Origin: Roseomonas gilardii subsp. gilardii
Lineage (GTDB): Bacteria; Pseudomonadota; Alphaproteobacteria; Acetobacterales; Acetobacteraceae
Assembly (NCBI RefSeq): GCF_023078375.1
Contig: NZ_CP095554.1
Location: forward strand, 1,364,001 to 1,428,000
DNA: 64,000 nucleotides
Direction of reading: 5' to 3'
Shown here: positions 1 through 64,000 of the stretch, in pieces
How positions within the stretch are numbered: position 1 is the stretch's first letter
Layout of the letters: each line of letters opens with the position of its first letter
Notes under the pieces: model-generated
The model's input: the letters and a program-made list of their open reading frames with translations, nothing else
Databases searched by the model: none
Told to the model about the DNA's origin: nothing
Made by a program: the position numbers and the translations under genes

Positions 1-84
1 CGCGGGCAGCCAGACCTGGAAATGCAGGCCGCAGTCCATCGGAGATGTGGCTGCGGTTCCGCCGATCAGTCTCTGGAAAGAGCC

Positions 85-1011
85 TTACCGAGATTTCTTG
101 TAGAGCTTGGTCGCGATCTCAAACATCTCCTCTGGTGCGTAGTCGGGCGTGAAGGCGGAAGGGACGCCGGTCAGCTGATGGATCTTGCCGCCCTCCGGCA
201 TGCCTTCCACCACCTCCAGCTCACCCGGCGGATCGCCCGGCAAAGCCTGCTCGCCATTGCCCCAGATGCCGGAAATCTCCTGATAGTCTTTCTCGCTCCA
301 CGTATAGAGCCGACGGTGTGATCCCTCCTGCAGGTACTTCTGGCATTCGGGGATCTTATCGAGCGGAATGTTGGGGGTCGGGAGGAATTTCTCCAGCTCC
401 ACGCCGGTGATCTGCTTGAGCGCCAGCGCATAGGCATGTGCATGGACGGAGCCCCGCACCAGCAGATAGCCGCAGACCTCCCGTCCCGTCGGGTCTGACA
501 GGGTCTCATAGACGCGGAGCTTGTGCAGGCGCGCGCCACATTCCAGGTGGAAATTGTGCAGGAGATCGACCACCACATTGCCCGTGGTCGTCACCATGTC
601 GGCATTCCACGACATGGAGTTGCTGTTCACCGGCATCGCGCCGCCGCCATTCGAGGCGAAGGAGGCAAAGGACCGGATATCCTTCATGGCCTCGAAGGGC
701 GACATGGAGATGTCGCCGCCATTCCCCTTGTCCCCGCCGGGCTTGTCCGGCCCGTTCGCCAGCATCGCCACACCATTGCTGACCAGTTCGACATGGCCCA
801 GCTCTTCCGCCGTGATGGAGGCCACAAGGGAGTAGAAAGGCTTGAGATTGTCCTTCGAGCGGAAATTGAAGCTCTGGAACATGTAGTTCCCGAGCGTGGA
901 CATCTCCCCGTACTTGCCGCCCAGCAGCTCCTGCAGGGCCGCAGCTGCGTTGGGATCCTGCCGCTTCGGAGCCGGAAGCTCAGCCTGAAGCTTATCAACG
1001 CGCATGAACAT
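85..1011 (-). CDS. Manganese-containing (non-heme) catalase
   Basis: The 308-residue product should convert hydrogen peroxide to water and oxygen using a di-manganese centre in the cytoplasm. It begins with the MFMRVDKLQ start typical of the family and has a ferritin-like four-helix core over residues 1-200. By comparison with characterised Mn catalases, the candidate metal ligands are E36, E70, H73, E157 and H190. The long C-terminal tail, with the YAPEEMFEIATKLYKK ending, is also usual for the family. A GAGG ribosome-binding site lies about 8 bases before the start. It is transcribed divergently from the ABC importer gene at 1490, with about 480 bp between them. Function is firmly indicated; the regulator is unknown. 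Confidence 0.95.
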   Translation of the reverse strand: MFMRVDKLQAELPAPKRQDPNAAAALQELLGGKYGEMSTLGNYMFQSFNFRSKDNLKPFYSLVASITAEELGHVELVSNGVAMLANGPDKPGGDKGNGGDISMSPFEAMKDIRSFASFASNGGGAMPVNSNSMSWNADMVTTTGNVVVDLLHNFHLECGARLHKLRVYETLSDPTGREVCGYLLVRGSVHAHAYALALKQITGVELEKFLPTPNIPLDKIPECQKYLQEGSHRRLYTWSEKDYQEISGIWGNGEQALPGDPPGELEVVEGMPEGGKIHQLTGVPSAFTPDYAPEEMFEIATKLYKKSR

Positions 1012-1489
1012 GGGGCGACCTCGTCAGGGATGGTGAGAACGGTAAACGTGGCCCTGAACAAAAGGATTAAAAACCGTAAAGAACTTTATCGTGACACTGA
1101 TGGGAAGGCCGCGTGCCAACGGCCGAGGCGGACGCCGGTAGAGGGGTTCGGACTGGTCCCTTTGAGCCTGGCCGCGCCCATGGATGGCCGCGGCCTCCAG
1201 GACCGGCCGGCCTCGTCCGGCGCCTCCCGCTTCGGCATTCTCTACCCGGACCAGTAGCCAGCGTCTCAGGCATTTCAGGACTTCAGTGGGGAAGACCTCC
1301 CGGGTGATCTCCCTCTCTTCCCGGGAAGACCGAAAAGGCCCTTCCTGGCAGGTGTAAGGGCTGTTGCCAGATCATGCCAGGAATGAATAGGCTTCCATAC
1401 AAGCCCGGCGAAACGGGAAAGCTAGGGAGGTCCGGAAGATGCGCCATGGCGTGAACGGAAACGCATGCCCGCATGGTGCCAACTGACCG
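1012..1489. other. Divergent intergenic region between Mn catalase and ABC importer
   Basis: This 478-bp gap must hold promoters for both the catalase (leftward) and the importer operon (rightward). An AT-richer patch around 1045-1095 is the likeliest catalase promoter area, but I could not assign convincing -35 and -10 boxes. A G-rich stretch at 1401-1440 superficially resembles a riboswitch aptamer, but I do not support that call. No coding region is credible here. Confidence 0.4.
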
Positions 1490-2551
<1,062 letters not shown>

Positions 2552-2595
2552 CTTCACAGAGGGCGCCATAGAAGAACCGCGCCCCAGCGAGGAGG

Positions 2596-3933
2596 ATGAC
2601 AAGAATGTACGACCTGACCCGACGTGGAGCCTTGTCTGTCGGAGCCGGCGCGCTGGCGGCCGGCCTGCTGCCGGGCGCGCGCGCCCGCGCGGCCATTCCC
2701 ATGGCCAATGTCCAGCCGCCGAATATGAAGATCGAGAGCGGTGCGGCGTTGCGTGTGCTGCGCCCGACCAAGTTCGTGGATGCCGACGAGACCATCTTCC
2801 GCGAAAACACCGCGAAGTTCACGCAGCAGACCGGCGTGCAGGTGCGCGTCGATTTCGCCGGCTGGGAGGATCTGCGCCCGCAGACGGCCGTCGCCGCCAA
2901 TACCGGTGCCGGCCCGGATGTCGTGGTGGCCTGGGCCGATGACCCGCATATCTATTCCGACAAGGTGCTGGACCTGACGGAACTGGCCAACTACCTCGGC
3001 CAGAAATACGGCGGCTGGCTGGCCCTGCCCAAGCGCTTCGGCCAGAAGTGGGGAACGAATCAGTGGATCGCCCTGCCGATGGGCGGCTCCGGCGGCCCCT
3101 GCGTCTATCGCATCTCCTGGCTGAAGGAAGCGGGCTTCGATAAGCTGCCTTCCGACCATGCCGGCTTCCTCAAGGCCTGCCAGGCTTTGAAGAAGAATGG
3201 CCATCCGGCGGGCTTCGCGCTGGGCAATGCCGTGGGCGACGGCAATGCCTATTGCAACTGGCTGCTCTGGAGCCATGGCGGCATGGTGGTGGACGAGCAG
3301 GGCAAGGTCGCCATCAACAGCCCCGAGACCATCAACGCGCTGAAATACGCCAAGGAACTGTACCAGACCTTCATCCCCGGCACGCTGTCCTGGGGTGACG
3401 TCAACAACAACCGCGCCTATGCGGCGGGCGAGATCGGGCTGACGCAGAACGGCGTCTCCATGTACTTCTCGCTGAAGAACGATCCGAAGACCGCCGCCAT
3501 CGCCGAGGATACGGGCATGGACCGCATGCCCTTCACATCGGATGGCAGGATGGCGGAGAATGTGCTGCTGCTGAACGCGCTGGTCTTCAAGCACAGCCGC
3601 TATCCCAACGCCGCGAAGGAGTACCTGCGCTTCATGATGGAAGCGGAGCAGTATGACCGCTGGCTGGTCGGCTGCGGCGGCTACTGGTCCCATCCGCTTG
3701 CCGCCTATGCCGAGAGCGAGGTCTGGAAGAGCGACCCGAAACTTGCCGTCTATCGCGATACCAATACGGTGGAATTCTGGTCAGGCTACAAGGGGCCGAT
3801 CAGCGCCGCCTCCGGCGCCGTCGCGGCCGATTATGTGGTGGTGCAGATGTTCGCGGCCGCCTCCTCCGGCCAGGCGACGCCGGAGGAAGCGGTGCGCGAA
3901 GCCGAGCGCCGTGCACGCCGCTATTACCGCTGA
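2596..3933 (+). CDS. Extracellular solute-binding protein of sugar-type ABC importer, Tat-exported
   Basis: The 445-residue product is a family-1-like periplasmic binding protein (MalE/UgpB type) that would deliver substrate to the permeases encoded next. The N-terminus has a twin-arginine motif (LTRRGALSVG, R9-R10) followed by a hydrophobic stretch and an AxA-type cleavage region near residue 33. This suggests export in folded form by the Tat pathway. The mature part begins with a pattern usual for the family (ALRVLRPTKFVDADE...). The start at 2596 follows a GGAGG-like site closely; an in-frame ATG nine bases later is an alternative. It lies 44 bp after the ATPase gene. Confidence 0.93.
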   Translation: MTRMYDLTRRGALSVGAGALAAGLLPGARARAAIPMANVQPPNMKIESGAALRVLRPTKFVDADETIFRENTAKFTQQTGVQVRVDFAGWEDLRPQTAVAANTGAGPDVVVAWADDPHIYSDKVLDLTELANYLGQKYGGWLALPKRFGQKWGTNQWIALPMGGSGGPCVYRISWLKEAGFDKLPSDHAGFLKACQALKKNGHPAGFALGNAVGDGNAYCNWLLWSHGGMVVDEQGKVAINSPETINALKYAKELYQTFIPGTLSWGDVNNNRAYAAGEIGLTQNGVSMYFSLKNDPKTAAIAEDTGMDRMPFTSDGRMAENVLLLNALVFKHSRYPNAAKEYLRFMMEAEQYDRWLVGCGGYWSHPLAAYAESEVWKSDPKLAVYRDTNTVEFWSGYKGPISAASGAVAADYVVVQMFAAASSGQATPEEAVREAERRARRYYR

Positions 3934-3985
3934 GCCGAGCGGCCATGGGGGAAGCCCCATGGCCCGCCTGGAGGAAACCTGACCC

Positions 3986-4951
3986 ATGTCCGTGAGCACG
4001 ACCGGGCCCACGACCAATTGGCGCCGCCCCCAGGTGACGCAAGGATGGCTGGCGCGCCTCCTCGACTCCAAGCCCTTCCTGATCGTTGCCTGCCTCACCC
4101 CGGCGATCGGCCTGCTGACGATCTTCCTGACCTATCCGCTGGGGCTCGGCATCTGGCTGGCCTTCACCGATACGCAGATCGGCCGCGGCGGGTATTTCAT
4201 CGGGCTGGAGAACTTCGAATCCCTCTGGTACGACCGGGTCTTCTGGGGCGCCGTGTTCTACACGGTCTTCTACACGGCCATGGCGACCATCCTGAAATTC
4301 GCCCTCGGCCTGTGGCTCGCCCTGCTGCTGAACGAGCACCTGCCCTTCAAGTCCCTGTTGCGGGCCATCATCCTGTTGCCGTGGATCGTGCCGACCGTGC
4401 TCTCGGCCATCGCCTTCTGGTGGATCTTCGACGCCCAGTTCTCGATCATTTCCTATGTCCTGGTCGATAAGCTGGGTCTCCTCGACCATTACATCGACTT
4501 TCTCGGCACGCCCTGGGCGGCCCGTTGGTCGTTGGTCGCGGTCAATGTCTGGCGCGGCATCCCCTTCGTCGCGATCAGCCTGCTCGCGGGTCTGCAGACC
4601 ATCTCGCCTTCGCTCTACGAGGCGGCACTCCTCGATGGCGCGTCATCCTGGCAGCGCTTCCGCCGTATCACCGCGCCGCTGCTGATGCCCATCCTGGCCG
4701 TGGTGCTGACCTTCTCGGTGCTGTTCACCTTCACGGATTTCCAGCTCGTCTACGCCATCACCCGCGGCGGCCCGATCAATTCCACCCATCTGATGGCCAC
4801 GCTGGCCTTCCAGCGGGGCATTCCGGGCGGCCATCTGGGCGAAGGCGCCGCCATCGCCGTCTCGATGATCCCCTTCCTCATCCTCGCCACGCTGTTCAGC
4901 TATTTCGCGCTGGCGCGGCGCAAGTGGCAGCAGGGAGAAGACAATGAGTAA
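3986..4951 (+). CDS. ABC transporter permease, MalF/UgpA type
   Basis: The 321-residue inner-membrane protein has about six transmembrane helices. Near residue 210 it carries the cytoplasmic EAA loop (EAALLDGASSWQRFRRI), which contacts the ATPase. The first helix begins near residue 33 after a hydrophilic N-terminus. It pairs with the second permease, whose start overlaps this gene by 8 bp, implying translational coupling. A GGAGGAAA ribosome-binding site precedes the ATG at 3986. Substrate is not determinable from sequence. Confidence 0.93.
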   Translation: MSVSTTGPTTNWRRPQVTQGWLARLLDSKPFLIVACLTPAIGLLTIFLTYPLGLGIWLAFTDTQIGRGGYFIGLENFESLWYDRVFWGAVFYTVFYTAMATILKFALGLWLALLLNEHLPFKSLLRAIILLPWIVPTVLSAIAFWWIFDAQFSIISYVLVDKLGLLDHYIDFLGTPWAARWSLVAVNVWRGIPFVAISLLAGLQTISPSLYEAALLDGASSWQRFRRITAPLLMPILAVVLTFSVLFTFTDFQLVYAITRGGPINSTHLMATLAFQRGIPGGHLGEGAAIAVSMIPFLILATLFSYFALARRKWQQGEDNE

Positions 4952-5819
4952 GGCCGCCACCCTGCCGGACGATGCGCTATCCTGGCAGTCCCGCCCGCGG
5001 CGCATGGTCACGGTCTATCTGCCGCTGCTCTGCTTCGTCTTCGTGCTGCTCTTCCCGTTCTACTGGATGGCCATCACGGCCATCAAGCCGAACGCGGAGA
5101 TGTACAACTACAAGGAGTTCAGCCCCTTCTGGGTCGTGCACCCGACTCTGGCCAACATCAACAAGCTGCTCTTCGAGACGAGCTATCCGAGCTGGCTGTT
5201 CAACACCATGCTCATCGCGGTGTGTTCCACCGTGCTGTCCCTGGTGGCCTCGGTGCTGGCGGCCTATGCCATCCAGCGGCTGCGCTTCCGGGGCTCGGCC
5301 TATGTGGGCCTGGCCATCTACATCGCCTATCTGGTGCCGCCATCCATCCTGTTCATCCCGTTGGCGACCATGGTCTTCCAGCTTGGCCTGTTCGACAGCC
5401 CGCTGGCGCTGATCCTCACCTATCCGACCTTCCTGATCCCGTTCTGCACTTGGCTGCTGATCGGCTACTTCAAGTCCATTCCCTACGAGCTGGAGGAATG
5501 CGCCCTGATCGATGGCGCGTCGCGCCTGCAGATCCTGCGCCGGATCACCCTGCCGCTCGCCGTGCCGGGGCTGATCAGCGCGGGGATCTTTTCCTTCACG
5601 CTGTCCTGGAACGAGTTCATCTACGCCCTCGCCTTCATCTCCTCCTCGGAGAACAAGACGGTCCCGGTGGCCATCCTCACGGAACTGGTCCAGGGCGACG
5701 TGTATCAATGGGGTTCGCTGATGGCGGGATCGCTGCTGGGATCGCTGCCGGTGGCGATCTTCTATTCGTTCTTCGTGGACTACTACGTGTCTTCCCTGAC
5801 CGGCGCGGTCAAGGAATAG
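4944..5819 (+). CDS. ABC transporter permease, MalG/UgpE type
   Basis: The 291-residue inner-membrane permease is the second channel subunit of the importer. It has about six transmembrane helices and an EAA loop variant (EECALIDGASRLQILRRI) near residue 172. It starts inside the end of the upstream permease gene, which is normal for this operon type. It is the last gene of the operon and is followed by a hairpin at 5861-5888 and the convergent FAD oxidase gene. Confidence 0.93.
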   Translation: MSKAATLPDDALSWQSRPRRMVTVYLPLLCFVFVLLFPFYWMAITAIKPNAEMYNYKEFSPFWVVHPTLANINKLLFETSYPSWLFNTMLIAVCSTVLSLVASVLAAYAIQRLRFRGSAYVGLAIYIAYLVPPSILFIPLATMVFQLGLFDSPLALILTYPTFLIPFCTWLLIGYFKSIPYELEECALIDGASRLQILRRITLPLAVPGLISAGIFSFTLSWNEFIYALAFISSSENKTVPVAILTELVQGDVYQWGSLMAGSLLGSLPVAIFYSFFVDYYVSSLTGAVKE

Positions 5820-5860
5820 CCGGCGGACGAACCGCCTCACCTCCTCATCGAAGCCGCTCC

Positions 5861-5888
5861 GGCGCCCTTCCATATCCGGGAGGGCGCC
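5861..5888. terminator. Stem-loop between convergent genes
   Basis: The arms GGCGCCCTTCC and GGGAGGGCGCC can form an 11-bp stem, including one G-T pair, with a short loop. It lies between the end of the importer operon and the end of the oppositely directed oxidase gene, so it may terminate from both sides. There is no T-run, so the call is tentative. Confidence 0.45.
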
Positions 5889-5897
5889 GTCCTCGCG

Positions 5898-7325
5898 CTA
5901 AAGCACCTTGCCCGGATTCAGCAGCCGCTGCGGGTCCAGCGCCGTCTTCAGGCGATGCATCAGGTCAAGTTCGGCATCGGACCGGACATAGCCCAGCCAG
6001 GACTTCTTCGTGAGCCCGATGCCATGCTCCGCGGAGATGGTCCCCCCGAAAAGGCGCACCGTGTCATAGACCACGTCCTGGATAACCCGCTTGGGCTGGG
6101 TCGGGGCACCGGGAAGGAAGGACACGATGTGCATGTTGCCGTCGCCGATATGCCCGTAGAACAAGGCGACGACGCCCGGCAGCCTTTCCTCCAACGCTGC
6201 CTTGCAGGCCCGGACATACTCGTCCATCCGGGCGACAGGCAGGCCGATGTCGAAGGATTCATGCGGACCGAGCACCTGCACGAACTCCGCGCAGGCATCC
6301 CGCACGCCCCAGAAGGCGCGGATATCGGCCAGGGATTGCGAGACGGCGGCGTTGGCCAGGAGCCCGGCCTCGGCCTGGGCTTCAAGCCAGGACTGGAAGC
6401 GGGGCGCATCGATCGCCTCCTCCATGCCCTGTGCCTCCACGAGGACGTAGGAGGCGTGCTCTCCGGGGATGGGATTGCGGACACCCGGGATCTGTCGTGT
6501 CACCACCTGCCAGTAGTCCGGCCACATCACCTCGAAGGCCGACAGCAACGGGCCAAGCCCCCGGCGGGCCGCGCCGAGGAACTGGACTGTGCAGTCGTAG
6601 CTGGGCAGGGCGCAGAGCGCCACCATGGTGCAGCCGGGCTTCGGGAACAGGCGCAGGACCGCGCGCGTGATGATGCCCAGCGTTCCCTCGCTTCCCAGGA
6701 AAAGCTGCTTCAGGTCATAGCCCGCATTGTTCTTGAGCATCTTGTTGAGGCTGCGGATGATGGTGCCGTCCGGCAGCACCACTTCCAGCCCCAGCACCAT
6801 GTCCCGCGCCATGCCGTAGCGGATGACGCGGTTGCCGCCGGCATTGGTGGAGAGGTTGCCGCCGATCGCACAGGAGCCGCGTGCGCCAAGGTCGAGCGGC
6901 ATGAAGAAGCCCGCTTCATCCGCCGCCTTCTGGACCGTCTCCAGCGGTGTGCCGGCCCGGACCGTCATGGTCGCGGCCGCCGGATCGATCTCCTCGATCC
7001 CGGTCATGCGTTCCAGCGACAGCGCCACGCAGCCCTCAACGGGCAGGGCCCCGCCGCAAAGCCCCGTCAGCCCGCCTTGCGGCACCACCGGCACGCCGAA
7101 GCGCTGGCAGAGCCGCATGGTGGCTGAGACCTCCTCCGTCGTGACCGGTCGTACGACGGCGAGAGGCCGCACCGGGGCCAGCGTGCTCCAGTCCTTCTCG
7201 TTGCGGACCGGGATGTCGCCCCCGCTGAGGACGGTGCGCGGTCCGAGTTCGGCCAGAAGAGCGGCGAGCAGGGCATCCTCCGCCGGAAGCGGCGTGGTGC
7301 CGGGCTGGTTGGCATCTGGGGTCAT
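5898..7325 (-). CDS. FAD-linked oxidase (GlcD / D-lactate dehydrogenase type)
   Basis: From the ATG at 7325 the product has 475 residues, normal for the VAO/PCMH flavoprotein family that oxidises 2-hydroxy acids such as glycolate or D-lactate. An FAD-binding domain occupies about residues 40-215, with the VPQGGLTGLCGG and GARGSCAIGGNLSTNAGG glycine-rich segments. A C-terminal oxidase domain follows, ending with the family motif GTISAEHGIG. The frame stays open 81 codons further upstream, but that part has no family resemblance, and a GAGG site precedes the 7325 start. It is head-to-head with the iron alcohol dehydrogenase gene across about 220 bp, suggesting shared regulation. Substrate is inferred only broadly. 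Confidence 0.9.
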   Translation of the reverse strand: MTPDANQPGTTPLPAEDALLAALLAELGPRTVLSGGDIPVRNEKDWSTLAPVRPLAVVRPVTTEEVSATMRLCQRFGVPVVPQGGLTGLCGGALPVEGCVALSLERMTGIEEIDPAAATMTVRAGTPLETVQKAADEAGFFMPLDLGARGSCAIGGNLSTNAGGNRVIRYGMARDMVLGLEVVLPDGTIIRSLNKMLKNNAGYDLKQLFLGSEGTLGIITRAVLRLFPKPGCTMVALCALPSYDCTVQFLGAARRGLGPLLSAFEVMWPDYWQVVTRQIPGVRNPIPGEHASYVLVEAQGMEEAIDAPRFQSWLEAQAEAGLLANAAVSQSLADIRAFWGVRDACAEFVQVLGPHESFDIGLPVARMDEYVRACKAALEERLPGVVALFYGHIGDGNMHIVSFLPGAPTQPKRVIQDVVYDTVRLFGGTISAEHGIGLTKKSWLGYVRSDAELDLMHRLKTALDPQRLLNPGKVL

Positions 7326-7548
7326 GGGATCAGCCTCGTGGCCAGGATCAAAGCCAGCGCCTGCATCGTCCATGCCGGATGGGACATGCTCGCGGCATCG
7401 GCGGGCCATGATCGCTCTACACGACGCCGCCGGGAGCACAAGGATTTTGACGTGCCGGTGATGGTATCGGCATGGGCAAGGCTCGCGACCGCCCTTCACG
7501 GACCCGGCGATATCCGCGATGCTCCCTTCCACAAGGGGAGGAAGAACG

Positions 7549-8718
7549 ATGCTGGTTTCGCTGGTCACGCCTCGGTTGATCCTCGTCGGCGGAGGCGCGG
7601 TGGCGCAGATCGCGGAGGTGCTGTCGCAGTTCGGGCTGTCCCGCCCCCTGGTGGTGACCGATCCCTGGATGGTCTCTTCCGGCCTGGTGGAACGTTGCCT
7701 GGAGCCGCTGCGTCAGGCGGGTTTCAGCCCGGCCGTCTTTCCCGACACCGTGCCCGACCCCACCGACACGGTGGTGGTGGCGGGCGTGGAGCGCCTGCGC
7801 AGTGCCCGGCATGACTGCCTGATCGGCTTCGGCGGAGGCAGCCCGATGGACACTGCCAAGGCCATGGCCATCCAGGCCGCGCTGGAGCCCGGCGCTCATA
7901 TCCGCAGCGTGAAGTTCCCCGCCCGGGCGGATCGCGGTGCCCTGCCGGTGATCTGCATCCCGACCACGGCCGGCACCGGCAGCGAGGCCACCCGCTTCAC
8001 CATCGTCACCGACACGCAGCGTGACGAGAAGATGCTGATCGCGGGCCTGGGTGCCCTGCCCCTGGCCGCTATCGTGGACCATGAGCTGAGCTGGACCGTC
8101 CCGCCCCGGATCACCGCCGATACGGGCGTGGACAGCCTGACCCATGCGCTGGAGGCTTTCGTCTCCCGCCGGGCCAATCCCTTCTCCGACGACTATGCCC
8201 GCCAGGCCATGCGCCTCATCGCGCCCAACCTGCGGGCCGCCTATGCCTGGCCAGACGATGCCGCGGCACGGGAGGCCATGATGCGCGGCGCCCTGCTGGC
8301 GGGGCTTGCCTTCTCCAATGCCTCGGTCGCCCTGGTCCATGGCATGTCCCGCCCGTTGGGGGCGCATTTCCATGTGCCGCACGGGCTTTCCAACGCCATG
8401 CTGCTGCCCGCCGTGACCGCCTATAGCCTGCCGGATGCACTGCCCCGCTATGCCGAGGCGGCGCGGATCATGGGCGTGGCAGGGCCGGAAGAAGGGAACC
8501 AGGCCGCGGCGGCCCGGCTGGTGGAGGCCCTGCGCGAGCTGAATCACGATCTCGCGGTGCCATCCCCTGCTGCCTGGGGGATCGAGGCGGAGCGCTGGAA
8601 CGCGCTCCTGCCCCTGATGGCGGAGCAGGCCCTGGCATCCGGCAGCCCGGCGAACAACCCCCGCGTGCCGGAGAAGGAGGAGATCATCGGGCTGTACCGG
8701 GAGGTGTATGGGGACTGA
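7549..8718 (+). CDS. Iron-containing alcohol dehydrogenase
   Basis: The 389-residue protein belongs to the group III metal-dependent alcohol dehydrogenases (propanediol dehydrogenase, lactaldehyde reductase, maleylacetate reductase relatives). The NAD(P)-binding GFGGGSPMDTAKA motif is clear. The expected metal-binding histidines lie in HGMSRPLGAHFHVPHG. The start at 7549 is preceded by GGGGAGG with good spacing; a start 30 bp further up lacks that support. It faces the FAD oxidase gene, so the two may act on one hydroxy-acid or diol pathway, possibly tied to the adjacent importer. The exact substrate is unknown. Confidence 0.9.
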   Translation: MLVSLVTPRLILVGGGAVAQIAEVLSQFGLSRPLVVTDPWMVSSGLVERCLEPLRQAGFSPAVFPDTVPDPTDTVVVAGVERLRSARHDCLIGFGGGSPMDTAKAMAIQAALEPGAHIRSVKFPARADRGALPVICIPTTAGTGSEATRFTIVTDTQRDEKMLIAGLGALPLAAIVDHELSWTVPPRITADTGVDSLTHALEAFVSRRANPFSDDYARQAMRLIAPNLRAAYAWPDDAAAREAMMRGALLAGLAFSNASVALVHGMSRPLGAHFHVPHGLSNAMLLPAVTAYSLPDALPRYAEAARIMGVAGPEEGNQAAAARLVEALRELNHDLAVPSPAAWGIEAERWNALLPLMAEQALASGSPANNPRVPEKEEIIGLYREVYGD

Positions 8719-8937
8719 TAAGGATACCTGCACGTTCCGCGCGAGGAGGATTGATTCACTTGCAGCCGGAACGTGGCGGCAACAGCCCCGCAGCCGCTCC
8801 TTTCTGTCGCCTGTGCCCTGGGGAAGGGATGACAACTCCGCCCGGGGCTGGCACACCTGTCTTGACCCCACCGCCGGGGTCCGGTTCGCGTCCTCCGGAC
8901 CCGTGCCCCGCCGGACCCGCATGGCGGCGGTCCATAA

Positions 8938-10509
8938 ATGGGATCTCGGATGGATTTGATTTCCTACGCGCAGAACCAGGAAGACGTCATGCTCTGGCGT
9001 GCCCTGCGGCGTGTCGAAAACGGCTTCTACATCGATGTGGGCGCGGCGCACCCGGAAGATCTGTCCGTGACACGGCTGTTCTACGATCGGGGATGGTCGG
9101 GCATCAATATCGAACCGAACAATGCCTATTTCACCGAGCTTCAGGCCCATCGCGGCCGGGATATCAACCTTCCGGTTTGTGTGACGGCCGAGCCGGGCGA
9201 GCGCGTTTTCCACGAGATCCCGGGAACGGGCCTTTCCACCCTGGACGCGGCGGTGGCGGAGGAGCATGCGCGCAAGGGCTGGAAGACGCAGGAACGTCAT
9301 GTCTCTTGCCTGACGCTGGCGCAGATCTGCGAGCGGTACCGGCCCGACGGTCCGATCCATTTCCTCAAGATCGACGTCGAGGGTGGCGAGGCGGAAGTTC
9401 TGCAGGGCGCCGATTTCGGCCGCTTCCGGCCATGGGTCCTGGTGATCGAGGCCACCCGCCCGCTATCGCAGGAACCGGATCATGCCGTCTGGGAGAATGG
9501 GCTGCTGGCGCAAGGCTATCGCTTCGCCTGGTTCGATGGCCTGAACCGCTTCTATGTGGCCGAGGAGCAGGCCGCCGCGCTGCTGCCATACTTCACGGTC
9601 CAGCCCAATGTCTTCGATGGCTTCCTCCGGGCGGCGGACCTGCTGCGGCGGCACCAGGATTCGGAAACCTATGCAGCCAATGAGCGTGAAGCCAGACTTC
9701 GGACCGAGGCGGATCGTGATCGCGTGGAACAGGAACGACAGAAAGCCGAGGAAGCTCACAACCTTCTGCTGACCGCGCACAAGGCCGCTCTGGCCGCTCT
9801 TGAGGAAGCCGGATTGCGCCGCGGCGAAGCGGAGCAGGGAATGCTGTCTTTGCGGGAAAAGACCGCGCGGCTGGAGCAGACGCTGCGGGATGCGGAGGAA
9901 CATATCCAGCGAGCGGAGCAGCGAGCTTCCGCGGCCGGCGAGCGCGAACGGAAGGCGCATACCGAATACTTGGTTCTCCGGGAAACCCTGATCGCGCAGA
10001 CGGCATCGGCCGCCGAAGGGGGCGGTGTCCGCATTGGCCGGGCGCTGGAACATGCGGAGGCCGCCCATCGCCGTCTCTCGGAGATGATGGAGGAGCGTGT
10101 GCGACTGGAGGCCCGCCTTCAGGAAGCCGAGCATCGCTATGTCGCGGCGGAAGCATTGAACCGGGCTTACCACTCCAGTACGTCATGGCGCCTCACGCGC
10201 CCCTTGCGCGGCATGATCTATCTGCTGCGCCGTCAGATCGGCCTGAGGGATGTCGGCCTCTACGCCTCGCGCCGCGTGTTGCCCAAGCTTCGTCCCAATC
10301 ATGCCGGGGATGATGCGAAGCAGGTGCGGGGCATCACAGAAATCCCGGCTCAGGATGGGACGCTTGTTAGCAAGACTTCCTTGCCGGCGGACACGTTGTC
10401 AGCGAGAGAGCAGGATCTTTCACCGCGCGGACAGTATGTGCGGCGACTGCTCTCGCATCGCCTTTCCCCCGATGGCCGGCAGGGCCATCCCACCATGCAT
10501 GCTGGTTGA
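8938..10509 (+). CDS. FkbM-family methyltransferase with C-terminal coiled coil
   Basis: The 523-residue protein has an FkbM-type SAM methyltransferase domain over about residues 5-230 (NQEDVMLWRAL, FYIDVGAAHPEDLSVT, FLKIDVEGGEAEVL). This domain usually O-methylates sugars of surface glycans. Residues 240-420 are rich in E, A, R and Q with heptad character and form a predicted coiled coil. The end carries STSWRLTRPLR, a short motif common in large polysaccharide glycosyltransferases. The next gene, 15 bp on, is such an enzyme, so both likely modify one cell-surface polymer. An ATG at 8950 is an alternative start. Enzyme class is secure; acceptor unknown. Confidence 0.88.
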   Translation: MGSRMDLISYAQNQEDVMLWRALRRVENGFYIDVGAAHPEDLSVTRLFYDRGWSGINIEPNNAYFTELQAHRGRDINLPVCVTAEPGERVFHEIPGTGLSTLDAAVAEEHARKGWKTQERHVSCLTLAQICERYRPDGPIHFLKIDVEGGEAEVLQGADFGRFRPWVLVIEATRPLSQEPDHAVWENGLLAQGYRFAWFDGLNRFYVAEEQAAALLPYFTVQPNVFDGFLRAADLLRRHQDSETYAANEREARLRTEADRDRVEQERQKAEEAHNLLLTAHKAALAALEEAGLRRGEAEQGMLSLREKTARLEQTLRDAEEHIQRAEQRASAAGERERKAHTEYLVLRETLIAQTASAAEGGGVRIGRALEHAEAAHRRLSEMMEERVRLEARLQEAEHRYVAAEALNRAYHSSTSWRLTRPLRGMIYLLRRQIGLRDVGLYASRRVLPKLRPNHAGDDAKQVRGITEIPAQDGTLVSKTSLPADTLSAREQDLSPRGQYVRRLLSHRLSPDGRQGHPTMHAG

Positions 10510-10524
10510 GACAGGAAGACAGAG

Positions 10525-13500
10525 TTGCGACTGGTCATCGATCTGCAAGGTGCGCAGGGAAGCAACGCCAAACGCGGCATTGGCCGCTATTCGCGTGAAC
10601 TTGCCCTGGCGATGGCGCGCGCTCCGCGCCAGCATGATGTCGTCGTGGCGCTGAACGGCGCGATGCTGGAAACCGCCGAGGATCTTTCGGCGCGCTTCTC
10701 GGCGCTTCTCCCCCCTCCCATCTTCGCTCCTGGTTCTCCGCCCCCACCTCGGCCGGGCCTTACGCGGCACAGGCCGCGCGCGTCTTGCGGGCCCAGTTCC
10801 TGGCCTCCCTGCAACCCGACATCGTTCATGTTTCGAGCATTTTTGAGGGGCTGGGCGACGAGGCGGTTACCTTCTCGCCGGCCGGTATCGAAAGATTGCC
10901 GCTGGTCGGTACCTGTCATGACCTGATTCCGCTGATCCGGCATAAGGACTACCTTGAAGGTCAAGGTGTCCTGGCGCCGCACAAACGTTGGTATTATGCA
11001 GGCCTCCACGAGATGTTCCTGGCCGAAGGCCTTCTGTCGAATTCAGAGTCGAGCCGTCAGGAGGCCATCACCTATCTGGGCTTTGATCCTGGAAAGGTGA
11101 CCAATATCCAGGCGGGGATCAGCCCGCTTTTCCGTCCGCCGGCACTGGCCGAGGACGAGGTTACCGTGCGTTTGGCACGCTACGGCATAGAGGCTCCCTA
11201 TATCCTCTTTGTCGGTGCCGGCGATCTGCGGAAGAACGAGCAGGGCTTCATCGAAGCCTATGCCCGGTTGCCGGCGGACCTGCGCGCGTTGCACCAACTG
11301 GTCCTCGTCGGGCATGTCGATGAGGGACGCCTTCACCGCGCCCTGGCGGCTTCCGGCACCCCCCCGGAAAACCTGCGGATCATCCCCTTTGTCCAGGAGG
11401 ATGACCTGCCCGTGCTGTACGGGCATTGCGCGGTCTTCGTCTTTCCTTCCCTGCACGAGGGTTTCGGCCTGCCGGCCGCGGAAGCCATGGCCTGCGGCGC
11501 TCCGGTCATCGCGAGCAACACGAGCAGCCTTCCGGAAGTGGTGGGCCTGGACGAGGCGCTGTTCGATCCGACCCAGCCGGCGGAGATCGCCAGGTGCATG
11601 GCCTGGGTCCTGCGGGACCCCGGGGTCCGGAAGCGCCTGTCGGCGCATGGCCTGCAGCAGGCACGCCGCTTCACCTGGGAAGCCTGTGCCGACCGCGCCT
11701 GGGATGCTCTGGAGCAGATCCAGGATCGCCGCGTGCGGCAGGGCCATGGGCGCGTCACGGCGTTGCAGCCGCTGCCCTCGCTGGCTTTCGTCTCGCCGCT
11801 GCCGCCGCAGGAAAGCGGCATCGCGGATTACAGCCGGAGCCTTCTGCCCGCGCTGTCGCGCCACTACGACATCACCCTGGTGAGCGAGCCGGGGCAGACC
11901 GACGATCCCTGGCTCGAAGCCGTCTTCCCGCAACTGGATGCCAGGCGTTTCCTGCAGCAGGATAAGAGCTTCGACCGTGTCCTGTACCAGGCCGGCTGCT
12001 CGGATTTCCATACCTTCCAGTATCGTGATCTCCTGCCCGTCCAGCCCGGCGTCACCGTCCTGCACGACGCCTTCCTGTCGAACCTCTGGAACTGGCTGGC
12101 GCATCACGAGGGAAGACCCGCCGACTTCCTGGCCCGGCTCTACCATTCCCACGGCTATCCCGCGCTTCACGACGAGGCGCGGCACGGGCGCGACGCAGCG
12201 GTGAGGCAGTATCCCTGTTGCCTGGATGTCCTGGACCAGTCGCTCTCGCTCATTCAGCATTCCGAGTACGGCCGCACGATCCTGGCCATGCATTTCGGGG
12301 ACGAGATCCGCGACAGGATCAAGATCATTCCGCTCTTGGCGCATGGCCGGGCCCGCCCGGACCGGAATGCCGCCCGCAAGGCCCTCGGCATCGGAGCGGG
12401 GGAGTTCCTGGTCTGCAGCTTCGGGATCGTCTCGTCCGCCAAGATGCCCGGGGCGATCCTGGAAGCCTGGCGTTCCATGTCCGGCGGAAACACGCGTCTC
12501 GTCTTCGTCGGGGCGCTCACCGGCGAACCGGAAGGTTTCGCGCTGCGCGACGGTGAACGCGACGGCGATGTCACAGTCACCGGTCGTGTCGGACAGGAGG
12601 AATACGACCAGTGGCTGGCAGCGGCGGATATCGCCGTTCAGCTCCGCCGCGATCTGCGTGGCGAGACCTCCGCCGCGATCACCGATTGCCTGTGCTTCGA
12701 GGTGCCGCTGATCGTGAACCGGCATGGCACGGCCACCGAATTGCCGGATGACTGTGCCTGGAAGCTGCCGGAGCAGTTCTCCGTCAAGGCGCTGGGCGAG
12801 GCGATCGGGCTGTTGCGCGGCGATGCGGAACTGCGCCGGAACCTGGCCCGGGCCGGCAGGGCCTATACCGAGCAGCGGCTTCGCCCGTCCCGGATCGCGC
12901 AGGAATACCATGCCGCGATCGAGGCGAGCTACGCGAAGCGGCTGCTGCCCTCGCTGGCCGGGGTCTCGCTCGGCCTTTCCCGCCTGCACGGGACACCCTG
13001 GCCGAGGGAGGAGGAGCTCTCCGCGGTATCGCAGAGCCTGGAGGCCAGCTTCCGGTCGGCGCCGCGACGCCGTCTCCTGATCGACATGTCGGAGATGGCG
13101 CGCTTCGATGCACGCTCCGGCATCCAGCGCGTGGTGCGGGAGGTGAGCAACCGTCTCCTGGCCTCCTCCGGCCATTACAGGCGCGTGGAGGCCGTCCGCT
13201 TCGATGGCGGCAGCCTGCGCCATGCCTATGAGGCCGCCACGCGGGTTCTGGGATGCCCGCCGCTCCCCCTGGCCGAGACGCCGCTCGACATGGGTGAGGA
13301 CGACACGCTGCTTTGCATCGACCTCAACCCGAAGATGACCGAGGCGGAGTTCACCGATCTGCGGCGGCGCAAGCTGGCGGGTCTGCGGCTGGTGCTGGTG
13401 GTCTACGACCTTCTGCCCATGCTGCGTCCGGACTGCTTTCCCGCCGGGATCGTGGAGGTCAGCGCCTGGTACAAGAGGATGCTCTCCATGGCCGACCATG

Positions 13501-14261
13501 CCATCTGCATCTCGCGCGCCGTGGCGGATGAGCTTTGCGGGTGGCTGGATACGGTGGCGGACGTCCGGGACAGGCCTCTGCCCATCGACTACTTCCATCT
13601 GGCCGGCGATTTCAGGGGTGAGGCCGCGATGGGCGAGCCCCCGGGTTCGATCCTGGCGGCCATGTCCTGCACCGCACGCCGCCCGACTTTCCTGATGACC
13701 GGCACCCTGGAACCGCGGAAGGGCTACAGGCAGGCCGTCGCCGCCTTCGAGCAGCTCTGGGCCGAGGGCGTGGATGTCGGCCTTCTGATCGTCGGCAAGG
13801 AAGGCTGGCAGATGTCGGATTTCGCCGAGCACCTGCGCACCCATCCTTACCTCGGCGGCAGGCTGCATTGGCTGGAGGGGGTTCGCGACGTCGATCTGCG
13901 ACGGCTCTATGGCATGAGCCACTGCCTGCTGATGGCGTCGGAGGGGGAGGGCTTCGGCCTGCCACTCGTCGAGGCGGCGCAGGCCAGCCTGCCGATCCTG
14001 GCGCGCGACCTGCCGGTCTTCCAGGAGGTGGCCGGCGAGCATGCGATGTATTTCTCGGGGCGCCAGCCGGAGGATCTGGCCGCCGCCCTGAAGCGCTGGC
14101 TGGAGGCCAAGGAGAGGGACAAGGTTCCGTCCTCGGCCCGGATCAGGACGCAGGACTGGGATGGGTCGGTCAGGCAGTTGCTGGATCGCCTCGCCGCACA
14201 GCAGCCCTACCGCCTCTGGGCGAGGGAGAACGCGGTTCCGGCGGCAGCCGGCTCCGCCTGA
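10525..14261 (+). pseudogene. Large multi-domain GT4 glycosyltransferase, frameshifted near 10710
   Basis: Read through one frameshift, this encodes about 1,245 residues with three successive glycosyltransferase-like modules. Module 1 (10525-11740) is GT4, with GIGRYSRELA at its start and HEGFGLPAAEAMACGAPVI at its donor site. A middle module (11770-12940) begins SPLPPQESGIADYSR. Module 3 (13070-14230) has SGIQRVVREVSNRLL, then GTLEPRKG and EGEGFGLPLVEAA. It would assemble a surface polysaccharide in the cytoplasm. The first 62 or so codons (TTG start at 10525) are in frame 1 and the rest in frame 3. The switch falls in a run of six C at 10710-10715, where one extra C restores a single reading frame. 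Without correction, only 10785-14261 is open for the main part. Confidence 0.85.
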
Positions 14262-14275
14262 GGCGGGCGGGGGGG

Positions 14276-15643
14276 TCAGCCCCCCGCCACCGTCAGCCCC
14301 TCGATCCGCAGCGTCGGGCTGTCGGTGCCCCGGCGGAAGCGCAAGTCGTTGGCCGGGGTCATGGCGAGGAACATCTCGCGCAGGTTGCCGGCGATGGTCA
14401 GGCCGCTGACCGGTTCGGCGAGCTGGCCGTCGCGGATCATGAAGCCGGCGGCGCCGCGGCTGTAGTCGCCGGTCAGGGTGTTGACGCCGTGGCCGATGAG
14501 TTCGGTGACGTAGAGGCCCTCGCGGAGATCGGCCATCAGCGCCTGGGGCGAGAGGGGGCCGGGTTCCAGCCACAGGTTGCTGGGGGCCGGGGAGGGTGGC
14601 GAGGAGGGGCCGCGCGCGGCGTGGCCGGTGGTGGGCAGGCCGAGTTGCCGGGCGGAGCGGGCGTCCAGGAGCCAGCTCCGGAGCGTGCCGTCCTCGACCA
14701 GGGCGAGGGAGGCGCCGGGCTGGCCTTCTCCGTCGAAGGGGCGGGAGCGCAGGGCGCGGGGCTTCGTGGGGTCGTCGCGGACGGTCAGGCCGCGGGCCAT
14801 GACCGGCTGGCCCATGCCGTCGCGCAGGAAGGAGGTGCCGCGCGCCACGGCGGCGCCGTTGAGCGCGCCGGCGAGGTGGCCAAGCAGCGAGGCGGCGACG
14901 CGGGGGGCGTAGACCACCGTGCGCCGCGCCGTGGCGGGGCGGCTGGGGTTCAGGCGGCGGACGGCGCGCTCGGCCACCTCGCGGCCCAGCATGGCGGGGT
15001 CGTCGAGGTCCGAGAGGTGGACGGTGGAGACGTGGTCGTAGTCGCGCTCCATCCCCGTGCCGTGGCCCGCCAGGGCGGTGATGGAGAGGTGGTGGGCGGA
15101 GCGCGCATAGGCGCCGGAGAAGCCGGTGGAGGTGACGAGCGCGACGTCGCGGTGCGACCAGCCGGCCTCGGCGCCCTCGGAATTGGTGATGCCGGGGATG
15201 GCCAGGGCGGCGTCCTCGGCCTGGGCGGCGCGGGCGGTCAGTTCCGCGACATCGGGGCGGGCGCCGCTGGTGAGGTCGAGCTCGGGCGGGGTGAATCTCG
15301 CCGGGTCGGGCAGGCCGGCGAAGCCGTCCTCCGGCACGGCGCGGGCCATGGCCACGGCCCGCTCGGCCAGGGCCGGGAAGGACAGGGGATCGGTGCCGGA
15401 GGTGGAGACGATCGCCTGCCGGCGGCCGGAGCGGCTGTGCAGGAAGACCCGCAGGCCGAGCTCCACGCCCTCGGCGCGCTCGATCCGCTCCACCTTGCCG
15501 AGACGGCGGGCGACGGAGAGGGTGGTGCCACGGATCAGCACCGCATCGGCTGAATCCGCCCCGGCCGCCCGCGCGGCGGCGACGAGGTCGCCCAGCCGCG
15601 CCAGATGGCTCTCCATCCGGCCCCCCATCCCGGCGGCGCTCAC
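14276..15643 (-). CDS. pmbA: TldE/PmbA-family metallopeptidase subunit
   Basis: The 455-residue protein is the PmbA (TldE) half of the TldD-TldE peptidase, which trims peptide precursors in the cytoplasm. As expected for TldE, it lacks the HExxxH zinc motif carried by TldD; a tldD gene is present in this window at 56959. Family features include ARRLGKVERIERAEG near the N-terminus and the long glycine-rich C-terminal half. The GTG at 15643 overlaps the TGA of the upstream M16 peptidase gene as GTGA, implying coupling. An ATG at 15616 is an alternative start. Confidence 0.88.
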   Translation of the reverse strand: MSAAGMGGRMESHLARLGDLVAAARAAGADSADAVLIRGTTLSVARRLGKVERIERAEGVELGLRVFLHSRSGRRQAIVSTSGTDPLSFPALAERAVAMARAVPEDGFAGLPDPARFTPPELDLTSGARPDVAELTARAAQAEDAALAIPGITNSEGAEAGWSHRDVALVTSTGFSGAYARSAHHLSITALAGHGTGMERDYDHVSTVHLSDLDDPAMLGREVAERAVRRLNPSRPATARRTVVYAPRVAASLLGHLAGALNGAAVARGTSFLRDGMGQPVMARGLTVRDDPTKPRALRSRPFDGEGQPGASLALVEDGTLRSWLLDARSARQLGLPTTGHAARGPSSPPSPAPSNLWLEPGPLSPQALMADLREGLYVTELIGHGVNTLTGDYSRGAAGFMIRDGQLAEPVSGLTIAGNLREMFLAMTPANDLRFRRGTDSPTLRIEGLTVAGG

Positions 15644-16905
15644 GCCGCCAGCTTCTCGGCGATGGTGGCGAGGGAGGGCACCTTGCCCATGGGGCCGAGG
15701 GCCGCGAGGGTGGGGGTGCCGCGGAAGGCACGGGCGGCGGCGGCCTGGACCTGTTCCACCGTCACGGCGGCGATCTTCGCCTTGGTTTCCTCGACCGGGA
15801 TGATGCGGCCATGGACCTGGAGCTGGCGGGCGAGCTGCTCGCAGCGGCTGCCGGTGGATTCCAGGGACATCAGGAGGGAGGCGCGGAGCTGGGCCTTGGC
15901 GCGGTTCAGCTCCTCCTCCGTCACGTCATGCTGGACGCGGCGGAGCTCCTCCAGCGTCACCGGGACGAGTTCGGCGGCCTGATCCTCCCCGGTGCCGGCA
16001 TAGATCGCGAACATGCCGCTGTCCCGGAAGGGGGAGTGGAAGGAGTAGATGGAATAGACGAGGCCGCGCTTCTCCCGGATCTCCTGGAACAGGCGGGAGG
16101 ACATGCCGCCGCCGAGCAGGCCGGACATCAGCATGGTCGGGTAGTGCATCGGGTCGCCATAGCCCGGGCCGGGGAAGCCCAGCACGACATGGACCTGGTC
16201 CAGCTCCCGCTCCTCGCGGAACTCGCCGCCGGTGTAGCGGGCGGGCTCGGCCTCGTGCACCTCTGGCACCGGGAGGTCGGCGAAGTGGCGGCCGACCATC
16301 TCCACCAGCGCCTCATGCTCCAGCGCCCCGGCGGCGGCGACCACCATGCGGGAGGGGCCGTAGTGGCGGCGCATGTAGTTGCGCAGCGCGTCGCGCGGCA
16401 TCTTCTCGATGATCGCGGCCGGGCCGAGGGTGGGGCGGCCCATGGCCTGGTTGCCGTAGGCGGTGGCCTGGAAGTGGTCGAAGACGATGTCGTCGGGCGT
16501 GTCGTTGGCCTGCCCGATCTCCTGCAGGATCACGCCGCGCTCACGCTCCACCTCCTCCGGCGCGAAGGAGGAATGGGTGAGGATGTCGCCCAGGATGTCG
16601 GCGGCGAGCGGCAGGTCGTCCTTGAGCACCTTGGCGTAGTAGGCGGTGTTTTCCCGCGCCGTGTAGGCGTTGAGGTGGCCGCCGACATCCTCGATCTCCC
16701 GCGCGATGGCGGCGGCGTCGCGGCGCTCGGTGCCCTTGAAGGCCATGTGCTCCAGGAAGTGGGAGACGCCGTTTTCCTCGGCGCGTTCGTCGCGCGTGCC
16801 GGCATGGACATAGGCGCCGATCGAGGCGGTCTCCACGCGGGGCATGGTGTCGGAAACGACGGTCAGGCCGTTGGGGAGGCGCGTCAGGCGCACGGCATCA
16901 CTCAT
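15640..16905 (-). CDS. M16-family zinc peptidase (mitochondrial-processing-peptidase-like)
   Basis: The 421-residue product is a pitrilysin-family (M16B) metallopeptidase. The inverted zinc motif HFLEH is at residues 49-53, and the distal glutamate ligand is E129 in VILQEI. Length and the GLVYSIYSFHSPFRDSGMF segment match single-domain bacterial homologues of the mitochondrial processing peptidase. The frame stays open far upstream, but homology begins at the ATG at 16905. In many alphaproteobacteria this gene lies directly beside thrC; here about 3.7 kb of other sequence separates the two. Confidence 0.92.
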   Translation of the reverse strand: MSDAVRLTRLPNGLTVVSDTMPRVETASIGAYVHAGTRDERAEENGVSHFLEHMAFKGTERRDAAAIAREIEDVGGHLNAYTARENTAYYAKVLKDDLPLAADILGDILTHSSFAPEEVERERGVILQEIGQANDTPDDIVFDHFQATAYGNQAMGRPTLGPAAIIEKMPRDALRNYMRRHYGPSRMVVAAAGALEHEALVEMVGRHFADLPVPEVHEAEPARYTGGEFREERELDQVHVVLGFPGPGYGDPMHYPTMLMSGLLGGGMSSRLFQEIREKRGLVYSIYSFHSPFRDSGMFAIYAGTGEDQAAELVPVTLEELRRVQHDVTEEELNRAKAQLRASLLMSLESTGSRCEQLARQLQVHGRIIPVEETKAKIAAVTVEQVQAAAARAFRGTPTLAALGPMGKVPSLATIAEKLAA

Positions 16906-17065
16906 GGGGGCGTTCGGTCTTCCATTCTTTCGGGGCCCGGCCCGGTCCTGGGCAGGGCGTGCTGTCCTATCCAGCGCAATGTAGGCGCGGCGGCCCGAAA
17001 CTGCGACGGGGCGGGGGCGAAAGGGCTGATCCGGCGGGTGGGCATGGCGTGGGGCATGGCGGGGG

Positions 17066-17617
17066 TCAGGCCCAGCCCAGGCGCAGGGAGCGCGGGATGC
17101 GGGCGCGGCCGGCGGCGGTGCGGTGCAGGGCGGCGAGGCCCCGCACCAAGCGGCGATACGGGGTGACGGTGCCGTAAGCACCTGTAAAGGGCGGAATCTT
17201 CGCGCAGGCGAGGGTTGCGGACAAATCCGGATCGGGCAGCAGCCAGGGCGGGCCGGGCAGGGCGGCGCGCAGGTCGAGCCGCCGGGCGAGCAGGATGAGG
17301 CCGAGGCCCAGAATGCGGTGGGCGCGGCGGGCGGCGCGGCAGATGCGGTGGGCCAGGGCGTGGAGAGGGTGGCCGGGCGGGGTGGTGGCGAGGGCGGTGA
17401 GCAGGCGTTGCCACAACCCGGCATGGGTGAGGCGGCGGAAATAGCGGGCGACCGTGCCGGGATTACCGAAGCGTTCCGGCAGGGCGGCCCAGGGGGACTG
17501 GGTGAGGGCGGCGTGGAAGATGGCGTCGAGGCGGTGGCGGCGGTCGGCGGGGCGGCCGGCGCCGGTGGGGTGGGTGGGGAGGTGGGGGGCGAGGGCGCGC
17601 CATTCCGCCTCGGTCAT
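17066..17617 (-). CDS. Transposase-like DUF4096-type protein (IS5-group N-terminal domain)
   Basis: The 183-residue product starts MTEAEWRALAPHLP and continues with GRPADRRHRLDAIFHAAL and FGNPGTVARYFRRLTHAGLW. This is the DNA-binding first part of IS5-type transposases. The DDE catalytic part is absent and the second half resembles nothing I recognise. No terminal inverted repeats or target duplications were seen, so this is either a decayed insertion sequence or a domesticated DNA-binding protein. The frame extends 26 codons further upstream, but the ATG at 17617 fits the domain start. It lies in the accessory segment between the M16 peptidase and thrC. Confidence 0.6.
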   Translation of the reverse strand: MTEAEWRALAPHLPTHPTGAGRPADRRHRLDAIFHAALTQSPWAALPERFGNPGTVARYFRRLTHAGLWQRLLTALATTPPGHPLHALAHRICRAARRAHRILGLGLILLARRLDLRAALPGPPWLLPDPDLSATLACAKIPPFTGAYGTVTPYRRLVRGLAALHRTAAGRARIPRSLRLGWA

Positions 17618-17752
17618 CGGGTGGAAGGGATGGGGGATTGGGAGGGGGCTGGGGCGCATGGGGGGAGGATGGCATAAGTGGGGGTGATTAGGCAAGTTTT
17701 CCTATTTGTGGGGGCTGCGGTTTTGTCTTTGTGGGTGTGTGGCCTGGGTGGT

Positions 17753-17805
17753 GGCCCCCGGGGGTAAGGCTCTGCCTCGCTCCTGGTCCCCCCGACACTG
17801 GGCTT
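17753..17805. repeat. Degenerate intergenic hairpin repeat (family A fragment)
   Basis: The sequence GGCCCCCGGGGGTAAGGCTC followed by a pyrimidine-rich tract matches the start of the hairpin repeats at 24694, 27714, 43978, 49146 and 58425. Only the first module is recognisable. The rest of the gap from 17618 to 17918 holds no credible gene. Confidence 0.5.
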
Positions 17806-17918
17806 GAATGGGTCGGCGGGGGCCGTCAGCCTGTGGTTTGATCCATGGGGGAGAAGCCGATCGGAATTGGCCGAGACGGGTGGGAGCAGACCTGCATTGG
17901 GGGCTGTGTGGCCAATGG

Positions 17919-18455
17919 CTATTCTGAGGGTCGGCTGAGGGACAACGGCTTGTGCCGTCTCGACGATGCCCAAGCCGTCTTGGTGCGGATGCCGATCCGG
18001 AACAGAACGAATTGCATCAATGGCGTGAAAACAAGCAGCGAAAACATGCCTGCTACGAAGATGGTTCCCAGTCCATCACGTGGTGCCAGCAGGTCGAAGA
18101 GCGTTGCAGAGATGCCAACGACCAGAAGCGTCCAGCAGGTCAGAGCCCCGACATAGATCCACTTCGGCTTGAGTGTTTGAACAGGCTGAGCTGGGCTATC
18201 AGCCATGATCCAGCCTACCCAGGCCGCCAAGCAGCCCGGCACAAAAAGAAGAACGATGGAAGACGTCACGCCAGTGATCAGACCGAGCAGGCCACCTGCA
18301 ACCGGTAGGATGAGGTAGGTCATGATAACCAGGGCCGGAAATGCACATCCTGTTGCATTTGGCTTGGCCGGAGGTGTGGCTATTTCACCAGGAACACCTG
18401 TTTGGCTCAGGGTGGGAACTCGATCATCGTCAGGCGAATTTTCACATCTGTTCAT
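17919..18455 (-). CDS. Hypothetical four-helix membrane protein
   Basis: The 178-residue product has a polar N-terminus of about 40 residues. Four hydrophobic segments follow at roughly 41-62, 64-84, 97-117 and 129-153, with a short basic tail. I recognise no family. The surrounding 17,840-18,520 is visibly less GC-rich and uses A/T-ending codons more often than its neighbours, which suggests recent acquisition. No strong ribosome-binding site precedes the ATG at 18455; an internal ATG before the first helix is an alternative. Existence is supported by the intact frame and the coherent membrane pattern. Confidence 0.6.
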   Translation of the reverse strand: MNRCENSPDDDRVPTLSQTGVPGEIATPPAKPNATGCAFPALVIMTYLILPVAGGLLGLITGVTSSIVLLFVPGCLAAWVGWIMADSPAQPVQTLKPKWIYVGALTCWTLLVVGISATLFDLLAPRDGLGTIFVAGMFSLLVFTPLMQFVLFRIGIRTKTAWASSRRHKPLSLSRPSE

Positions 18456-18597
18456 CGGTAACAGCCAACCGGGTCAGCAACTTCCAGTGCGGCAAGTGCA
18501 AGGGTTTTGTCCATAGACTGGAGGTATGGGGGGCCGAAGCACTACTTCGGCGCCGAAGGCCGGCAAGGCCTTCCGGGACGGCGCGACGGCGGCCAGA

Positions 18598-20444
18598 TCA
18601 ACGCAGCGGCAGGACGAGCGGCACTAAAAGCACGCTGACCGCCATCACCAGCACGGCGAGGGGCAGGCCGATGCGGAGGAAGTCGCCGAAGCGGTAGCGG
18701 CCCGGGCCCATGACGAGGGTGTTCACCGGGGAGGAGACGGGGGTCATGAAGGCGGCGGAGGAGGCCAGGGCCACGATCATGGCGAAGGGGTAGGGGGAGA
18801 GGCCGGTTTCCTGGGCGGTGGCGATGGCGACGGGGGCCATGAGCACCGCGGTGGCGGTGTTGGAGATGAAGAGGCCGGTCACGGCGGTCAGGGCGAAGAG
18901 GCTGGCCAGCAGGGCGTGGGGGCCGGCGGGGCCGACCGTGGCGATCAGGGCGTCGGCGGCGAGGGTGATGCCGCCGGTGCGCTGGAGGGCGAGGGAGAAG
19001 GGCAGCATGCCGACGATGAGGACCAGGCTGGGCCAGTGGATGGCGCGGTAGGCGCTGTCCATGTCCAGGCAGCGGAAGCCCAGCATGAGGAGGCCGGCGA
19101 TGAAGGCGGCCATGACGTTCGGGACCAGGCCGGTGACCATGAGCGCCACCATGACGGCGAGGCTGAGCAGGGCGTAGGGGGCGCGGGTGGCGGCGGGGGT
19201 GAGTTCCTCCAGGTCCTCCGGCTGGTTCAGCAGGAGGAGGTCGCGGCGGCCGCGCTGGGAGCGGCGGATATCCGCCCAGGGGCCGACCACCAGGAGGGAG
19301 TCGCCGGCCTGGAGGGGCTTTTCCAGCATGCCTTCGTCCAGCGGGGCGTTGCCGCGGCGCAGCCCGGCCACGGTGAGGCCGAGGCGGGAGCGCAGCTTCG
19401 CCTCCAGCACCGACTTGCCGACGAGTTCGGCGCCGGGGGTGACGATCATCTCGGCGATGCCGACGGCGCGGGGGCGCTGGGCGAGGTCGGAGCGCTCGAT
19501 GGGCAGGGGCTGGAGGCCCAGGCGCTGGGCGATCTCCGCCAGGGCTTCCGGCGTGGCGGGGAGTTCCACCAGCAGCTCGTCGCCCGCGCGCAGCACCGTC
19601 TCGGCGGTGGGGCTGAAGATTTCCGTGCCGAAGCGGGCGGGGCGTTCGACGGCCATGACGTTGAGGCCGTGGCGGGCGCGCAGGGCCAGCTTGTCGAGGC
19701 GCTGGCCGGCCAGGGAGGAGCCGGCGCGCAGGCGTAGGCGGTGGGTGCGGTCCTGAAGGCTGTAGTCCTCGACCAGTTGGCGCAGGGTGGTGTGGGCGCC
19801 CTGCCGGGACGCATGGGGGGGCCGTCCTCGGCCAGGGCGCCGGAGAGCCAGCGGCGGGCGAGCAGCATGTAGCCCGTGCCGAGCAGGAGGATGGGCAGGC
19901 CGAAGGGGGTGAAGGCGAAGAAGCCGAAGCCGGGCAGGCCCTGCCGCGTCAGCTCCGCCTGGACCACGAGGTTGGGGGCGGTGGCGACGAGGGTGAGCAT
20001 GCCGCTGATGAGGGCGGCGGTGCTGAGCGGCATCATGAGCTGGCCGGGCGGGATGCGGAGGCGGGCGCAGATGCGCAGCACCACGGGGATGAAGATGGCC
20101 ACCACGCCGGTGGAGCTCATCACCGAGCCGGTGAGGCCCACGATCAGCATGAGCAGCACGAGCAGGCGGGTCGGGCTGCCATGGGCGCGGGCGAGCAGCC
20201 AGTCGCCGAGCTGGCGGGCGATGCCGGTGCGGACGAGGCCCTCGCCGACGACGAAGAGGGCGGCCACCAGGAGGACGCTGGAATCGCCGAAGCCGGCCAG
20301 GGCCTCCGGCACCGTGACGGTGCCGGTGAGCGGCAGGAGGAGGAGCATGAGCAGGGCCACCACATCCGTGCGGGGGCGGCCGGTGACGAACATGCCGATG
20401 GCCAGGCCGAGGAGGCCCAGCACCATGGCGAGCGAGGCGGTCAT
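18598..20444 (-). pseudogene. SLC13/DASS-family anion transporter with RCK_C domains, frameshifted near 19818
   Basis: Corrected, this is a roughly 614-residue sodium/anion (dicarboxylate or sulfate-like) symporter of the inner membrane. The N-terminal half (20444 to about 19830) has membrane helices and the SSTGVVAIFIPV motif. Two TrkA_C (RCK_C) regulatory domains occupy the middle, and the C-terminal half (18598-19150) has SNTATAVLMAP. The first part reads in one frame to about 19822 and the rest in another. They join cleanly if one G is added to the run of seven G at 19815-19821, giving the RCK-like segment LRQLVEDYSLQDRTHRLRLR. As sequenced the gene is split; a base-call error is the simplest cause. 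Confidence 0.85.
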
Positions 20445-20633
20445 CGGGGGCCGGGGAGGGGGCGGTGTCGCGATTCGGGAATGGGCATGCCGGTCCTTCC
20501 GCCGCCGGGGGCGCCCGGCCCGGGCTGTTCTCCCTGGGGGCGGCCCGGTCGTTTCCGGGGCGGGACTATCCCATTCCGCGGTTCGGCGGAACCGGGCTGG
20601 TTCCGCCGGCCTGGTCGGATCAGGTTTGCCTAA

Positions 20634-22040
20634 TCAGGCGCGGTTGCGGCGGGTGTGGCGGCGGACGGCGGCCTCGACCTGGGCGAGGTCGCCGGGGAGG
20701 AGTTCCAGGCGCTCCTCGCGGGTGAAGAGGTCGGCCAGGCGCGGGGGGAGGGCGGGGCGGAAGCCGACCGCCCGTTCCGCCGCGTCGGGGAACTTCGCGG
20801 GATGGGCGGTGGCGGCGACGATCACCGGGATGGCCGGGTCCTCCGGCGCCAGGGCGCGGGCGGCGTGGGTGGCGGTGGCGCTGTGCGGGTCGGGCAGCCA
20901 GCCGGTGGCGGCGTGGACGCGGCGCATCTCCTCCAGCGTGCCCTCGTCATCCAGGGCGGTGCCGCGGAAGAGGTCCGCCGCGCGGCGCCAGGCGGCGTCG
21001 GGGACGGGCATGCGGCCGGTTTCGCGGAAGGCGCGCATGGCCTGGGCGGTGGCGGCGGGGTCGCGGTCCAGGAGCTCGAAGAGCAGGCGCTCGAAGTTCG
21101 AGGAGACCTGGATGTCCATGCTGGGGGAGAGGGAGGGCTCCACCGGGCGGGCGGACATGTCGTTGGCCGTGAAGAAGCGCGGCAGGATGTCGTTGCGGTT
21201 GGAGGAGATGATGAGGCGCCCGATGGGCAGGCCCATCTTCCGCGCCGCCCAGGCGGCCAGGACGTTGCCGAAATTGCCGGTGGGGACGGAGACGGCGACC
21301 GGGCGGTCGGGGGCGCCAAGGGCCAGGGCGGCATAGGCGTAGTAGGGGATCTGGGCGGCGACGCGGGCCCAGTTGATCGAGTTCACCGCGGAAAGGTTCA
21401 TCTCCCGCCGGAAGGGGGCGTCGGCGAACATCGCCTTCACCAGGTCCTGGCAGGTGTCGAAGTCACCCTCCACGGCCAGGTTGTGGACGTTGGAGGAGAG
21501 GACGGTGGTCATCTGCCGGCGCTGCACCTCGGAGGTGCGGCCCTGGGGGTGCAGGATGACGATGTCGATGTTGGCGCGGTCGCGGCAGGCCTCGATGGCG
21601 GCGGAACCGGTGTCGCCGGAGGTGGCGCCGACGATGGTCACGCGCTCCCCCCGTTCGGCCAGGACGTGGTCGAAGAGCCGGCCGAGGAGCTGCATCGCCA
21701 TGTCCTTGAAGGCGAGCGTCGGGCCGTGGAAGAGTTCCAGCGCGAAGGTCCGGGTGTCGAGCTGCACCAGCGGGGCCACGGCGGGGTGGGTGAAGGTGGC
21801 GTAGGCCTCCCCGGTCATGCGGCGCAGGGCGGCGTCCGGGATCGTGCCGCCGGTGAAGAGGCCGACGATGCGGGCGGCCAGTTCCGGGTAGGGCAGGCCG
21901 CGCATCGCGCGCCATTCTGCGGCGGAGAGGGAGGGCCAGGTCTCGGGGACGAAGAGGCCGCCATCCTCGGCCAGGCCGGCGAGCAGGACGCCCGGGAAGT
22001 CGCGGGCCGGAGCCTCGCCGCGGGTGGAGACGTATCGCAT
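20634..22040 (-). CDS. thrC: Threonine synthase
   Basis: The 468-residue PLP enzyme makes threonine from O-phosphohomoserine, the last step of threonine synthesis. It starts MRYVSTRG, typical of the family. The PLP lysine is K112 in LAFKDMAMQ, and the phosphate-binding GATSGDTGSAAIEACR segment follows. Length matches the long bacterial type II form. Homology begins at the ATG at 22040; the open frame further upstream only reads through a tandem repeat. It is followed by the SLC13 carrier gene rather than the M16 peptidase it neighbours in many relatives. Confidence 0.95.
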   Translation of the reverse strand: MRYVSTRGEAPARDFPGVLLAGLAEDGGLFVPETWPSLSAAEWRAMRGLPYPELAARIVGLFTGGTIPDAALRRMTGEAYATFTHPAVAPLVQLDTRTFALELFHGPTLAFKDMAMQLLGRLFDHVLAERGERVTIVGATSGDTGSAAIEACRDRANIDIVILHPQGRTSEVQRRQMTTVLSSNVHNLAVEGDFDTCQDLVKAMFADAPFRREMNLSAVNSINWARVAAQIPYYAYAALALGAPDRPVAVSVPTGNFGNVLAAWAARKMGLPIGRLIISSNRNDILPRFFTANDMSARPVEPSLSPSMDIQVSSNFERLLFELLDRDPAATAQAMRAFRETGRMPVPDAAWRRAADLFRGTALDDEGTLEEMRRVHAATGWLPDPHSATATHAARALAPEDPAIPVIVAATAHPAKFPDAAERAVGFRPALPPRLADLFTREERLELLPGDLAQVEAAVRRHTRRNRA

Positions 22041-22097
22041 GGGGGCAGCGTATAGCGGGGGAGGGGAGATGATGCCATGATGCCGTGCCGGCATGTC

Positions 22098-22177
22098 AGC
22101 ATGCCTGCCCGCCAGCATGCCTGCCCGCCAGCATGCCTGCCCGCCAGCATGCCTGCCCGCCAGCATGCCTGTCCGCT
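22098..22177. repeat. 16-bp tandem repeat, four perfect copies plus a degenerate fifth
   Basis: The unit AGCATGCCTGCCCGCC repeats head-to-tail at 22098, 22114, 22130 and 22146, with a changed fifth copy at 22162 and a trace of a sixth. A 16-bp unit shifts frame at each copy, so it is unlikely to be coding. It sits in the 326-bp gap between the divergent thrC and metallo-hydrolase genes, about 58 bp from the thrC start. Confidence 0.9.
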
Positions 22178-22366
22178 ATCATGCCTGCCGATGGCCACCT
22201 CTCGGCCGCTCGGGAGCGCCATGGCCCGGCGTCACGGAAGAATCCGGAACATGGGTTGGTGCCGGCCGTTAAGAAGAAGCGGGGCCGGAGGCGACGGGAG
22301 CGGTGGCCCTGCCGTCTGCGCCCGCCGCCCGGCGAGGAGCACGCCCCGGGACTCACGGAGGACATC

Positions 22367-23059
22367 ATGAAGATCACGTTCTACGCGCATGCGAGCTTCC
22401 GGTTGGAGGCGGATGGGGTGGCGGTGGTCACCGATCCCTACAAGCCGTCGCTCAGCCGCTTCGACCCGATCGACGAGCCGGCGGATCTCGTGCTGATGAG
22501 CTCGGCCACCGACGAGTTCCATTCCGACCCGAGCCATGTCCTGGGCGGGCCGGTGGTGATCAACACGCTGGAGCTGCCGCCGGAAGGGGTGGAGGTGCTG
22601 GGCATCCCGGTCCGCTCCTTTCCCGCCTATGAGAGCCTGACCTTCGACTTCCAGGCGGCGGCGGGGCGGGACCCGGATGCCAATGCGCTCTACCACTTCA
22701 CGCTGGGCGGGCTGCGGGTGCTGCATATGGGCGATATCGGCAATCCGGTGGACCCCCGGCAACTGGAGGCGCTGCGCGGGCAGGTGGATGTCCTGCTGGC
22801 GCTGGCCGGCGCGCATGCGACCATCGCGCTGGACGACCTGGACGCGGCGATCACGGCCATCGGGCCGCAGGTGGTCATCCCGATGCACTACTACAACCCG
22901 CGCGGCATCCTGCAGATCGAGCCGGTCGAGACCTTCCTGGCGCGGGTGCCGCCGGAGCGGGTGACGCGGGTCGGCGGGCCGAGCCTGGAGCTGACGCCGG
23001 AGACCCTGCCGGCGCCGGCGGACGCGCCGCATGTCTATGTGCTGGAGCAGTCGCGGTAG
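22367..23059 (+). CDS. MBL-fold (UlaG-like) metallo-hydrolase homologue
   Basis: The 230-residue protein has the fold pattern of UlaG-type metallo-beta-lactamase relatives. It begins MKITFYAHASFRLE, has HMGDIG where the family has its HxGD turn, and IPMHYYN near residue 175. The usual zinc motif HxHxDH is replaced by SSATDEFHSD, so metal binding must be altered or lost. A GGAGG site lies correctly before the ATG at 22367; the open frame upstream reads through the tandem repeat and is not supported. The function is unknown beyond the fold. Confidence 0.85.
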   Translation: MKITFYAHASFRLEADGVAVVTDPYKPSLSRFDPIDEPADLVLMSSATDEFHSDPSHVLGGPVVINTLELPPEGVEVLGIPVRSFPAYESLTFDFQAAAGRDPDANALYHFTLGGLRVLHMGDIGNPVDPRQLEALRGQVDVLLALAGAHATIALDDLDAAITAIGPQVVIPMHYYNPRGILQIEPVETFLARVPPERVTRVGGPSLELTPETLPAPADAPHVYVLEQSR

Positions 23060-23164
23060 GCATCCGTGGCGGGCGGGGGAGGCGGCATTCCGTGGCCGTC
23101 CCGCCCTTGACCGGGCCGTGTAACGGGCGGAGCCTCCGCGCCCGGAATTCCGGAGACCCCCGCC

Positions 23165-24453
23165 ATGAACGACCTGTCCGCCCCCACCATGCCCTCCGTG
23201 CCCGCGTTGCGGGGGCGCTGGCCTCGCGGAGCGGGCCGGAGGTGGCGGGCGAGGTGTCGCGCCTGCTGTCCGGCGAGGCCTTCCGCAGGGCGGATGCCTT
23301 CGTGCGGCAGGACCACGGCCGCACGGTGGAGGAGATCATCCGCATCGCCGAGATCGCCTCGCCCCCCTTCGGCGAGGCACGGCGCGCGGAAGCCTATGCG
23401 GAGATGCTGCGGGCGCAGGGGCTCTCGGATGTGGCGCGGGACGCGGAGGGCAATGTCACCGCGCTCCGGCCCGGCACCGATCCGGAGGCCGGGCTGGTGG
23501 TGATCTGCTCGCATCTCGACACGGTCTTTCCCGAGGGGACGGATGTGGTGGTGCGGCGCGAGGGCACGGTACTGCGCGGACCGGGCGTGGGCGACAACAG
23601 CCGCGGCTTGGCGGTGAAGCTCGCCATCCTGCGGGCGCTGGATGCCGCCGGCATCCGGACGAAGGCGGGAATCCTGGTGCTGGCCTCGGTGGGCGAGGAA
23701 GGGCCGGGCGACCTGCGCGGAGTGAAGAGCTTCTTCCGTGTCCATCCGCTGCGCGACAAGGTGGTGGGCTTCATCGCCGTGGACAGCCTGGAGACGGCGC
23801 GGCTGACGGTGGGGGCGGTGGGCAGCAAGCGCTACCGCGTCAGCTTCCGGGGGCCGGGCGGGCATTCCTTCGGCGCCTTCGGGCTGGTGAACCCGGTCTT
23901 CGCCCTGGCGCGGGCGGCGGACGACCTGTCGCGCATCCGCGTGCCCGCGGTGCCGCGCACCACCTTCTCCATCGGCAGGATCGGCGGCGGGACCTCGATC
24001 AACGCGATCCCGGAGGAAGCCTGGATGGAGGTGGACCTGCGTTCGGAATCCGCCGAGGAGCTGGCGCGGCTGGAGGAGCGTTTCCTGGCCACGCTGCCGC
24101 AGGCGGCAGCGGACGAGAACGCGGCGCGCGACGTGAGGCGCGGCGGCATTCAGGTGGAGGTGAAGCAGGTGGGGGACCGGCCGGCCGGGACGACGCCGCG
24201 CGAGGCGCGGATCGTGCGGCTGGCGGAGGCGGTGATCGCGGCGCGGGGCTATGCGCCGAAGCTGGAAGCGTCCTCGACCGACAGCAACATCCCTATCAGC
24301 CTGGGCATTCCCGCCATCACCGTGGCCTCGGGCGGCACGGGCGGGCGGGCGCATTCGCTGGAGGAGTGGATCGACGTGGCGCCGGAGGAAAGCGCCAGGG
24401 GGATCGCCACGGCGCTGGGCGTCATCGTGTCCGTGGCGGGTGGCGCCGCCTGA
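23165..24453 (+). CDS. M20-family metallopeptidase, probable frameshift near 23213
   Basis: The body (from about 23260) is an M20/M25/M40 zinc peptidase resembling tripeptidase T-like and ArgE/DapE-like enzymes. It has CSHLDTVFPEGTD, GPGVGDNSRG, a catalytic GEEGPGD and a dimerisation domain (PGGHSFGAFGLVNP). The best start, ATG 23165 with GGAG nine bases upstream, encodes MNDLSAPTMPSVPALRG and then leaves frame. One extra G in the five-G run 23211-23215 joins it to ALASRSGPEVAGE and the rest. Alternatively the gene starts at an internal GTG without a good ribosome site. Peptidase assignment is secure; the frameshift is likely but less certain than the other three in this window. Confidence 0.82.
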
Positions 24454-24525
24454 GATGGGGCTAGCGCCAGGGTGCGGGCGTGGAAAGGGATGTGCCTTTC
24501 CGCCCGCAGCCTGGCAGCCGCCGTG

Positions 24526-24606
24526 TCAGTGCAGCACGCCGAACAGCCACAGCAGGATGATCACGGGGATCGGGATTCCGATCAGCCACAACAGGATGCC
24601 GCGCAT
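24526..24606 (-). CDS. 26-residue hydrophobic membrane peptide
   Basis: This small frame encodes MRGILLWLIGIPIPVIILLW and a short FGVLH tail, essentially one transmembrane helix with a central double-proline GIPIP. A GAGAGGAA ribosome-binding site sits six or so bases before the ATG, unusually good for a chance ORF. Short proteins of this ILLWLIGIPIP type are, from memory, common in alphaproteobacteria with no assigned function. It stands alone between the M20 peptidase and the SMP-30 gene, on the opposite strand from both. Confidence 0.65.
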   Translation of the reverse strand: MRGILLWLIGIPIPVIILLWLFGVLH

Positions 24607-24693
24607 CGTTTCCTCTCGCTTGTCTCCAGGCATGGAACGTGGCGTTCGCGGCGCGGGTTGCGTCGTGGCTGTTGCGGCCTCGGCTTCGTGGCC

Positions 24694-24875
24694 GGCCCCG
24701 GGGGAGAGGCTTTGCCTCTCGCCCCGGACCCCCTCTCCACCAGGACCCTGCGGGCCCTGGACCCGATGGGTTGGTTCCGGGTGGTGGCCGTTGGCTCGCT
24801 TGCCCGGTCCGTCGGTGCGGCGGACAGGCGGGGCGCCGGGAAGAAAACATCGTTTCCGCGCTTGTGGCGGCGGAC
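24694..24875. repeat. Intergenic multi-hairpin repeat (family A)
   Basis: The left end (24694-24763) has GGGGGAGAGGCTTTGCCTC, able to fold, then CGGACCCCCT and CCAGGACCCTGCGGGCC, matching the copy at 27714. The right end (24838-24862) has GGAAGAAAACATC, the reverse complement of a module in the copy at 43978. The rest of the 24607-24904 gap shows no other gene. Confidence 0.6.
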
Positions 24876-24904
24876 GTGATGCGCAAGGGGGAAAGGAACA
24901 CGGC

Positions 24905-25894
24905 ATGAGCGGCAGAGACTTCGCGGGCCCGGAATGGGCGAACGAGACACCCTGGGTGGCCTCGGCGCGCTATCCGGATGTGCGGATGCGGGACCTCGAT
25001 CCCGGCTTCGCCCGGTATCGCGTGATGAACGCGGCGGTGGAGAAGCTGTGCGGGGGCCTGCGCTGGGGCGAGGGGCCGGTCTGGTTCGGCGACCATCGCT
25101 GCCTGCTCTTCTCCGACATCCCGAACAACCGCATCCTGCGCTGGGACGAGGAGACGCGCGGCGTCACCGTGTTCCGGAAGCCGTCGAACTTCGCCAACGG
25201 CAACACGCGCGACCGCGAGGGGCGGCTGGTGACCTGCGAGCACGGCGCGCGGCGGGTGACGCGGACGGAGCATGACGGGCGGATCACGGTGATCGCCGAC
25301 AGCTTCGAGGGGAAGCGGCTGAACTCGCCGAACGATGTGGTGGTGAAGTCGGACGGCACGATCTGGTTCACCGACCCGCTTTTCGGCATCGGCGGCGATT
25401 ATGAGGGGGAGCGGGCGGAGTCCGAGATCCCCGCCGCCGTGTACCGGGCCGATCCGGCGCGGGGGGCGCTGCGCAAGGTGGCGGAGGGCGTGCCGGGGCC
25501 GAACGGGCTGGCCTTCTCGCCGGATGAGAGCCTGCTTTATCTCGTCGCCTCGCGGGCCGAGCCGCGGCAGATCCTGAGCTATCCGGTCGCGGCGGACGGG
25601 GCCTCGCTGGGCGAGGCGCGGGTGCTGATCCGGGCCGAGGCGGACGGCACGCCGGACGGGTTCCGCGTGGACGAGGACGGCAATCTCTGGTGCGGCTGGG
25701 GCATGGGGCGCGCCGGGGAGAGCGACGGGCTGGACGGTGTGCGGGTGTTCAACGCCAGCGGCGCACCGATCGGGCATATCGACCTGCCGGAGCGGGTGGC
25801 GAATGTCGCCTTCGGCGGCTGGCGGCGGAACCGGCTGTTCATGGCGGGGTGCCGGTCGCTCTACAGCGTTTTCGTCAACACGCGGGGATGCTGA
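24905..25894 (+). CDS. SMP-30/gluconolactonase/LRE-family protein
   Basis: The 329-residue protein is a six-bladed beta-propeller sugar-lactonase relative that would hydrolyse aldonolactones. Family signs are GLRWGEGPVWFGD (first metal-ligand glutamate), LNSPNDVVVKSDGTIWFTDP (the conserved Asn-Asp pair) and GPNGLAFSPDESLLY. The start at 24905 follows a GGAAAGGAA site. It is followed after 3 bp by a GST-like gene and then a Bug-type binding protein, probably one transcription unit. The real substrate is not fixed by sequence. Confidence 0.92.
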   Translation: MSGRDFAGPEWANETPWVASARYPDVRMRDLDPGFARYRVMNAAVEKLCGGLRWGEGPVWFGDHRCLLFSDIPNNRILRWDEETRGVTVFRKPSNFANGNTRDREGRLVTCEHGARRVTRTEHDGRITVIADSFEGKRLNSPNDVVVKSDGTIWFTDPLFGIGGDYEGERAESEIPAAVYRADPARGALRKVAEGVPGPNGLAFSPDESLLYLVASRAEPRQILSYPVAADGASLGEARVLIRAEADGTPDGFRVDEDGNLWCGWGMGRAGESDGLDGVRVFNASGAPIGHIDLPERVANVAFGGWRRNRLFMAGCRSLYSVFVNTRGC

Positions 25895-25897
25895 GGC

Positions 25898-26596
25898 ATG
25901 GTGATCCGTCTGCATGAGCTGTGCGGCAGCGATCCGGCGCGGGTCTTCAGCCCCTATTGCTGGCGGGCGCGGATGGCGCTGCTGCACAAGGGACTGCCGC
26001 ATGAGAGCCTGCCCTGGCGCTTCAAGGACAAGGCGGCGATCGCCGATGCGGGTACGGACAAGGTGCCGGTGCTGCGCGACGGGGCGCGGGTGGTGCATGA
26101 TTCCTGGGCGATCCTGGAGGATCTGGAGGACCGCTATCCGGGCCGTGCCAGCCTGTTCGGCGGCGAGGGCGGGCGGGCGCTGGCGCGTTTCGTGGCGCAT
26201 TGGGCGGATACGGTGCTGAACCCGGCGATCTCGGCGCTGATCGTGTCCGACATCCCGGCGCTGCTGGATGCGGAGGACCGGGCATATTTCATCCGCACGC
26301 GTGAGGCGCGCTTCGGCAGGCCGCTGGCGGAGGTGACGGCGGGGCGGGAGGAGCGGCTGGAGGGGTTCCGTGCCCTGCTGCTGCCTTTGCGGCGGACGCT
26401 GTCGGACCGGCCCTTCCTGCATGGCGCCACGCCGGGGGCGGGGGACTACATCGCCTTTTCCGGCTTCCAGTGGGCGCGGGTGGTGAGCCCGCTGCCGCTG
26501 CTGACGCCGGAGGATGTGCTGCATGGCTGGCGCGGGCGGCTGCTCGATGCCTTCGGCGGCGTGGCGCGGGCCGTGCCGGCGGCGGAGCGGGGCTGA
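25898..26596 (+). CDS. Glutathione S-transferase family protein
   Basis: The 232-residue cytoplasmic protein has a thioredoxin-fold N-terminal domain with FSPYCWRARMALLHKG, then DKVPVLRDG (cis-proline loop). The all-helical C-terminal domain starts near residue 90. Such proteins conjugate glutathione or act as isomerases or reductases. It starts 3 bp after the SMP-30 gene and is probably translated from the same message. Confidence 0.87.
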   Translation: MVIRLHELCGSDPARVFSPYCWRARMALLHKGLPHESLPWRFKDKAAIADAGTDKVPVLRDGARVVHDSWAILEDLEDRYPGRASLFGGEGGRALARFVAHWADTVLNPAISALIVSDIPALLDAEDRAYFIRTREARFGRPLAEVTAGREERLEGFRALLLPLRRTLSDRPFLHGATPGAGDYIAFSGFQWARVVSPLPLLTPEDVLHGWRGRLLDAFGGVARAVPAAERG

Positions 26597-26701
26597 GGAG
26601 CGGATTGGGCCGGATGGCTCGCCCAGGTTCGGAGGCTGTGGCACGCCATGTGCGAGGGCCCGTCATGCGATAGGCTGGACGGGTTGGTGGGGCAGGGACC
26701 G

Positions 26702-27679
26702 ATGCTGGGACGACGTGGGCTGGGTTTGGGATTTCTGGGGATGGCCGGCCTGGCCGGTGGCCGCGCTGCGCGGGCGGCCTCCTGGCCGGAGCATCCCTTC
26801 CGCTGGGTGGTGGGCTATCCGCCGGGCGGGGCCTCGGATGTCTTCGCGCGGCTGATCGGCGCGGGAATGGGCGCGGCGCTGGGGCAGAATGTGGTGGTGG
26901 AGAACCGGCCGGGCGGCGGCGCGGTGCTGGCCAGCGAGGTGGTGTCCCATGCCGCGCCGGATGGCTACTCCTGGCTGCACACGGACAACGGGAACCTCGT
27001 CTACAATCCGGCGCTCTATGCGAAGCTGCCCTATGACCCGGACCGCGATCTGACCGGGGTGGGATTCATCGGGCGGTTTCCGCTGTTCCTCGTGGTGCGG
27101 CCCGACGACCCGGCGAAGGGCTTCGCGGATTTCCTGGCCGCGGCGCCGAAGGACCCGCCGACCTATGGCACGGCGGGCGTGGCCTCTCCGCATCATCTGG
27201 CGATGGAGATGCTGCGGCGGCGGGCGGGGAACTTCCCGGCGGTGCATGTGCCTTATCGCGGCGCGCCGGCAGCGATGCAGGACCTGATCGCGGGCAGCGT
27301 GGACAGCGTGGTGGTGGATTGCGCGACGGGCATCCCCTTCCTGCGCGACGGCAAGGCGCGGGCGCTGCTGGTGATGGGGGAGGGGCGGTCCCAGGCCGCG
27401 CCGGAGGTGCCGACGGCGCTGGAACTCGGCTATGCGGATGCGGTGGCCTATGGCTGGCAGGGGCTTTCGGTGCCGGCGGCCACGCCGGGCGAACTGGTGG
27501 GGCGGCTGAACGCGGCGCTGAACGGCGCGGTGCGGAGCGAGGTGGCGCAGGCGCGGATGCGGACCCTCGGGATCGAGTCCTCGCCCCTGTCGCCGGCCGC
27601 GTTCAATGCCTTCGTTGCGACGGAGAGCGCGCGCTGGCGGCCGCTGATCCGGGAACTCGGCATCCGGCTGGATAGCTGA
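26702..27679 (+). CDS. Bug-family (TctC-like) periplasmic solute-binding protein
   Basis: The 325-residue product is a Bug receptor of the tripartite tricarboxylate transporter type. It has an N-terminal export signal (GRRGLGLGFLGMAGLAGG, with paired arginines) and then PFRWVVGYPPGGASDVFARL, a hallmark of the family. No TctA or TctB membrane genes lie nearby, so it is an orphan receptor, as is usual in genomes with many Bug proteins. The ATG at 26702 with GGCAGGGA upstream is preferred over the open extension starting at 26648. Confidence 0.9.
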   Translation: MLGRRGLGLGFLGMAGLAGGRAARAASWPEHPFRWVVGYPPGGASDVFARLIGAGMGAALGQNVVVENRPGGGAVLASEVVSHAAPDGYSWLHTDNGNLVYNPALYAKLPYDPDRDLTGVGFIGRFPLFLVVRPDDPAKGFADFLAAAPKDPPTYGTAGVASPHHLAMEMLRRRAGNFPAVHVPYRGAPAAMQDLIAGSVDSVVVDCATGIPFLRDGKARALLVMGEGRSQAAPEVPTALELGYADAVAYGWQGLSVPAATPGELVGRLNAALNGAVRSEVAQARMRTLGIESSPLSPAAFNAFVATESARWRPLIRELGIRLDS

Positions 27680-28013
27680 GACGGGGCCGATCGGGCCGCC
27701 GTCGCGCCTGTGGTCCCGGGGGGAACGGCGCTGCCTTTCCCCCGGACCCCCTATCCGCCAGGACCCTGCGGGCCCTTGCATCTTGGGTGATGCGTCCGGG
27801 AGGCTTCAGCCCTGCGGCGTGTCGGCTTTGCGGGACACGCGCGGGGCCATCAGGGGGCCATTCAGGGGGCCATGACGATGGCGGTCGCAGACCATGCAGC
27901 CCTCCTCTGGCCGGGATGACGAGACAGTCACGCTAAAGCATGGCGCGGGCGAGTCGCAAGTTCACCTTCTCGTGCCCTCTGCCTCCTGCCTGCCACGCGG
28001 CTGGGTGGGGGCG
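27680..28013. repeat. Intergenic gap with family A hairpin repeat at 27714-27780
   Basis: This 334-bp gap separates two convergent genes. Positions 27714-27780 carry the hairpin module CGGCGCTGCC with CCCGGACCCCCTATCCGCCA and CCAGGACCCTGCGGGCCC, closely matching 24694 and partly 49146. At 27848-27877 the phrase AGGGGGCCAT recurs three times in short tandem. I see no gene. Confidence 0.6.
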
Positions 28014-28643
28014 TCAGCCGCGCCGGGCTTCGGCCAGGGCGTGCGGCGGGTTCCGGCCGGGCTGTTCCGGGGTGGCGGGGCCGCGCCCGGCCATGCGGGC
28101 CAGCACGCCGTCGCACCAGAGGAAGCGGTGGAGCAGGACCATGGCGACATGGCCGGCGATCAGGGCCAGCAGCGTCCAGGCCAGGAGCCCGTGCGCGGCA
28201 TTGGCGGGGGCGACCAGCGCCTCGATCCGCTCGCCGGAGGCGGGCCAGAGGGGAATGCCGAAGGGCGCGAAGGCGCGGCCCGAGCCGTATTGCCGCAGCA
28301 GGGCCAGGGAAGGGACGATCAGCATCAGGGCATAGAGCGCCAGATGGCCAAGGCGGGCGGCGAGGCCGAGCGGGCCGGCCTCGTGCGGCGGGCGGCGGCG
28401 GAGGTTGTACAGGCCCCAGGCGCCGCGCAGCAGGATCAGCAGGAAGAGCAGGGCACCGACGCTGGCATGGCTGCCGACCAGGAAGGTGGTGAGCGGGGAG
28501 CGGCCGACGGTGACCTTCACCACCATGCCGGCGAACTGCCACGCGAAGACGAGGGCCATGCCCCAGTGCAGGGCGCGGCTGACGAGGCCGTAGCGGTCCG
28601 GCGTATCACGCCAGGGCAGGGATGGCCGGGACGGGGAGGGCAT
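28014..28643 (-). CDS. Cytochrome b561-type membrane protein
   Basis: The 209-residue inner-membrane protein has four predicted helices and histidines placed for two b hemes. These lie in SRALHWGMAL (first helix), GSHASVGALL (second), NAAHGLLAW (third) and GHVAMVLLHR (fourth). Family members shuttle electrons between quinol and periplasmic or membrane acceptors. A GGAGAAG site precedes the ATG at 28643; the longer frame upstream has no homology. It is convergent with the Bug receptor gene. Confidence 0.9.
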   Translation of the reverse strand: MPSPSRPSLPWRDTPDRYGLVSRALHWGMALVFAWQFAGMVVKVTVGRSPLTTFLVGSHASVGALLFLLILLRGAWGLYNLRRRPPHEAGPLGLAARLGHLALYALMLIVPSLALLRQYGSGRAFAPFGIPLWPASGERIEALVAPANAAHGLLAWTLLALIAGHVAMVLLHRFLWCDGVLARMAGRGPATPEQPGRNPPHALAEARRG

Positions 28644-28783
28644 GGGGCTTCTCCGGTCGATCGGGGCGGCTCGCCGGCCGGTGGGATGGCTGGATGACAT
28701 TCCGTACATGTATCTCGGTGCCCTGCCGCGCAAGCGGGATTTCCGCGACCGCGAAGAAAGGGGCTTCTTGGGGTGGGGGCCGG

Positions 28784-29248
28784 TCAGCGCCGCTCCGCGA
28801 AGAAGTCCCGCAGCAGGGTGGCGCATTCGGTTTCGCGCAGCCCGCCCACCACCTCCGGCACATGGTGGCAGGAGGCGGCGGCGTAGATGCGGGCGCCGTG
28901 CTCGACCCCACCGCCCTTGGGGTCGTAGGCGCCGAACACCACCCGTTTCACGCGGAACAGGGAGGCCGCCTGGGCGCACATCGGGCAGGGTTCCAGCGTG
29001 ACCGTCAGGGTGCAGCCGGCCAGCCATTTCTCCCCGCGCCGCGCGGCGGCGGCGCGCAGGGCCAGGATCTCGGCATGGGCGGAGGGGTCGTGGCGGGCCT
29101 CCACCTCGTTGCCGGCGCGGGCCAGGACGAGGCCGCGCGGATCGGTGACCACCGCGCCCACCGGCACCTCCCCCCGCAGGGCGGCGGCGCGCGCCTCCTC
29201 CAGGGCCAGCTCGATGGGGGAGCGGCGCGGCTCAGGCGCGGCTGGCAC
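28784..29248 (-). CDS. tadA: Nucleoside deaminase, probable tRNA adenosine(34) deaminase
   Basis: The roughly 154-residue zinc enzyme has HAEI and PCPMCAQA, the two halves of the deaminase zinc site. Its C-terminus, GGGVEHGARIY then CHHVPEVVGGL, is typical of alphaproteobacterial TadA, which makes inosine at the wobble position of tRNA-Arg. No ATG lies near the domain start. The GTG at 29248, inside the end of the upstream aminotransferase gene, gives a sensible length. A related non-tRNA nucleoside deaminase is the main alternative. Confidence 0.8.
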   Translation of the reverse strand: MPAAPEPRRSPIELALEEARAAALRGEVPVGAVVTDPRGLVLARAGNEVEARHDPSAHAEILALRAAAARRGEKWLAGCTLTVTLEPCPMCAQAASLFRVKRVVFGAYDPKGGGVEHGARIYAAASCHHVPEVVGGLRETECATLLRDFFAERR

Positions 29249-30524
29249 GCGCCGCCGTCTCGGCCTCCAGCCCCGCCAGCAGCACGCAGAGGGCGATGCC
29301 CTCGGAGGCGAGGCGCACATTCTCCAGGCTGGGGAAGGTGGGGGCGAGGCGCAGGTTGCTGTCCTGCGGGTCGGCGCCGCCCGGCCAGGTGGAGCCGGCG
29401 GGGGTCAGGGCGAGGCCGGCCTCCTTCGCGAGGGCCACGACGCGCTTCGCCGTGCCGGGGCGGGCGTCGAGGCTGATGAAGTAGCCGCCCTCGGGCTTCG
29501 TCCAGCGGGCGACGCCGGTGCCGGCGAGGTGGGATTCCAGCGCCTCCAGAACCGCGGCGAATTTCGGCGCGATCAGGGCGCGGTGGCGTTCCATATGCGC
29601 GGCGATGCCGGCCTGGTCGCGCAGGAAGCGGACATGGCGGAGCTGGTTCAGCTTGTCCGGGCCGATGGTGCGCTTCCCGGCGGAGCGGAGGAACCAGGCG
29701 ACATTGGCGGGGGAGGAGGCGAAGAAGGCGAGGCCGGCGCCGGCCAGCGTGACCTTGGAGGTCGAGGCGAAGACGAAGGCGCGGTCGGGGTTGCCGGCCT
29801 CGGCGCAGAGGTTGGTGATGTTGGCGATGGCGTGCCGCGTGCCGGTCAGGTGGTGGACGGCGTAGGCGTCGTCCCAGAACAGGCGGAAATCCGGGGCGCC
29901 GGTCTTCATGGCGGCGAGGCGGCGGATCACGGCCTCGGAATAGACCTCGCCGCTCGGGTTCGAATACCTGGGCACGCACCACATGCCCTTCACCGCCGGG
30001 TCGGCGGCGAGGCGCTCGACCTCCTCCATGTCCGGTCCCTCGCCGGTCAGCGGCACGGGGATCAGGCGGATGCCGTATTCCTCGCAGATCACGAAATGCC
30101 GGTCATAGCCGGGGACGGGGCAGAGGAAGGCGATGTCCTCTTCCTGGCCCCAGGGGCGGGTGCCGCCGGGGACGCCCTTCACCATCGACCAGAGCAAGGT
30201 GTCGTGCATCAGGGCGAGGGAGGAGTTGTCGCCGACCACGACCTGCGCCGGCGGCACGCCCAGGATGGGGGCGTAGAGGGCGCGGGCCTCGGCGATGCCC
30301 TGGAGGCCGCCATAGTTGCGGGCGTCCTCGCCGGCCTCGGTGGTGGTGTCGCCGTTGCCGGGCAGGGCGAGCATGGGCTCGGCGAGGGAGAGCTGTTCCG
30401 GCGCCGGCTTGCCGCGCGTCATGTCGAGCTTCAGGCCGCGCGCCTTGAAGGCGTCGTAGCCGGCCTGGATGCGGCCGCGCAGGGCCTGGAGTTCGGCGTC
30501 GCTCAGCTCGGCGATGGCGGGCAT
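29232..30524 (-). CDS. Aminotransferase class I, aspartate aminotransferase subgroup I-gamma
   Basis: The 430-residue PLP enzyme matches the MocR-like aspartate aminotransferase group (Asp_aminotransf, PF12897). It has LDMTRGKPAPEQL, NYGGLQGIAEAR, CPVPGYDRHF, RYSNPSGEVYS and FASTSKVTLAGAG with the PLP lysine. It likely interconverts aspartate and oxaloacetate with glutamate. A clear AGAGGGAA site precedes the ATG at 30524. Its end overlaps the proposed start of tadA by 17 bp. Confidence 0.92.
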   Translation of the reverse strand: MPAIAELSDAELQALRGRIQAGYDAFKARGLKLDMTRGKPAPEQLSLAEPMLALPGNGDTTTEAGEDARNYGGLQGIAEARALYAPILGVPPAQVVVGDNSSLALMHDTLLWSMVKGVPGGTRPWGQEEDIAFLCPVPGYDRHFVICEEYGIRLIPVPLTGEGPDMEEVERLAADPAVKGMWCVPRYSNPSGEVYSEAVIRRLAAMKTGAPDFRLFWDDAYAVHHLTGTRHAIANITNLCAEAGNPDRAFVFASTSKVTLAGAGLAFFASSPANVAWFLRSAGKRTIGPDKLNQLRHVRFLRDQAGIAAHMERHRALIAPKFAAVLEALESHLAGTGVARWTKPEGGYFISLDARPGTAKRVVALAKEAGLALTPAGSTWPGGADPQDSNLRLAPTFPSLENVRLASEGIALCVLLAGLEAETAARASRA

Positions 30525-30803
30525 GTCCGGTTCCCTCTGGCTTCGTGCCGGTCGGGCCGGCCGCGGGATGCCTCTTAGCCAGTCGCGGGCGGTGCGGTGA
30601 AGCGCGGCCTCGTGGATTCCGTCATGCAGGGCCGTCGCGGTGGCGGGCATGGGCGCTTCAACCCGCTCCGATCCTGGTCTAGAGCAGGGGGCAAGGTCGC
30701 GGCCCGCCCGATGCGCCGGACCCGGCTCGCGGGCGCAGCCTCCGGAGCCTCTCCGCCTGTATCGGCTTCTGGTATCGGCTTTTGGCGCCTCCAAGGACTT
30801 CTC

Positions 30804-31558
30804 ATGACCTCACGCCCCTTCATCGGCCTGACCCTGGATGCGGAGGAGGCCGGCGGCTGGTCCAACCTGCCCTGGTACGCCATCCGCCAGAACTACCTCT
30901 CCGCCGTGGCCGAGGCCGGCGGGATGCCCGTCGCGCTGCCGCATCTGCCGGAACTGGCGGAGGGCTATCTCGACCGGCTCGACGGGCTCGTGGTCACGGG
31001 CGGGGCTTTCGACGTGGACCCGGCGCTCTATGGCGCCACGGAGCGGCACGGGACGGTGACGCTGAAGGAGGTGCGGACCGCCTTCGAGCTGGCCATCCTG
31101 CGCGGGGCGCTGGCGCGGGACATCCCGGTGCTGGGCATCTGCGGCGGCGAGCAGCTCCTCGCCGTGGCGCTGGGGGGCACGCTGATCCAGCACATCCCGG
31201 ATTCCGTCACCGATGCCCTGGCGCATGAGCAGCCGAACCCGCGCGACGAGCCGGGGCACGAGGTGGCGGTGGTGCCGGGCTCCCTGCTGGCGCGCGTCAC
31301 GGGCGGCGCGGCGCGGCTGGCGGTGAACAGCTCGCACCACCAGGCGGTGGATTTCGCCGGGCCGGGCGTGGTGGTGAGCGGCACGGCGCCGGATGGCGTG
31401 GTGGAGGCGATCGAGCACCCGGGCTACCGCTTCTGCCTCGGCGTGCAGTGGCATCCGGAATATGCGGTGGACCCGCGCGACCCCGACATCTTCCGCGCCT
31501 TCGTGGCGGCCTGCCGCGAGGCCGCCCGCCAGCGCGCCGGGGCGGAGCGGGTGCCGGC

Positions 31559-31562
<4 letters not shown>
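30804..31562 (+). CDS. Class I glutamine amidotransferase-like hydrolase (PuuD type)
   Basis: The 252-residue protein belongs to the gamma-glutamyl-GABA hydrolase (peptidase C26) family. The nucleophile cysteine is in LGICGGEQLL and the catalytic His-Glu pair in QWHPEYA. The N-terminal IGLTLD and LVVTGGAFDVDPALYG segments are typical. Such enzymes cleave gamma-glutamyl amides in polyamine breakdown. Its stop overlaps the start of the pseudouridine synthase gene (ATGA), suggesting coupling even though the functions are unrelated. Confidence 0.88.
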
Positions 31563-32497
<935 letters not shown>

Positions 32498-32498
32498 T

Positions 32499-32783
32499 GG
32501 GGGGCGCTTTCCGGTTCGGGCCGGGGAACCGGGAGGCTCTGCCTCCCGGACCCTTTGCTGAGGGAGGGGCCGCTCAGGGGCACAGTGTGCCCCCGAGGCC
32601 CCGCCATGAGCGCTCCGCGAGGAGGGGGATCGGGAAACCGGTCGCTTCTGGCACAACGGCAGCAATGCCCCCTCCTCGCGGAGCGCTCATAGGGTTCCCA
32701 GGGACCAACGTCCCTGGGCGGGAGGGGTCCGGGGAGGGCGGAGCCCTTCCCGGAGCGCACGGCCGAACCGGAAAGCGCCCCCC
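32499..32783. repeat. Nested-palindrome intergenic element, copy 1 (family B)
   Basis: This 285-bp element fills the space from just after the rluB stop to the base before the rsmD start codon. Its ends (32499-32519 and 32763-32783) are a perfect 21-bp inverted repeat containing CGCTTTCCGGTTCGG. Inside lie several hairpins. They include GGGAGGCTCTGCCTCCC at 32531, GGGGCACAGTGTGCCCC at 32577, a 22-bp pair (32606-32627 with 32669-32690, containing GAGCGCTC), and CCCAGGGAC/GTCCCTGGG at 32697-32718. Core positions 32529-32725 recur at 38412-38608. No protein coding is evident. Whether it is mobile is unknown. Confidence 0.85.
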
Positions 32784-33350
32784 ATGAGGATCGTGGCCGG
32801 GCGGTGGCGCGGGCGGCGGCTGGAGGCGCCGGCGGGGGCGGGGACGCGGCCGACGGCGGACCGGGTGCGGCAGGCGCTGTTCGACATGCTGTGGCATGCG
32901 CCCTGGGGCGGGCGGGAGAGGGTGGAGGGTGCGCTGGTGCTCGACGCCTTTGCCGGGACGGGGGCGCTGGGGCTGGAGGCGCTGTCGCGCGGCGCGGCGC
33001 GGGCCTGGTTCATCGAGCGGGACCGGGCGGCGCTGGCGGCGCTGCGGGCGAATCTGGCGGCCTGCCGGGTGGGGGAGGCGGAGGGGCGCGTCATCGCCGG
33101 CGACGCCACGCGCCCGCCCCGGGCCGAGGCCGCCTGCGGGCTGATCTTCCTCGACCCGCCTTATGGCGCCGGGCTGCCCGGGGTGGTGTTGCCCGCGCTG
33201 CGCGGGGCGGGCTGGGTGGCGCCGGGGGCGCTGTGCTGCCTGGAGATCGGCCGGGCGGAGGATGCGCCGGGCCTGCCGGGCTGGGAGATCCTGGCCGAGC
33301 GGGAGCATGGGGCCGCCAGGGTTCTGGTGCTGGGCGATACGGGGGGCTGA
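32784..33350 (+). CDS. rsmD: 16S rRNA (guanine966-N2)-methyltransferase
   Basis: The 188-residue protein starts MRIVAGRWRGRRLEAP, the classic RsmD opening. It has the SAM-binding motif LDAFAGTGALGLEALSRGA (about residues 53-71) and the catalytic DPPYGAG motif. It methylates G966 of 16S rRNA during small-subunit assembly. No Shine-Dalgarno site is visible because the right arm of the family B element abuts the start codon. If transcribed from upstream, that arm could pair with the left arm and affect translation. Confidence 0.94.
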   Translation: MRIVAGRWRGRRLEAPAGAGTRPTADRVRQALFDMLWHAPWGGRERVEGALVLDAFAGTGALGLEALSRGAARAWFIERDRAALAALRANLAACRVGEAEGRVIAGDATRPPRAEAACGLIFLDPPYGAGLPGVVLPALRGAGWVAPGALCCLEIGRAEDAPGLPGWEILAEREHGAARVLVLGDTGG

Positions 33351-33896
33351 TCGCGGGCTGGGCAGGTCCTGGCTTTTTGCGGGCGGGGATCGCGCGGGGC
33401 GTTGGCGGGGTGCGTGAACGATTTGTCAGGGCCGGCCCATGACCGGGTGAGGCGTGCGGGCGCAATGCTGCATTGCGCGGCCGGGCCCTGTCCGGCTGCC
33501 GCGGAAATCGGCGGCGGTCTATTCCCGGCAGATCGTCGTTCGACCGGTCGCCCCGTGAGGGGGGACCATTTCGAGCCGGCTGGGCCTCGGCCCAGCCGGC
33601 TCCTTTTCTGTCCGGGCCCCGGTTTCCCTTTTCGGACGGCTTCGTGGCGGGGCGATCTGCCTGCGCGCGGTGGCGTGGACCTGCGCCTGGGGCCGCGGCC
33701 GCCGGAGCCCGCGCTTGCGGTGGCCGGGTATCGCCGGATGCCTGATGGCCGATGCGGGCGGATTCGGCGCGGCCGGGGGCCTTCACGCACCGGGCTGGCC
33801 GCGCGAGGATAGGGCCAATGGCCCTGGGTCCAGTCGCCACCGGACCAGGGCCGCACAGAGGCCGCCCCACGGGCACCGTCCAGGAGATTTCCGCGC
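33351..33896. other. 546-bp gap with two strong hairpins, possible non-coding RNA
   Basis: No credible protein gene is present between rsmD and the dehydrogenase gene. A perfect short hairpin, GCGCAATG/CATTGCGC, lies at 33460-33478. A terminator-type stem-loop follows at 33574-33601. The spacing could mean either a long rsmD 3' leader-free tail or a separate small RNA ending at the terminator. I cannot identify a known RNA family. Confidence 0.4.
33574..33610 (+). terminator. Rho-independent terminator
   Basis: AGCCGGCTGGGC and GCCCAGCCGGCT form a perfect 12-bp stem around the loop CTCG, followed directly by TCCTTTTCTG. This is the geometry expected of an intrinsic terminator on the plus strand, about 225 bp after rsmD. 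Confidence 0.75.
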
Positions 33897-34748
33897 ATGA
33901 GCATTCCGTCCAAGCCTGTCCTGCTGACCGGCGCCTCCGGCAATCTGGGCCGCATGCTGGCGCGGGAACTGGGGGCCAAGGGCTGGACCCTGCGGCTGAC
34001 CGACCTGACGCCCTTTCCCGACCCGCTGCCGGAGGGGGCGACGTTCACCCGCATGGATCTGGCGGATGGCGTCGCGCTGCTGAAGCTGGCGGAGGGATGT
34101 GGTGCCATCCTGCATTTCGGCGGGGCGAGCACGGACCTGCCCTTCGAGACGGTGATCGGGCCGAATCTGCGCGGCGTCTATCATGTCTATGAGGCGGCGC
34201 GGCGCGAGAAGGCGCGGGTGATCTTCGCTTCCTCCAACCATGCCATCGGCTTCCACGAGCGCCCGGGCCTGGGAGGGACCGGGAACGAGGCGAAGCTGGA
34301 CGCGGACTGCGCCTTCCGGCCCGACAGCTTCTACGGGCTGAGCAAGTGCTATGGCGAACTGATGGGGCGGCTGTACTGGGACAAGCATGGCGTCGAGAAC
34401 GTCAATGTCCGCATCGGCTCCTCCTTCGACGAGCCGGTGGATGCGCGGATGCTGTCCACCTGGCTGAGCTATGGCGACCTCGCGCGCATGATGGAATGCG
34501 CGGTGCTGGCCGAGCGCACGGGGCATTGCGTGATCTGGGGCGCCTCCGACAATCCGGCGAGCTTCTGGGGCCAGGACCACCGCGACCGCATCGGCTGGAA
34601 GCCGGAGGACAGCGCGGAGCCTTTCCGCGACCGGGTGGGCGGCAAGAAGGCCGATCCGGTGTCCGAACGCTATCAGGGCGGCGGCTATACCGCCGCGGGC
34701 TATAGCCGGGAGACGCCGAGCCCGCGCGACCAGTTCGACCCCGGCTGA
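33897..34748 (+). CDS. Uronate dehydrogenase-like NAD-dependent epimerase/dehydratase
   Basis: The 283-residue short-chain dehydrogenase closely follows the Agrobacterium/Pseudomonas uronate dehydrogenase pattern. It has GASGNLGRML for NAD binding, VIFASSNHAIGFHERPG, the catalytic YGLSKCYGE (Tyr-x3-Lys), and GWKPEDSAEPFRDRV near the end. It would oxidise galacturonate or glucuronate to the aldarolactone. An aldose 1-epimerase gene follows after 8 bp, consistent with a sugar-oxidation unit. The next enzymes of that pathway are not in the window. Confidence 0.88.
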   Translation: MSIPSKPVLLTGASGNLGRMLARELGAKGWTLRLTDLTPFPDPLPEGATFTRMDLADGVALLKLAEGCGAILHFGGASTDLPFETVIGPNLRGVYHVYEAARREKARVIFASSNHAIGFHERPGLGGTGNEAKLDADCAFRPDSFYGLSKCYGELMGRLYWDKHGVENVNVRIGSSFDEPVDARMLSTWLSYGDLARMMECAVLAERTGHCVIWGASDNPASFWGQDHRDRIGWKPEDSAEPFRDRVGGKKADPVSERYQGGGYTAAGYSRETPSPRDQFDPG

Positions 34749-34756
34749 GCGGCGCC

Positions 34757-35602
34757 GTGATCCGTCTCGAGGCGGGCGGCTGGCAGGCGGTGCTGCTGCC
34801 GGAGCAGGGGGCCTGTTTCGCCAGCCTGCGCTGCGATGGCCAGGACGTGCTGGCGCCGGTGCCCGCCGGCGTCCTGCCGGTGGGCAGCCAGGCGGGGGCC
34901 TTCCTGATGCTGCCCTGGTGCAACCGCCTGGGCGACGGGCTGCTGCGCTGGGATGGGGGGGAGCATCATTTCCCGATCAACGACCTGCGCGGGCACAACG
35001 CCATCCATGGGCTGGGGCGGGACCAGCCCTGGGCGCTGCTGCGGCACGATGCCGCCAGCCTGCGGCTGGAGCAGCGGATGGAGGAGCCGGACCAGCCCTA
35101 TCGCTATCACGCGGTGCTGGATGTCGCGCTGACGGAGGCGGGGCTGCGGCTCGGGCTCGCCATCACCAACACGGCCGGGGCGGCGATGCCCTTCGGCACG
35201 GGGTGGCATCCCTGGTTCGCGCGGCGGCCGGGGACGCGGGTGCGGTTCCGGGCGCGGCATCTGGTGCGCACGGATGCGCGGGGCCTGCCGGCCGCCACGG
35301 AGGAGGTGGCGGAGGTTTCGGGCGGCGAGGAGGTCTGGCTGGGGCAGGACCGGCACTATGCCGGCTGGGACGGGGGGCTGGACCTCGACCTGGGCGGGAT
35401 GGGGCTGCGGCTGGCGGGGGAGGGTCGCTGGGCGGGCAACCTGCAGTTCTATGCCCCCAACGCACCGCAGGTCCTGTGCCTGGAGCCGGTGAGCCATGCC
35501 ACCGACCTGCCCAACCGCGCCTTCCTTGTCCCCTATGGCGACATGGACTGGCTGCCGCCCGGGGGCAGGATGGAAGGGGGCGTTTCCCTGACCCTGCGCT
35601 GA
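34757..35602 (+). CDS. Aldose 1-epimerase family protein
   Basis: The 281-residue galactose-mutarotase-fold protein starts at a GTG 8 bp after the uronate dehydrogenase gene. Family features are GAFLMLPWCNRLGDG (substrate-binding Asn-Arg), HNAIHGLGRDQPW with the catalytic histidine region, and GTGWHPWF with the second histidine. It interconverts sugar anomers in the cytoplasm, possibly preparing substrate for the upstream dehydrogenase. The exact sugar is unknown. Confidence 0.88.
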   Translation: MIRLEAGGWQAVLLPEQGACFASLRCDGQDVLAPVPAGVLPVGSQAGAFLMLPWCNRLGDGLLRWDGGEHHFPINDLRGHNAIHGLGRDQPWALLRHDAASLRLEQRMEEPDQPYRYHAVLDVALTEAGLRLGLAITNTAGAAMPFGTGWHPWFARRPGTRVRFRARHLVRTDARGLPAATEEVAEVSGGEEVWLGQDRHYAGWDGGLDLDLGGMGLRLAGEGRWAGNLQFYAPNAPQVLCLEPVSHATDLPNRAFLVPYGDMDWLPPGGRMEGGVSLTLR

Positions 35603-35631
35603 GGCGGCGGGGGACGCGGAGGACCGGGGCC

Positions 35632-35769
35632 ATGAAGACCGGGGCCATGAAGACCGGGGCTGCCAGGGCGGGCAGCGCCATGAAGCGCGCGTGGGGCCGG
35701 GCCGCCGCCGGTGCCTCGCCGCGCCGTACGGCCGGCGGCCGGGGCGGCACGGCGGGCCGGAAGCGCTGA
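35632..35769 (+). CDS. Possible 45-residue basic peptide with duplicated start
   Basis: A GGAGG site lies nine bases before an ATG that opens MKTGAMKTGAARAGSAMKRA and ends GGTAGRKR. The product is almost entirely Ala, Gly, Arg, Lys, Ser and Thr, strongly basic, and unlike any family I know. The first ten residues come from two perfect 15-bp repeats (35631-35660). It follows the epimerase gene by 30 bp and ends just before a terminator hairpin. It could equally be chance coding in GC-rich DNA. Confidence 0.35.
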   Translation: MKTGAMKTGAARAGSAMKRAWGRAAAGASPRRTAGGRGGTAGRKR

Positions 35770-35772
35770 CAG

Positions 35773-35803
35773 CAAAACGCCGCCGGCGGGGTGCCGGCGG
35801 CGT
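35773..35803 (-). terminator. Terminator hairpin after the TIGR02300 gene
   Basis: ACGCCGCCGGC and GCCGGCGGCGT form an 11-bp stem with loop GGGGT. On the minus strand it is followed by TTTTGC, so it would end transcription of the FYDLN-acid gene. It may also stop plus-strand transcription from the epimerase side. Confidence 0.7.
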
Positions 35804-35830
35804 GTAAGCCTCGCGGATCGGGTGGAGGGC

Positions 35831-36157
35831 TCAGCCCTCCTCGTCGTTCTCGCTCTCGACGCCGATTTCCTCGCCGAGATCCTCGTCCGCGTCCTCCAGA
35901 TCCTCGGCATCCTCCAGCCCGGTATCGGTGTCGGCGTCCTCGAGGTCCGTGTCGTCCGTCTCGGCCTCCGTGCCCGGCGTCACCGCGCGCTTGCGCAGCT
36001 TGTCATCGACCGGGGCGGCCGGGCGGCGCAGGCGGGGCTGCTCGGCCGGCTGCTCGGTGCCGCATTTCGGGCAGACGGCGGGCGTGCGGGCAAGGTCGTA
36101 GAACTTCGTGCCGCAGGCCACGCAAACGCGTTTGGTGCCCAGTTCGGGTTTGACCAT
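35831..36157 (-). CDS. TIGR02300-family (FYDLN acid) protein
   Basis: The 108-residue protein begins MVKPELGTKRVCVACGTKFYDLART, which names the family, with a CxxC...CPKC zinc-ribbon (about residues 12-37). The rest is a strongly acidic tail rich in D and E. The function is unknown. It lies next to aroA-cmk-rpsA in many alphaproteobacteria, and this arrangement is kept here with divergent transcription from aroA. The ATG at 36157 fits the family start; the longer frame does not. Confidence 0.92.
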   Translation of the reverse strand: MVKPELGTKRVCVACGTKFYDLARTPAVCPKCGTEQPAEQPRLRRPAAPVDDKLRKRAVTPGTEAETDDTDLEDADTDTGLEDAEDLEDADEDLGEEIGVESENDEEG

Positions 36158-36285
36158 GGATGGAGTCGTCCTGGTTTCGACCGACGTCCGCTCAGGCCCC
36201 GCGCTTGCCGCGGAGCCTTGGGGGCCGGGCTTCAATGAGGGCGCGCGATTGCCACGCACCCCCTCGCGTGTCAAACGCGCAATCC

Positions 36286-37647
36286 ATGCGGGACACCTGC
36301 CAGATGCTCAGGCCGCTGCGTGCGGCCTCCCCCGCCGCCTCTTCCGCCGCCTTTCTGGGCCAGGGGCTCGCGGGCGAGATCCGCGTGCCCGGCGACGGGG
36401 CGATCGGCCACCGCGCCCTGATCCTGGCGGCCCTGGCCGTGGGCGAGAGCCGCATCGAGGGCCTGCCGGAGCGCGAGGACATCCGCCGCACCGCCGCCGC
36501 CCTGCGCGCCCTGGGGGCGAGGGTGGAACAGGTTGGTCCTGGCCTCTGGCGCGTCGTGGGGCGCGGGGTGGGTGGGCTGGTGGAGCCCGGGGACATCCTC
36601 GAACTGGGCGGTTCCGGCGATGTCGCGCGGCTGTTCTGCGGGTTGCTCGCGGGCCATCCGCTTTTCGCGGTGCTGACCGGCGATGCCGCATTGCGCCGGC
36701 GGCCCATGGGGCCGGTGACCGGGGCGCTCGCCGCCTGCGGGGCGCGTTTCGCCGCGCGCGGGGCGGGGTTCCTGCCGCTGGCGGTGGAGGGGGCGCGGCT
36801 GGCCCTGCCGGCGGAGCACCGCCTGACCCTGGCCTCGGCCCCGGTGAAGTCCGCGCTGCTGTTGGCCGGGCTCTGCGCCCGGGGCGTGACGCGGGTGGAG
36901 GAGCCCGGGAGCAGCCACGACCATACCGAGAACCTGCTGCGCCATTTCGGCGCCCGGCTGCGCGTGTCGCCGCAGGGGGAGGGGGAGGGACAGGGAAGGC
37001 TGATCGAACTGGAAGGGCAGCCGGAGTTGAGTGCCGCGCCGGTTTCCGTGCCGGGCGACCCGTCGCTGGCCGGTTTTCCGCTGGTGGCGGCGCTGCTGGT
37101 GCCGGGGTCGCGGGTGACGGTGCGGGGCGTCTGCCTCAATCCGCTGCGCAACGGCCTTCTCGCCACGCTGCGCGAGATGGGGGGCGGGTTCGCCGTGGCC
37201 GGTGAGCGCGTCGAGGCGGGTGAGCCGGTGGGCGATGTCACCGCCACGCATTCCCCTTTGCGCGGCGTGGATGTCCCGGCCGGGCGGCTGGCCGGTGCCG
37301 GGGCGCTGCTGGCGGTGGCCGCGGGCTTCGCCACGGGCACGAGCCGCATCCGGGGTCTGGAGGCTGGGGAACTCGCGTCCCTCGCCGCGCTGCTGGCCGG
37401 GAACGGTGTGGCGGCGGAGGCTGGGAGTGGCGAGCTGATCATCCGCGGCAATGGTGCCTCCGTGCCCGGCGGCGGCCGGTTGGATTCCGGGGCGCAGCCT
37501 CGTCTGGCGATGAGCGCACTGGTCCTGGGCCTGGCGGCGGAGATGCCTGTGACCGTGGCGGACAGTGCCGGCATCGACAATGTTTTCCCGGGGTTCGCCG
37601 AAGCGATGAATCGCATGGCGGGCGGGGACGCCATCGCGCCCCTTTGA
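36286..37647 (+). CDS. aroA: EPSP synthase (AroA) family protein with degenerate active site
   Basis: The roughly 453-residue product has the full EPSP-synthase fold pattern: GDAALRRRPMGPV, SAPVKSALLLAGL, DHTENLLRHFGA, DPSLAGFPLVAALLVPGS and PRLAMSALVLGLAAE. It also sits in the usual TIGR02300-aroA-cmk-rpsA locus. However, the invariant PGDKSISHR is PGDGAIGHR (catalytic Lys lost). The GNAGTAMR-type loop is GGSGDVAR, the D-E pair of MIDEYP is absent (AGAGALLAV), and the RVKESDR segment is deleted. LDHRIAMS is also QPRLAMS. Known enzymes need these residues, so it probably does not make EPSP. Another aroA elsewhere is implied. The start could be 36286 or 36304; neither has a strong ribosome site. 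Confidence 0.82.
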   Translation: MRDTCQMLRPLRAASPAASSAAFLGQGLAGEIRVPGDGAIGHRALILAALAVGESRIEGLPEREDIRRTAAALRALGARVEQVGPGLWRVVGRGVGGLVEPGDILELGGSGDVARLFCGLLAGHPLFAVLTGDAALRRRPMGPVTGALAACGARFAARGAGFLPLAVEGARLALPAEHRLTLASAPVKSALLLAGLCARGVTRVEEPGSSHDHTENLLRHFGARLRVSPQGEGEGQGRLIELEGQPELSAAPVSVPGDPSLAGFPLVAALLVPGSRVTVRGVCLNPLRNGLLATLREMGGGFAVAGERVEAGEPVGDVTATHSPLRGVDVPAGRLAGAGALLAVAAGFATGTSRIRGLEAGELASLAALLAGNGVAAEAGSGELIIRGNGASVPGGGRLDSGAQPRLAMSALVLGLAAEMPVTVADSAGIDNVFPGFAEAMNRMAGGDAIAPL

Positions 37648-37713
37648 CCGGCGTGGTATGATGCGGCGCACAAATCCTGTAGGGTGCCGCAACCAGAACG
37701 GGAGCAGATCCGG

Positions 37714-38379
37714 ATGACCGCCACCGAGACCCTTGCCGCCGGAACCCGGGCGATCATCGCCGTGGACGGCCCGGCCGCCGCCGGCAAGGGCACGCTGGCC
37801 CGCCGTCTCGCCACGGCGCTGGACCTGCCTTACCTTGATACCGGCCTGCTCTATCGCGCCACGGCGCGGCGCCTGATCGACGAGGGCGGCGATCCGGGGG
37901 ATGCCCGGGCCGCCGAGGCGGTGGCGCGGGCCCTGGAGCCGGGCGATCTCGGCCGGGCCGGCCTGCGCGCGCCGGACACCGATAACGGGGCCAGCCAGGT
38001 CGCGGCCATTCCCGGCGTGCGGGCCGCGCTGCTCGATTTCCAGCGCCAGTTCGGGCGGGCCAATGGCGCCGTGCTGGACGGGCGCGACATCGGCACCGTG
38101 GTCTTTCCCGATGCGCCGGTGAAGCTCTTCGTCACCGCCAGTCCCGAAGCGCGTGCCGAACGCCGTTGGAAGGAGCGCCAGGCGCGGGGCGAGGATGTTT
38201 CCCTGGCGGCGGTGACCGCCGAGATGGCCGCCCGCGACGCCCGCGACGCCTCCCGCGACACGGCCCCCATGAAGCCCGCCGAGGACGCGATCCTCCTCGA
38301 CACCACCACCCTCGACGCCGATGCCGCCTACGCCCAGGCCCTCCACCTCGTCCGCCAGCGCCTCGGCCTCATCGGCTGA
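37714..38379 (+). CDS. cmk: Cytidylate kinase
   Basis: The 221-residue enzyme phosphorylates CMP and dCMP with ATP. It has the P-loop DGPAAAGKGTLARRLA near the N-terminus, YLDTGLLYRA for nucleotide binding, and the LDGRDIGTVVFPDAPVKLFVTA segment typical of bacterial cytidylate kinases. The ATG at 37714 has GGGAG upstream; an earlier in-frame ATG at 37684 adds ten residues without homology. It sits between aroA and rpsA as expected, though an isochorismatase gene and a repeat element intervene before rpsA. Confidence 0.95.
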   Translation: MTATETLAAGTRAIIAVDGPAAAGKGTLARRLATALDLPYLDTGLLYRATARRLIDEGGDPGDARAAEAVARALEPGDLGRAGLRAPDTDNGASQVAAIPGVRAALLDFQRQFGRANGAVLDGRDIGTVVFPDAPVKLFVTASPEARAERRWKERQARGEDVSLAAVTAEMAARDARDASRDTAPMKPAEDAILLDTTTLDADAAYAQALHLVRQRLGLIG

Positions 38380-38664
38380 GGGGGGGTGCTGGGGGGATCG
38401 GGCGTGGCGCTCCGGGAGGCTCTGCCTCCCGGACCCTTTGCTGAGGGAGGGGCCGCTCAGGGGCACAGTATGCCCCCGAGACCCCGCCATGAGCGCTCCG
38501 CGAGGAGGGGGTACAGGAAACCAGTCGCCAGATGGCGCAACGGCGGTCGAAGCCCCCTCCTCGCGGAGCGCTCATAGGGTTCCCAGGGACTAACGTCCCT
38601 GGGCGGGGTGTCCAGAGGGGCGGAGCCCCTCTGGCCCCGTCCGGATCACCTCCAGGGCACCCCC
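38380..38664. repeat. Nested-palindrome intergenic element, copy 2 (family B)
   Basis: This 285-bp gap between cmk and the convergent isochorismatase gene is filled by a second copy of the element at 32499. The shared core is 38412-38608: GGGAGGCTCTGCCTCCC, GGGGCACAGTATGCCCCC, the paired GAGCGCTC arms, and CCCAGGGAC/GTCCCTGGG. The outer ends differ from copy 1 and instead form their own imperfect inverted repeat: GGGGGTGC...GATC at 38382-38399 against 38643-38664. Between the long arms the sequence has diverged most. Confidence 0.85.
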
Positions 38665-39306
<642 letters not shown>

Positions 39307-39404
39307 GCGCGTGCTCCTGAACGGGGGGGATGCGACAGGAGACATGGTGTGCCGCCGGCCCGGCCGAAGGGAAGGGCGGAGCGGGGGAGGGGCCACGCTT
39401 TCCC

Positions 39405-39434
39405 TTGACCGGATCGTTGCGCGGGGAGTAAAAG
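39405..39434 (+). promoter_or_regulatory. Candidate rpsA promoter
   Basis: TTGACC at 39405 and TAAAAG at 39429, spaced by 18 bases, resemble a housekeeping sigma promoter and point toward rpsA. The match at -10 is weak. It would leave a leader of about 235 bases before the rpsA start. The 39307-39675 gap holds nothing else I can name. Confidence 0.4.
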
Positions 39435-39675
39435 CCGGATCGTCGCGGGGGAAGGTTTTCTCCCGCGTGCTCGTGCTGCGGTTTCCGGAACCGGAACGGT
39501 TTTGCCGGCAAGGTTCCCTGGAGCATCACCACGGGTCTCATCCCCCCACGGTCCGGCCAGGCCGGGCAAGACGTGTCGGTCCCGGCTGCTCGCTGAAGCG
39601 GAGCCGGAGGTCGGGGCGCAGGCCCAGCGGCCCCTTCCCCCCGAAGGCGCCGCCGTTTCAGGAACAGACAACTAC

Positions 39676-41391
39676 ATGGCATCTGCCACCACCCTCGACC
39701 GCGCCGCGGCTTCCGAGGATTTTGCTGCCCTCCTCGACGAGACCCTCGGCGCTGACACCGGCTTCGCCGGCTCCGTCGTCACCGGCCGCGTCATCCGCGT
39801 GGACGACGACGTCGCCGTCGTCGATGTCGGTCTCAAGAGCGAGGGCCGCGTCCCGCTGCGCGAGTTCGCCCCCCAGGGCCAGAAGGCCGAGGTCAAGCCG
39901 GGCGACACCGTCGAGCTGTTCGTCGAGCGCTATGAGGACAAGGACGGCTCCATCGTCCTGTCGCGCGAGAAGGCCCGCCGCGAGGAGGCCTGGACCAACC
40001 TGGAGAAGCAGTTCCAGGCCAACAACCGCGTGAACGGCACGATCTTCGGCCGCGTCAAGGGTGGCTTCACCGTCGATCTCGGCGGCGCCGTGGCCTTCCT
40101 GCCGGGCTCGCAGGTCGATATCCGCCCGGTGCGCGATGTCGGGCCGCTGATGGGCTCCCCGCAGCCCTTCCAGATCCTGAAGATGGACCGCGCCCGCGGC
40201 AACATCGTCGTGAGCCGCCGCGCGGTTCTCGAGGAGACGCGTGCGGAGCAGCGCAGCGAACTGATCCAGGGCCTGAAGGAAGGCATGGTGCTCGACGGCG
40301 TGGTGAAGAACATCACCGACTACGGCGCCTTCGTGGATCTGGGCGGCGTGGACGGGCTGCTGCACGTCACCGACATCGCCTGGCGTCGCATCAACCACCC
40401 CTCCGAGGCCCTGACCATCGGCCAGCAGGTCAAGGTGCAGGTCATCCGCTTCAACCCCGAGACGCAGCGCATCTCGCTCGGCATGAAGCAGCTGATGGCC
40501 GATCCGTGGGAGGGTGTGGCCGTCAAGTATCCGGTGAACGCCAAGTTCTCCGGCCGCGTGACGAACATCACCGACTACGGCGCCTTCGTGGAGCTGGAGC
40601 CGGGCGTCGAGGGTCTGGTCCATGTCTCCGAGATGAGCTGGACCAAGAAGAACGTCCATCCGGGCAAGATCGTCGCCACCTCCCAGGAGGTCGAGGTGAT
40701 GATCCTGGACGTGGACGAGCCGAAGCGCCGCATCTCGCTGGGCCTGAAGCAGGCGCAGGGCAACCCCTGGGACCAGTTCCTGGAGCAGCACCCGCCGGGT
40801 TCGACCGTCGAGGGCGAGATCCGCAACATCACCGAGTTCGGCCTCTTCATCGGCCTGGGCCCGGATCTGGACGGCATGGTCCACATGTCCGACCTGTCCT
40901 GGGAGCTGACCGGCGAGCAGGCCATGGCCAACTACCACAAGGGCGACACCGTCCAGGCCAAGGTGCTGGACGTGGATGTCGAGAAGGAGCGCATCTCCCT
41001 CGGCATCAAGCAGCTCCAGTCCGACCCGGCCGCCGAGGTGCTGGACCGCGTCCGCAAGGGTGACGTCGTCACCGGCGTGGTGACGAAGGTCGAGGCCAAC
41101 GGCATCGAGGTGAAGGTCGAGGACATCCTCACCGGCTTCATCCGCCGCGCCGAGCTGGCCCGCGACCGCAACGACCAGCGCCCCGAGAAGTTCGCGGTGG
41201 GCGAGAAGGTCGATGCCAAGGTGGTCATGGTGGACCGTGCGGCCCGCCGCCTGAGCCTGACCATCAAGGGCAAGGAGGTCGAGGAGGAGCGCGAGGCGGT
41301 GCGCGAGTACGGCACCTCCGACAGCGGTGCCTCGCTGGGCGACATCCTGGGTGCCGCGATCCGTCGCCGCAACCAGATGACCGAGGACTGA
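39676..41391 (+). CDS. rpsA: 30S ribosomal protein S1
   Basis: The 571-residue RNA-binding protein brings mRNA to the small ribosomal subunit. Six S1 (OB-fold) repeats run in series. The first starts AGSVVTGRVIRVDDD near residue 30. The third and fourth contain NITDYGAFVDLGGVDGLLHV and NITDYGAFVELEPGVEGLVHV. The fifth has NITEFGLFIGLGPDLDGMVH. Length is typical for alphaproteobacteria. The ATG at 39676 fits the family start; upstream open frame is non-coding. Codon use is the most biased toward C-ending codons in the window, as expected of a highly expressed gene. Confidence 0.97.
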   Translation: MASATTLDRAAASEDFAALLDETLGADTGFAGSVVTGRVIRVDDDVAVVDVGLKSEGRVPLREFAPQGQKAEVKPGDTVELFVERYEDKDGSIVLSREKARREEAWTNLEKQFQANNRVNGTIFGRVKGGFTVDLGGAVAFLPGSQVDIRPVRDVGPLMGSPQPFQILKMDRARGNIVVSRRAVLEETRAEQRSELIQGLKEGMVLDGVVKNITDYGAFVDLGGVDGLLHVTDIAWRRINHPSEALTIGQQVKVQVIRFNPETQRISLGMKQLMADPWEGVAVKYPVNAKFSGRVTNITDYGAFVELEPGVEGLVHVSEMSWTKKNVHPGKIVATSQEVEVMILDVDEPKRRISLGLKQAQGNPWDQFLEQHPPGSTVEGEIRNITEFGLFIGLGPDLDGMVHMSDLSWELTGEQAMANYHKGDTVQAKVLDVDVEKERISLGIKQLQSDPAAEVLDRVRKGDVVTGVVTKVEANGIEVKVEDILTGFIRRAELARDRNDQRPEKFAVGEKVDAKVVMVDRAARRLSLTIKGKEVEEEREAVREYGTSDSGASLGDILGAAIRRRNQMTED

Positions 41392-41420
41392 TCCTCCGCC
41401 TCACGGCGAAGGTCACGGGA

Positions 41421-41457
41421 ACGCCCCGGGGAGAGATCCCCGGGGCGTTTCGCGTTT
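41421..41457 (+). terminator. Rho-independent terminator of rpsA
   Basis: ACGCCCCGGGGA and TCCCCGGGGCGT form a perfect 12-bp stem with a GAGA tetraloop, followed by TTCGCGTTT. It lies 30 bp after the rpsA stop and before the convergent IclR gene. Confidence 0.85.
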
Positions 41458-41528
41458 GCGGGGGGGCCTTGTGCCTGGCCGCCGGGAGAGAGGCAGCGCC
41501 TTCCCCAGGGCCGGACGCGCAACCGGTG

Positions 41529-42287
41529 TCAGCCGCCGGGCGGGGCGGCGAGGGCGGCGAGTTCCGCGGCGGCGTCCCGGAGGCGGGGGAGGTGCTGCCG
41601 GACGAAGCGGGGCCGGTCCATGGCCGTGCTGTGCCAGACGATGTTGATGCAGCCGAGCAGGGCGGGGCCGGTGCCGATCGGCACGGCGATGCCCATGTCG
41701 CCCGCCCGGCGGGGATTGCCGCGCCGGATATGGCTGCTGGTGCGGTGGCCATAGCCATCCTCCAGCGTCTCGCGGATGCCGCGTGCCGTTTCCTCCGGGC
41801 TCGCTCCCCAGGGTGGGGGCGGGGCCTGGTCCTGCCATGCGGCGCGGGCCTCGGCGGTGCTCCAGGCGAGCCAGGCGCGGCCGAGGCCGCTGGTGGCCAT
41901 CGGGACGCGCAGGCCCTGCGGCACCGCCTCGAAGCCGAAGGGCGAGAGGAGGCGGGAGCTTTCCACGATCTCCATGCCGCCCTGGCGGAACAGGCCGATA
42001 TCCGAGGGCCAGCGCACGTCCTGGCACAGGGCGCGGAGTACGGGGGCGGCGGCCGCGAGCAGCCGGGCGCGGTGGCGGTCCTCCGCCGTGGCGGTGGGGG
42101 TGGTGGCGCGCCAGAGCCCGTCGGCGAGGCGGCGATGGGCGAAGCCCTCCTCCTCCAGCGTGCGGAGCAGGCGCAGCAGCGTGGGCTTGGCCAGGCCGGT
42201 GGCGCGGTTCAGCGCATCGAGCGAGAGGGGTGGGCCGGCTTCCAGCACCCGCAACACGGCGAGACCGCGCGAAAGCGCCCTGACCAT
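41529..42287 (-). CDS. IclR-family transcriptional regulator
   Basis: The 252-residue DNA-binding protein has an N-terminal winged helix (about residues 1-65, SRGLAVLRVLEAGPP, LDALNRATGLAKPTLLRLL). A C-terminal effector domain contains RVPMATSGLGRAWLAW and GDMGIAVPIGTGPALLG. A GGAGG site precedes the ATG at 42287. It is divergent from a sulfatase gene, and a perfect TTCCAC-N3-GTGGAA palindrome lies in the shared region, so it probably controls that gene and itself. Confidence 0.92.
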   Translation of the reverse strand: MVRALSRGLAVLRVLEAGPPLSLDALNRATGLAKPTLLRLLRTLEEEGFAHRRLADGLWRATTPTATAEDRHRARLLAAAAPVLRALCQDVRWPSDIGLFRQGGMEIVESSRLLSPFGFEAVPQGLRVPMATSGLGRAWLAWSTAEARAAWQDQAPPPPWGASPEETARGIRETLEDGYGHRTSSHIRRGNPRRAGDMGIAVPIGTGPALLGCINIVWHSTAMDRPRFVRQHLPRLRDAAAELAALAAPPGG

Positions 42288-42313
42288 TTCCGGAACCTCC
42301 CTGCCGCCAGAGA

Positions 42314-42328
42314 TTCCACAGGGTGGAA
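42314..42328. promoter_or_regulatory. Candidate IclR operator
   Basis: TTCCAC-AGG-GTGGAA is a perfect 6-3-6 palindrome 27 bp upstream of the IclR-family gene and about 127 bp upstream of the divergent sulfatase gene. The TTCC...GGAA form agrees with operators reported for several IclR regulators. Binding is inferred. Confidence 0.55.
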
Positions 42329-42454
42329 GGCGTGCGCAATCCGTTTGCGGGCGGGGGCCGTCCTGCGGCATGGGCAGGGCCGCGCGCCCCCGGACGTGAC
42401 CATGCGGGGGGCAAGGAACGGAGCCCGGGACAGGGCTCGCGAGGAAAGGGAAGG

Positions 42455-43954
42455 ATGCGGATGCCACCGATCAGCCGCCGGGACCTGTTGATGTCGGCCG
42501 CCGCCGTGCCGGTGGCCGGGGCGGCCGCTGCGGCCCAGCCCGCCGTCACGCGGCCGAACATCGTCTTCATCATCGCCGACGACATGGGCTATGCGGACGT
42601 GTCCTGCTATGGCCGCCCGGACATGGCGACGCCGAATGTCGACCGGATCGCGGCACAGGGCACGCGCTTCACCCAGGGCTATTCCAACTCGCCGGTCTGC
42701 AGCGCCTCGCGCGTCGCCATCATGACCGGCCGCTACCAGCTTCGCCTGCCGGTGGGGCTGGAGGAGCCGATCTCGGGCACGACGCGCAAGGGCATCGGCC
42801 TGCCGCCGGAGCATCCGACCCTGCCCTCCCTGCTGAAGAAGGCGGGCTATGGCACCACGCTGGTCGGCAAGTGGCATCTGGGCAGCCTGCCGGATTTCGG
42901 GCCGCACCAGAGCGGGTACGACCACTTCTATGGCTTCCGGGGTGGGGCGATCGACTATTTCCTCCATACCGGGCGGAACGGCTCGAAGGATTTCTGGGAG
43001 GAAGACGAACGGATCGAGCCGGAGGGCTATGCCACCACGCTGCTGGGCGACCGGGCGGTGCGCGTGGTCGAGGGCTATGCGCGGACGCGGCAGCCCTTCC
43101 TGCTGAGCCTGCATTTCAACGCGCCGCACTGGCCCTGGGAGGGGCCGGATGACCGGGCGGAGGCGGAGCGGCTGCGGGGCAAGGACCCGGCGAGCTGGGA
43201 TGCCGGATCGCAGGAGACCTATCGCCGCATGATCGCGGAGATGGACCGGCAGATCGGGCGGGTGATGGAGGCGCTGGAGAAGAACGGGCTGGCGCGCGAC
43301 ACGATCATCATCTTCACCAGCGACAATGGCGGCGAGCGCTTCGCGGATACCTGGCCCTTCTCCGGCCACAAGACGGAGCTGCTGGAAGGCGGGCTGCGGG
43401 TGCCGGCCATCATCTCCTGGCCCGCGCGCATTCCGGCGGGGCGGGTGAGCGAGCAGGTGACGGCGAACATGGACTGGATGCCCACGCTGCTGGCCGCGGC
43501 CGGGGCGGCGCCGGACCCGCGGTACCCGCCCGACGGCATGAACCTCCTGCCGCATCTGGCGGAGGGGGCGCCGGCCGTGGAGCGGCAGCTCTTCTGGCGC
43601 TACAAGTCGCTGTGGCAGCGCGCGGCCCGCATCGGCGACTGGAAGTACCTGAAGATGCTGGACAACACCTTCCTCTTCAATGTCGTCGCGGACCCGCTGG
43701 AGCGCGCGAACATGAAGGAGCGGGAGCCGGAGGTCTATCGCCGGCTGGTGGCGGCCTGGGATGCCTGGAACGGCACGATGCTGCCGGAGGTGGCGCACAG
43801 CTTCACCGAGGATATCGACGGATCGCAGATGGCGAGCCAGTTCGGCACCCGCCCGAGCAGCGGGGTGCCCGATCCCACCCTGCCGGGCTCCGAACCGCCG
43901 GCCGGACAGGCGGTCTCGCCCTTCCTGGAACCGAAGGGGGCGGGCAAGCCCTGA
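42455..43954 (+). CDS. Arylsulfatase-type sulfatase, Tat-exported
   Basis: The 499-residue alkaline-phosphatase-fold hydrolase removes sulfate esters, probably in the periplasm. Its N-terminus has a twin-arginine signal (ISRRDLLMSAAAVPVAG). Metal-binding IADDMGYAD, the formylglycine motif CSASR in SPVCSASRVAIMTGRYQ, then GKWHLG and DNGGE follow. The cysteine of CSASR needs a formylglycine-generating enzyme encoded elsewhere. A GGGAAGG site precedes 42455. Substrate is unknown; the divergent IclR gene is the likely regulator. Confidence 0.92.
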   Translation: MRMPPISRRDLLMSAAAVPVAGAAAAAQPAVTRPNIVFIIADDMGYADVSCYGRPDMATPNVDRIAAQGTRFTQGYSNSPVCSASRVAIMTGRYQLRLPVGLEEPISGTTRKGIGLPPEHPTLPSLLKKAGYGTTLVGKWHLGSLPDFGPHQSGYDHFYGFRGGAIDYFLHTGRNGSKDFWEEDERIEPEGYATTLLGDRAVRVVEGYARTRQPFLLSLHFNAPHWPWEGPDDRAEAERLRGKDPASWDAGSQETYRRMIAEMDRQIGRVMEALEKNGLARDTIIIFTSDNGGERFADTWPFSGHKTELLEGGLRVPAIISWPARIPAGRVSEQVTANMDWMPTLLAAAGAAPDPRYPPDGMNLLPHLAEGAPAVERQLFWRYKSLWQRAARIGDWKYLKMLDNTFLFNVVADPLERANMKEREPEVYRRLVAAWDAWNGTMLPEVAHSFTEDIDGSQMASQFGTRPSSGVPDPTLPGSEPPAGQAVSPFLEPKGAGKP

Positions 43955-43977
43955 TCCTCAGGGGGCTCCCTCCGGTG

Positions 43978-44143
43978 GCCCGGGGGAAAGGCGCTGCCTT
44001 TCCCCCGATGCCCCTGACCGCCAGGAGCCCGTGGCTCCTGCACCTTTCTTTCGCTGGCATCCTGCTGATGCCGGGACGCCATGTTTCCCGGCGACTGCCG
44101 GTGCCGCCAGCGTGGGCGTGATGTTTTCTTCTTTCCGGTGCGC
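43978..44143. repeat. Intergenic multi-hairpin repeat (family A)
   Basis: It contains CCCGGGGGAAAGGCGCTGCC with a TTTCCCCCG return arm, then CCGCCAGGAGCC/GGCTCCTG, TTCGCTGGCAT, CCGGCGACTGCCGGTGCCGC and a TTTTCTTCTTTCCGG tail. The order of modules matches the copy at 58425, with different spacing. No gene is present in the 43955-44164 gap. Confidence 0.65.
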
Positions 44144-44164
44144 GGAGTGGGGGCGGGGCGCGTA

Positions 44165-44548
44165 TCAGCTCCGGCGCAGGGCGTTGCCGTAGAAGACCAG
44201 GATGCTGCGGTTGAGCAGCAGGATCTGCTGGCGCGTCAGGGGCAGGGGGCCGCAGCGCGGATCGAGGAAGGCGCGGCGCAGCTCCTCGTAGAGCGGGCGC
44301 AGCTCCTGCCGCATGGGCGGGCGGCGGTAGGCGGGGCGGACGGCCAGCACGCGGCCGGAGGCGTCCACCTGGACCTCGAATTCCAGCACCGCATCCGGCG
44401 GCACGGGCACGTCCCCACGGCAGGGGGCGATGTGCCGGATCAGGGTTTCGATGAGTTGCGCCGAGGGATCGTCGGGGGCCCCCTGCGCCCGGGCGGTGGC
44501 CGGGAGGAAGGGGAGCAGGAGCAAGGGGACGAGGGCGCGGCGGCGCAT
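44165..44548 (-). CDS. Secreted hypothetical protein, TonB C-terminal-like
   Basis: The 127-residue product has a clear Sec signal peptide (MRRRALVPLLLLPFLPATARAQ, cleavage after ARA). The mature part has LEFEVQVDASGRVLAVRPAY, a pattern seen in the C-terminal domains of TonB-like energy transducers, and one Cys pair. It lacks a transmembrane anchor and proline-rich linker, so it is not a full TonB. It probably works in the periplasm. It directly follows olsB on the same strand with an 8-bp gap. Confidence 0.7.
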   Translation of the reverse strand: MRRRALVPLLLLPFLPATARAQGAPDDPSAQLIETLIRHIAPCRGDVPVPPDAVLEFEVQVDASGRVLAVRPAYRRPPMRQELRPLYEELRRAFLDPRCGPLPLTRQQILLLNRSILVFYGNALRRS

Positions 44549-44556
44549 GGCCGGGT

Positions 44557-45405
44557 CTATTCCGAGCTCCAGCCCGCCTTGCGCTCGTAGTGCTTGAAGT
44601 ATTTTTCCGTCACCTGGTCGGTCTTCACCACGACGCAGACATCGGTGGTGTTGAACTGCCGGTCCACCACGGCACCATCGCCGACGAAGCCGCCGAGGCG
44701 CAGATAGCCCTTCACCAGTGGCGGCAGGTCCGCCAGCGCGTGGCGGCCGACCTGCGACGGGTCGAGACGCACCATGTTCTCGTAGCGGTCCGGCAGGGCG
44801 CGGGGGCGCAGGTGCGGCGGCGCCATGTGGTTGAGGGCGAGATAGGTGAGCTGTTCCGCCAGCGCGTCCAGATCCGTGCCGGGCAGGGAGGCGCAGCCGA
44901 ACATCACCTCGACACGGTGCTTGTGCACATAGGCGGCGATGCCGCGCCAGAGGAGTTGCAGGCTGCCGCGCGTGCGGTGGTTCTCCCCGACGCAGGAGCG
45001 GCCGAGTTCGAGGATCTGGCCCGGCAGGTCCAGCAGCGGGGTGATGTCGTATTCATCGGCGGAATAGAAGCGGCCGATCAGCGCCGCGGCCTCGCGCCGG
45101 ATGAGGCGGTAGGTGCCGACCACCGATTCCGGACCTTCGCCGAGGCTGTGGTCCACCACCAGCAGGTGGTCCGCCACCGCGTCATAGGCATCGACATCGC
45201 GGCCGGGGCGCATGTCCGGCGTGGGGCGCGCGCCCATTTCCTCGTAGAAGATCTTCCAGCGCAGTGCCTGGGCGGCCTCGATTTCCCAGTCATGGGCCGC
45301 GATCCGCACGCCGAGCTCGCCTGCGCGCAGTTCTCCGAAGCCGGCATCGGTCATGAGAGGGGGGCCATGGAATTTGTCACGGATCACCCCCTGGACCACG
45401 CTCAT
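44557..45405 (-). CDS. olsB: L-ornithine N-alpha-acyltransferase (OlsB-like, GNAT fold)
   Basis: The 282-residue protein matches the OlsB family that adds a 3-hydroxy fatty acid to ornithine, the first step to ornithine membrane lipids. Typical segments are ALRWKIFYEEMGA, VDAYDAVADHLLVVD, GTYRLIRRE, ELGRSCVGENHRTRGSLQLLWRG and GCASLPGTD. Its ATG overlaps the fur stop as ATGA, so the two are likely co-translated. An olsA partner is not in the window. Confidence 0.88.
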   Translation of the reverse strand: MSVVQGVIRDKFHGPPLMTDAGFGELRAGELGVRIAAHDWEIEAAQALRWKIFYEEMGARPTPDMRPGRDVDAYDAVADHLLVVDHSLGEGPESVVGTYRLIRREAAALIGRFYSADEYDITPLLDLPGQILELGRSCVGENHRTRGSLQLLWRGIAAYVHKHRVEVMFGCASLPGTDLDALAEQLTYLALNHMAPPHLRPRALPDRYENMVRLDPSQVGRHALADLPPLVKGYLRLGGFVGDGAVVDRQFNTTDVCVVVKTDQVTEKYFKHYERKAGWSSE

Positions 45406-45869
45406 CCCTCGCCGTCCGTATCCCGTTGCCGCGCCACGGACTCGCCCTTGGGCTTGCGGCCGAAGAGTTCCAGGCGCTGGCCGATCAGGGAGAAGCCGAG
45501 CCGCGCGGCGATCTCCTGCACCAGGCGTTCGTGCGCGGCGTCCTCGAACTCGATCACCTTGCCCGAGTCGACATCGATCAGGTGGTAGTGGTGGCCATGG
45601 TCCGTCGGCTCGTAGCGGGCGCGGCCGCCACCGAAGTCATGGCGCTCCAGGATGCCCTTTTCCTCCAGCAGCCGGACGGTGCGGTAGACGGTGGCGATGG
45701 AGACCTTGGAGTCGATGGCGAGGGCGCGGCGGTACACTTCCTCGACATCCGGGTGGTCCTGGGCCTCGCTCAGCACGCGCGCGATCAGCCGGCGCTGGCC
45801 GGTCATCTTGAGCCCGCGTTCGACGCAAAGGCGCTCGATGCGGGAGGGGTCTGGGCGTGCTGCGTCCAT
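45402..45869 (-). CDS. fur: Fur-family metal-responsive regulator
   Basis: The 155-residue regulator has an N-terminal winged helix (LKMTGQRRLIARVL, VSIATVYRTVRLLEEKGIL). The metal-binding region HGHHYHLIDVDSGKVIEFED follows. The FGGGRARYE segment is typical of alphaproteobacterial Fur/Mur proteins, which can sense manganese as well as iron; the metal cannot be decided here. It is the first gene of a fur-olsB unit. Confidence 0.9.
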   Translation of the reverse strand: MDAARPDPSRIERLCVERGLKMTGQRRLIARVLSEAQDHPDVEEVYRRALAIDSKVSIATVYRTVRLLEEKGILERHDFGGGRARYEPTDHGHHYHLIDVDSGKVIEFEDAAHERLVQEIAARLGFSLIGQRLELFGRKPKGESVARQRDTDGEG

Positions 45870-45988
45870 GCGTCCGTTCTAGTCTTGTCCCCGGCGGAGC
45901 GGGAAGTGCCGGCCGGGCGGCACAATACCCACCCCTGGCCCTCCACGGCAAACATGACGGGTCCACGACACCGTCATGTTCCGGCGTC

Positions 45989-46432
45989 TCAGCCGCCCGC
46001 GCGGCGGCTCCGGCCCCGCGGGCGCGTCCCCAGGCCGATGCTCTTGGCCAGGGAGGAGCGGTGCTGGGCGTAGTTCGCGGCGACCATCGGATAGTCCGGC
46101 GGCAGGCCCCAGCGCTCGCGGTACTGCTCGGGCGTCAGGTTGTAGTGCGTCATCAGATGCCGCTTGAGCATCTTGAGCTTCTTGCCGTCCTCGAGGCAGA
46201 CCAGATAGTCGGGCGTGACGCTCTTTTTCACCGGCACGGCAGGTTCGGGGCGGGTCACCGGTGCCGGCTCGGCCGGTTTGCCAAGACCGAGGAGGGCGCG
46301 GTGGACTTCCGTGATCAGCCCGGGCAAGTCATTGTGCTGGACACTGTTGTTGGAGACGTGTGCCGCGACGATCTGAGCCGTCAGAGCCAGTACGTCGCCA
46401 CGCGACTCTTCCTGGGCCGGCGCATCGGCCAT
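45989..46432 (-). CDS. MucR/Ros-family zinc-finger transcriptional regulator
   Basis: The 147-residue DNA-binding protein is a MucR homologue. These proteins silence or tune exopolysaccharide, motility and cell-cycle genes in alphaproteobacteria. An N-terminal oligomerisation region (ADAPAQEESRGDVLALTAQIVAAH) is followed by the Ros zinc finger, with Cys in DYLVCLEDGKKLKMLKRHL and the H...H pair in KRHLMTHYNLT. An AAGGAGAG site precedes the ATG at 46432. It is divergent from a TusA-like gene across 116 bp of AT-richer DNA, where it may bind. Confidence 0.93.
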   Translation of the reverse strand: MADAPAQEESRGDVLALTAQIVAAHVSNNSVQHNDLPGLITEVHRALLGLGKPAEPAPVTRPEPAVPVKKSVTPDYLVCLEDGKKLKMLKRHLMTHYNLTPEQYRERWGLPPDYPMVAANYAQHRSSLAKSIGLGTRPRGRSRRAGG

Positions 46433-46548
46433 GTTGACTCTCCTTGAGATCATAGTCCCGGATCACCCGCACAACATCTCTGGAATTTTGTGGGGGCCTG
46501 CACGGACCTAAATAGACGCGGACGGGCAGAAAAACAACAGGAGGTTTC

Positions 46549-46812
46549 ATGATCAGTTCAGGTGAAGAAGAGTTGCTCGACTATGATTCCCGCATCGACA
46601 TCACGCGCGACACTTGCCCCATGACCTTCGTCCGGACGCGCCTCGCCCTGGACCGCATGGCGCCCGGGCAGGTTCTTCTGGTGGAGATGCGCGGTGCCGA
46701 GCCGGTGCGCAACGTGCCCCGCACGGCGGTGGAGCAGGGCCACGAGATCCTGGCGCGGGACGAGGCGGGGGATGGGCTGGTGCGGCTCTGGCTCCGCCGC
46801 GGCGGGGCCTGA
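46549..46812 (+). CDS. TusA/SirA-like sulfurtransferase
   Basis: The 87-residue protein has the TusA fold with the catalytic Cys-Pro in ITRDTCPMTFVRTRLALDRM and VLLVEMRGAEPVRNVPRTA. Such proteins carry persulfide sulfur for tRNA thiolation or molybdenum-cofactor enzymes. AGGAGG lies seven bases before the ATG. It is divergent from the MucR gene. Confidence 0.88.
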   Translation: MISSGEEELLDYDSRIDITRDTCPMTFVRTRLALDRMAPGQVLLVEMRGAEPVRNVPRTAVEQGHEILARDEAGDGLVRLWLRRGGA

Positions 46813-46900
46813 GCGGGAGAGCCGAGGGGGCGATTCCGGTTTCCGGGGGCCAGGGCTGGCCTTGCCCCCCGGGGATCATCGGGCGGGAGGAGGCGCCGGA

Positions 46901-47803
46901 TCAGGCCGGCACGCGGGCCGTGTGGACGGCCTCGGCCAGGGCGCGCACCTGGTCCAGCACCTTGCGCACCGTGTCCGGCCCGGCGCGGCCCTCCGAATCG
47001 AGCGTGGCGGCCAGGGTATCGACCAGCGCCGTGCCCACCACCGCCGCATCGGCGATCCGGACCGCGTCGGCGGCCTGTTCCGGCGTGCGGATGCCGAAGC
47101 CGATGGCAATCGGCAGCGCCGTGGCGGCGCGGATGCGGCCGACATTGCGGTGCAGCTCCTCCGCCGCGGCGGAGCGCGTGCCGGTGATGCCGGTGATGGA
47201 GACGTGGTAGACGAAGCCGCCCGCGCCATCGAGCGCGTAGGGCAGGCGGGCATCGTCCGTGGTGGGGGCGATCAGCCGGATCAGGTCCAGCCCCTGCGCT
47301 TCGGTGAAGGGCGCGAGCTCGTCCGATTCCTCCGGCGGCATGTCCACCACGATCAGCCCGTCCACCCCGGCGGCCGCGGCATCGGCGCAGAAGCGTTCGG
47401 CGCCATAGGCCAGGATCGGGTTCAGGTAGCCCATCAGCACAACGGGCACCGCGGCCTCGGCGGCGCGGAAGCCGCGCACCATCTCCAGCACCCCGGCCAG
47501 GGTGGCGCCGGCCTTCAGCGCGCGCAGGCCGGCGCGCTGGATCGAGGGGCCGTCGGCCGCCGGGTCGGTGAAGGGCACGCCGATCTCGACCAGGTCCGCC
47601 CCCGCCGCCGGCAGGCCGGCGAGCAGGGCGCGGGAGGTTTCCAGGTCGGGGTCGTAGGCCTGCAGGTAGGGGACCAGCGCCCCCTTGCCCTGAGCCTTCA
47701 GCGCCGCGAAGCGGGCGGCGATGCGGCCCCCGTGACCCTGATCCCGGCGATCCTGATCCCGGCGACCCTGATCCTGGTGACGGTTGTCCTGCTGCGCGGT
47801 CAT
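46901..47803 (-). CDS. trpA: Tryptophan synthase alpha subunit
   Basis: The 300-residue protein cleaves indole-glycerol phosphate and passes indole to the beta subunit. The catalytic Glu and Asp lie in DLVEIGVPFTDPAADGPSIQRA; the phosphate-binding GFGIRTPEQA and VVGTALVD segments follow. The usual TAGDP loop reads LQAYDPD. The first 25 codons encode a Q/D/R-rich leader from three 15-bp repeats (47736-47780), not part of the normal fold. Its start shares one base with the trpB stop (TGATG), so translation is coupled. Confidence 0.93.
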   Translation of the reverse strand: MTAQQDNRHQDQGRRDQDRRDQGHGGRIAARFAALKAQGKGALVPYLQAYDPDLETSRALLAGLPAAGADLVEIGVPFTDPAADGPSIQRAGLRALKAGATLAGVLEMVRGFRAAEAAVPVVLMGYLNPILAYGAERFCADAAAAGVDGLIVVDMPPEESDELAPFTEAQGLDLIRLIAPTTDDARLPYALDGAGGFVYHVSITGITGTRSAAAEELHRNVGRIRAATALPIAIGFGIRTPEQAADAVRIADAAVVGTALVDTLAATLDSEGRAGPDTVRKVLDQVRALAEAVHTARVPA

Positions 47804-49020
47804 CAGATCTCGGCCCCCAGGTGATGCGCCACGGTGAAGATGTCCTTGTCGCCGCGCCCGCTGAGGTTCAGCACGATGGTCTGGTCCTTGCCCATGGTCG
47901 GCGCCAGCTTGATGACATGGGCCAGCCCATGCGCGGATTCGAGCGCGGGGATGATGCCCTCCAGCTTCGAGCAGAGCTGGAAGGCTTCCAGCGCCTCCGC
48001 GTCGGTGGCGGAGACGTATTGCACGCGGCCGATCTCGTGCAGCCAGGAATGCTCCGGCCCGATGCCGGGATAGTCGAGCCCGGCGGAGATGGAGTGCGCC
48101 TCGGTGATCTGGCCTTCCGGCGTTTGCAGGAGGTAGGTGCGGTTGCCGTGCAGCACGCCGGGCTGGCCGCCATTGATGGCCGCCGCGTGCTCGCCACTCT
48201 CGATGCCGCGCCCCGCCGCCTCGACGCCGTAGATCTGCACGGATTCATCGTCGAGGAAGGGGTGGAACAGGCCCATGGCGGAGGAGCCGCCGCCGACCGC
48301 GCAGACCAGCGCGTCCGGGAGGCGGCCTTCCAGCGCCATGTGCTGCTCCCGCACCTCGTCGCCGATCACGCACTGGAAGTCGCGCACCATCTCCGGATAG
48401 GGGGCGGGGCCGGCGACCGTGCCGATGCAGTAGTAGGTGTCGTGCACATGTGCGACCCAGTGGCGCAGCGCCTCGTTCATCGCGTCCTTCAGCGTGGCGG
48501 CGCCGGAGGTCACGGATTCCACCTCCGCGCCCAGCAGCTTCATGCGGAAGACGTTGGGCTTCTGCCGCTCCACATCCGTGGCGCCCATGAAGACGGTGCA
48601 GGGCAGGTCGAACAGGGCGCAGACCGTGGCGGTGGCCACGCCGTGCTGGCCGGCGCCGGTCTCGGCGATCACGCGGGTCTTGCCCATGCGCTTGGCCAGC
48701 AGGATCTGCCCCAGCACGGCGTTGACCTTGTGCGCGCCGGTGTGGTTCAGCTCCTCGCGCTTCAGGTAGACCTTGGCGCCGCCCAGGTGCTTCGTCAGCC
48801 TCTCGGCGAACCAGAGGGGCGAGGGCCGGCCCACATAGTCCTTCAGCAGGCGGCGCCATTCCGCGTCGAAGGCGGGGTCCTTGCGCGCCGCGTCATAGGC
48901 GGCCTGGACCTCCAGGATGTTGGGCATCAGCGTCTCGGCCACGAAACGGCCGCCGAAGCCGCCGAAGCGGCCGCGGCTGTCGGGGCCGGAGCGCAGGCTG
49001 TTGGGCAGGGTCTCGTTCAT
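47803..49020 (-). CDS. trpB: Tryptophan synthase beta subunit
   Basis: The 405-residue PLP enzyme joins indole and serine to make tryptophan. The PLP lysine is in [15 protein letters not shown], and the GGGSSAMG phosphate loop and GRGDKD near the end are present. It opens [15 protein letters not shown] as usual. The ATG at 49020 with GAGGA upstream is the family start, although the frame is open further up through a repeat. It is followed by trpA. The trpF gene usual upstream in relatives is not here; a hairpin repeat precedes it instead. Confidence 0.95.
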
Positions 49021-49145
49021 CGGGGGCGTCCTCTGGTCCAGAGGGCAGATAGCGCGGGCGAGCGGATTGCGACAGGGCGGAGGGGCGGGAGGCTGATGCG
49101 ACGCCAGCCGGCGCGCCGGGCGCTGCTGGATGGGGCGTGGCTCTG

Positions 49146-49416
49146 TCCCCGGGGGGATAAGGCTCCGCCTTTTCCCCCGGACCCCCTTATCCGCCAGGAA
49201 CCTGAGGTTCCTGGACCTCCCATTCGTTGGTGCCGCCAGCGCGGAAAAGGGTTCTTTCTTTTCGGGGCCCCACTGATCCACCTGTGCCCAGGGATTCGGA
49301 CGGCAGACTGACGGCCACCACCGACACCAACGAAAGCCCGGGGTCCGGGGACCGGCTTCGGTCCCCGGCGGAGTGGGGGACGGGGGGCGAGGCGGAGCCT
49401 TGCCCCCGGGGGCTGG
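49146..49416. repeat. Intergenic multi-hairpin repeat (family A, long copy)
   Basis: This 271-bp element in the 49021-49441 gap contains, in order, a GGATAAGGCTCCGCCTTTTC hairpin and the perfect palindrome CCAGGAACCTGAGGTTCCTGG at 49194-49214. A TTCTTTCTTTTCGGGGCCCC tract follows, then GGGGACCG-GCTT-CGGTCCCC at 49347-49366 and a closing GGGCGAGGCGGAGCCTTGCCC. It is closely similar to 58425-58740, which has about 50 bp more in one place. Confidence 0.8.
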
Positions 49417-49441
49417 CCATGAGGCGGGGAGGGTGGCCGCG

Positions 49442-50950
49442 TCAGGCGGTGGTGCCGGCGAAACGGGCCGCGCCCTGGCCGGCCCGGCGGCCGAAGACGG
49501 CGCCCGAGGTCAGGCCGGAGCCGCCGGGGTAGCCGTTGAAGAAGACGCCGCCCACCAGCTCGCCGCAGGCGAAGAGGCCGGGGATGTCGTGCCCGTCCGC
49601 ATGGACCACGCCGCCGGTGTCGCTGACCTCCAGCCCGCCATAGGTGAAGGTGATGCCGCCGGTCACCGGGTAGGCGCGGAAGGGCGGGGTGTCGATGCGC
49701 TGGGCCCAGTTGGATTTCGGCAGGGGCAGGCCCTTCGTGCCCTTGCCATCCTTCACCGTGGGATCGAAGGGTACCGCGTCCTCCACCGCCGCGTTGTAGG
49801 CCGCCACGGTCTCGCGCAGGGTGTCCCGGTCGCGGATGCCCTCCATGCGCGCGAAGAGCTCCTCCAGGGTCGGGGCCTCGATGAAATGGGCGTCGGCGAA
49901 GCGGTATTCGCCGTAGAGCAGGGGCGCCACCTTGCTGTCGAAGACCTGCCAGGCGAAGTGCCCGGGCTGTTCCAGCACGGCGCGGCCGAACTGGGCATAG
50001 GTGTAGTTGCGGAAGTCGCGCCCCTCATCGACGAAGCGCCGCCCCTCGGCATTCACCATGATGCCCAGGAAGTAGCAGATCTTGCGGTAGTTCTTCCGCT
50101 CCAGGTGCGGGATCTCCAGGTTGCCGTATTCGGGCATGTGCAGGTCCATCGGCGTGGCGTGGCAGCCGCCGTAGAAGCCGTGCCGCCGGGCGCCCAGGGC
50201 GAAGGCCATCTCCAGCCCTTCCCCGGTGTTGCAGGGGGTGCCGCGCACCTTGGCCACGGCCCAGTCGGGGCCGAGATATTCCTCCCGCAGGGCCCGGTTG
50301 GCCTCGAAGCCGCCGCAGGCGAGGACCACCGCCCCGGCGTGGATCTCGCCCTGCTCCCCGGCGGCGTTGCGGGTGCGCAGGCCGGTGACGCGGCTCCCTT
50401 CCGTGAGCAGCGCCTCCGCGGCGCAGTCGTGGCGGATCTCCCCACCCAGGCGCCGGAAGGTGGCGAGTTCGGCATCGACGAGGCCGACACCCTCGTGCCG
50501 CGCCTCCAGCGTCAGCCCGCCCCAGAAGACGTGGCGGCCGTCCTTGCGGAAGCTCTGGCGGGAATAGATCGGCTCGAAGCGCACGCCATGCCCGGCCAGC
50601 CAGCGCAGGGTGAGGTAGCTTTCGGCGATCAGGATGTTCTGCTCGCGGCTCAGGGGGCGGCCGTCGTTGAAGCCCAGCAGGTCGGCGCCGAAGGTCTCGG
50701 CGGTGTAGGCGCCGAAATCCGTCTCGGCGAGGCGGGGGTCCTGCGGGTCCTGCAACAGGGGCAAGAGGTCTTCCCGGCCGTTGTAGACGAAGCGCATCGC
50801 GCCGGCGGTGTAGCGGGAGTTTCCGCCGGCCAGCTCCGGGCCGGCCTTCTCGATCACCAGCACCTGGCGTCCCGCCTCGCGCGCCGCGATGGCGGCGCAG
50901 AGCGCGGCATTGCCCGAGCCGACGACCACGACATCCCAGTTCCTGTCCAT
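49442..50950 (-). CDS. FAD-dependent tricarballylate dehydrogenase-like protein (TcuA type)
   Basis: The 502-residue flavoprotein of the fumarate-reductase/succinate-dehydrogenase flavoprotein family has the FAD motif [21 protein letters not shown] at the start. [16 protein letters not shown] and [20 protein letters not shown] near the end are typical of TcuA. TcuA oxidises tricarballylate to cis-aconitate and normally passes electrons to TcuB; no tcuB or tcuC is adjacent. GGGAG precedes the ATG at 50950. Upstream lie paired operator-like palindromes and a GntR gene. Confidence 0.87.
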
Positions 50951-50967
50951 CCGTGCGTCTCCCATAA

Positions 50968-51033
50968 TTGTATCCTGCCGCATACAACATGTGCGGGCAT
51001 GGTCACGCAAGAATTGTATGCCGTTGGATGCAA
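50968..51033. promoter_or_regulatory. Two candidate GntR operators
   Basis: TTGTAT-N8-ATACAA at 50968-50987 is a perfect inverted repeat, and TTGTAT-N8-ATGCAA at 51014-51033 is a near-perfect second copy 46 bp away. They lie in the 126-bp gap between the GntR gene and the flavoprotein gene it precedes. This symmetry and position suggest cooperative binding by the adjacent GntR regulator. Binding is inferred. Confidence 0.6.
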
Positions 51034-51076
51034 GAGAGGCGTGCCGTGGCGATGCCGCCGTGGAAGGGCCGGTGCC

Positions 51077-51754
51077 TCAGCCTTCCCGGAGGCGGATGCG
51101 GGCCTTGAAGGCGTGGCGGATATGGCGCCGGGCGGCGGCCTCGGCGGCGTCCGGGTCGTGGGCCGCGATGGCCGCCACGATCTCCCCATGCTCGGCCAGG
51201 GAGGCGGGGCCGCGTTCCGGCTGGCCCAGGGTCGTGCCCCCGAGCAGCAGCAGGGAACGACGCATGTTCTCCAGCATCGTGTCGAGGAAGCGGTTGCGGG
51301 CGGCGAGGTGGAGCTGGCGGTGGAAGAGCCGGTTGCCGCGCGCCAGGGCGACGGGGTCGTCCACCCGCGCGTGGTCCTGGGCCAGCATCTCCCGCAGGAT
51401 CTCGATCTCCTCCGGCGTGGCCTGGCTGGCGGCGAGGCGGGCGGCGGCGCCTTCCAGCACCTCCCGCACCTGGTAGAGCTCCACGGTCTGGCCATGGTCC
51501 AGCATGGCCACGACGGCGCCGTGATGCGGCTCATGGACCACGAGGCCGGTGGCCTCCAGCCGCTTCAGCGCTTCCCGCACGGGGGTGCGGCTGACGCGGA
51601 AGCGGTCCGCCAGCTCGACCTCGCGCAGCCGGGTGCCGGGGGGCAGGGCGCCGCTGTCGATGGCGTCCAGGATCAGCTCATAGGCGCCGCTGGAGCGGCT
51701 GCGGCCGGAGGTGGCTTCTTCCGCCGTGGTTCCGCGGGGCGGGCGGGAGGGCAT
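51077..51754 (-). CDS. GntR-family (FCD-domain) transcriptional regulator
   Basis: The 225-residue regulator has an N-terminal winged helix (about residues 20-85, GTRLREVELADRFRVSRTPVREALKRLEATG). The C-terminal FCD ligand-binding domain follows, with metal-ligand histidines likely in NRLFHRQLHLAA and RRHIRHAF. It lies directly upstream of, and in the same direction as, the TcuA-like gene, and is the obvious candidate to control it. Its start is 5 bp from the end of the TVP38-type gene. Confidence 0.92.
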   Translation of the reverse strand: MPSRPPRGTTAEEATSGRSRSSGAYELILDAIDSGALPPGTRLREVELADRFRVSRTPVREALKRLEATGLVVHEPHHGAVVAMLDHGQTVELYQVREVLEGAAARLAASQATPEEIEILREMLAQDHARVDDPVALARGNRLFHRQLHLAARNRFLDTMLENMRRSLLLLGGTTLGQPERGPASLAEHGEIVAAIAAHDPDAAEAAARRHIRHAFKARIRLREG

Positions 51755-51759
51755 GTGGC

Positions 51760-52449
51760 TCAGCCCTCGATCGCCCGGCCGGCGCGGTGCCGGCGCAGCA
51801 GCCACCAGCCGAGCAGGGCGGAGAGCACGAAGAGCGCCACGCCGAGGGCGATCTGGGCGGCCTGGTTCACCGCCACGCCCTCCCCCAGCAGCACGAAGAC
51901 GGCCGTCTGGGGCACGTAGCCGATGGCCGAGCCGAGCAGGAAGGGCCCTGCCGCCACGCCGGACAGGCCGGCCAGCAGGTTGAGGGCGAGGTTGTTGCCG
52001 ACGGGCAGCAGGCGCAGCGCCAGGGTGGCGCCGAAGGGCGAGCCGGCGAGGACGTCGTGCAGCGGCTTGAGGCGCCGGCCGAAGCGCCCGGCGAGGCGGC
52101 GGGCGGCCCATTCCCGGCCGATCACCCGGGCCCAGCCATAGCCCAGGGCGCAGCCCAGCACCTGGGCCAGCATGGAAAGGCCGCCCCCGGCCAGGGCGCC
52201 GAAGGCGCTGCCGCCGAGGAAGGCCACGGCCTGGCGCGGCGCGCCGACGGCGGTGGCGACGGCGCCGACCAGCACGAAGAGGGTTTCCGCCCAGAGGCCG
52301 CCGCCGCGCATCTGGGCACTCATGAAGGCGATACCGTGGTCCTCGCCCAGTTCGCGCAGCACCCAGCCGGCCAGGGCGAGGCCCAGGGCCAGCAGCAGCA
52401 GGCGGAAGACGGAGCGCAGCGCGCCGCGCGAGCGGTCGGGGGTGGTCAC
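51760..52449 (-). CDS. TVP38/TMEM64-family (VTT domain) membrane protein
   Basis: The 229-residue inner-membrane protein has about five hydrophobic segments. The VTT core motif region includes GAVATAVGAPRQAVAFLGGSAFG and LRLLPVGNNLALNLLAGLSG. The family is related to DedA proteins and to eukaryotic scramblases; the bacterial role is not settled. The GTG at 52449 overlaps the TGA of the upstream GT2 gene as GTGA, so coupling is likely. The pairing suggests lipid or glycolipid handling. Confidence 0.85.
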   Translation of the reverse strand: MTTPDRSRGALRSVFRLLLLALGLALAGWVLRELGEDHGIAFMSAQMRGGGLWAETLFVLVGAVATAVGAPRQAVAFLGGSAFGALAGGGLSMLAQVLGCALGYGWARVIGREWAARRLAGRFGRRLKPLHDVLAGSPFGATLALRLLPVGNNLALNLLAGLSGVAAGPFLLGSAIGYVPQTAVFVLLGEGVAVNQAAQIALGVALFVLSALLGWWLLRRHRAGRAIEG

Positions 52450-53360
52450 GGCCGGGCGGAAGGGGGCAGGGTGACTGGGGGCGGGGTGGCTGGGGCCGGG
52501 GCGACTGGCGGCGGCGGCGCGGCATGGGCCACCTGGGGGCGCTTCCAGCGCCGTTGCAGCCACATCACGCCCAGCAGGTCCACGATCCCCACCGCCAGCC
52601 GGTCCAGCGTGCCGTAGTTGGAGACGCCGCGCGTGCGGGGGCGATGGTTCACCGGCTCGCTGACCACCCGGCCGCCCTGGCGGATGGTCAGGGCGGGCAG
52701 GAAGCGGTGCATGTGGTCGAAGGGCGGCAGTTCCAGGAAAAGCGCGCGGGGGAAGACCTTCAGCCCGCAGCCGGTGTCGGGCGTGGCGTCGCCCAGCAGG
52801 CGGGCGCGGACGCGGTTGGCGATGCGGCTGCTCAGCCGCTTCACCGCCGTGTCCTTGCGGGTGGTGCGCCAGCCGGCGACCAGCACGGCCTGTCCCGGCA
52901 TGCCGTCCGCCGGGTTCTCCTGCCGCGCCCTGGCCCAGAGTCTCGGGATGTCGGCCGGGTCGTTCTGGCCGTCGCCGTCCAGCGTGGCGATCCAGGGGGC
53001 GCGGGCGTGGCGCACGCCGGTCACCACCCCGGCGGACTGGCCGCAGGAGCGGGCGTGGCTGATGCGCCGCACCGCGAGGCCCGAGGCGGCGGCGGCGTCG
53101 ATCCGGGCCGCCGTATCGTCGGAGGAGCCGTCGTCCACGCAGAGGATCTCGTGCGGCACGCCGGCCAGGGCGGCGGCGATCTCGGCCGCCAGGGGGGCGA
53201 CGTTCGGCCCCTCGTTGCGCATGGGGACCACCACGGAGATGGCCGGGGCGCCCATCGGGGCGCCCGGCGGGAGGTCCGTCGGGGAGCCGGTCGGCGCGGC
53301 GGAGGGGCTGGCGGTCATCGCGGGGGCGGCCCTGGGATTGGCGTGTTGAGCCGGGGACAT
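52446..53360 (-). CDS. GT2-family glycosyltransferase (polyprenyl-phosphate sugar transferase type)
   Basis: The 304-residue protein has the GT-A fold. VVVPMRNEGPNVAPL, EILCVDDGSSDDTA and IATLDGDGQNDPADIP carry the DxD-type donor site, and DTGCGLKVFPR is characteristic of dolichyl/undecaprenyl-phosphate mannose or glucose transferases. No membrane tail is present, unlike full-length DPM-like enzymes with GtrA. The C-terminus is Pro/Ala-rich. It likely works with the overlapping TVP38-type membrane protein on lipid-linked sugar. Confidence 0.9.
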   Translation of the reverse strand: MSPAQHANPRAAPAMTASPSAAPTGSPTDLPPGAPMGAPAISVVVPMRNEGPNVAPLAAEIAAALAGVPHEILCVDDGSSDDTAARIDAAAASGLAVRRISHARSCGQSAGVVTGVRHARAPWIATLDGDGQNDPADIPRLWARARQENPADGMPGQAVLVAGWRTTRKDTAVKRLSSRIANRVRARLLGDATPDTGCGLKVFPRALFLELPPFDHMHRFLPALTIRQGGRVVSEPVNHRPRTRGVSNYGTLDRLAVGIVDLLGVMWLQRRWKRPQVAHAAPPPPVAPAPATPPPVTLPPSARP

Positions 53361-53411
53361 GGGGGCTGCGGCCTAGCAGGGGGTCGGCACGCGGTCCAGG
53401 GGAAGACTATA

Positions 53412-54551
53412 ATGGCCGCCATGCCCTTCGATCCGCCTGCCCCGTCCCGCGAGGACGTCCTGGCCCGGAACCGCCGTGCCGTCGCCCTCTGGCTGATCCT
53501 GGTCGCCGCCATGGTCTGGGTCATGGTGGCGCTCGGCGGCGCCACGCGCCTGACCGGCTCCGGCCTGTCCATCATGGAGTGGGCGCCGATCCGCGGCATC
53601 CTGCCGCCGCTGAGCGAGGCGGAGTGGCAGCGCCTCTACGACCTCTACCGCACCATCCCGCAATACGAGCTGGTGAACCAGGGCTTCGGGCTGGCGGGGT
53701 TCAAGGGGATCTTCTGGCTGGAATGGACGCACCGCTTCTGGGGGCGGATGATCGGGCTGGTCTTCGCCGGCGGGCTGGCCTGGTTCTGGGCGCGGGGGCG
53801 CATCCCCGCCGGGCTCGGGGGGCGGCTGGTTCTGCTGCTGGTGCTGGGCGGGCTGCAGGGGGCGGTGGGCTGGTTCATGGTGGCCTCGGGCTTCGAGGCC
53901 GACCGCACCGCCGTGTCCCCCTGGCGGCTGGTGATCCATCTGGCGCTGGCGCTGGTGCTCTATGCGGTGCTGGTCTGGACCGCGCTCGGGCTGCTGCATC
54001 CGGCTCCTGACGGGGCGGCCGCGGAGGGGCGCGGGCCGTTGCGGCGGCTTGCCCATGCCACGGCGGGGCTGGCCGGGCTGACCATGCTGGCCGGCGGCTT
54101 CGTGGCCGGGATCAAGGCGGGCTTCGACTACAACACCTTTCCGCTGATGGGCGGGCGGCTCGTGCCGGACGGCTATCTCTTCCTGTCGCCCGCCTGGAGG
54201 AACCTGTTCGAGAACGTGGCCTCCGTGCAGTTCAACCACCGGCTGCTGGCCACGCTCACCGGGCTGCTGGCCATCGCCACCGCCTGGTACGGACTGTCCA
54301 CCCTGCCGCGCGGCGAGGCCGGGGCGCGGCGGGCGCGCTGGTGGGTCGGCGCGCTGGCCCTGGCCACGCTCGTGCAGTACGCGCTGGGGGTGGCGGCGCT
54401 GGTGAACGTGGTGCCGGCCTGGCTCGGCACGCTGCACCAGGCCATGGCGGTGGGGGTGCTGACCGCCGCGCTCGGCACGCTGCATGCGCTGCGCCGCCCG
54501 CGCGGCGGGCCGGTTCCGGATGCGCGGCCCGCCTCCGTCCGGGCGGTGTGA
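53412..54551 (+). CDS. ctaA: Heme A synthase (CtaA/COX15)
   Basis: The 379-residue inner-membrane enzyme oxidises heme O to heme A for aa3-type cytochrome oxidase. About eight helices are predicted. Family signatures are GGATRLTGSGLSIMEWAPIRGILPP, FWLEWTHRFWGRMIGL with a heme-ligating His, NTFPLMGGRLVP, and FNHRLLATLTG with LGTLHQAM. GGGGAAG precedes the ATG at 53412. The TGA overlaps the next ATG by one base (TGATG). Confidence 0.95.
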   Translation: MAAMPFDPPAPSREDVLARNRRAVALWLILVAAMVWVMVALGGATRLTGSGLSIMEWAPIRGILPPLSEAEWQRLYDLYRTIPQYELVNQGFGLAGFKGIFWLEWTHRFWGRMIGLVFAGGLAWFWARGRIPAGLGGRLVLLLVLGGLQGAVGWFMVASGFEADRTAVSPWRLVIHLALALVLYAVLVWTALGLLHPAPDGAAAEGRGPLRRLAHATAGLAGLTMLAGGFVAGIKAGFDYNTFPLMGGRLVPDGYLFLSPAWRNLFENVASVQFNHRLLATLTGLLAIATAWYGLSTLPRGEAGARRARWWVGALALATLVQYALGVAALVNVVPAWLGTLHQAMAVGVLTAALGTLHALRRPRGGPVPDARPASVRAV

Positions 54552-56962
54552 TGGAGAGTGACCTGGGCGGCGTGCCGGCGGCCGCCCCGGCGCTGATCGA
54601 GAGCCTGCCGGTCGGCATCCTGGTCATCGATGCGGGGAAGCGGCTGAGCTTCGTCAACGGGGCCTTCCTGGCGCTGGCCGGGCTGCCGCCCGGGGCGCTG
54701 CCCGGCGGGATGCCCGTGGCCGAGGTCCGCCGCGTCCTGGCCTATGGCGGCTTCTATGGCCCCGGCGACCCGGAGGAGCGTGCAGCGTCGGTTGGGCAGA
54801 TCGACCATTCCCGCCCGCACCGGCGCCTGGTCCACACGATGCGGGGGCAGTGGCTGCAGGTACAGACCCGGCCGCTGCCGGACGGGGCCTGGGTCAACAC
54901 CGTCTCGGACATGACGGCGGCCCGCCGTGCCGAGGCGATGGCGCAGGAGCACAGCCGGACGCTGGACGGCCTGTTGCAGCATCTGGGGACCGGGGTGGCG
55001 CTCTATGGCGCCGATGGGCGGCTGCGCTGGTCGAACCGGGCCTATGCGGCACTGAACGGGCTCGTGCCCGGGGCGCTGCGGGAGGGGATGGGCTTCCTGG
55101 AGGTGCTGCGCCTGATGGAGGCGCAGGGCGAGTTCGAGAACCTGGAGGATGAGGACTATCCGGCCCGCTGCGTGGCCGAGGCGCGGCACCTGCCCTGCCA
55201 GGGCCAGCGCGAGAGGCCGGGCGGGCAGGTGCTGCGCATCCAGCGCCGGCCCTCCGGCGATGGCGGCATGCTGGTGGAACTGGACGACGTGACCGCCCTG
55301 CGCCGGGCCGAGGACATGGCGAGCCACCGGGCGGCCATGCTGGACGGCATCCTGGCCGCCCTGCCGCAGGGGGTGCTGGTCTATGGGCCGGACCGGCGCG
55401 TCTCGCTGGTCAACGAATCCTTCCACCGGGCCATGCCGGACATGGCCTACAAGGTCGGGGATTCCGTGTCCGAGATCGTCGCGCGGCACGGGGCGGCGGG
55501 CGACCGGAGCGAGCCCCCCGGGGCCATCATGCTGGCGGCGTCCGAGGCCTGGCGCCAGCGCGGGAGCCGGGGCTACACGCTGCAGCGCCATGACGGGCGC
55601 GTCTTCGACATCCACACCTCCGCCCTGCCGGATATGGGGCGGGTGGCCGTCTTCACCGATGTCACCGGGCGCCACCGGGCCGAGGCGGAGGCGCGGCAGC
55701 AGGAGGAGCTGCTGCGCACCACGCTGAACCACCTGCGCTATGGCATGGCCATCTTCGACCGGGAGGGGCGGCTCGTCGCCTCCAACCCGCTGACGGCCCG
55801 GCTCTGCGGGCTGCGGCCCGAGCAGGTGGTGCTGGGCACCCATGTGGACGACCTGCTGCACGACCAGATCGCGCGCGGCGAGTTCGGCCCGCCCGGCCCC
55901 GGGACGGAGGAGCTGATCCGCCGCGCGGCCGAGACGCCCCGCGCCGGCCCCGGGCGCTATGTCCGCACCCGCACGGACGGGACGGTGGTGGAGATCACCA
56001 CCGACCTGACCCCCGATGGCGGCTTCGTGCGGACCTTCGTGGACATCACCGAGCAGCACCGGGCCCGCGCCGAACTGGCCGCGGCGCGCGATGCCGCCGA
56101 GGCCGCGAACCGGGCGCAGGCGCGTTTCCTGAGCCATATGAGCCATGAGCTGCGCACCCCGCTCAATGCGGTGATCGGCTTCTCGGAGGTCCTGCTGGAC
56201 GGGCTGGGCGAGGGGCGGGGCGAGGCGGGTCGGGGGGTGGAGGACCCGGCCACGCGGCAGCTCTTCCTGACCGCCATCCGCGATGCCGGGCAGCACCTGC
56301 TGGGGCTGATCGACGACCTGCTGGACACCGCCCGTTCGGATTCCGCCGAACAGAGCCTGGAGATGCGACTGGTCGAGCCGGAGCCGCTGCTGCGCGAGGC
56401 CCATCGCATCCTGCTGGGCGCCGCGCGGCGCGGCGGCACCGAACTGGCGCTGGACCTGCCGGATGCCCTGCCAGCGGTGCGGGCCGATGCGCGGCGGTTG
56501 CGCCAGGTGCTGCTGAACCTCATCTCCAACGCGGTGAAATTCACCCCGGCGGGGGGGCGGATCATGCTGGCCGCGCGTCTCCTGCATACCGAGGGGGAAG
56601 GCCGGGAAGGGGCGGGGGAGGCGGCCATGATGGAGATCAGCGTCACGGATACCGGCATCGGCATGGCGCCGGAGGACATCCCCCGGGCCTTCGAGCCCTT
56701 CACCCAGCTGGAGGACGGGCACGCCCGGCGCTATGGCGGCTCCGGCCTCGGCTTGCATCTCGCCCGCGCGCTGAGCGAGGCGATGGGCATGCGGCTGCGG
56801 CTGGACAGCACCGCCGGGCAGGGTACCACCGCCCGGCTGCTGATCGCCCTTCCGGACGGGACGGGTGGTGATCCCGGTGCCGCGTCCAACCCTCCATCCT
56901 CCGGCCATCCATCCCCTGGCCATCCATCCTCCGCCGCACCCTTTCCGGAGACCGCGCCATGA
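54551..56962 (+). CDS. PAS-domain sensor histidine kinase
   Basis: The 803-residue protein has three to four PAS-like sensor segments (about residues 10-130, 135-255, 260-380, 385-510), then a coiled linker. HisKA follows with the phospho-histidine in FLSHMSHELRTPLNAVIGFSE. The HATPase domain has QVLLNLISNAVKFTP, DTGIGM and GGSGLGLHLARAL. No transmembrane helix is seen, so it senses a cytoplasmic signal. Its gene is fused by overlaps to ctaA (upstream) and tldD (downstream, ATGA). No response regulator lies nearby. The tail has a short HPS-type repeat. Confidence 0.92.
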   Translation: MESDLGGVPAAAPALIESLPVGILVIDAGKRLSFVNGAFLALAGLPPGALPGGMPVAEVRRVLAYGGFYGPGDPEERAASVGQIDHSRPHRRLVHTMRGQWLQVQTRPLPDGAWVNTVSDMTAARRAEAMAQEHSRTLDGLLQHLGTGVALYGADGRLRWSNRAYAALNGLVPGALREGMGFLEVLRLMEAQGEFENLEDEDYPARCVAEARHLPCQGQRERPGGQVLRIQRRPSGDGGMLVELDDVTALRRAEDMASHRAAMLDGILAALPQGVLVYGPDRRVSLVNESFHRAMPDMAYKVGDSVSEIVARHGAAGDRSEPPGAIMLAASEAWRQRGSRGYTLQRHDGRVFDIHTSALPDMGRVAVFTDVTGRHRAEAEARQQEELLRTTLNHLRYGMAIFDREGRLVASNPLTARLCGLRPEQVVLGTHVDDLLHDQIARGEFGPPGPGTEELIRRAAETPRAGPGRYVRTRTDGTVVEITTDLTPDGGFVRTFVDITEQHRARAELAAARDAAEAANRAQARFLSHMSHELRTPLNAVIGFSEVLLDGLGEGRGEAGRGVEDPATRQLFLTAIRDAGQHLLGLIDDLLDTARSDSAEQSLEMRLVEPEPLLREAHRILLGAARRGGTELALDLPDALPAVRADARRLRQVLLNLISNAVKFTPAGGRIMLAARLLHTEGEGREGAGEAAMMEISVTDTGIGMAPEDIPRAFEPFTQLEDGHARRYGGSGLGLHLARALSEAMGMRLRLDSTAGQGTTARLLIALPDGTGGDPGAASNPPSSGHPSPGHPSSAAPFPETAP

Positions 56963-58398
56963 GTGCCGCCACCGATGCCATGGCCGCCACCGAGCGGCTG
57001 TTCTTCCGCGATCTGGACCCGGACCGGGCAGCGCGCATCGTGGCCGATGCCCTGGCCGGGGCGGAGGATGGCGAACTGTTCCTGGAATACCGGGAAAGCG
57101 AAGCGGTCAGCCTGGATGACGGGCGCATCCGCGCGGCCAGCTTCGACACCTCCCGCGGCTTCGGCCTGCGCGCGGTGCGTGGCGAGGGGGCGGCCTATGC
57201 CCATGCCGGGGAGATCGGCGAGGCGGCGCTGAAGCGGGCCGCCGAGACGGTACGCGGATTGCCGGGCGAGAGCGTGGCCGCGCTGGCGGAAGCACCGCGC
57301 CGCACCAATGCACGGCTCTACGACAGCGCCAACCCGCTCGCCGCCATGGGCTTCGCCGAGAAGACGGCGCTGCTGGCCGCCATCGACGCCTATGCCCGGG
57401 GGCGCGACGCGCGGGTGCGGCAGGTGATGGCGACGATCAGCGGCGAATGGCAGGCGGTGCGCATCCTGCGCCCCGGCGGGCCGGGCGTGGCGGACCTGCG
57501 GCCGCTGGTGCGGCTCAATGTCGCGGTGGTGGTGGAGGATGGCGGGCGGCGGGAGACCGGCTCCTTCGGCACGGGCGGGCGCTTCGCCTATGGGCGCGTG
57601 CTGAACGAGGCCACGTGGAAATCCGCCGTGGACGAGGCGCTGCGCCAGGCGGTGGTGAACCTGGACAGCCGTCCGGCGCCGGCGGGGGAGACGGCCGTGG
57701 TGCTGGGCCCCGGCTGGCCCGGCATCCTGCTGCACGAGGCGATCGGCCATGGGCTGGAGGGTGATTTCAACCGCAAGGGCACCAGCGCCTTCGCCGGGCT
57801 GATGGGGCAGCGGATCGCGGCGCCCGGCGTGACGGTGGTGGATGACGGCACCATCCCGGACCGGCGCGGCTCGCTGACCGTGGATGACGAGGGCACACCG
57901 ACCTCCCGCACCGTGATGATCGAGGACGGCATCCTGGTGGGCTTCATCCAGGACCGGCAGAATGCCCGGCTGATGGGCGTGGCGCCGACCGGCAACGGGC
58001 GCCGCGAGTCCCATGCCCATATCCCCATGCCGCGCATGACCAACACGGTGATGACGGGTGGGGCGCATGCGCCGGAGGAGATCATCCGCTCGGTGAAGCG
58101 CGGGCTCTATGCGGTGAATTTCGGTGGCGGGCAGGTGGACATCACCTCGGGCAAGTTCGTCTTCTCCGCCTCCGAGGCCTATCTGATCGAGGATGGGCGC
58201 ATCACCGCGCCGGTGAAGGGCGCCACGCTGATCGGCAGCGGCGCCGATGCGCTGACCCGGATCAGCATGGTGGGCAACGATTTCGGCATGGACCCGGGCA
58301 TCGGCACATGCGGCAAGGAAGGCCAGGGCGTGCCGGTCGGCGTCGGCCAGCCGACGCTGCGCCTGGATGGGCTGACGGTGGGCGGCACGGCGGTGTGA
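56959..58398 (+). CDS. tldD: Metallopeptidase TldD
   Basis: The 479-residue catalytic subunit of the TldD-TldE peptidase has the zinc motif HEAIGH in ILLHEAIGHGLEGDFNRKGTS and FGGGQVDITSGKFVFSASEAYLIEDG near the end. The complex trims peptides inside a chamber in the cytoplasm. The partner PmbA is encoded at 14276. The ATG overlaps the kinase stop by 4 bp. In many alphaproteobacteria tldD lies near cytochrome-oxidase assembly genes, which fits ctaA two genes upstream. Confidence 0.95.
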   Translation: MSAATDAMAATERLFFRDLDPDRAARIVADALAGAEDGELFLEYRESEAVSLDDGRIRAASFDTSRGFGLRAVRGEGAAYAHAGEIGEAALKRAAETVRGLPGESVAALAEAPRRTNARLYDSANPLAAMGFAEKTALLAAIDAYARGRDARVRQVMATISGEWQAVRILRPGGPGVADLRPLVRLNVAVVVEDGGRRETGSFGTGGRFAYGRVLNEATWKSAVDEALRQAVVNLDSRPAPAGETAVVLGPGWPGILLHEAIGHGLEGDFNRKGTSAFAGLMGQRIAAPGVTVVDDGTIPDRRGSLTVDDEGTPTSRTVMIEDGILVGFIQDRQNARLMGVAPTGNGRRESHAHIPMPRMTNTVMTGGAHAPEEIIRSVKRGLYAVNFGGGQVDITSGKFVFSASEAYLIEDGRITAPVKGATLIGSGADALTRISMVGNDFGMDPGIGTCGKEGQGVPVGVGQPTLRLDGLTVGGTAV

Positions 58399-58424
58399 GG
58401 CCGGGGGCGGCGTTGCGCTGCCGG

Positions 58425-58740
58425 CCCGGGGGAAGGCGCTGCCTTCCCCCGATACCCCCATCCGCCAGGAACCTGAGGTTCCTGGACCTCCCGTTCGCTG
58501 GTACTTCCTGCGGCCCGATCGCGCCGGAGAGCGATGCTCTCCGGCGACTGCCGGTGCCGCCAGAGCGGAGAAGGATTCTTTCTTTTCGGGAGCCCCGCTG
58601 ATCCACCTGCGCTCAGGGATCGGACGGCAGGCTGAGGGTCACCACCAGCGCCAACGAAAGCCCGGGGTCCGGGGACCGGCTTCGGTCCCCGGCGGAGTGG
58701 GGGTCCGGGGGCGAGGCAGCGCCTTGCCCCCGGGGGTGGC
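58425..58740. repeat. Intergenic multi-hairpin repeat (family A, longest copy)
   Basis: This 316-bp element fills most of the gap between tldD and the molybdoenzyme gene. It has the GGGGGAAGGCGCTGCCTTCC hairpin, the palindrome CCAGGAACCTGAGGTTCCTGG at 58466-58486, and a GCCGGAGAG/CTCTCCGGC stem. A TTCTTTCTTTTCGGGAGCCC tract, GGGGACCG-GCTT-CGGTCCCC, and a closing GGGGGCGAGGCAGCGCC follow. Most modules match 49146-49416. Confidence 0.8.
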
Positions 58741-58853
58741 CGCGAAGGGCGACGCCAGGTCTTCCAGATGAAGCAGCTGTCATCGCGGCCGCGGCAACCG
58801 TGCCCGGGCTCCGCCGGTTCTCCTGCCACCGGCTGGGCGCGGAGGGATTCTCC

Positions 58854-61183
58854 ATGGGTGATGATGTCAGGATCGGCCCCTATGACGGACCCTCTGGCGG
58901 CTGGGGATCGGCGAAGTCGCTGGGCGAGATCATGCTGCGCGAAAGGGTCACGCCCGGGATCGGCGAGGCGCTGCTGCGGCAGAACAAGGCGGACGGCTTC
59001 GCCTGCGTCTCCTGCGCCTGGGCCAAGCCCGCTTCCGCGCATCCCTTCGAGTTCTGCGAGAACGGTGCCAAGGCCACGGCCTGGGAGCTGACCTCGCTCC
59101 GCACGCCGCCGGATTTCTTCGCGAAGCACACGGTGTCGGAGCTTCTGGGCTGGTCCGACTTCGCGCTGGAGCAGCAGGGGCGGCTGACGCATCCGATGCG
59201 CTATGACGCCGCCAGTGACCGCTATGTGCCGGTAAGCTGGGAGGAGGCCTTCCGCGTCATCGGGGAGGAGCTGCGGGCGCTCGATCCGAAATCGGCGGTC
59301 TTCTATGCCTCGGGGCGCGCCTCGCTGGAGACGTCCTACATGTACGCGCTGCTGGCGCGGATGTATGGCTGCAATAACCTGCCCGACAGTTCCAACATGT
59401 GCCACGAGACAACCTCGGTGGCGCTGAAGGAGGTGCTGGGATCGCCGGTCGGCACCATCACCCTGGCGGATTTCGGGCATTGCGACGCCATCTTCTCCTT
59501 CGGGCAGAATGTCGGCTCCAACGCGCCGCGCATGCTGCACCAGTTGCAGGAGGCGGTGCGGCGCGGCGTGCGGATCGTCACCTTCAACCCCCTGCGCGAG
59601 CGCGGCTGGGAGCGGTTCACCAACCCGCAGAACCCGCTGGAGATGGGTACGGGGGCGAGACGCGGATCAGCGAGCAGTACCACCAGGTGAAGGCGGGCGG
59701 CGACATGGCCGCGCTGATGGGCCTGTGCAAATGGCTGATCGAGGCGGATGACCGGGCGCGGGAGACGGGCGGCGCGCCGGTGCTGGACCATGATTTCATC
59801 CGCGAGCACACCACGGGCTTCGAGGCTTTCGCGAAGGCCGCGCGCGAGACGGGGTGGGAGCGGATCACCGCGGAATCCGGCCTGACGCGTGTGGCGCTGG
59901 AAGCGGCGGCGGAGCTCTACAGCCAGTCGAAAGCCTGCATGTTCATCTATGGCATGGGGCTGACGCAGCAGGTGCTGGGGGAGCAGAGCCTGCACATGCT
60001 GGTGAACCTCATGCTCCTGCGCGGCAATATCGGGCGGCAGGGTGCCGGGATCTCGCCGGTTCGGGGGCATTCCAACGTGCAGGGGCAGCGCACGGTCGGG
60101 ATCTCGGAGAAGCCGGAGCTGGTGCCGCTGGATCGCCTCGCGGAGCAGTACGGCTTCGAGCCGCCGCGCGGGAAGGGGCTGAACACGGTGGAGGCCTGCG
60201 AAGGCATCCTCAGGGGCGAGGTGAGGGCCTTCATCGGCCTGGGCGGCAATTTCGTGCGCGCCATCCCGGACCGTGACCGGATGGAGCCCGCCTGGCGGAA
60301 GATGCGGCTGACGGTGCAGATCGCGACGAAGCTGAACCGCTCGCATCTGGTGAACGGCGAGGTCGCGCTGCTGCTGCCCTGCAAGGGGCGCATCGAGCGG
60401 GACAGCCAGGCGACGGGCGACCAGGTGGTGTCGATGGAGGACAGCACCGCCACCATCCATGCCTCCTTCGGCAGGCGCGAGCCGGCGAGCGCGGACCTGC
60501 TGTCCGAGCCCACGATCGTGGCCGGCATCGCCAAGGCGGTGCTGCCGCCGAACCCGAAGTTGGACTGGGATTCCTGGCTGGCCGATTACAGCCGCATCCG
60601 CGATGCGATCGAGCACACCTATCCGGAGGAATTCCGGGGCTTCAACGACCGGATGGCGGTCCCCGGCGGCTTCCACCGCCCGGTCCCGGCGCGCGACCGG
60701 GTGTGGAAGACCAGGAGCGGCAAGGCGGAGTTCCGCGTGCCGGAGAAGCTGACGGCCACGGGCTTCGAGGACCGGCCGGAGCAGTACCGGCTGATCACGC
60801 TGCGGTCCAACGACCAGTTCAACACCACGGTCTATGGTTATCACGACCGTTTCCGCGGTGTGAAAGGCACGCGGATGGTGGTGTTCATGAACCCCGGAGA
60901 CATCGCAGCGGCGGGGCTGTCCGATGGTGACGAGGTGACGCTGGCGACGGTCTATGATGACGGCGTGCGGCGGGAATTCGGTGGGCTGCGCGTCACCGGC
61001 TTCGACATCCCGCGCGGCTGCCTCGCGGCCTATTACCCGGAATGCAACACGCTGATCCCCGTTTCCCACCACGCGAAGGAAAGCAAGACGCCGGCGGCGA
61101 AGGCGGTGCCGGTGAGGATCGCCGCGCGCGTGCCGCATCATTCCGGGCGCAGCGTGCCGGCGGAGGGCCTGCCGCCGGGATGA
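58854..61183 (+). pseudogene. FdhF/YdeP-family molybdopterin oxidoreductase, frameshifted near 59653
   Basis: Corrected, this is about 776 residues with the YdeP-type order. An N-terminal iron-sulfur region has CVSCAWAKP and FEFCENG. The molybdenum cysteine is in SSNMCHETTS, and the MoCo domains include RGNIGRQGAGISPVRGHSNVQG and a C-terminal LRSNDQFNTT. It is formate-dehydrogenase-like, but the substrate is unproved. GGAGGG precedes the ATG at 58854. The frame changes within the five-G run at 59651-59655; one extra G joins NPLEMGT to GGETRISEQYHQVKAGGD. As sequenced, residues 1 to about 270 and the rest are in different frames. Confidence 0.88.
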
Positions 61184-61212
61184 TCGCTGGTGCTGGAAGG
61201 CGTGCTTCTGGC

Positions 61213-61262
61213 CCGGGGGGAAGGCGCTGCCTTCGCTCCCGTCCCTCCCATCCGCTTTCCGG
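61213..61262. repeat. Degenerate family A hairpin repeat
   Basis: CCCGGGGGGAAGGCGCTGCC followed by TTCGCTCCCGTCCCTCCCAT matches the first module of the 58425 element, with a broken return arm. It occupies the gap between the molybdoenzyme and acetyltransferase genes. Confidence 0.5.
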
Positions 61263-61354
61263 GAGCGCCGCCCTTCCGTCTGCTTCCGTGGATCGGCCCG
61301 CAGGCCCCCGGGTCGCCGCTTCCCATCCCCGCCCGCGATGGGCAGGATCGCGGC

Positions 61355-61816
61355 ATGTCCGGTTCCAGTCCCGCTGCGCGCCTCGCCCGGCCTGGGGAGG
61401 CGCCGCGTCTCGCTGCCCTGGTGGAGCGTGCCTATGCCCATTACGTCCCGGTGATCGGGCGGCGGCCGGCGCCGATGGATGACGACTATGCCGCCCGCGT
61501 CGCGGCGGGGCAGGCGCATGTCCTGGAACGGGACGGGCGCGTCCTGGGCCTCGTGGTGATCGAGGAACGGCCCGGCCATCTCTGGCTCGACAACATCGCC
61601 GTGGAGCCGGAGGCCCGGGGACAGGGCTTCGGCACCGTCCTGCTCGACTTCGTGGAGGCGGAGGCGCGGCGGCGTGGCTTCCGCGAATTGCGGCTGCTGA
61701 CGCATGAGAGGATGGAGGCGAACCTCGCCCTCTACCGCCATCGCGGCTTCGCCGAGACCGAACGGCGCGAGGAGCAGGGGTTCCGGCGCGTGTTCCTGCG
61801 CAAGATGCTGGGCTGA
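61355..61816 (+). CDS. GNAT-family N-acetyltransferase
   Basis: The 153-residue protein has the GNAT fold: ARLARPGEAPRLAALVERAYAHYV, LWLDNIAVEPEARGQGFGT with the acetyl-CoA P-loop (RGQGFG), and LYRHRGFAETERR. Substrate is unknown. The ATG at 61355 fits the domain start; the longer frame reads through a repeat. Confidence 0.88.
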   Translation: MSGSSPAARLARPGEAPRLAALVERAYAHYVPVIGRRPAPMDDDYAARVAAGQAHVLERDGRVLGLVVIEERPGHLWLDNIAVEPEARGQGFGTVLLDFVEAEARRRGFRELRLLTHERMEANLALYRHRGFAETERREEQGFRRVFLRKMLG

Positions 61817-61869
61817 GGCGGGGCAGGGTGCCGGATTCCCTTCACGGCCTCGTGGCTGGTCCCCTGGTC

Positions 61870-61965
61870 GGCTCCCTGCTCGGCTCCCTGCTCGGCTCCC
61901 TGCTCGGCTCCCTGCTCGGCTCCCTGCTCGGCTCCCTGCTCGGCTCCCTGCTCGGCTCCCTGGGC
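61870..61965. repeat. 12-bp minisatellite, seven perfect copies plus one variant
   Basis: The unit GGCTCCCTGCTC is repeated without change at 61870, 61882, 61894, 61906, 61918, 61930 and 61942, with a last variant copy at 61954. In frame on the plus strand it would read Gly-Ser-Leu-Leu, and on the minus strand Glu-Gln-Gly-Ala. It lies between the acetyltransferase stop and the permease stop, so it is probably non-coding. Copy number is likely to vary among strains. Confidence 0.95.
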
Positions 61966-61994
61966 CACCGGCACCATGCCGGACGGATGCCCCA

Positions 61995-64000
61995 TCAGGG
62001 CCTCGCGGCCTGGGTTTCCCGCCTGTCTTCCATGTTTCCGGTCAACGGGGCGGTGGCGGCGGGCTGGGCCGCCCGTTGGGCCGCCTGCGACAGGGCCTCC
62101 ACCGCCTCCTGCAGATTCCGCACGATCCGCACCGTGCCGTCGCCGAGGCCCTCTGGCGGGAGGGCATCGCGCAGGGCCTGTTCCTGCTCCACCCCGGCCT
62201 CTCCCCAGAGCCCGACCAGCAACGGCGCCGAGGGGAAGTCCCGGCGCAGCCGCAGCGCGGCGTAGCGCAGGCTGGCGCCGCTGGTGCCGCCGGCCACCAC
62301 CGAAAGGCAGAGGGCCCGCACCGTGCCGCCGGGCGAGGCCGTGACCGGTTCGGGCTTCCGCAGGGCGGCGTTGGGCACCATGCCGGCGCCGAAGCCGCGT
62401 TGCCGCAGGGTCTGGAGCAGCATGCAGGCGGCCTGGCCGTCGAAGCGCCCGCGCCCGGGGATGCAGAGCACGCTGTCGGGGGCGGTCCATTCCTCCGGCA
62501 CGGCGGCCATGGAGGCGGTGGGGGCGGGCGCGGGGCTGGCGGGTGCTTCCGGGTCCCTGTCCTTCGGGCCGGTCTCCCTGGCCGGAGCCACGGGTCCGTC
62601 CATGAGAGGGGGCTCGTCCTCCTCCAGGGCATCCTCGTGGTCCGCCAGGTCCTCCAGCAGCGCGTCCACCTTGCCGCGCACCCATTCGATGCGCCGGCGG
62701 CTGAGCGCGCCGCGCCCGGCATCGGCCTGCGCCAGCGCCAGGCCGGGCAGCGCCACCTCGTCGTAATAGGCGCGCAGCGAGCCGTTCCCCAGGCGCAGTT
62801 CGGCCTGTTCGACCAGCCCGTCCGCATCCCCCGCCAGGGCACGCTGGTAGAAGGCCTCGGGCGGGGCCAGGGCCTCCCGGTCCCCCAGCAGGACGTCGAG
62901 GAATTCGAGCTGCTTTACATGGCGGCCGAGCACCACGAGGCAGAGCGTCAGCGGCATCGCCATCAGCAGGCCGAGCGGGCCCCAGAGCCAGGTCCAGAAG
63001 GCCGTGGCCAGCAGCACCGCGATCGGGGTGAGGCCGGTGCTGTGGCCATAGACCAGGGGCTCCACCGCCTGGGCCTGCAGCGCCTCGGCCACGCCGAAGA
63101 GTGCCACGGTCCAGAGCAGGGTGCCCCAGCCCGGGTCCACCGCCATGGCCAGCAGGGCGGGGAAGGCGACGGCGATGATGACCCCGACGAAGGGGACGAA
63201 GCGCATCAGCCCCGCCACCACGCCCCAGAGCGCCGGGTTGGGGATGCCGATGGCCCAGAGGCCCAGGCCGATGACGGTGCCGAAGCAGGCGTTCAGCATC
63301 ACCTGGGCCAGGAAGAAGCGGCTGAGCCGTGTCGTCGCCTCGTCCAGCGCGGCGGTGGTGCGTTGCAGGTCGCCGGAGCCGACCAGCTTGATGACGCGGT
63401 CGCGCATGTCCTCCCGGTACAGCAGCAGGAAGACCACGAAGACCGCGACGATGCCGGTGGTGGCGACCGGGCCGACCAGGGGGGAGATCACGCGCTGGAT
63501 CAGCTCCAGCGTCCCCGGTTCCGGCGTGTGGACCTCCACCGGCAGGGGGCGGACGGGGGTTCCCGCGCCGGCGGGGGTGGGGGCGGCCGGGGCGGCGGCG
63601 CGGGGCGCGACATTCTCGCCCAGCCGCTGGAGCAGGCCGGAGAGGCGTTCCAGGATGCCGCCGCTGGACAGGTGCCCGACCTTGTCCATCACCGCGGCCT
63701 GATAGCGGGGCAGGTCGGCGGCGAGCTCGGCCATCTGCCGCCCCACCATCACGCCGATGCCGGACAGCAGGGCGAAGGCCAGGAAGGCGGTCAGCAGCAC
63801 GGCGGGGATGCGCGGCACCCGCCAGTGCCGCAGGCCCCGCACCACCGGCGCCAGGACGAAGGCCAGCAGTGTCGCCAGCACCAGCGGCACCAGCAGTTCC
63901 CGCGTGATATAGAGGATGCCGACCACCGCCATGATGGCATAGAGCGTGCCGATGCCCCCGCCGGGGAGGCCGGCGGCGCGGATGCGGGCGCGGGCACCGG
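61995..64000 (-). CDS. AI-2E/PerM-family permease, 5' end beyond window
   Basis: At least 645 residues are visible, and the frame is still open at 64000, so the true start lies outside. The N-terminal part, about 350 residues, has the AI-2E family pattern of several helices (GTVIGLGLWAIGIPNPALWG, GLMRFVPFVGVIIA, YGHSTGLTPIAVLLATAFWTWLWG). A cytosolic part of about 290 residues follows. It holds an acidic linker and a Rossmann-like domain (SVLCIPGRGRFDGQAACMLL, ALCLSVVAGGTSGASLRYAA) resembling a B12-binding-type fold. Transported substrate is unknown; autoinducer export is only a family label. Confidence 0.85.
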   Translation of the reverse strand, partial: GARARIRAAGLPGGGIGTLYAIMAVVGILYITRELLVPLVLATLLAFVLAPVVRGLRHWRVPRIPAVLLTAFLAFALLSGIGVMVGRQMAELAADLPRYQAAVMDKVGHLSSGGILERLSGLLQRLGENVAPRAAAPAAPTPAGAGTPVRPLPVEVHTPEPGTLELIQRVISPLVGPVATTGIVAVFVVFLLLYREDMRDRVIKLVGSGDLQRTTAALDEATTRLSRFFLAQVMLNACFGTVIGLGLWAIGIPNPALWGVVAGLMRFVPFVGVIIAVAFPALLAMAVDPGWGTLLWTVALFGVAEALQAQAVEPLVYGHSTGLTPIAVLLATAFWTWLWGPLGLLMAMPLTLCLVVLGRHVKQLEFLDVLLGDREALAPPEAFYQRALAGDADGLVEQAELRLGNGSLRAYYDEVALPGLALAQADAGRGALSRRRIEWVRGKVDALLEDLADHEDALEEDEPPLMDGPVAPARETGPKDRDPEAPASPAPAPTASMAAVPEEWTAPDSVLCIPGRGRFDGQAACMLLQTLRQRGFGAGMVPNAALRKPEPVTASPGGTVRALCLSVVAGGTSGASLRYAALRLRRDFPSAPLLVGLWGEAGVEQEQALRDALPPEGLGDGTVRIVRNLQEAVEALSQAAQRAAQPAATAPLTGNMEDRRETQAARP

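Follow-up and report, generated by a model that had tools for sequence, protein, structure and literature searches.

The window, a stretch of 64,000 nucleotides from Roseomonas gilardii subsp. gilardii, carries a class II EPSP synthase gene (aroA; 36286..37647, plus strand) whose product of 453 residues is predicted to be catalytically dead and is referred to here as a pseudo-AroA. Upstream and in divergent orientation lies a gene of the TIGR02300 (FYDLN acid) type (35831..36157, minus strand; NCBIfam TIGR02300, 53.1 bits against a cut-off of 41.65), which starts with MVKPELG. Downstream are cmk, encoding (d)CMP kinase (37714..38379, plus strand; TIGR00017, 179.7 bits, cut-off 135.55), and an open reading frame (39676..41391, plus strand; defined by its translation and start) that we take to be rpsA, the gene for ribosomal protein S1. 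The aroA frame comprises 453 codons and a stop codon and is open throughout, with no internal break that would mark a pseudogene. Coordinates, frame and neighbours all agree with the sequence-only reading, which had described the gene as intact, full-length and in the order TIGR02300-aroA-cmk-rpsA.

Active site and fold of the window protein

The protein matches the family profile PF00275 over nearly its whole length (233 bits, cut-off 22.8; model positions 5-417 of 417), and its best solved relatives are the class II AroA structures 2ggd, 2pqd, 2gg4 and 2pqb, which align over residues 21-442. It has lost most of the catalytic motifs of the class II enzymes represented by 2gg4 and 2ggd, which we take to be of the Agrobacterium CP4 type. 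Its score to the NCBI AroA equivalog TIGR01356 is 252.3, below the cut-off of 287.25; an intact relative reaches 381.5 and the second AroA of the same genome 349.6. Dead relatives score 248.4, 249.5 and 259.0 in three cases and 211.6 in another. The protein is not a MurA either, as its score to TIGR01072 is 34.0 bits against a cut-off of 392.7.

Alignment with relatives showed losses along the whole chain (all coordinates on the plus strand). PGDGAIGHR replaces PGDKSISHR, with the catalytic lysine and serine gone (36388..36414), GGSGDVAR replaces GNSGTAAR (36607..36630), SHDHTE replaces TRDHTE (36913..36930), RLAGAGALL stands at the site of the lost MIDEYP motif (37285..37311), and QPRLAMS replaces DHRIAMS (37495..37515). 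All of these had been noticed from the sequence alone; SAPVKS in place of SAQVKS (36835..36852) is an additional change, and TSFPGF reads NVFPGF. The RVKESDRL segment, previously described as deleted, is indeed altered, but it is shortened rather than missing: it reads EAGEL (37360..37374), with a five-residue gap relative to the closest orthologue (genome G003). Contact arginines are partly retained (R43, the arginine of RRRPM, and R406). Taken together, the protein does not hold the residues that we assume, partly from general knowledge, to be needed in an active AroA, namely the lysine, the D/E pairs, the K-E-R segment and DHR. Sequencing error, already discounted by the sequence-only reading, is ruled out because two orthologues from the same genus, about 75% identical, carry losses of the same kind, such as lysine to glycine. 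On the strength of these motifs, the window protein is almost certainly dead as an EPSP synthase.

The residues that persist were analyzed in 146 columns that are invariant across 32 intact AroA proteins, which were scored in 12 dead full-length proteins and split into 18 active-site columns, chosen from what we take to be the ligand contacts, and 128 others. Active-site cells are retained in 54/216 cases versus 1046/1536 for the other columns. As active residues have AT-richer codons, labels were permuted within residue type; the active columns then keep 3.00 of 12 residues versus 5.01 expected (P = 0.0016). Matching by residue type shifts the expectation from 68% to 5.01 of 12, with 3.00 observed, which weakens GC bias as the sole cause of the active-site loss. 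Among the other columns, 33 of the 128 are retained in all five clades (with genus g119 entered as one clade) versus about 15.4-15.6 expected, and the maximum in 5,000 permutations was 24. A tryptophan (W99, numbered as in intact G008) persists in 12/12 dead and 6/6 short forms. The non-catalytic motif GRGVGGLVEP (36559..36588, plus strand) keeps its invariant G, G, E and P in 12/12 dead full-length forms; among the short forms, 6/6 retain G, G and P, and 5/6 retain E. The protein thus combines lost catalytic residues with retained fold residues, as a pseudoenzyme does. The earlier suggestion that the fold is kept while the chemistry seems lost is in line with a PF00275 match that spans the family, with the preferential loss of catalytic columns and with the persistence of many fold positions.

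A second AroA and the fate of the resident gene

A PF00275 search of the complete genome (G000; 4,624,884 bases in two contigs) returned three genes: a MurA (510.7 bits to TIGR01072), the window gene, and an AroA from another subfamily, named alt, at C1:250877-252136. The alt protein retains all motifs and passes the TIGR01356 cut-off (349.6 versus 287.25), and the seven AroA motifs are retained in 30/30 alt loci examined. The window gene is, by both profile searches, not the sole AroA of its genome. The sequence-only reading had proposed a search for a second aroA and had named the lack of one, along with prototrophy for aromatic amino acids, as a sign that the window protein is still an EPSP synthase; no such lack exists, because another AroA is present. 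Roseomonas mucosa plasmids match the initial 20 kb of the second contig at 90% identity over 65% of the query, which places the organism near that species.

We searched for alt in 397 sampled genomes of the family, taken here as the GTDB Acetobacteraceae, a wider group than the Roseomonadaceae in which NCBI taxonomy places Roseomonas. At an E-value of 1e-30, matches were found in 34 genomes; three of these, only 36-38% identical (G095, G206, G306; in G095 and G206 at least, the resident AroA is intact), were excluded, leaving 31. In these alt genomes the old aroA locus is intact in 2 (G265, G373), dead but full-length in 12 (G000, G003, G004, G030, G144, G186, G230, G396, G407, G143, G301, G388), reduced to the N-terminal domain in 6 (G013, G024, G126, G228, G273, and G293 as far as its contig extends) and empty in 10 (G015, G110, G123, G153, G178, G224, G260, G326, G401, G412). 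For G326, G401 and G412, where TIGR02300 was not found nearby, the 2,500 bases before cmk were searched instead. The one remaining genome, G240, is 67% complete and was left unclassified.

The comparison included 14 relatives from the same genus. In ten of them the usual locus holds an intact class II AroA (L107-L116), and alt gives no match; G003 and G004 carry a dead orthologue at the same locus, about 75% identical, together with an alt about 93% identical to the G000 copies; and G013 has alt plus a shortened remnant. G006 was considered as an AroA-less genome and set aside, since it also lacks a full cmk and an assembly gap is likely. Across the family, an intact AroA query matched in 383/397 genomes. 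The motif check of alt-free AroA covered 30 intact sequences (26 genome stretches, 2 public contigs, G206 and G095). Genomes with low or missing AroA scores were rechecked with PF00275 (29 genomes, 27 of them without alt besides G240 and G293), and the matches found look like pieces of split assemblies. G066 and G152, with genomes of about 2 Mb, have a single PF00275 match with a MurA-like score, so judged by profile they may be cases of natural loss of EPSP synthase.

The short remnants end within about 20 residues past GQPEL (37015..37029, plus strand, in the window), a point that we take to be the domain boundary. In genus g113 the N-terminal AroA domain runs in frame into Cmk in three genomes (G126 L225, G228 L227, G263 L226) and in frame up to the start of Cmk in G293, while G186 of the same genus has the full-length dead form, not fused. 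An in-frame fusion is also present in genus g18 (G273, L198). The fused chains from these two genera carry only half an AroA, with no intact AroA half, and the fused half scores 39.4 bits to TIGR01356. G263 has the half-AroA/Cmk gene with neither alt nor an intact AroA found in an assembly of about 560 contigs, for which an assembly gap or auxotrophy are possible explanations.

In a tree of RpsA, Cmk and TIGR02300, dead or reduced forms occur in genera g1, g11, g16, g17, g18, g113 and g119, and intact alt-free species are also present in g1, g16 and g18. The intact G265 is placed among the dead genomes of g119 (supports 0.82 and 0.97), a placement that would imply several separate losses within this genus. 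Deep supports are partly low (for example 0.07 and 0.13), so the independent events are left without an exact number.

Outside the family, alt was found in 10 genomes besides G000 among 398 sampled in the phylum, at 63-69% identity; these belong to other alphaproteobacterial and to gamma-like families. Copies with 61-64% identity are located on plasmids of two Pseudomonas and one Erwinia. Because of this patchy spread and the plasmid copies, alt is probably mobile and horizontally acquired. A resident TyrA-AroA with a good score is present in 4/10 of the phylum-level carriers. In G773 (L327), only the TyrA part is left before cmk and alt lies elsewhere in the genome, an outcome that matches the Pseudomonas syringae case as told in the relevant sections of PMC1173090. 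Since this outcome is found outside the sampled family, displacement of a resident EPSP synthase is a recurrent event and no oddity of Roseomonas.

Constraint on the dead gene and its junction with cmk

In the window lineage, formed by G000, G003 and G004, the NG86 dN/dS of the dead aroA is 0.39-0.49, compared with 0.23-0.26 for alt, 0.17-0.18 for cmk and 0.07-0.09 for rpsA. In neutral simulations, which combined five base compositions with two kappa values and ran 200 replicates per setting, the 0.5 percentile was 0.54 at its lowest. The third-position excess is 1.72-2.21, and the highest neutral 99.5 percentile is 1.39. The GY94 omega of the triplet is 0.177; we did not accept such values at face value or use a likelihood ratio against omega = 1 as proof, because 24 neutral simulations gave 0.28-0.61 rather than 1. 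The N-terminal domain shows no extra constraint by NG86 in this lineage (0.37/0.50/0.37 versus 0.42/0.49/0.41 for the rest). The dN/dS estimate proposed from the sequence alone thus indicates weaker constraint than in the neighbouring genes and stronger constraint than under simulated neutrality. As all three genomes share the lysine-to-glycine change, this selection acted after the loss. Judged by these rates, purifying selection still acts on the protein sequence of the dead gene in the window lineage, though in relaxed form; the gene is not simply debris, and selection has very probably kept it.

Other dead groups gave NG86 values of 0.37 (g17), 0.47-0.64 (g16) and 0.61-0.74 (g119), and their divergence may be partly older than the loss. 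The g119 copies are close to neutral (position ratio 1.31-1.61), and purifying selection after the loss is not clear there. In the g113 fusions, GY94 omega is 0.125 for the dead domain and 0.119 for the Cmk half, and NG86 is 0.19-0.23 versus 0.09-0.14, with domain dS near or above 1.

The junction with cmk bears on what this constraint means. A candidate cmk start overlaps the aroA stop in 9/12 dead full-length genes (ATGA in 8, GTGA in 1), and the same overlap is seen in the intact relatives G265, G373, G029 and G095. In the three genomes of the window lineage, cmk starts 66 or 67 bases past the aroA stop without overlap. The 66-nt spacer (37648..37713, plus strand) is well conserved among these dead same-genus genomes and includes a Shine-Dalgarno-like GGGAG (37700-37704, plus strand). 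It also holds TGGTATGAT, which by eye resembles an extended -10 element. A consensus scan of 36100-37800 detected no promoter or terminator, and a hairpin in the spacer scores no better than those of shuffled sequences (z -0.84). On the other side of the gene, TGTCAAA is present in 31/32 slots between TIGR02300 and aroA or cmk (the 36160-36286 region and its counterparts in relatives). It was considered as a shared aroA signal and rejected in favour of a simpler explanation: read on the other strand as TTTGACA, it is probably the -35 box of the divergent TIGR02300 gene.

The overlap raises the possibility, which we regard as fairly unlikely, that the dead frame is a translated leader, which ribosomes must translate to reach the overlapping cmk start. 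The frame would then only have to stay open and fold harmlessly, and trimming, fusion and loss would be ways of escape. The frequent overlap, shared with intact relatives, fits this explanation, as do the abolition of the overlap by fusion to Cmk and the retention of a single frame in 17/17 remnants (tblastn, ten queries, E up to 0.05; G263 and G293 left out of this run). Against it, the cmk starts are candidates called from sequence alone, the window gene and its two orthologues are constrained despite having no overlap (+66/+67), and the dead domain of the fused proteins is still strongly constrained where no start overlap exists. With a separate cmk start 66 nt downstream, no coupling is forced in the window lineage; stop/start coupling can explain frame keeping elsewhere but not the constraint seen here.

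Slow neutral decay is rather improbable overall and is disfavoured for the window lineage. On this account the gene would be on its way to becoming a pseudogene and would look intact because a GC-rich frame contains few stops. Stops are rare because third-position GC is near 0.9, and a fraction of 0.045-0.325 of the simulated genes stayed free of them after 0.30 substitutions per site; the near-neutral rates in g119 and the graded series from intact to empty loci also speak for decay. However, the neutral simulations do not reproduce the rates of the window lineage and of the g113 fusions, 0/17 remnants are frame-broken, and the same non-catalytic columns are retained in separate lineages beyond the expectation from residue type. 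A changed enzyme, with a rebuilt cleft that retains ligand binding or supports a different reaction, would suit the retained fold residues and contact arginines but is very improbable, because the replaced positions differ between dead lineages (lysine to G, R, P, Q, T or S) so that no shared new site appears, and several relatives are without the whole C-terminal domain.

Proposed displacement by a probably mobile enzyme and a possible role beside Cmk

The sequence-only reading had left a choice between a pseudoenzyme with a new role and a decayed copy whose function another aroA covers. The backup exists in the form of the intact alt, and the dN/dS values speak for constraint, so parts of both apply. 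We favour, at about even probability and from comparative sequence data, a takeover that left the old protein in place as a pseudoenzyme, probably with a tie to Cmk. A mobile AroA of a different subfamily would be acquired, catalysis would pass from the resident to the acquired enzyme, and the old AroA would then be retained for its fold in a non-catalytic role. This role could be linked to the operon neighbour Cmk, for which the dead protein may serve as a folding, assembly or regulatory partner. Such a link appears the most likely form of the role, because the remnants directly precede Cmk and two genera join the surviving domain to it; based as it is on gene position and fusion, we hold it tentatively, at somewhat below even probability. 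What speaks most for the role is that the N-terminal domain has repeatedly survived, either in front of Cmk or joined to it. What speaks most against it is the near-neutral change in g119 together with total loss in ten genomes; as these ten alt-bearing genomes have lost it, the protein is dispensable. Further points against this explanation are that in the fusions NG86 indicates weaker constraint on the dead domain than on Cmk, at high dS, that cmk has its own start in the window lineage, and that the N-terminal domain there is no more constrained than the rest of the protein. A more far-reaching version of this scenario, which we consider unlikely, is that the class II AroA of the family has a second, non-catalytic job of its N-terminal domain with Cmk, which outlives catalysis and is exposed by the mobile AroA, leading from dead AroA to single domain to half-AroA/Cmk chimera.

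The closest precedent is the TyrA-EPSP synthase remnant of P. syringae, where, in the sections of PMC1173090 that treat it, a foreign stand-alone EPSP synthase (its gene is called aroF there) entered the genome and the resident domain was truncated, and where the authors suggest that what is left could evolve into a new regulatory domain. A stand-alone enzyme was probably acquired from outside in the present system as well. In that account the remnant is carried by its fusion partner TyrA and the loss occurred by deletion, which one section puts at the N-terminal end and another at the C-terminal end (PMC1173090). In contrast to the case described there, the resident gene here has no fusion partner and, in 12 genomes, keeps its full length and shows point losses; it is the single-domain forms that join a partner, which is Cmk rather than TyrA. 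The bifunctional AroA/Cmk proteins (NCBIfam NF008816, PRK11860) also unite AroA and Cmk in one chain, as in our fusions, but that model comprises a full AroA plus Cmk (662 positions), whereas the chains found here have one decayed AroA domain plus Cmk. The part retained in the short remnants corresponds approximately to PDB entries 1p88 and 3ti2 (216 and 228 residues), presumably isolated N-terminal EPSP synthase domains that are fragments of active enzymes. In the open-licence literature, we found no paper joining EPSP synthase and pseudoenzyme, Roseomonas and EPSP synthase, or Acetobacteraceae and pseudoenzyme.

An aroA gene at its usual locus, or a family-level profile match, is no proof of EPSP synthase activity, a caution for any scoring of genomes for the glyphosate target or aromatic prototrophy. 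As a rule, pseudoenzymes come to light only once the change is complete; here, a single family provides a graded series, datable on the species tree, from genomes with both enzymes intact through dead full-length protein, single domain and fusion to absence. This series makes it possible to test whether a housekeeping enzyme had been doing structural work unseen, or whether the arrangement of an operon can by itself preserve a dead protein.
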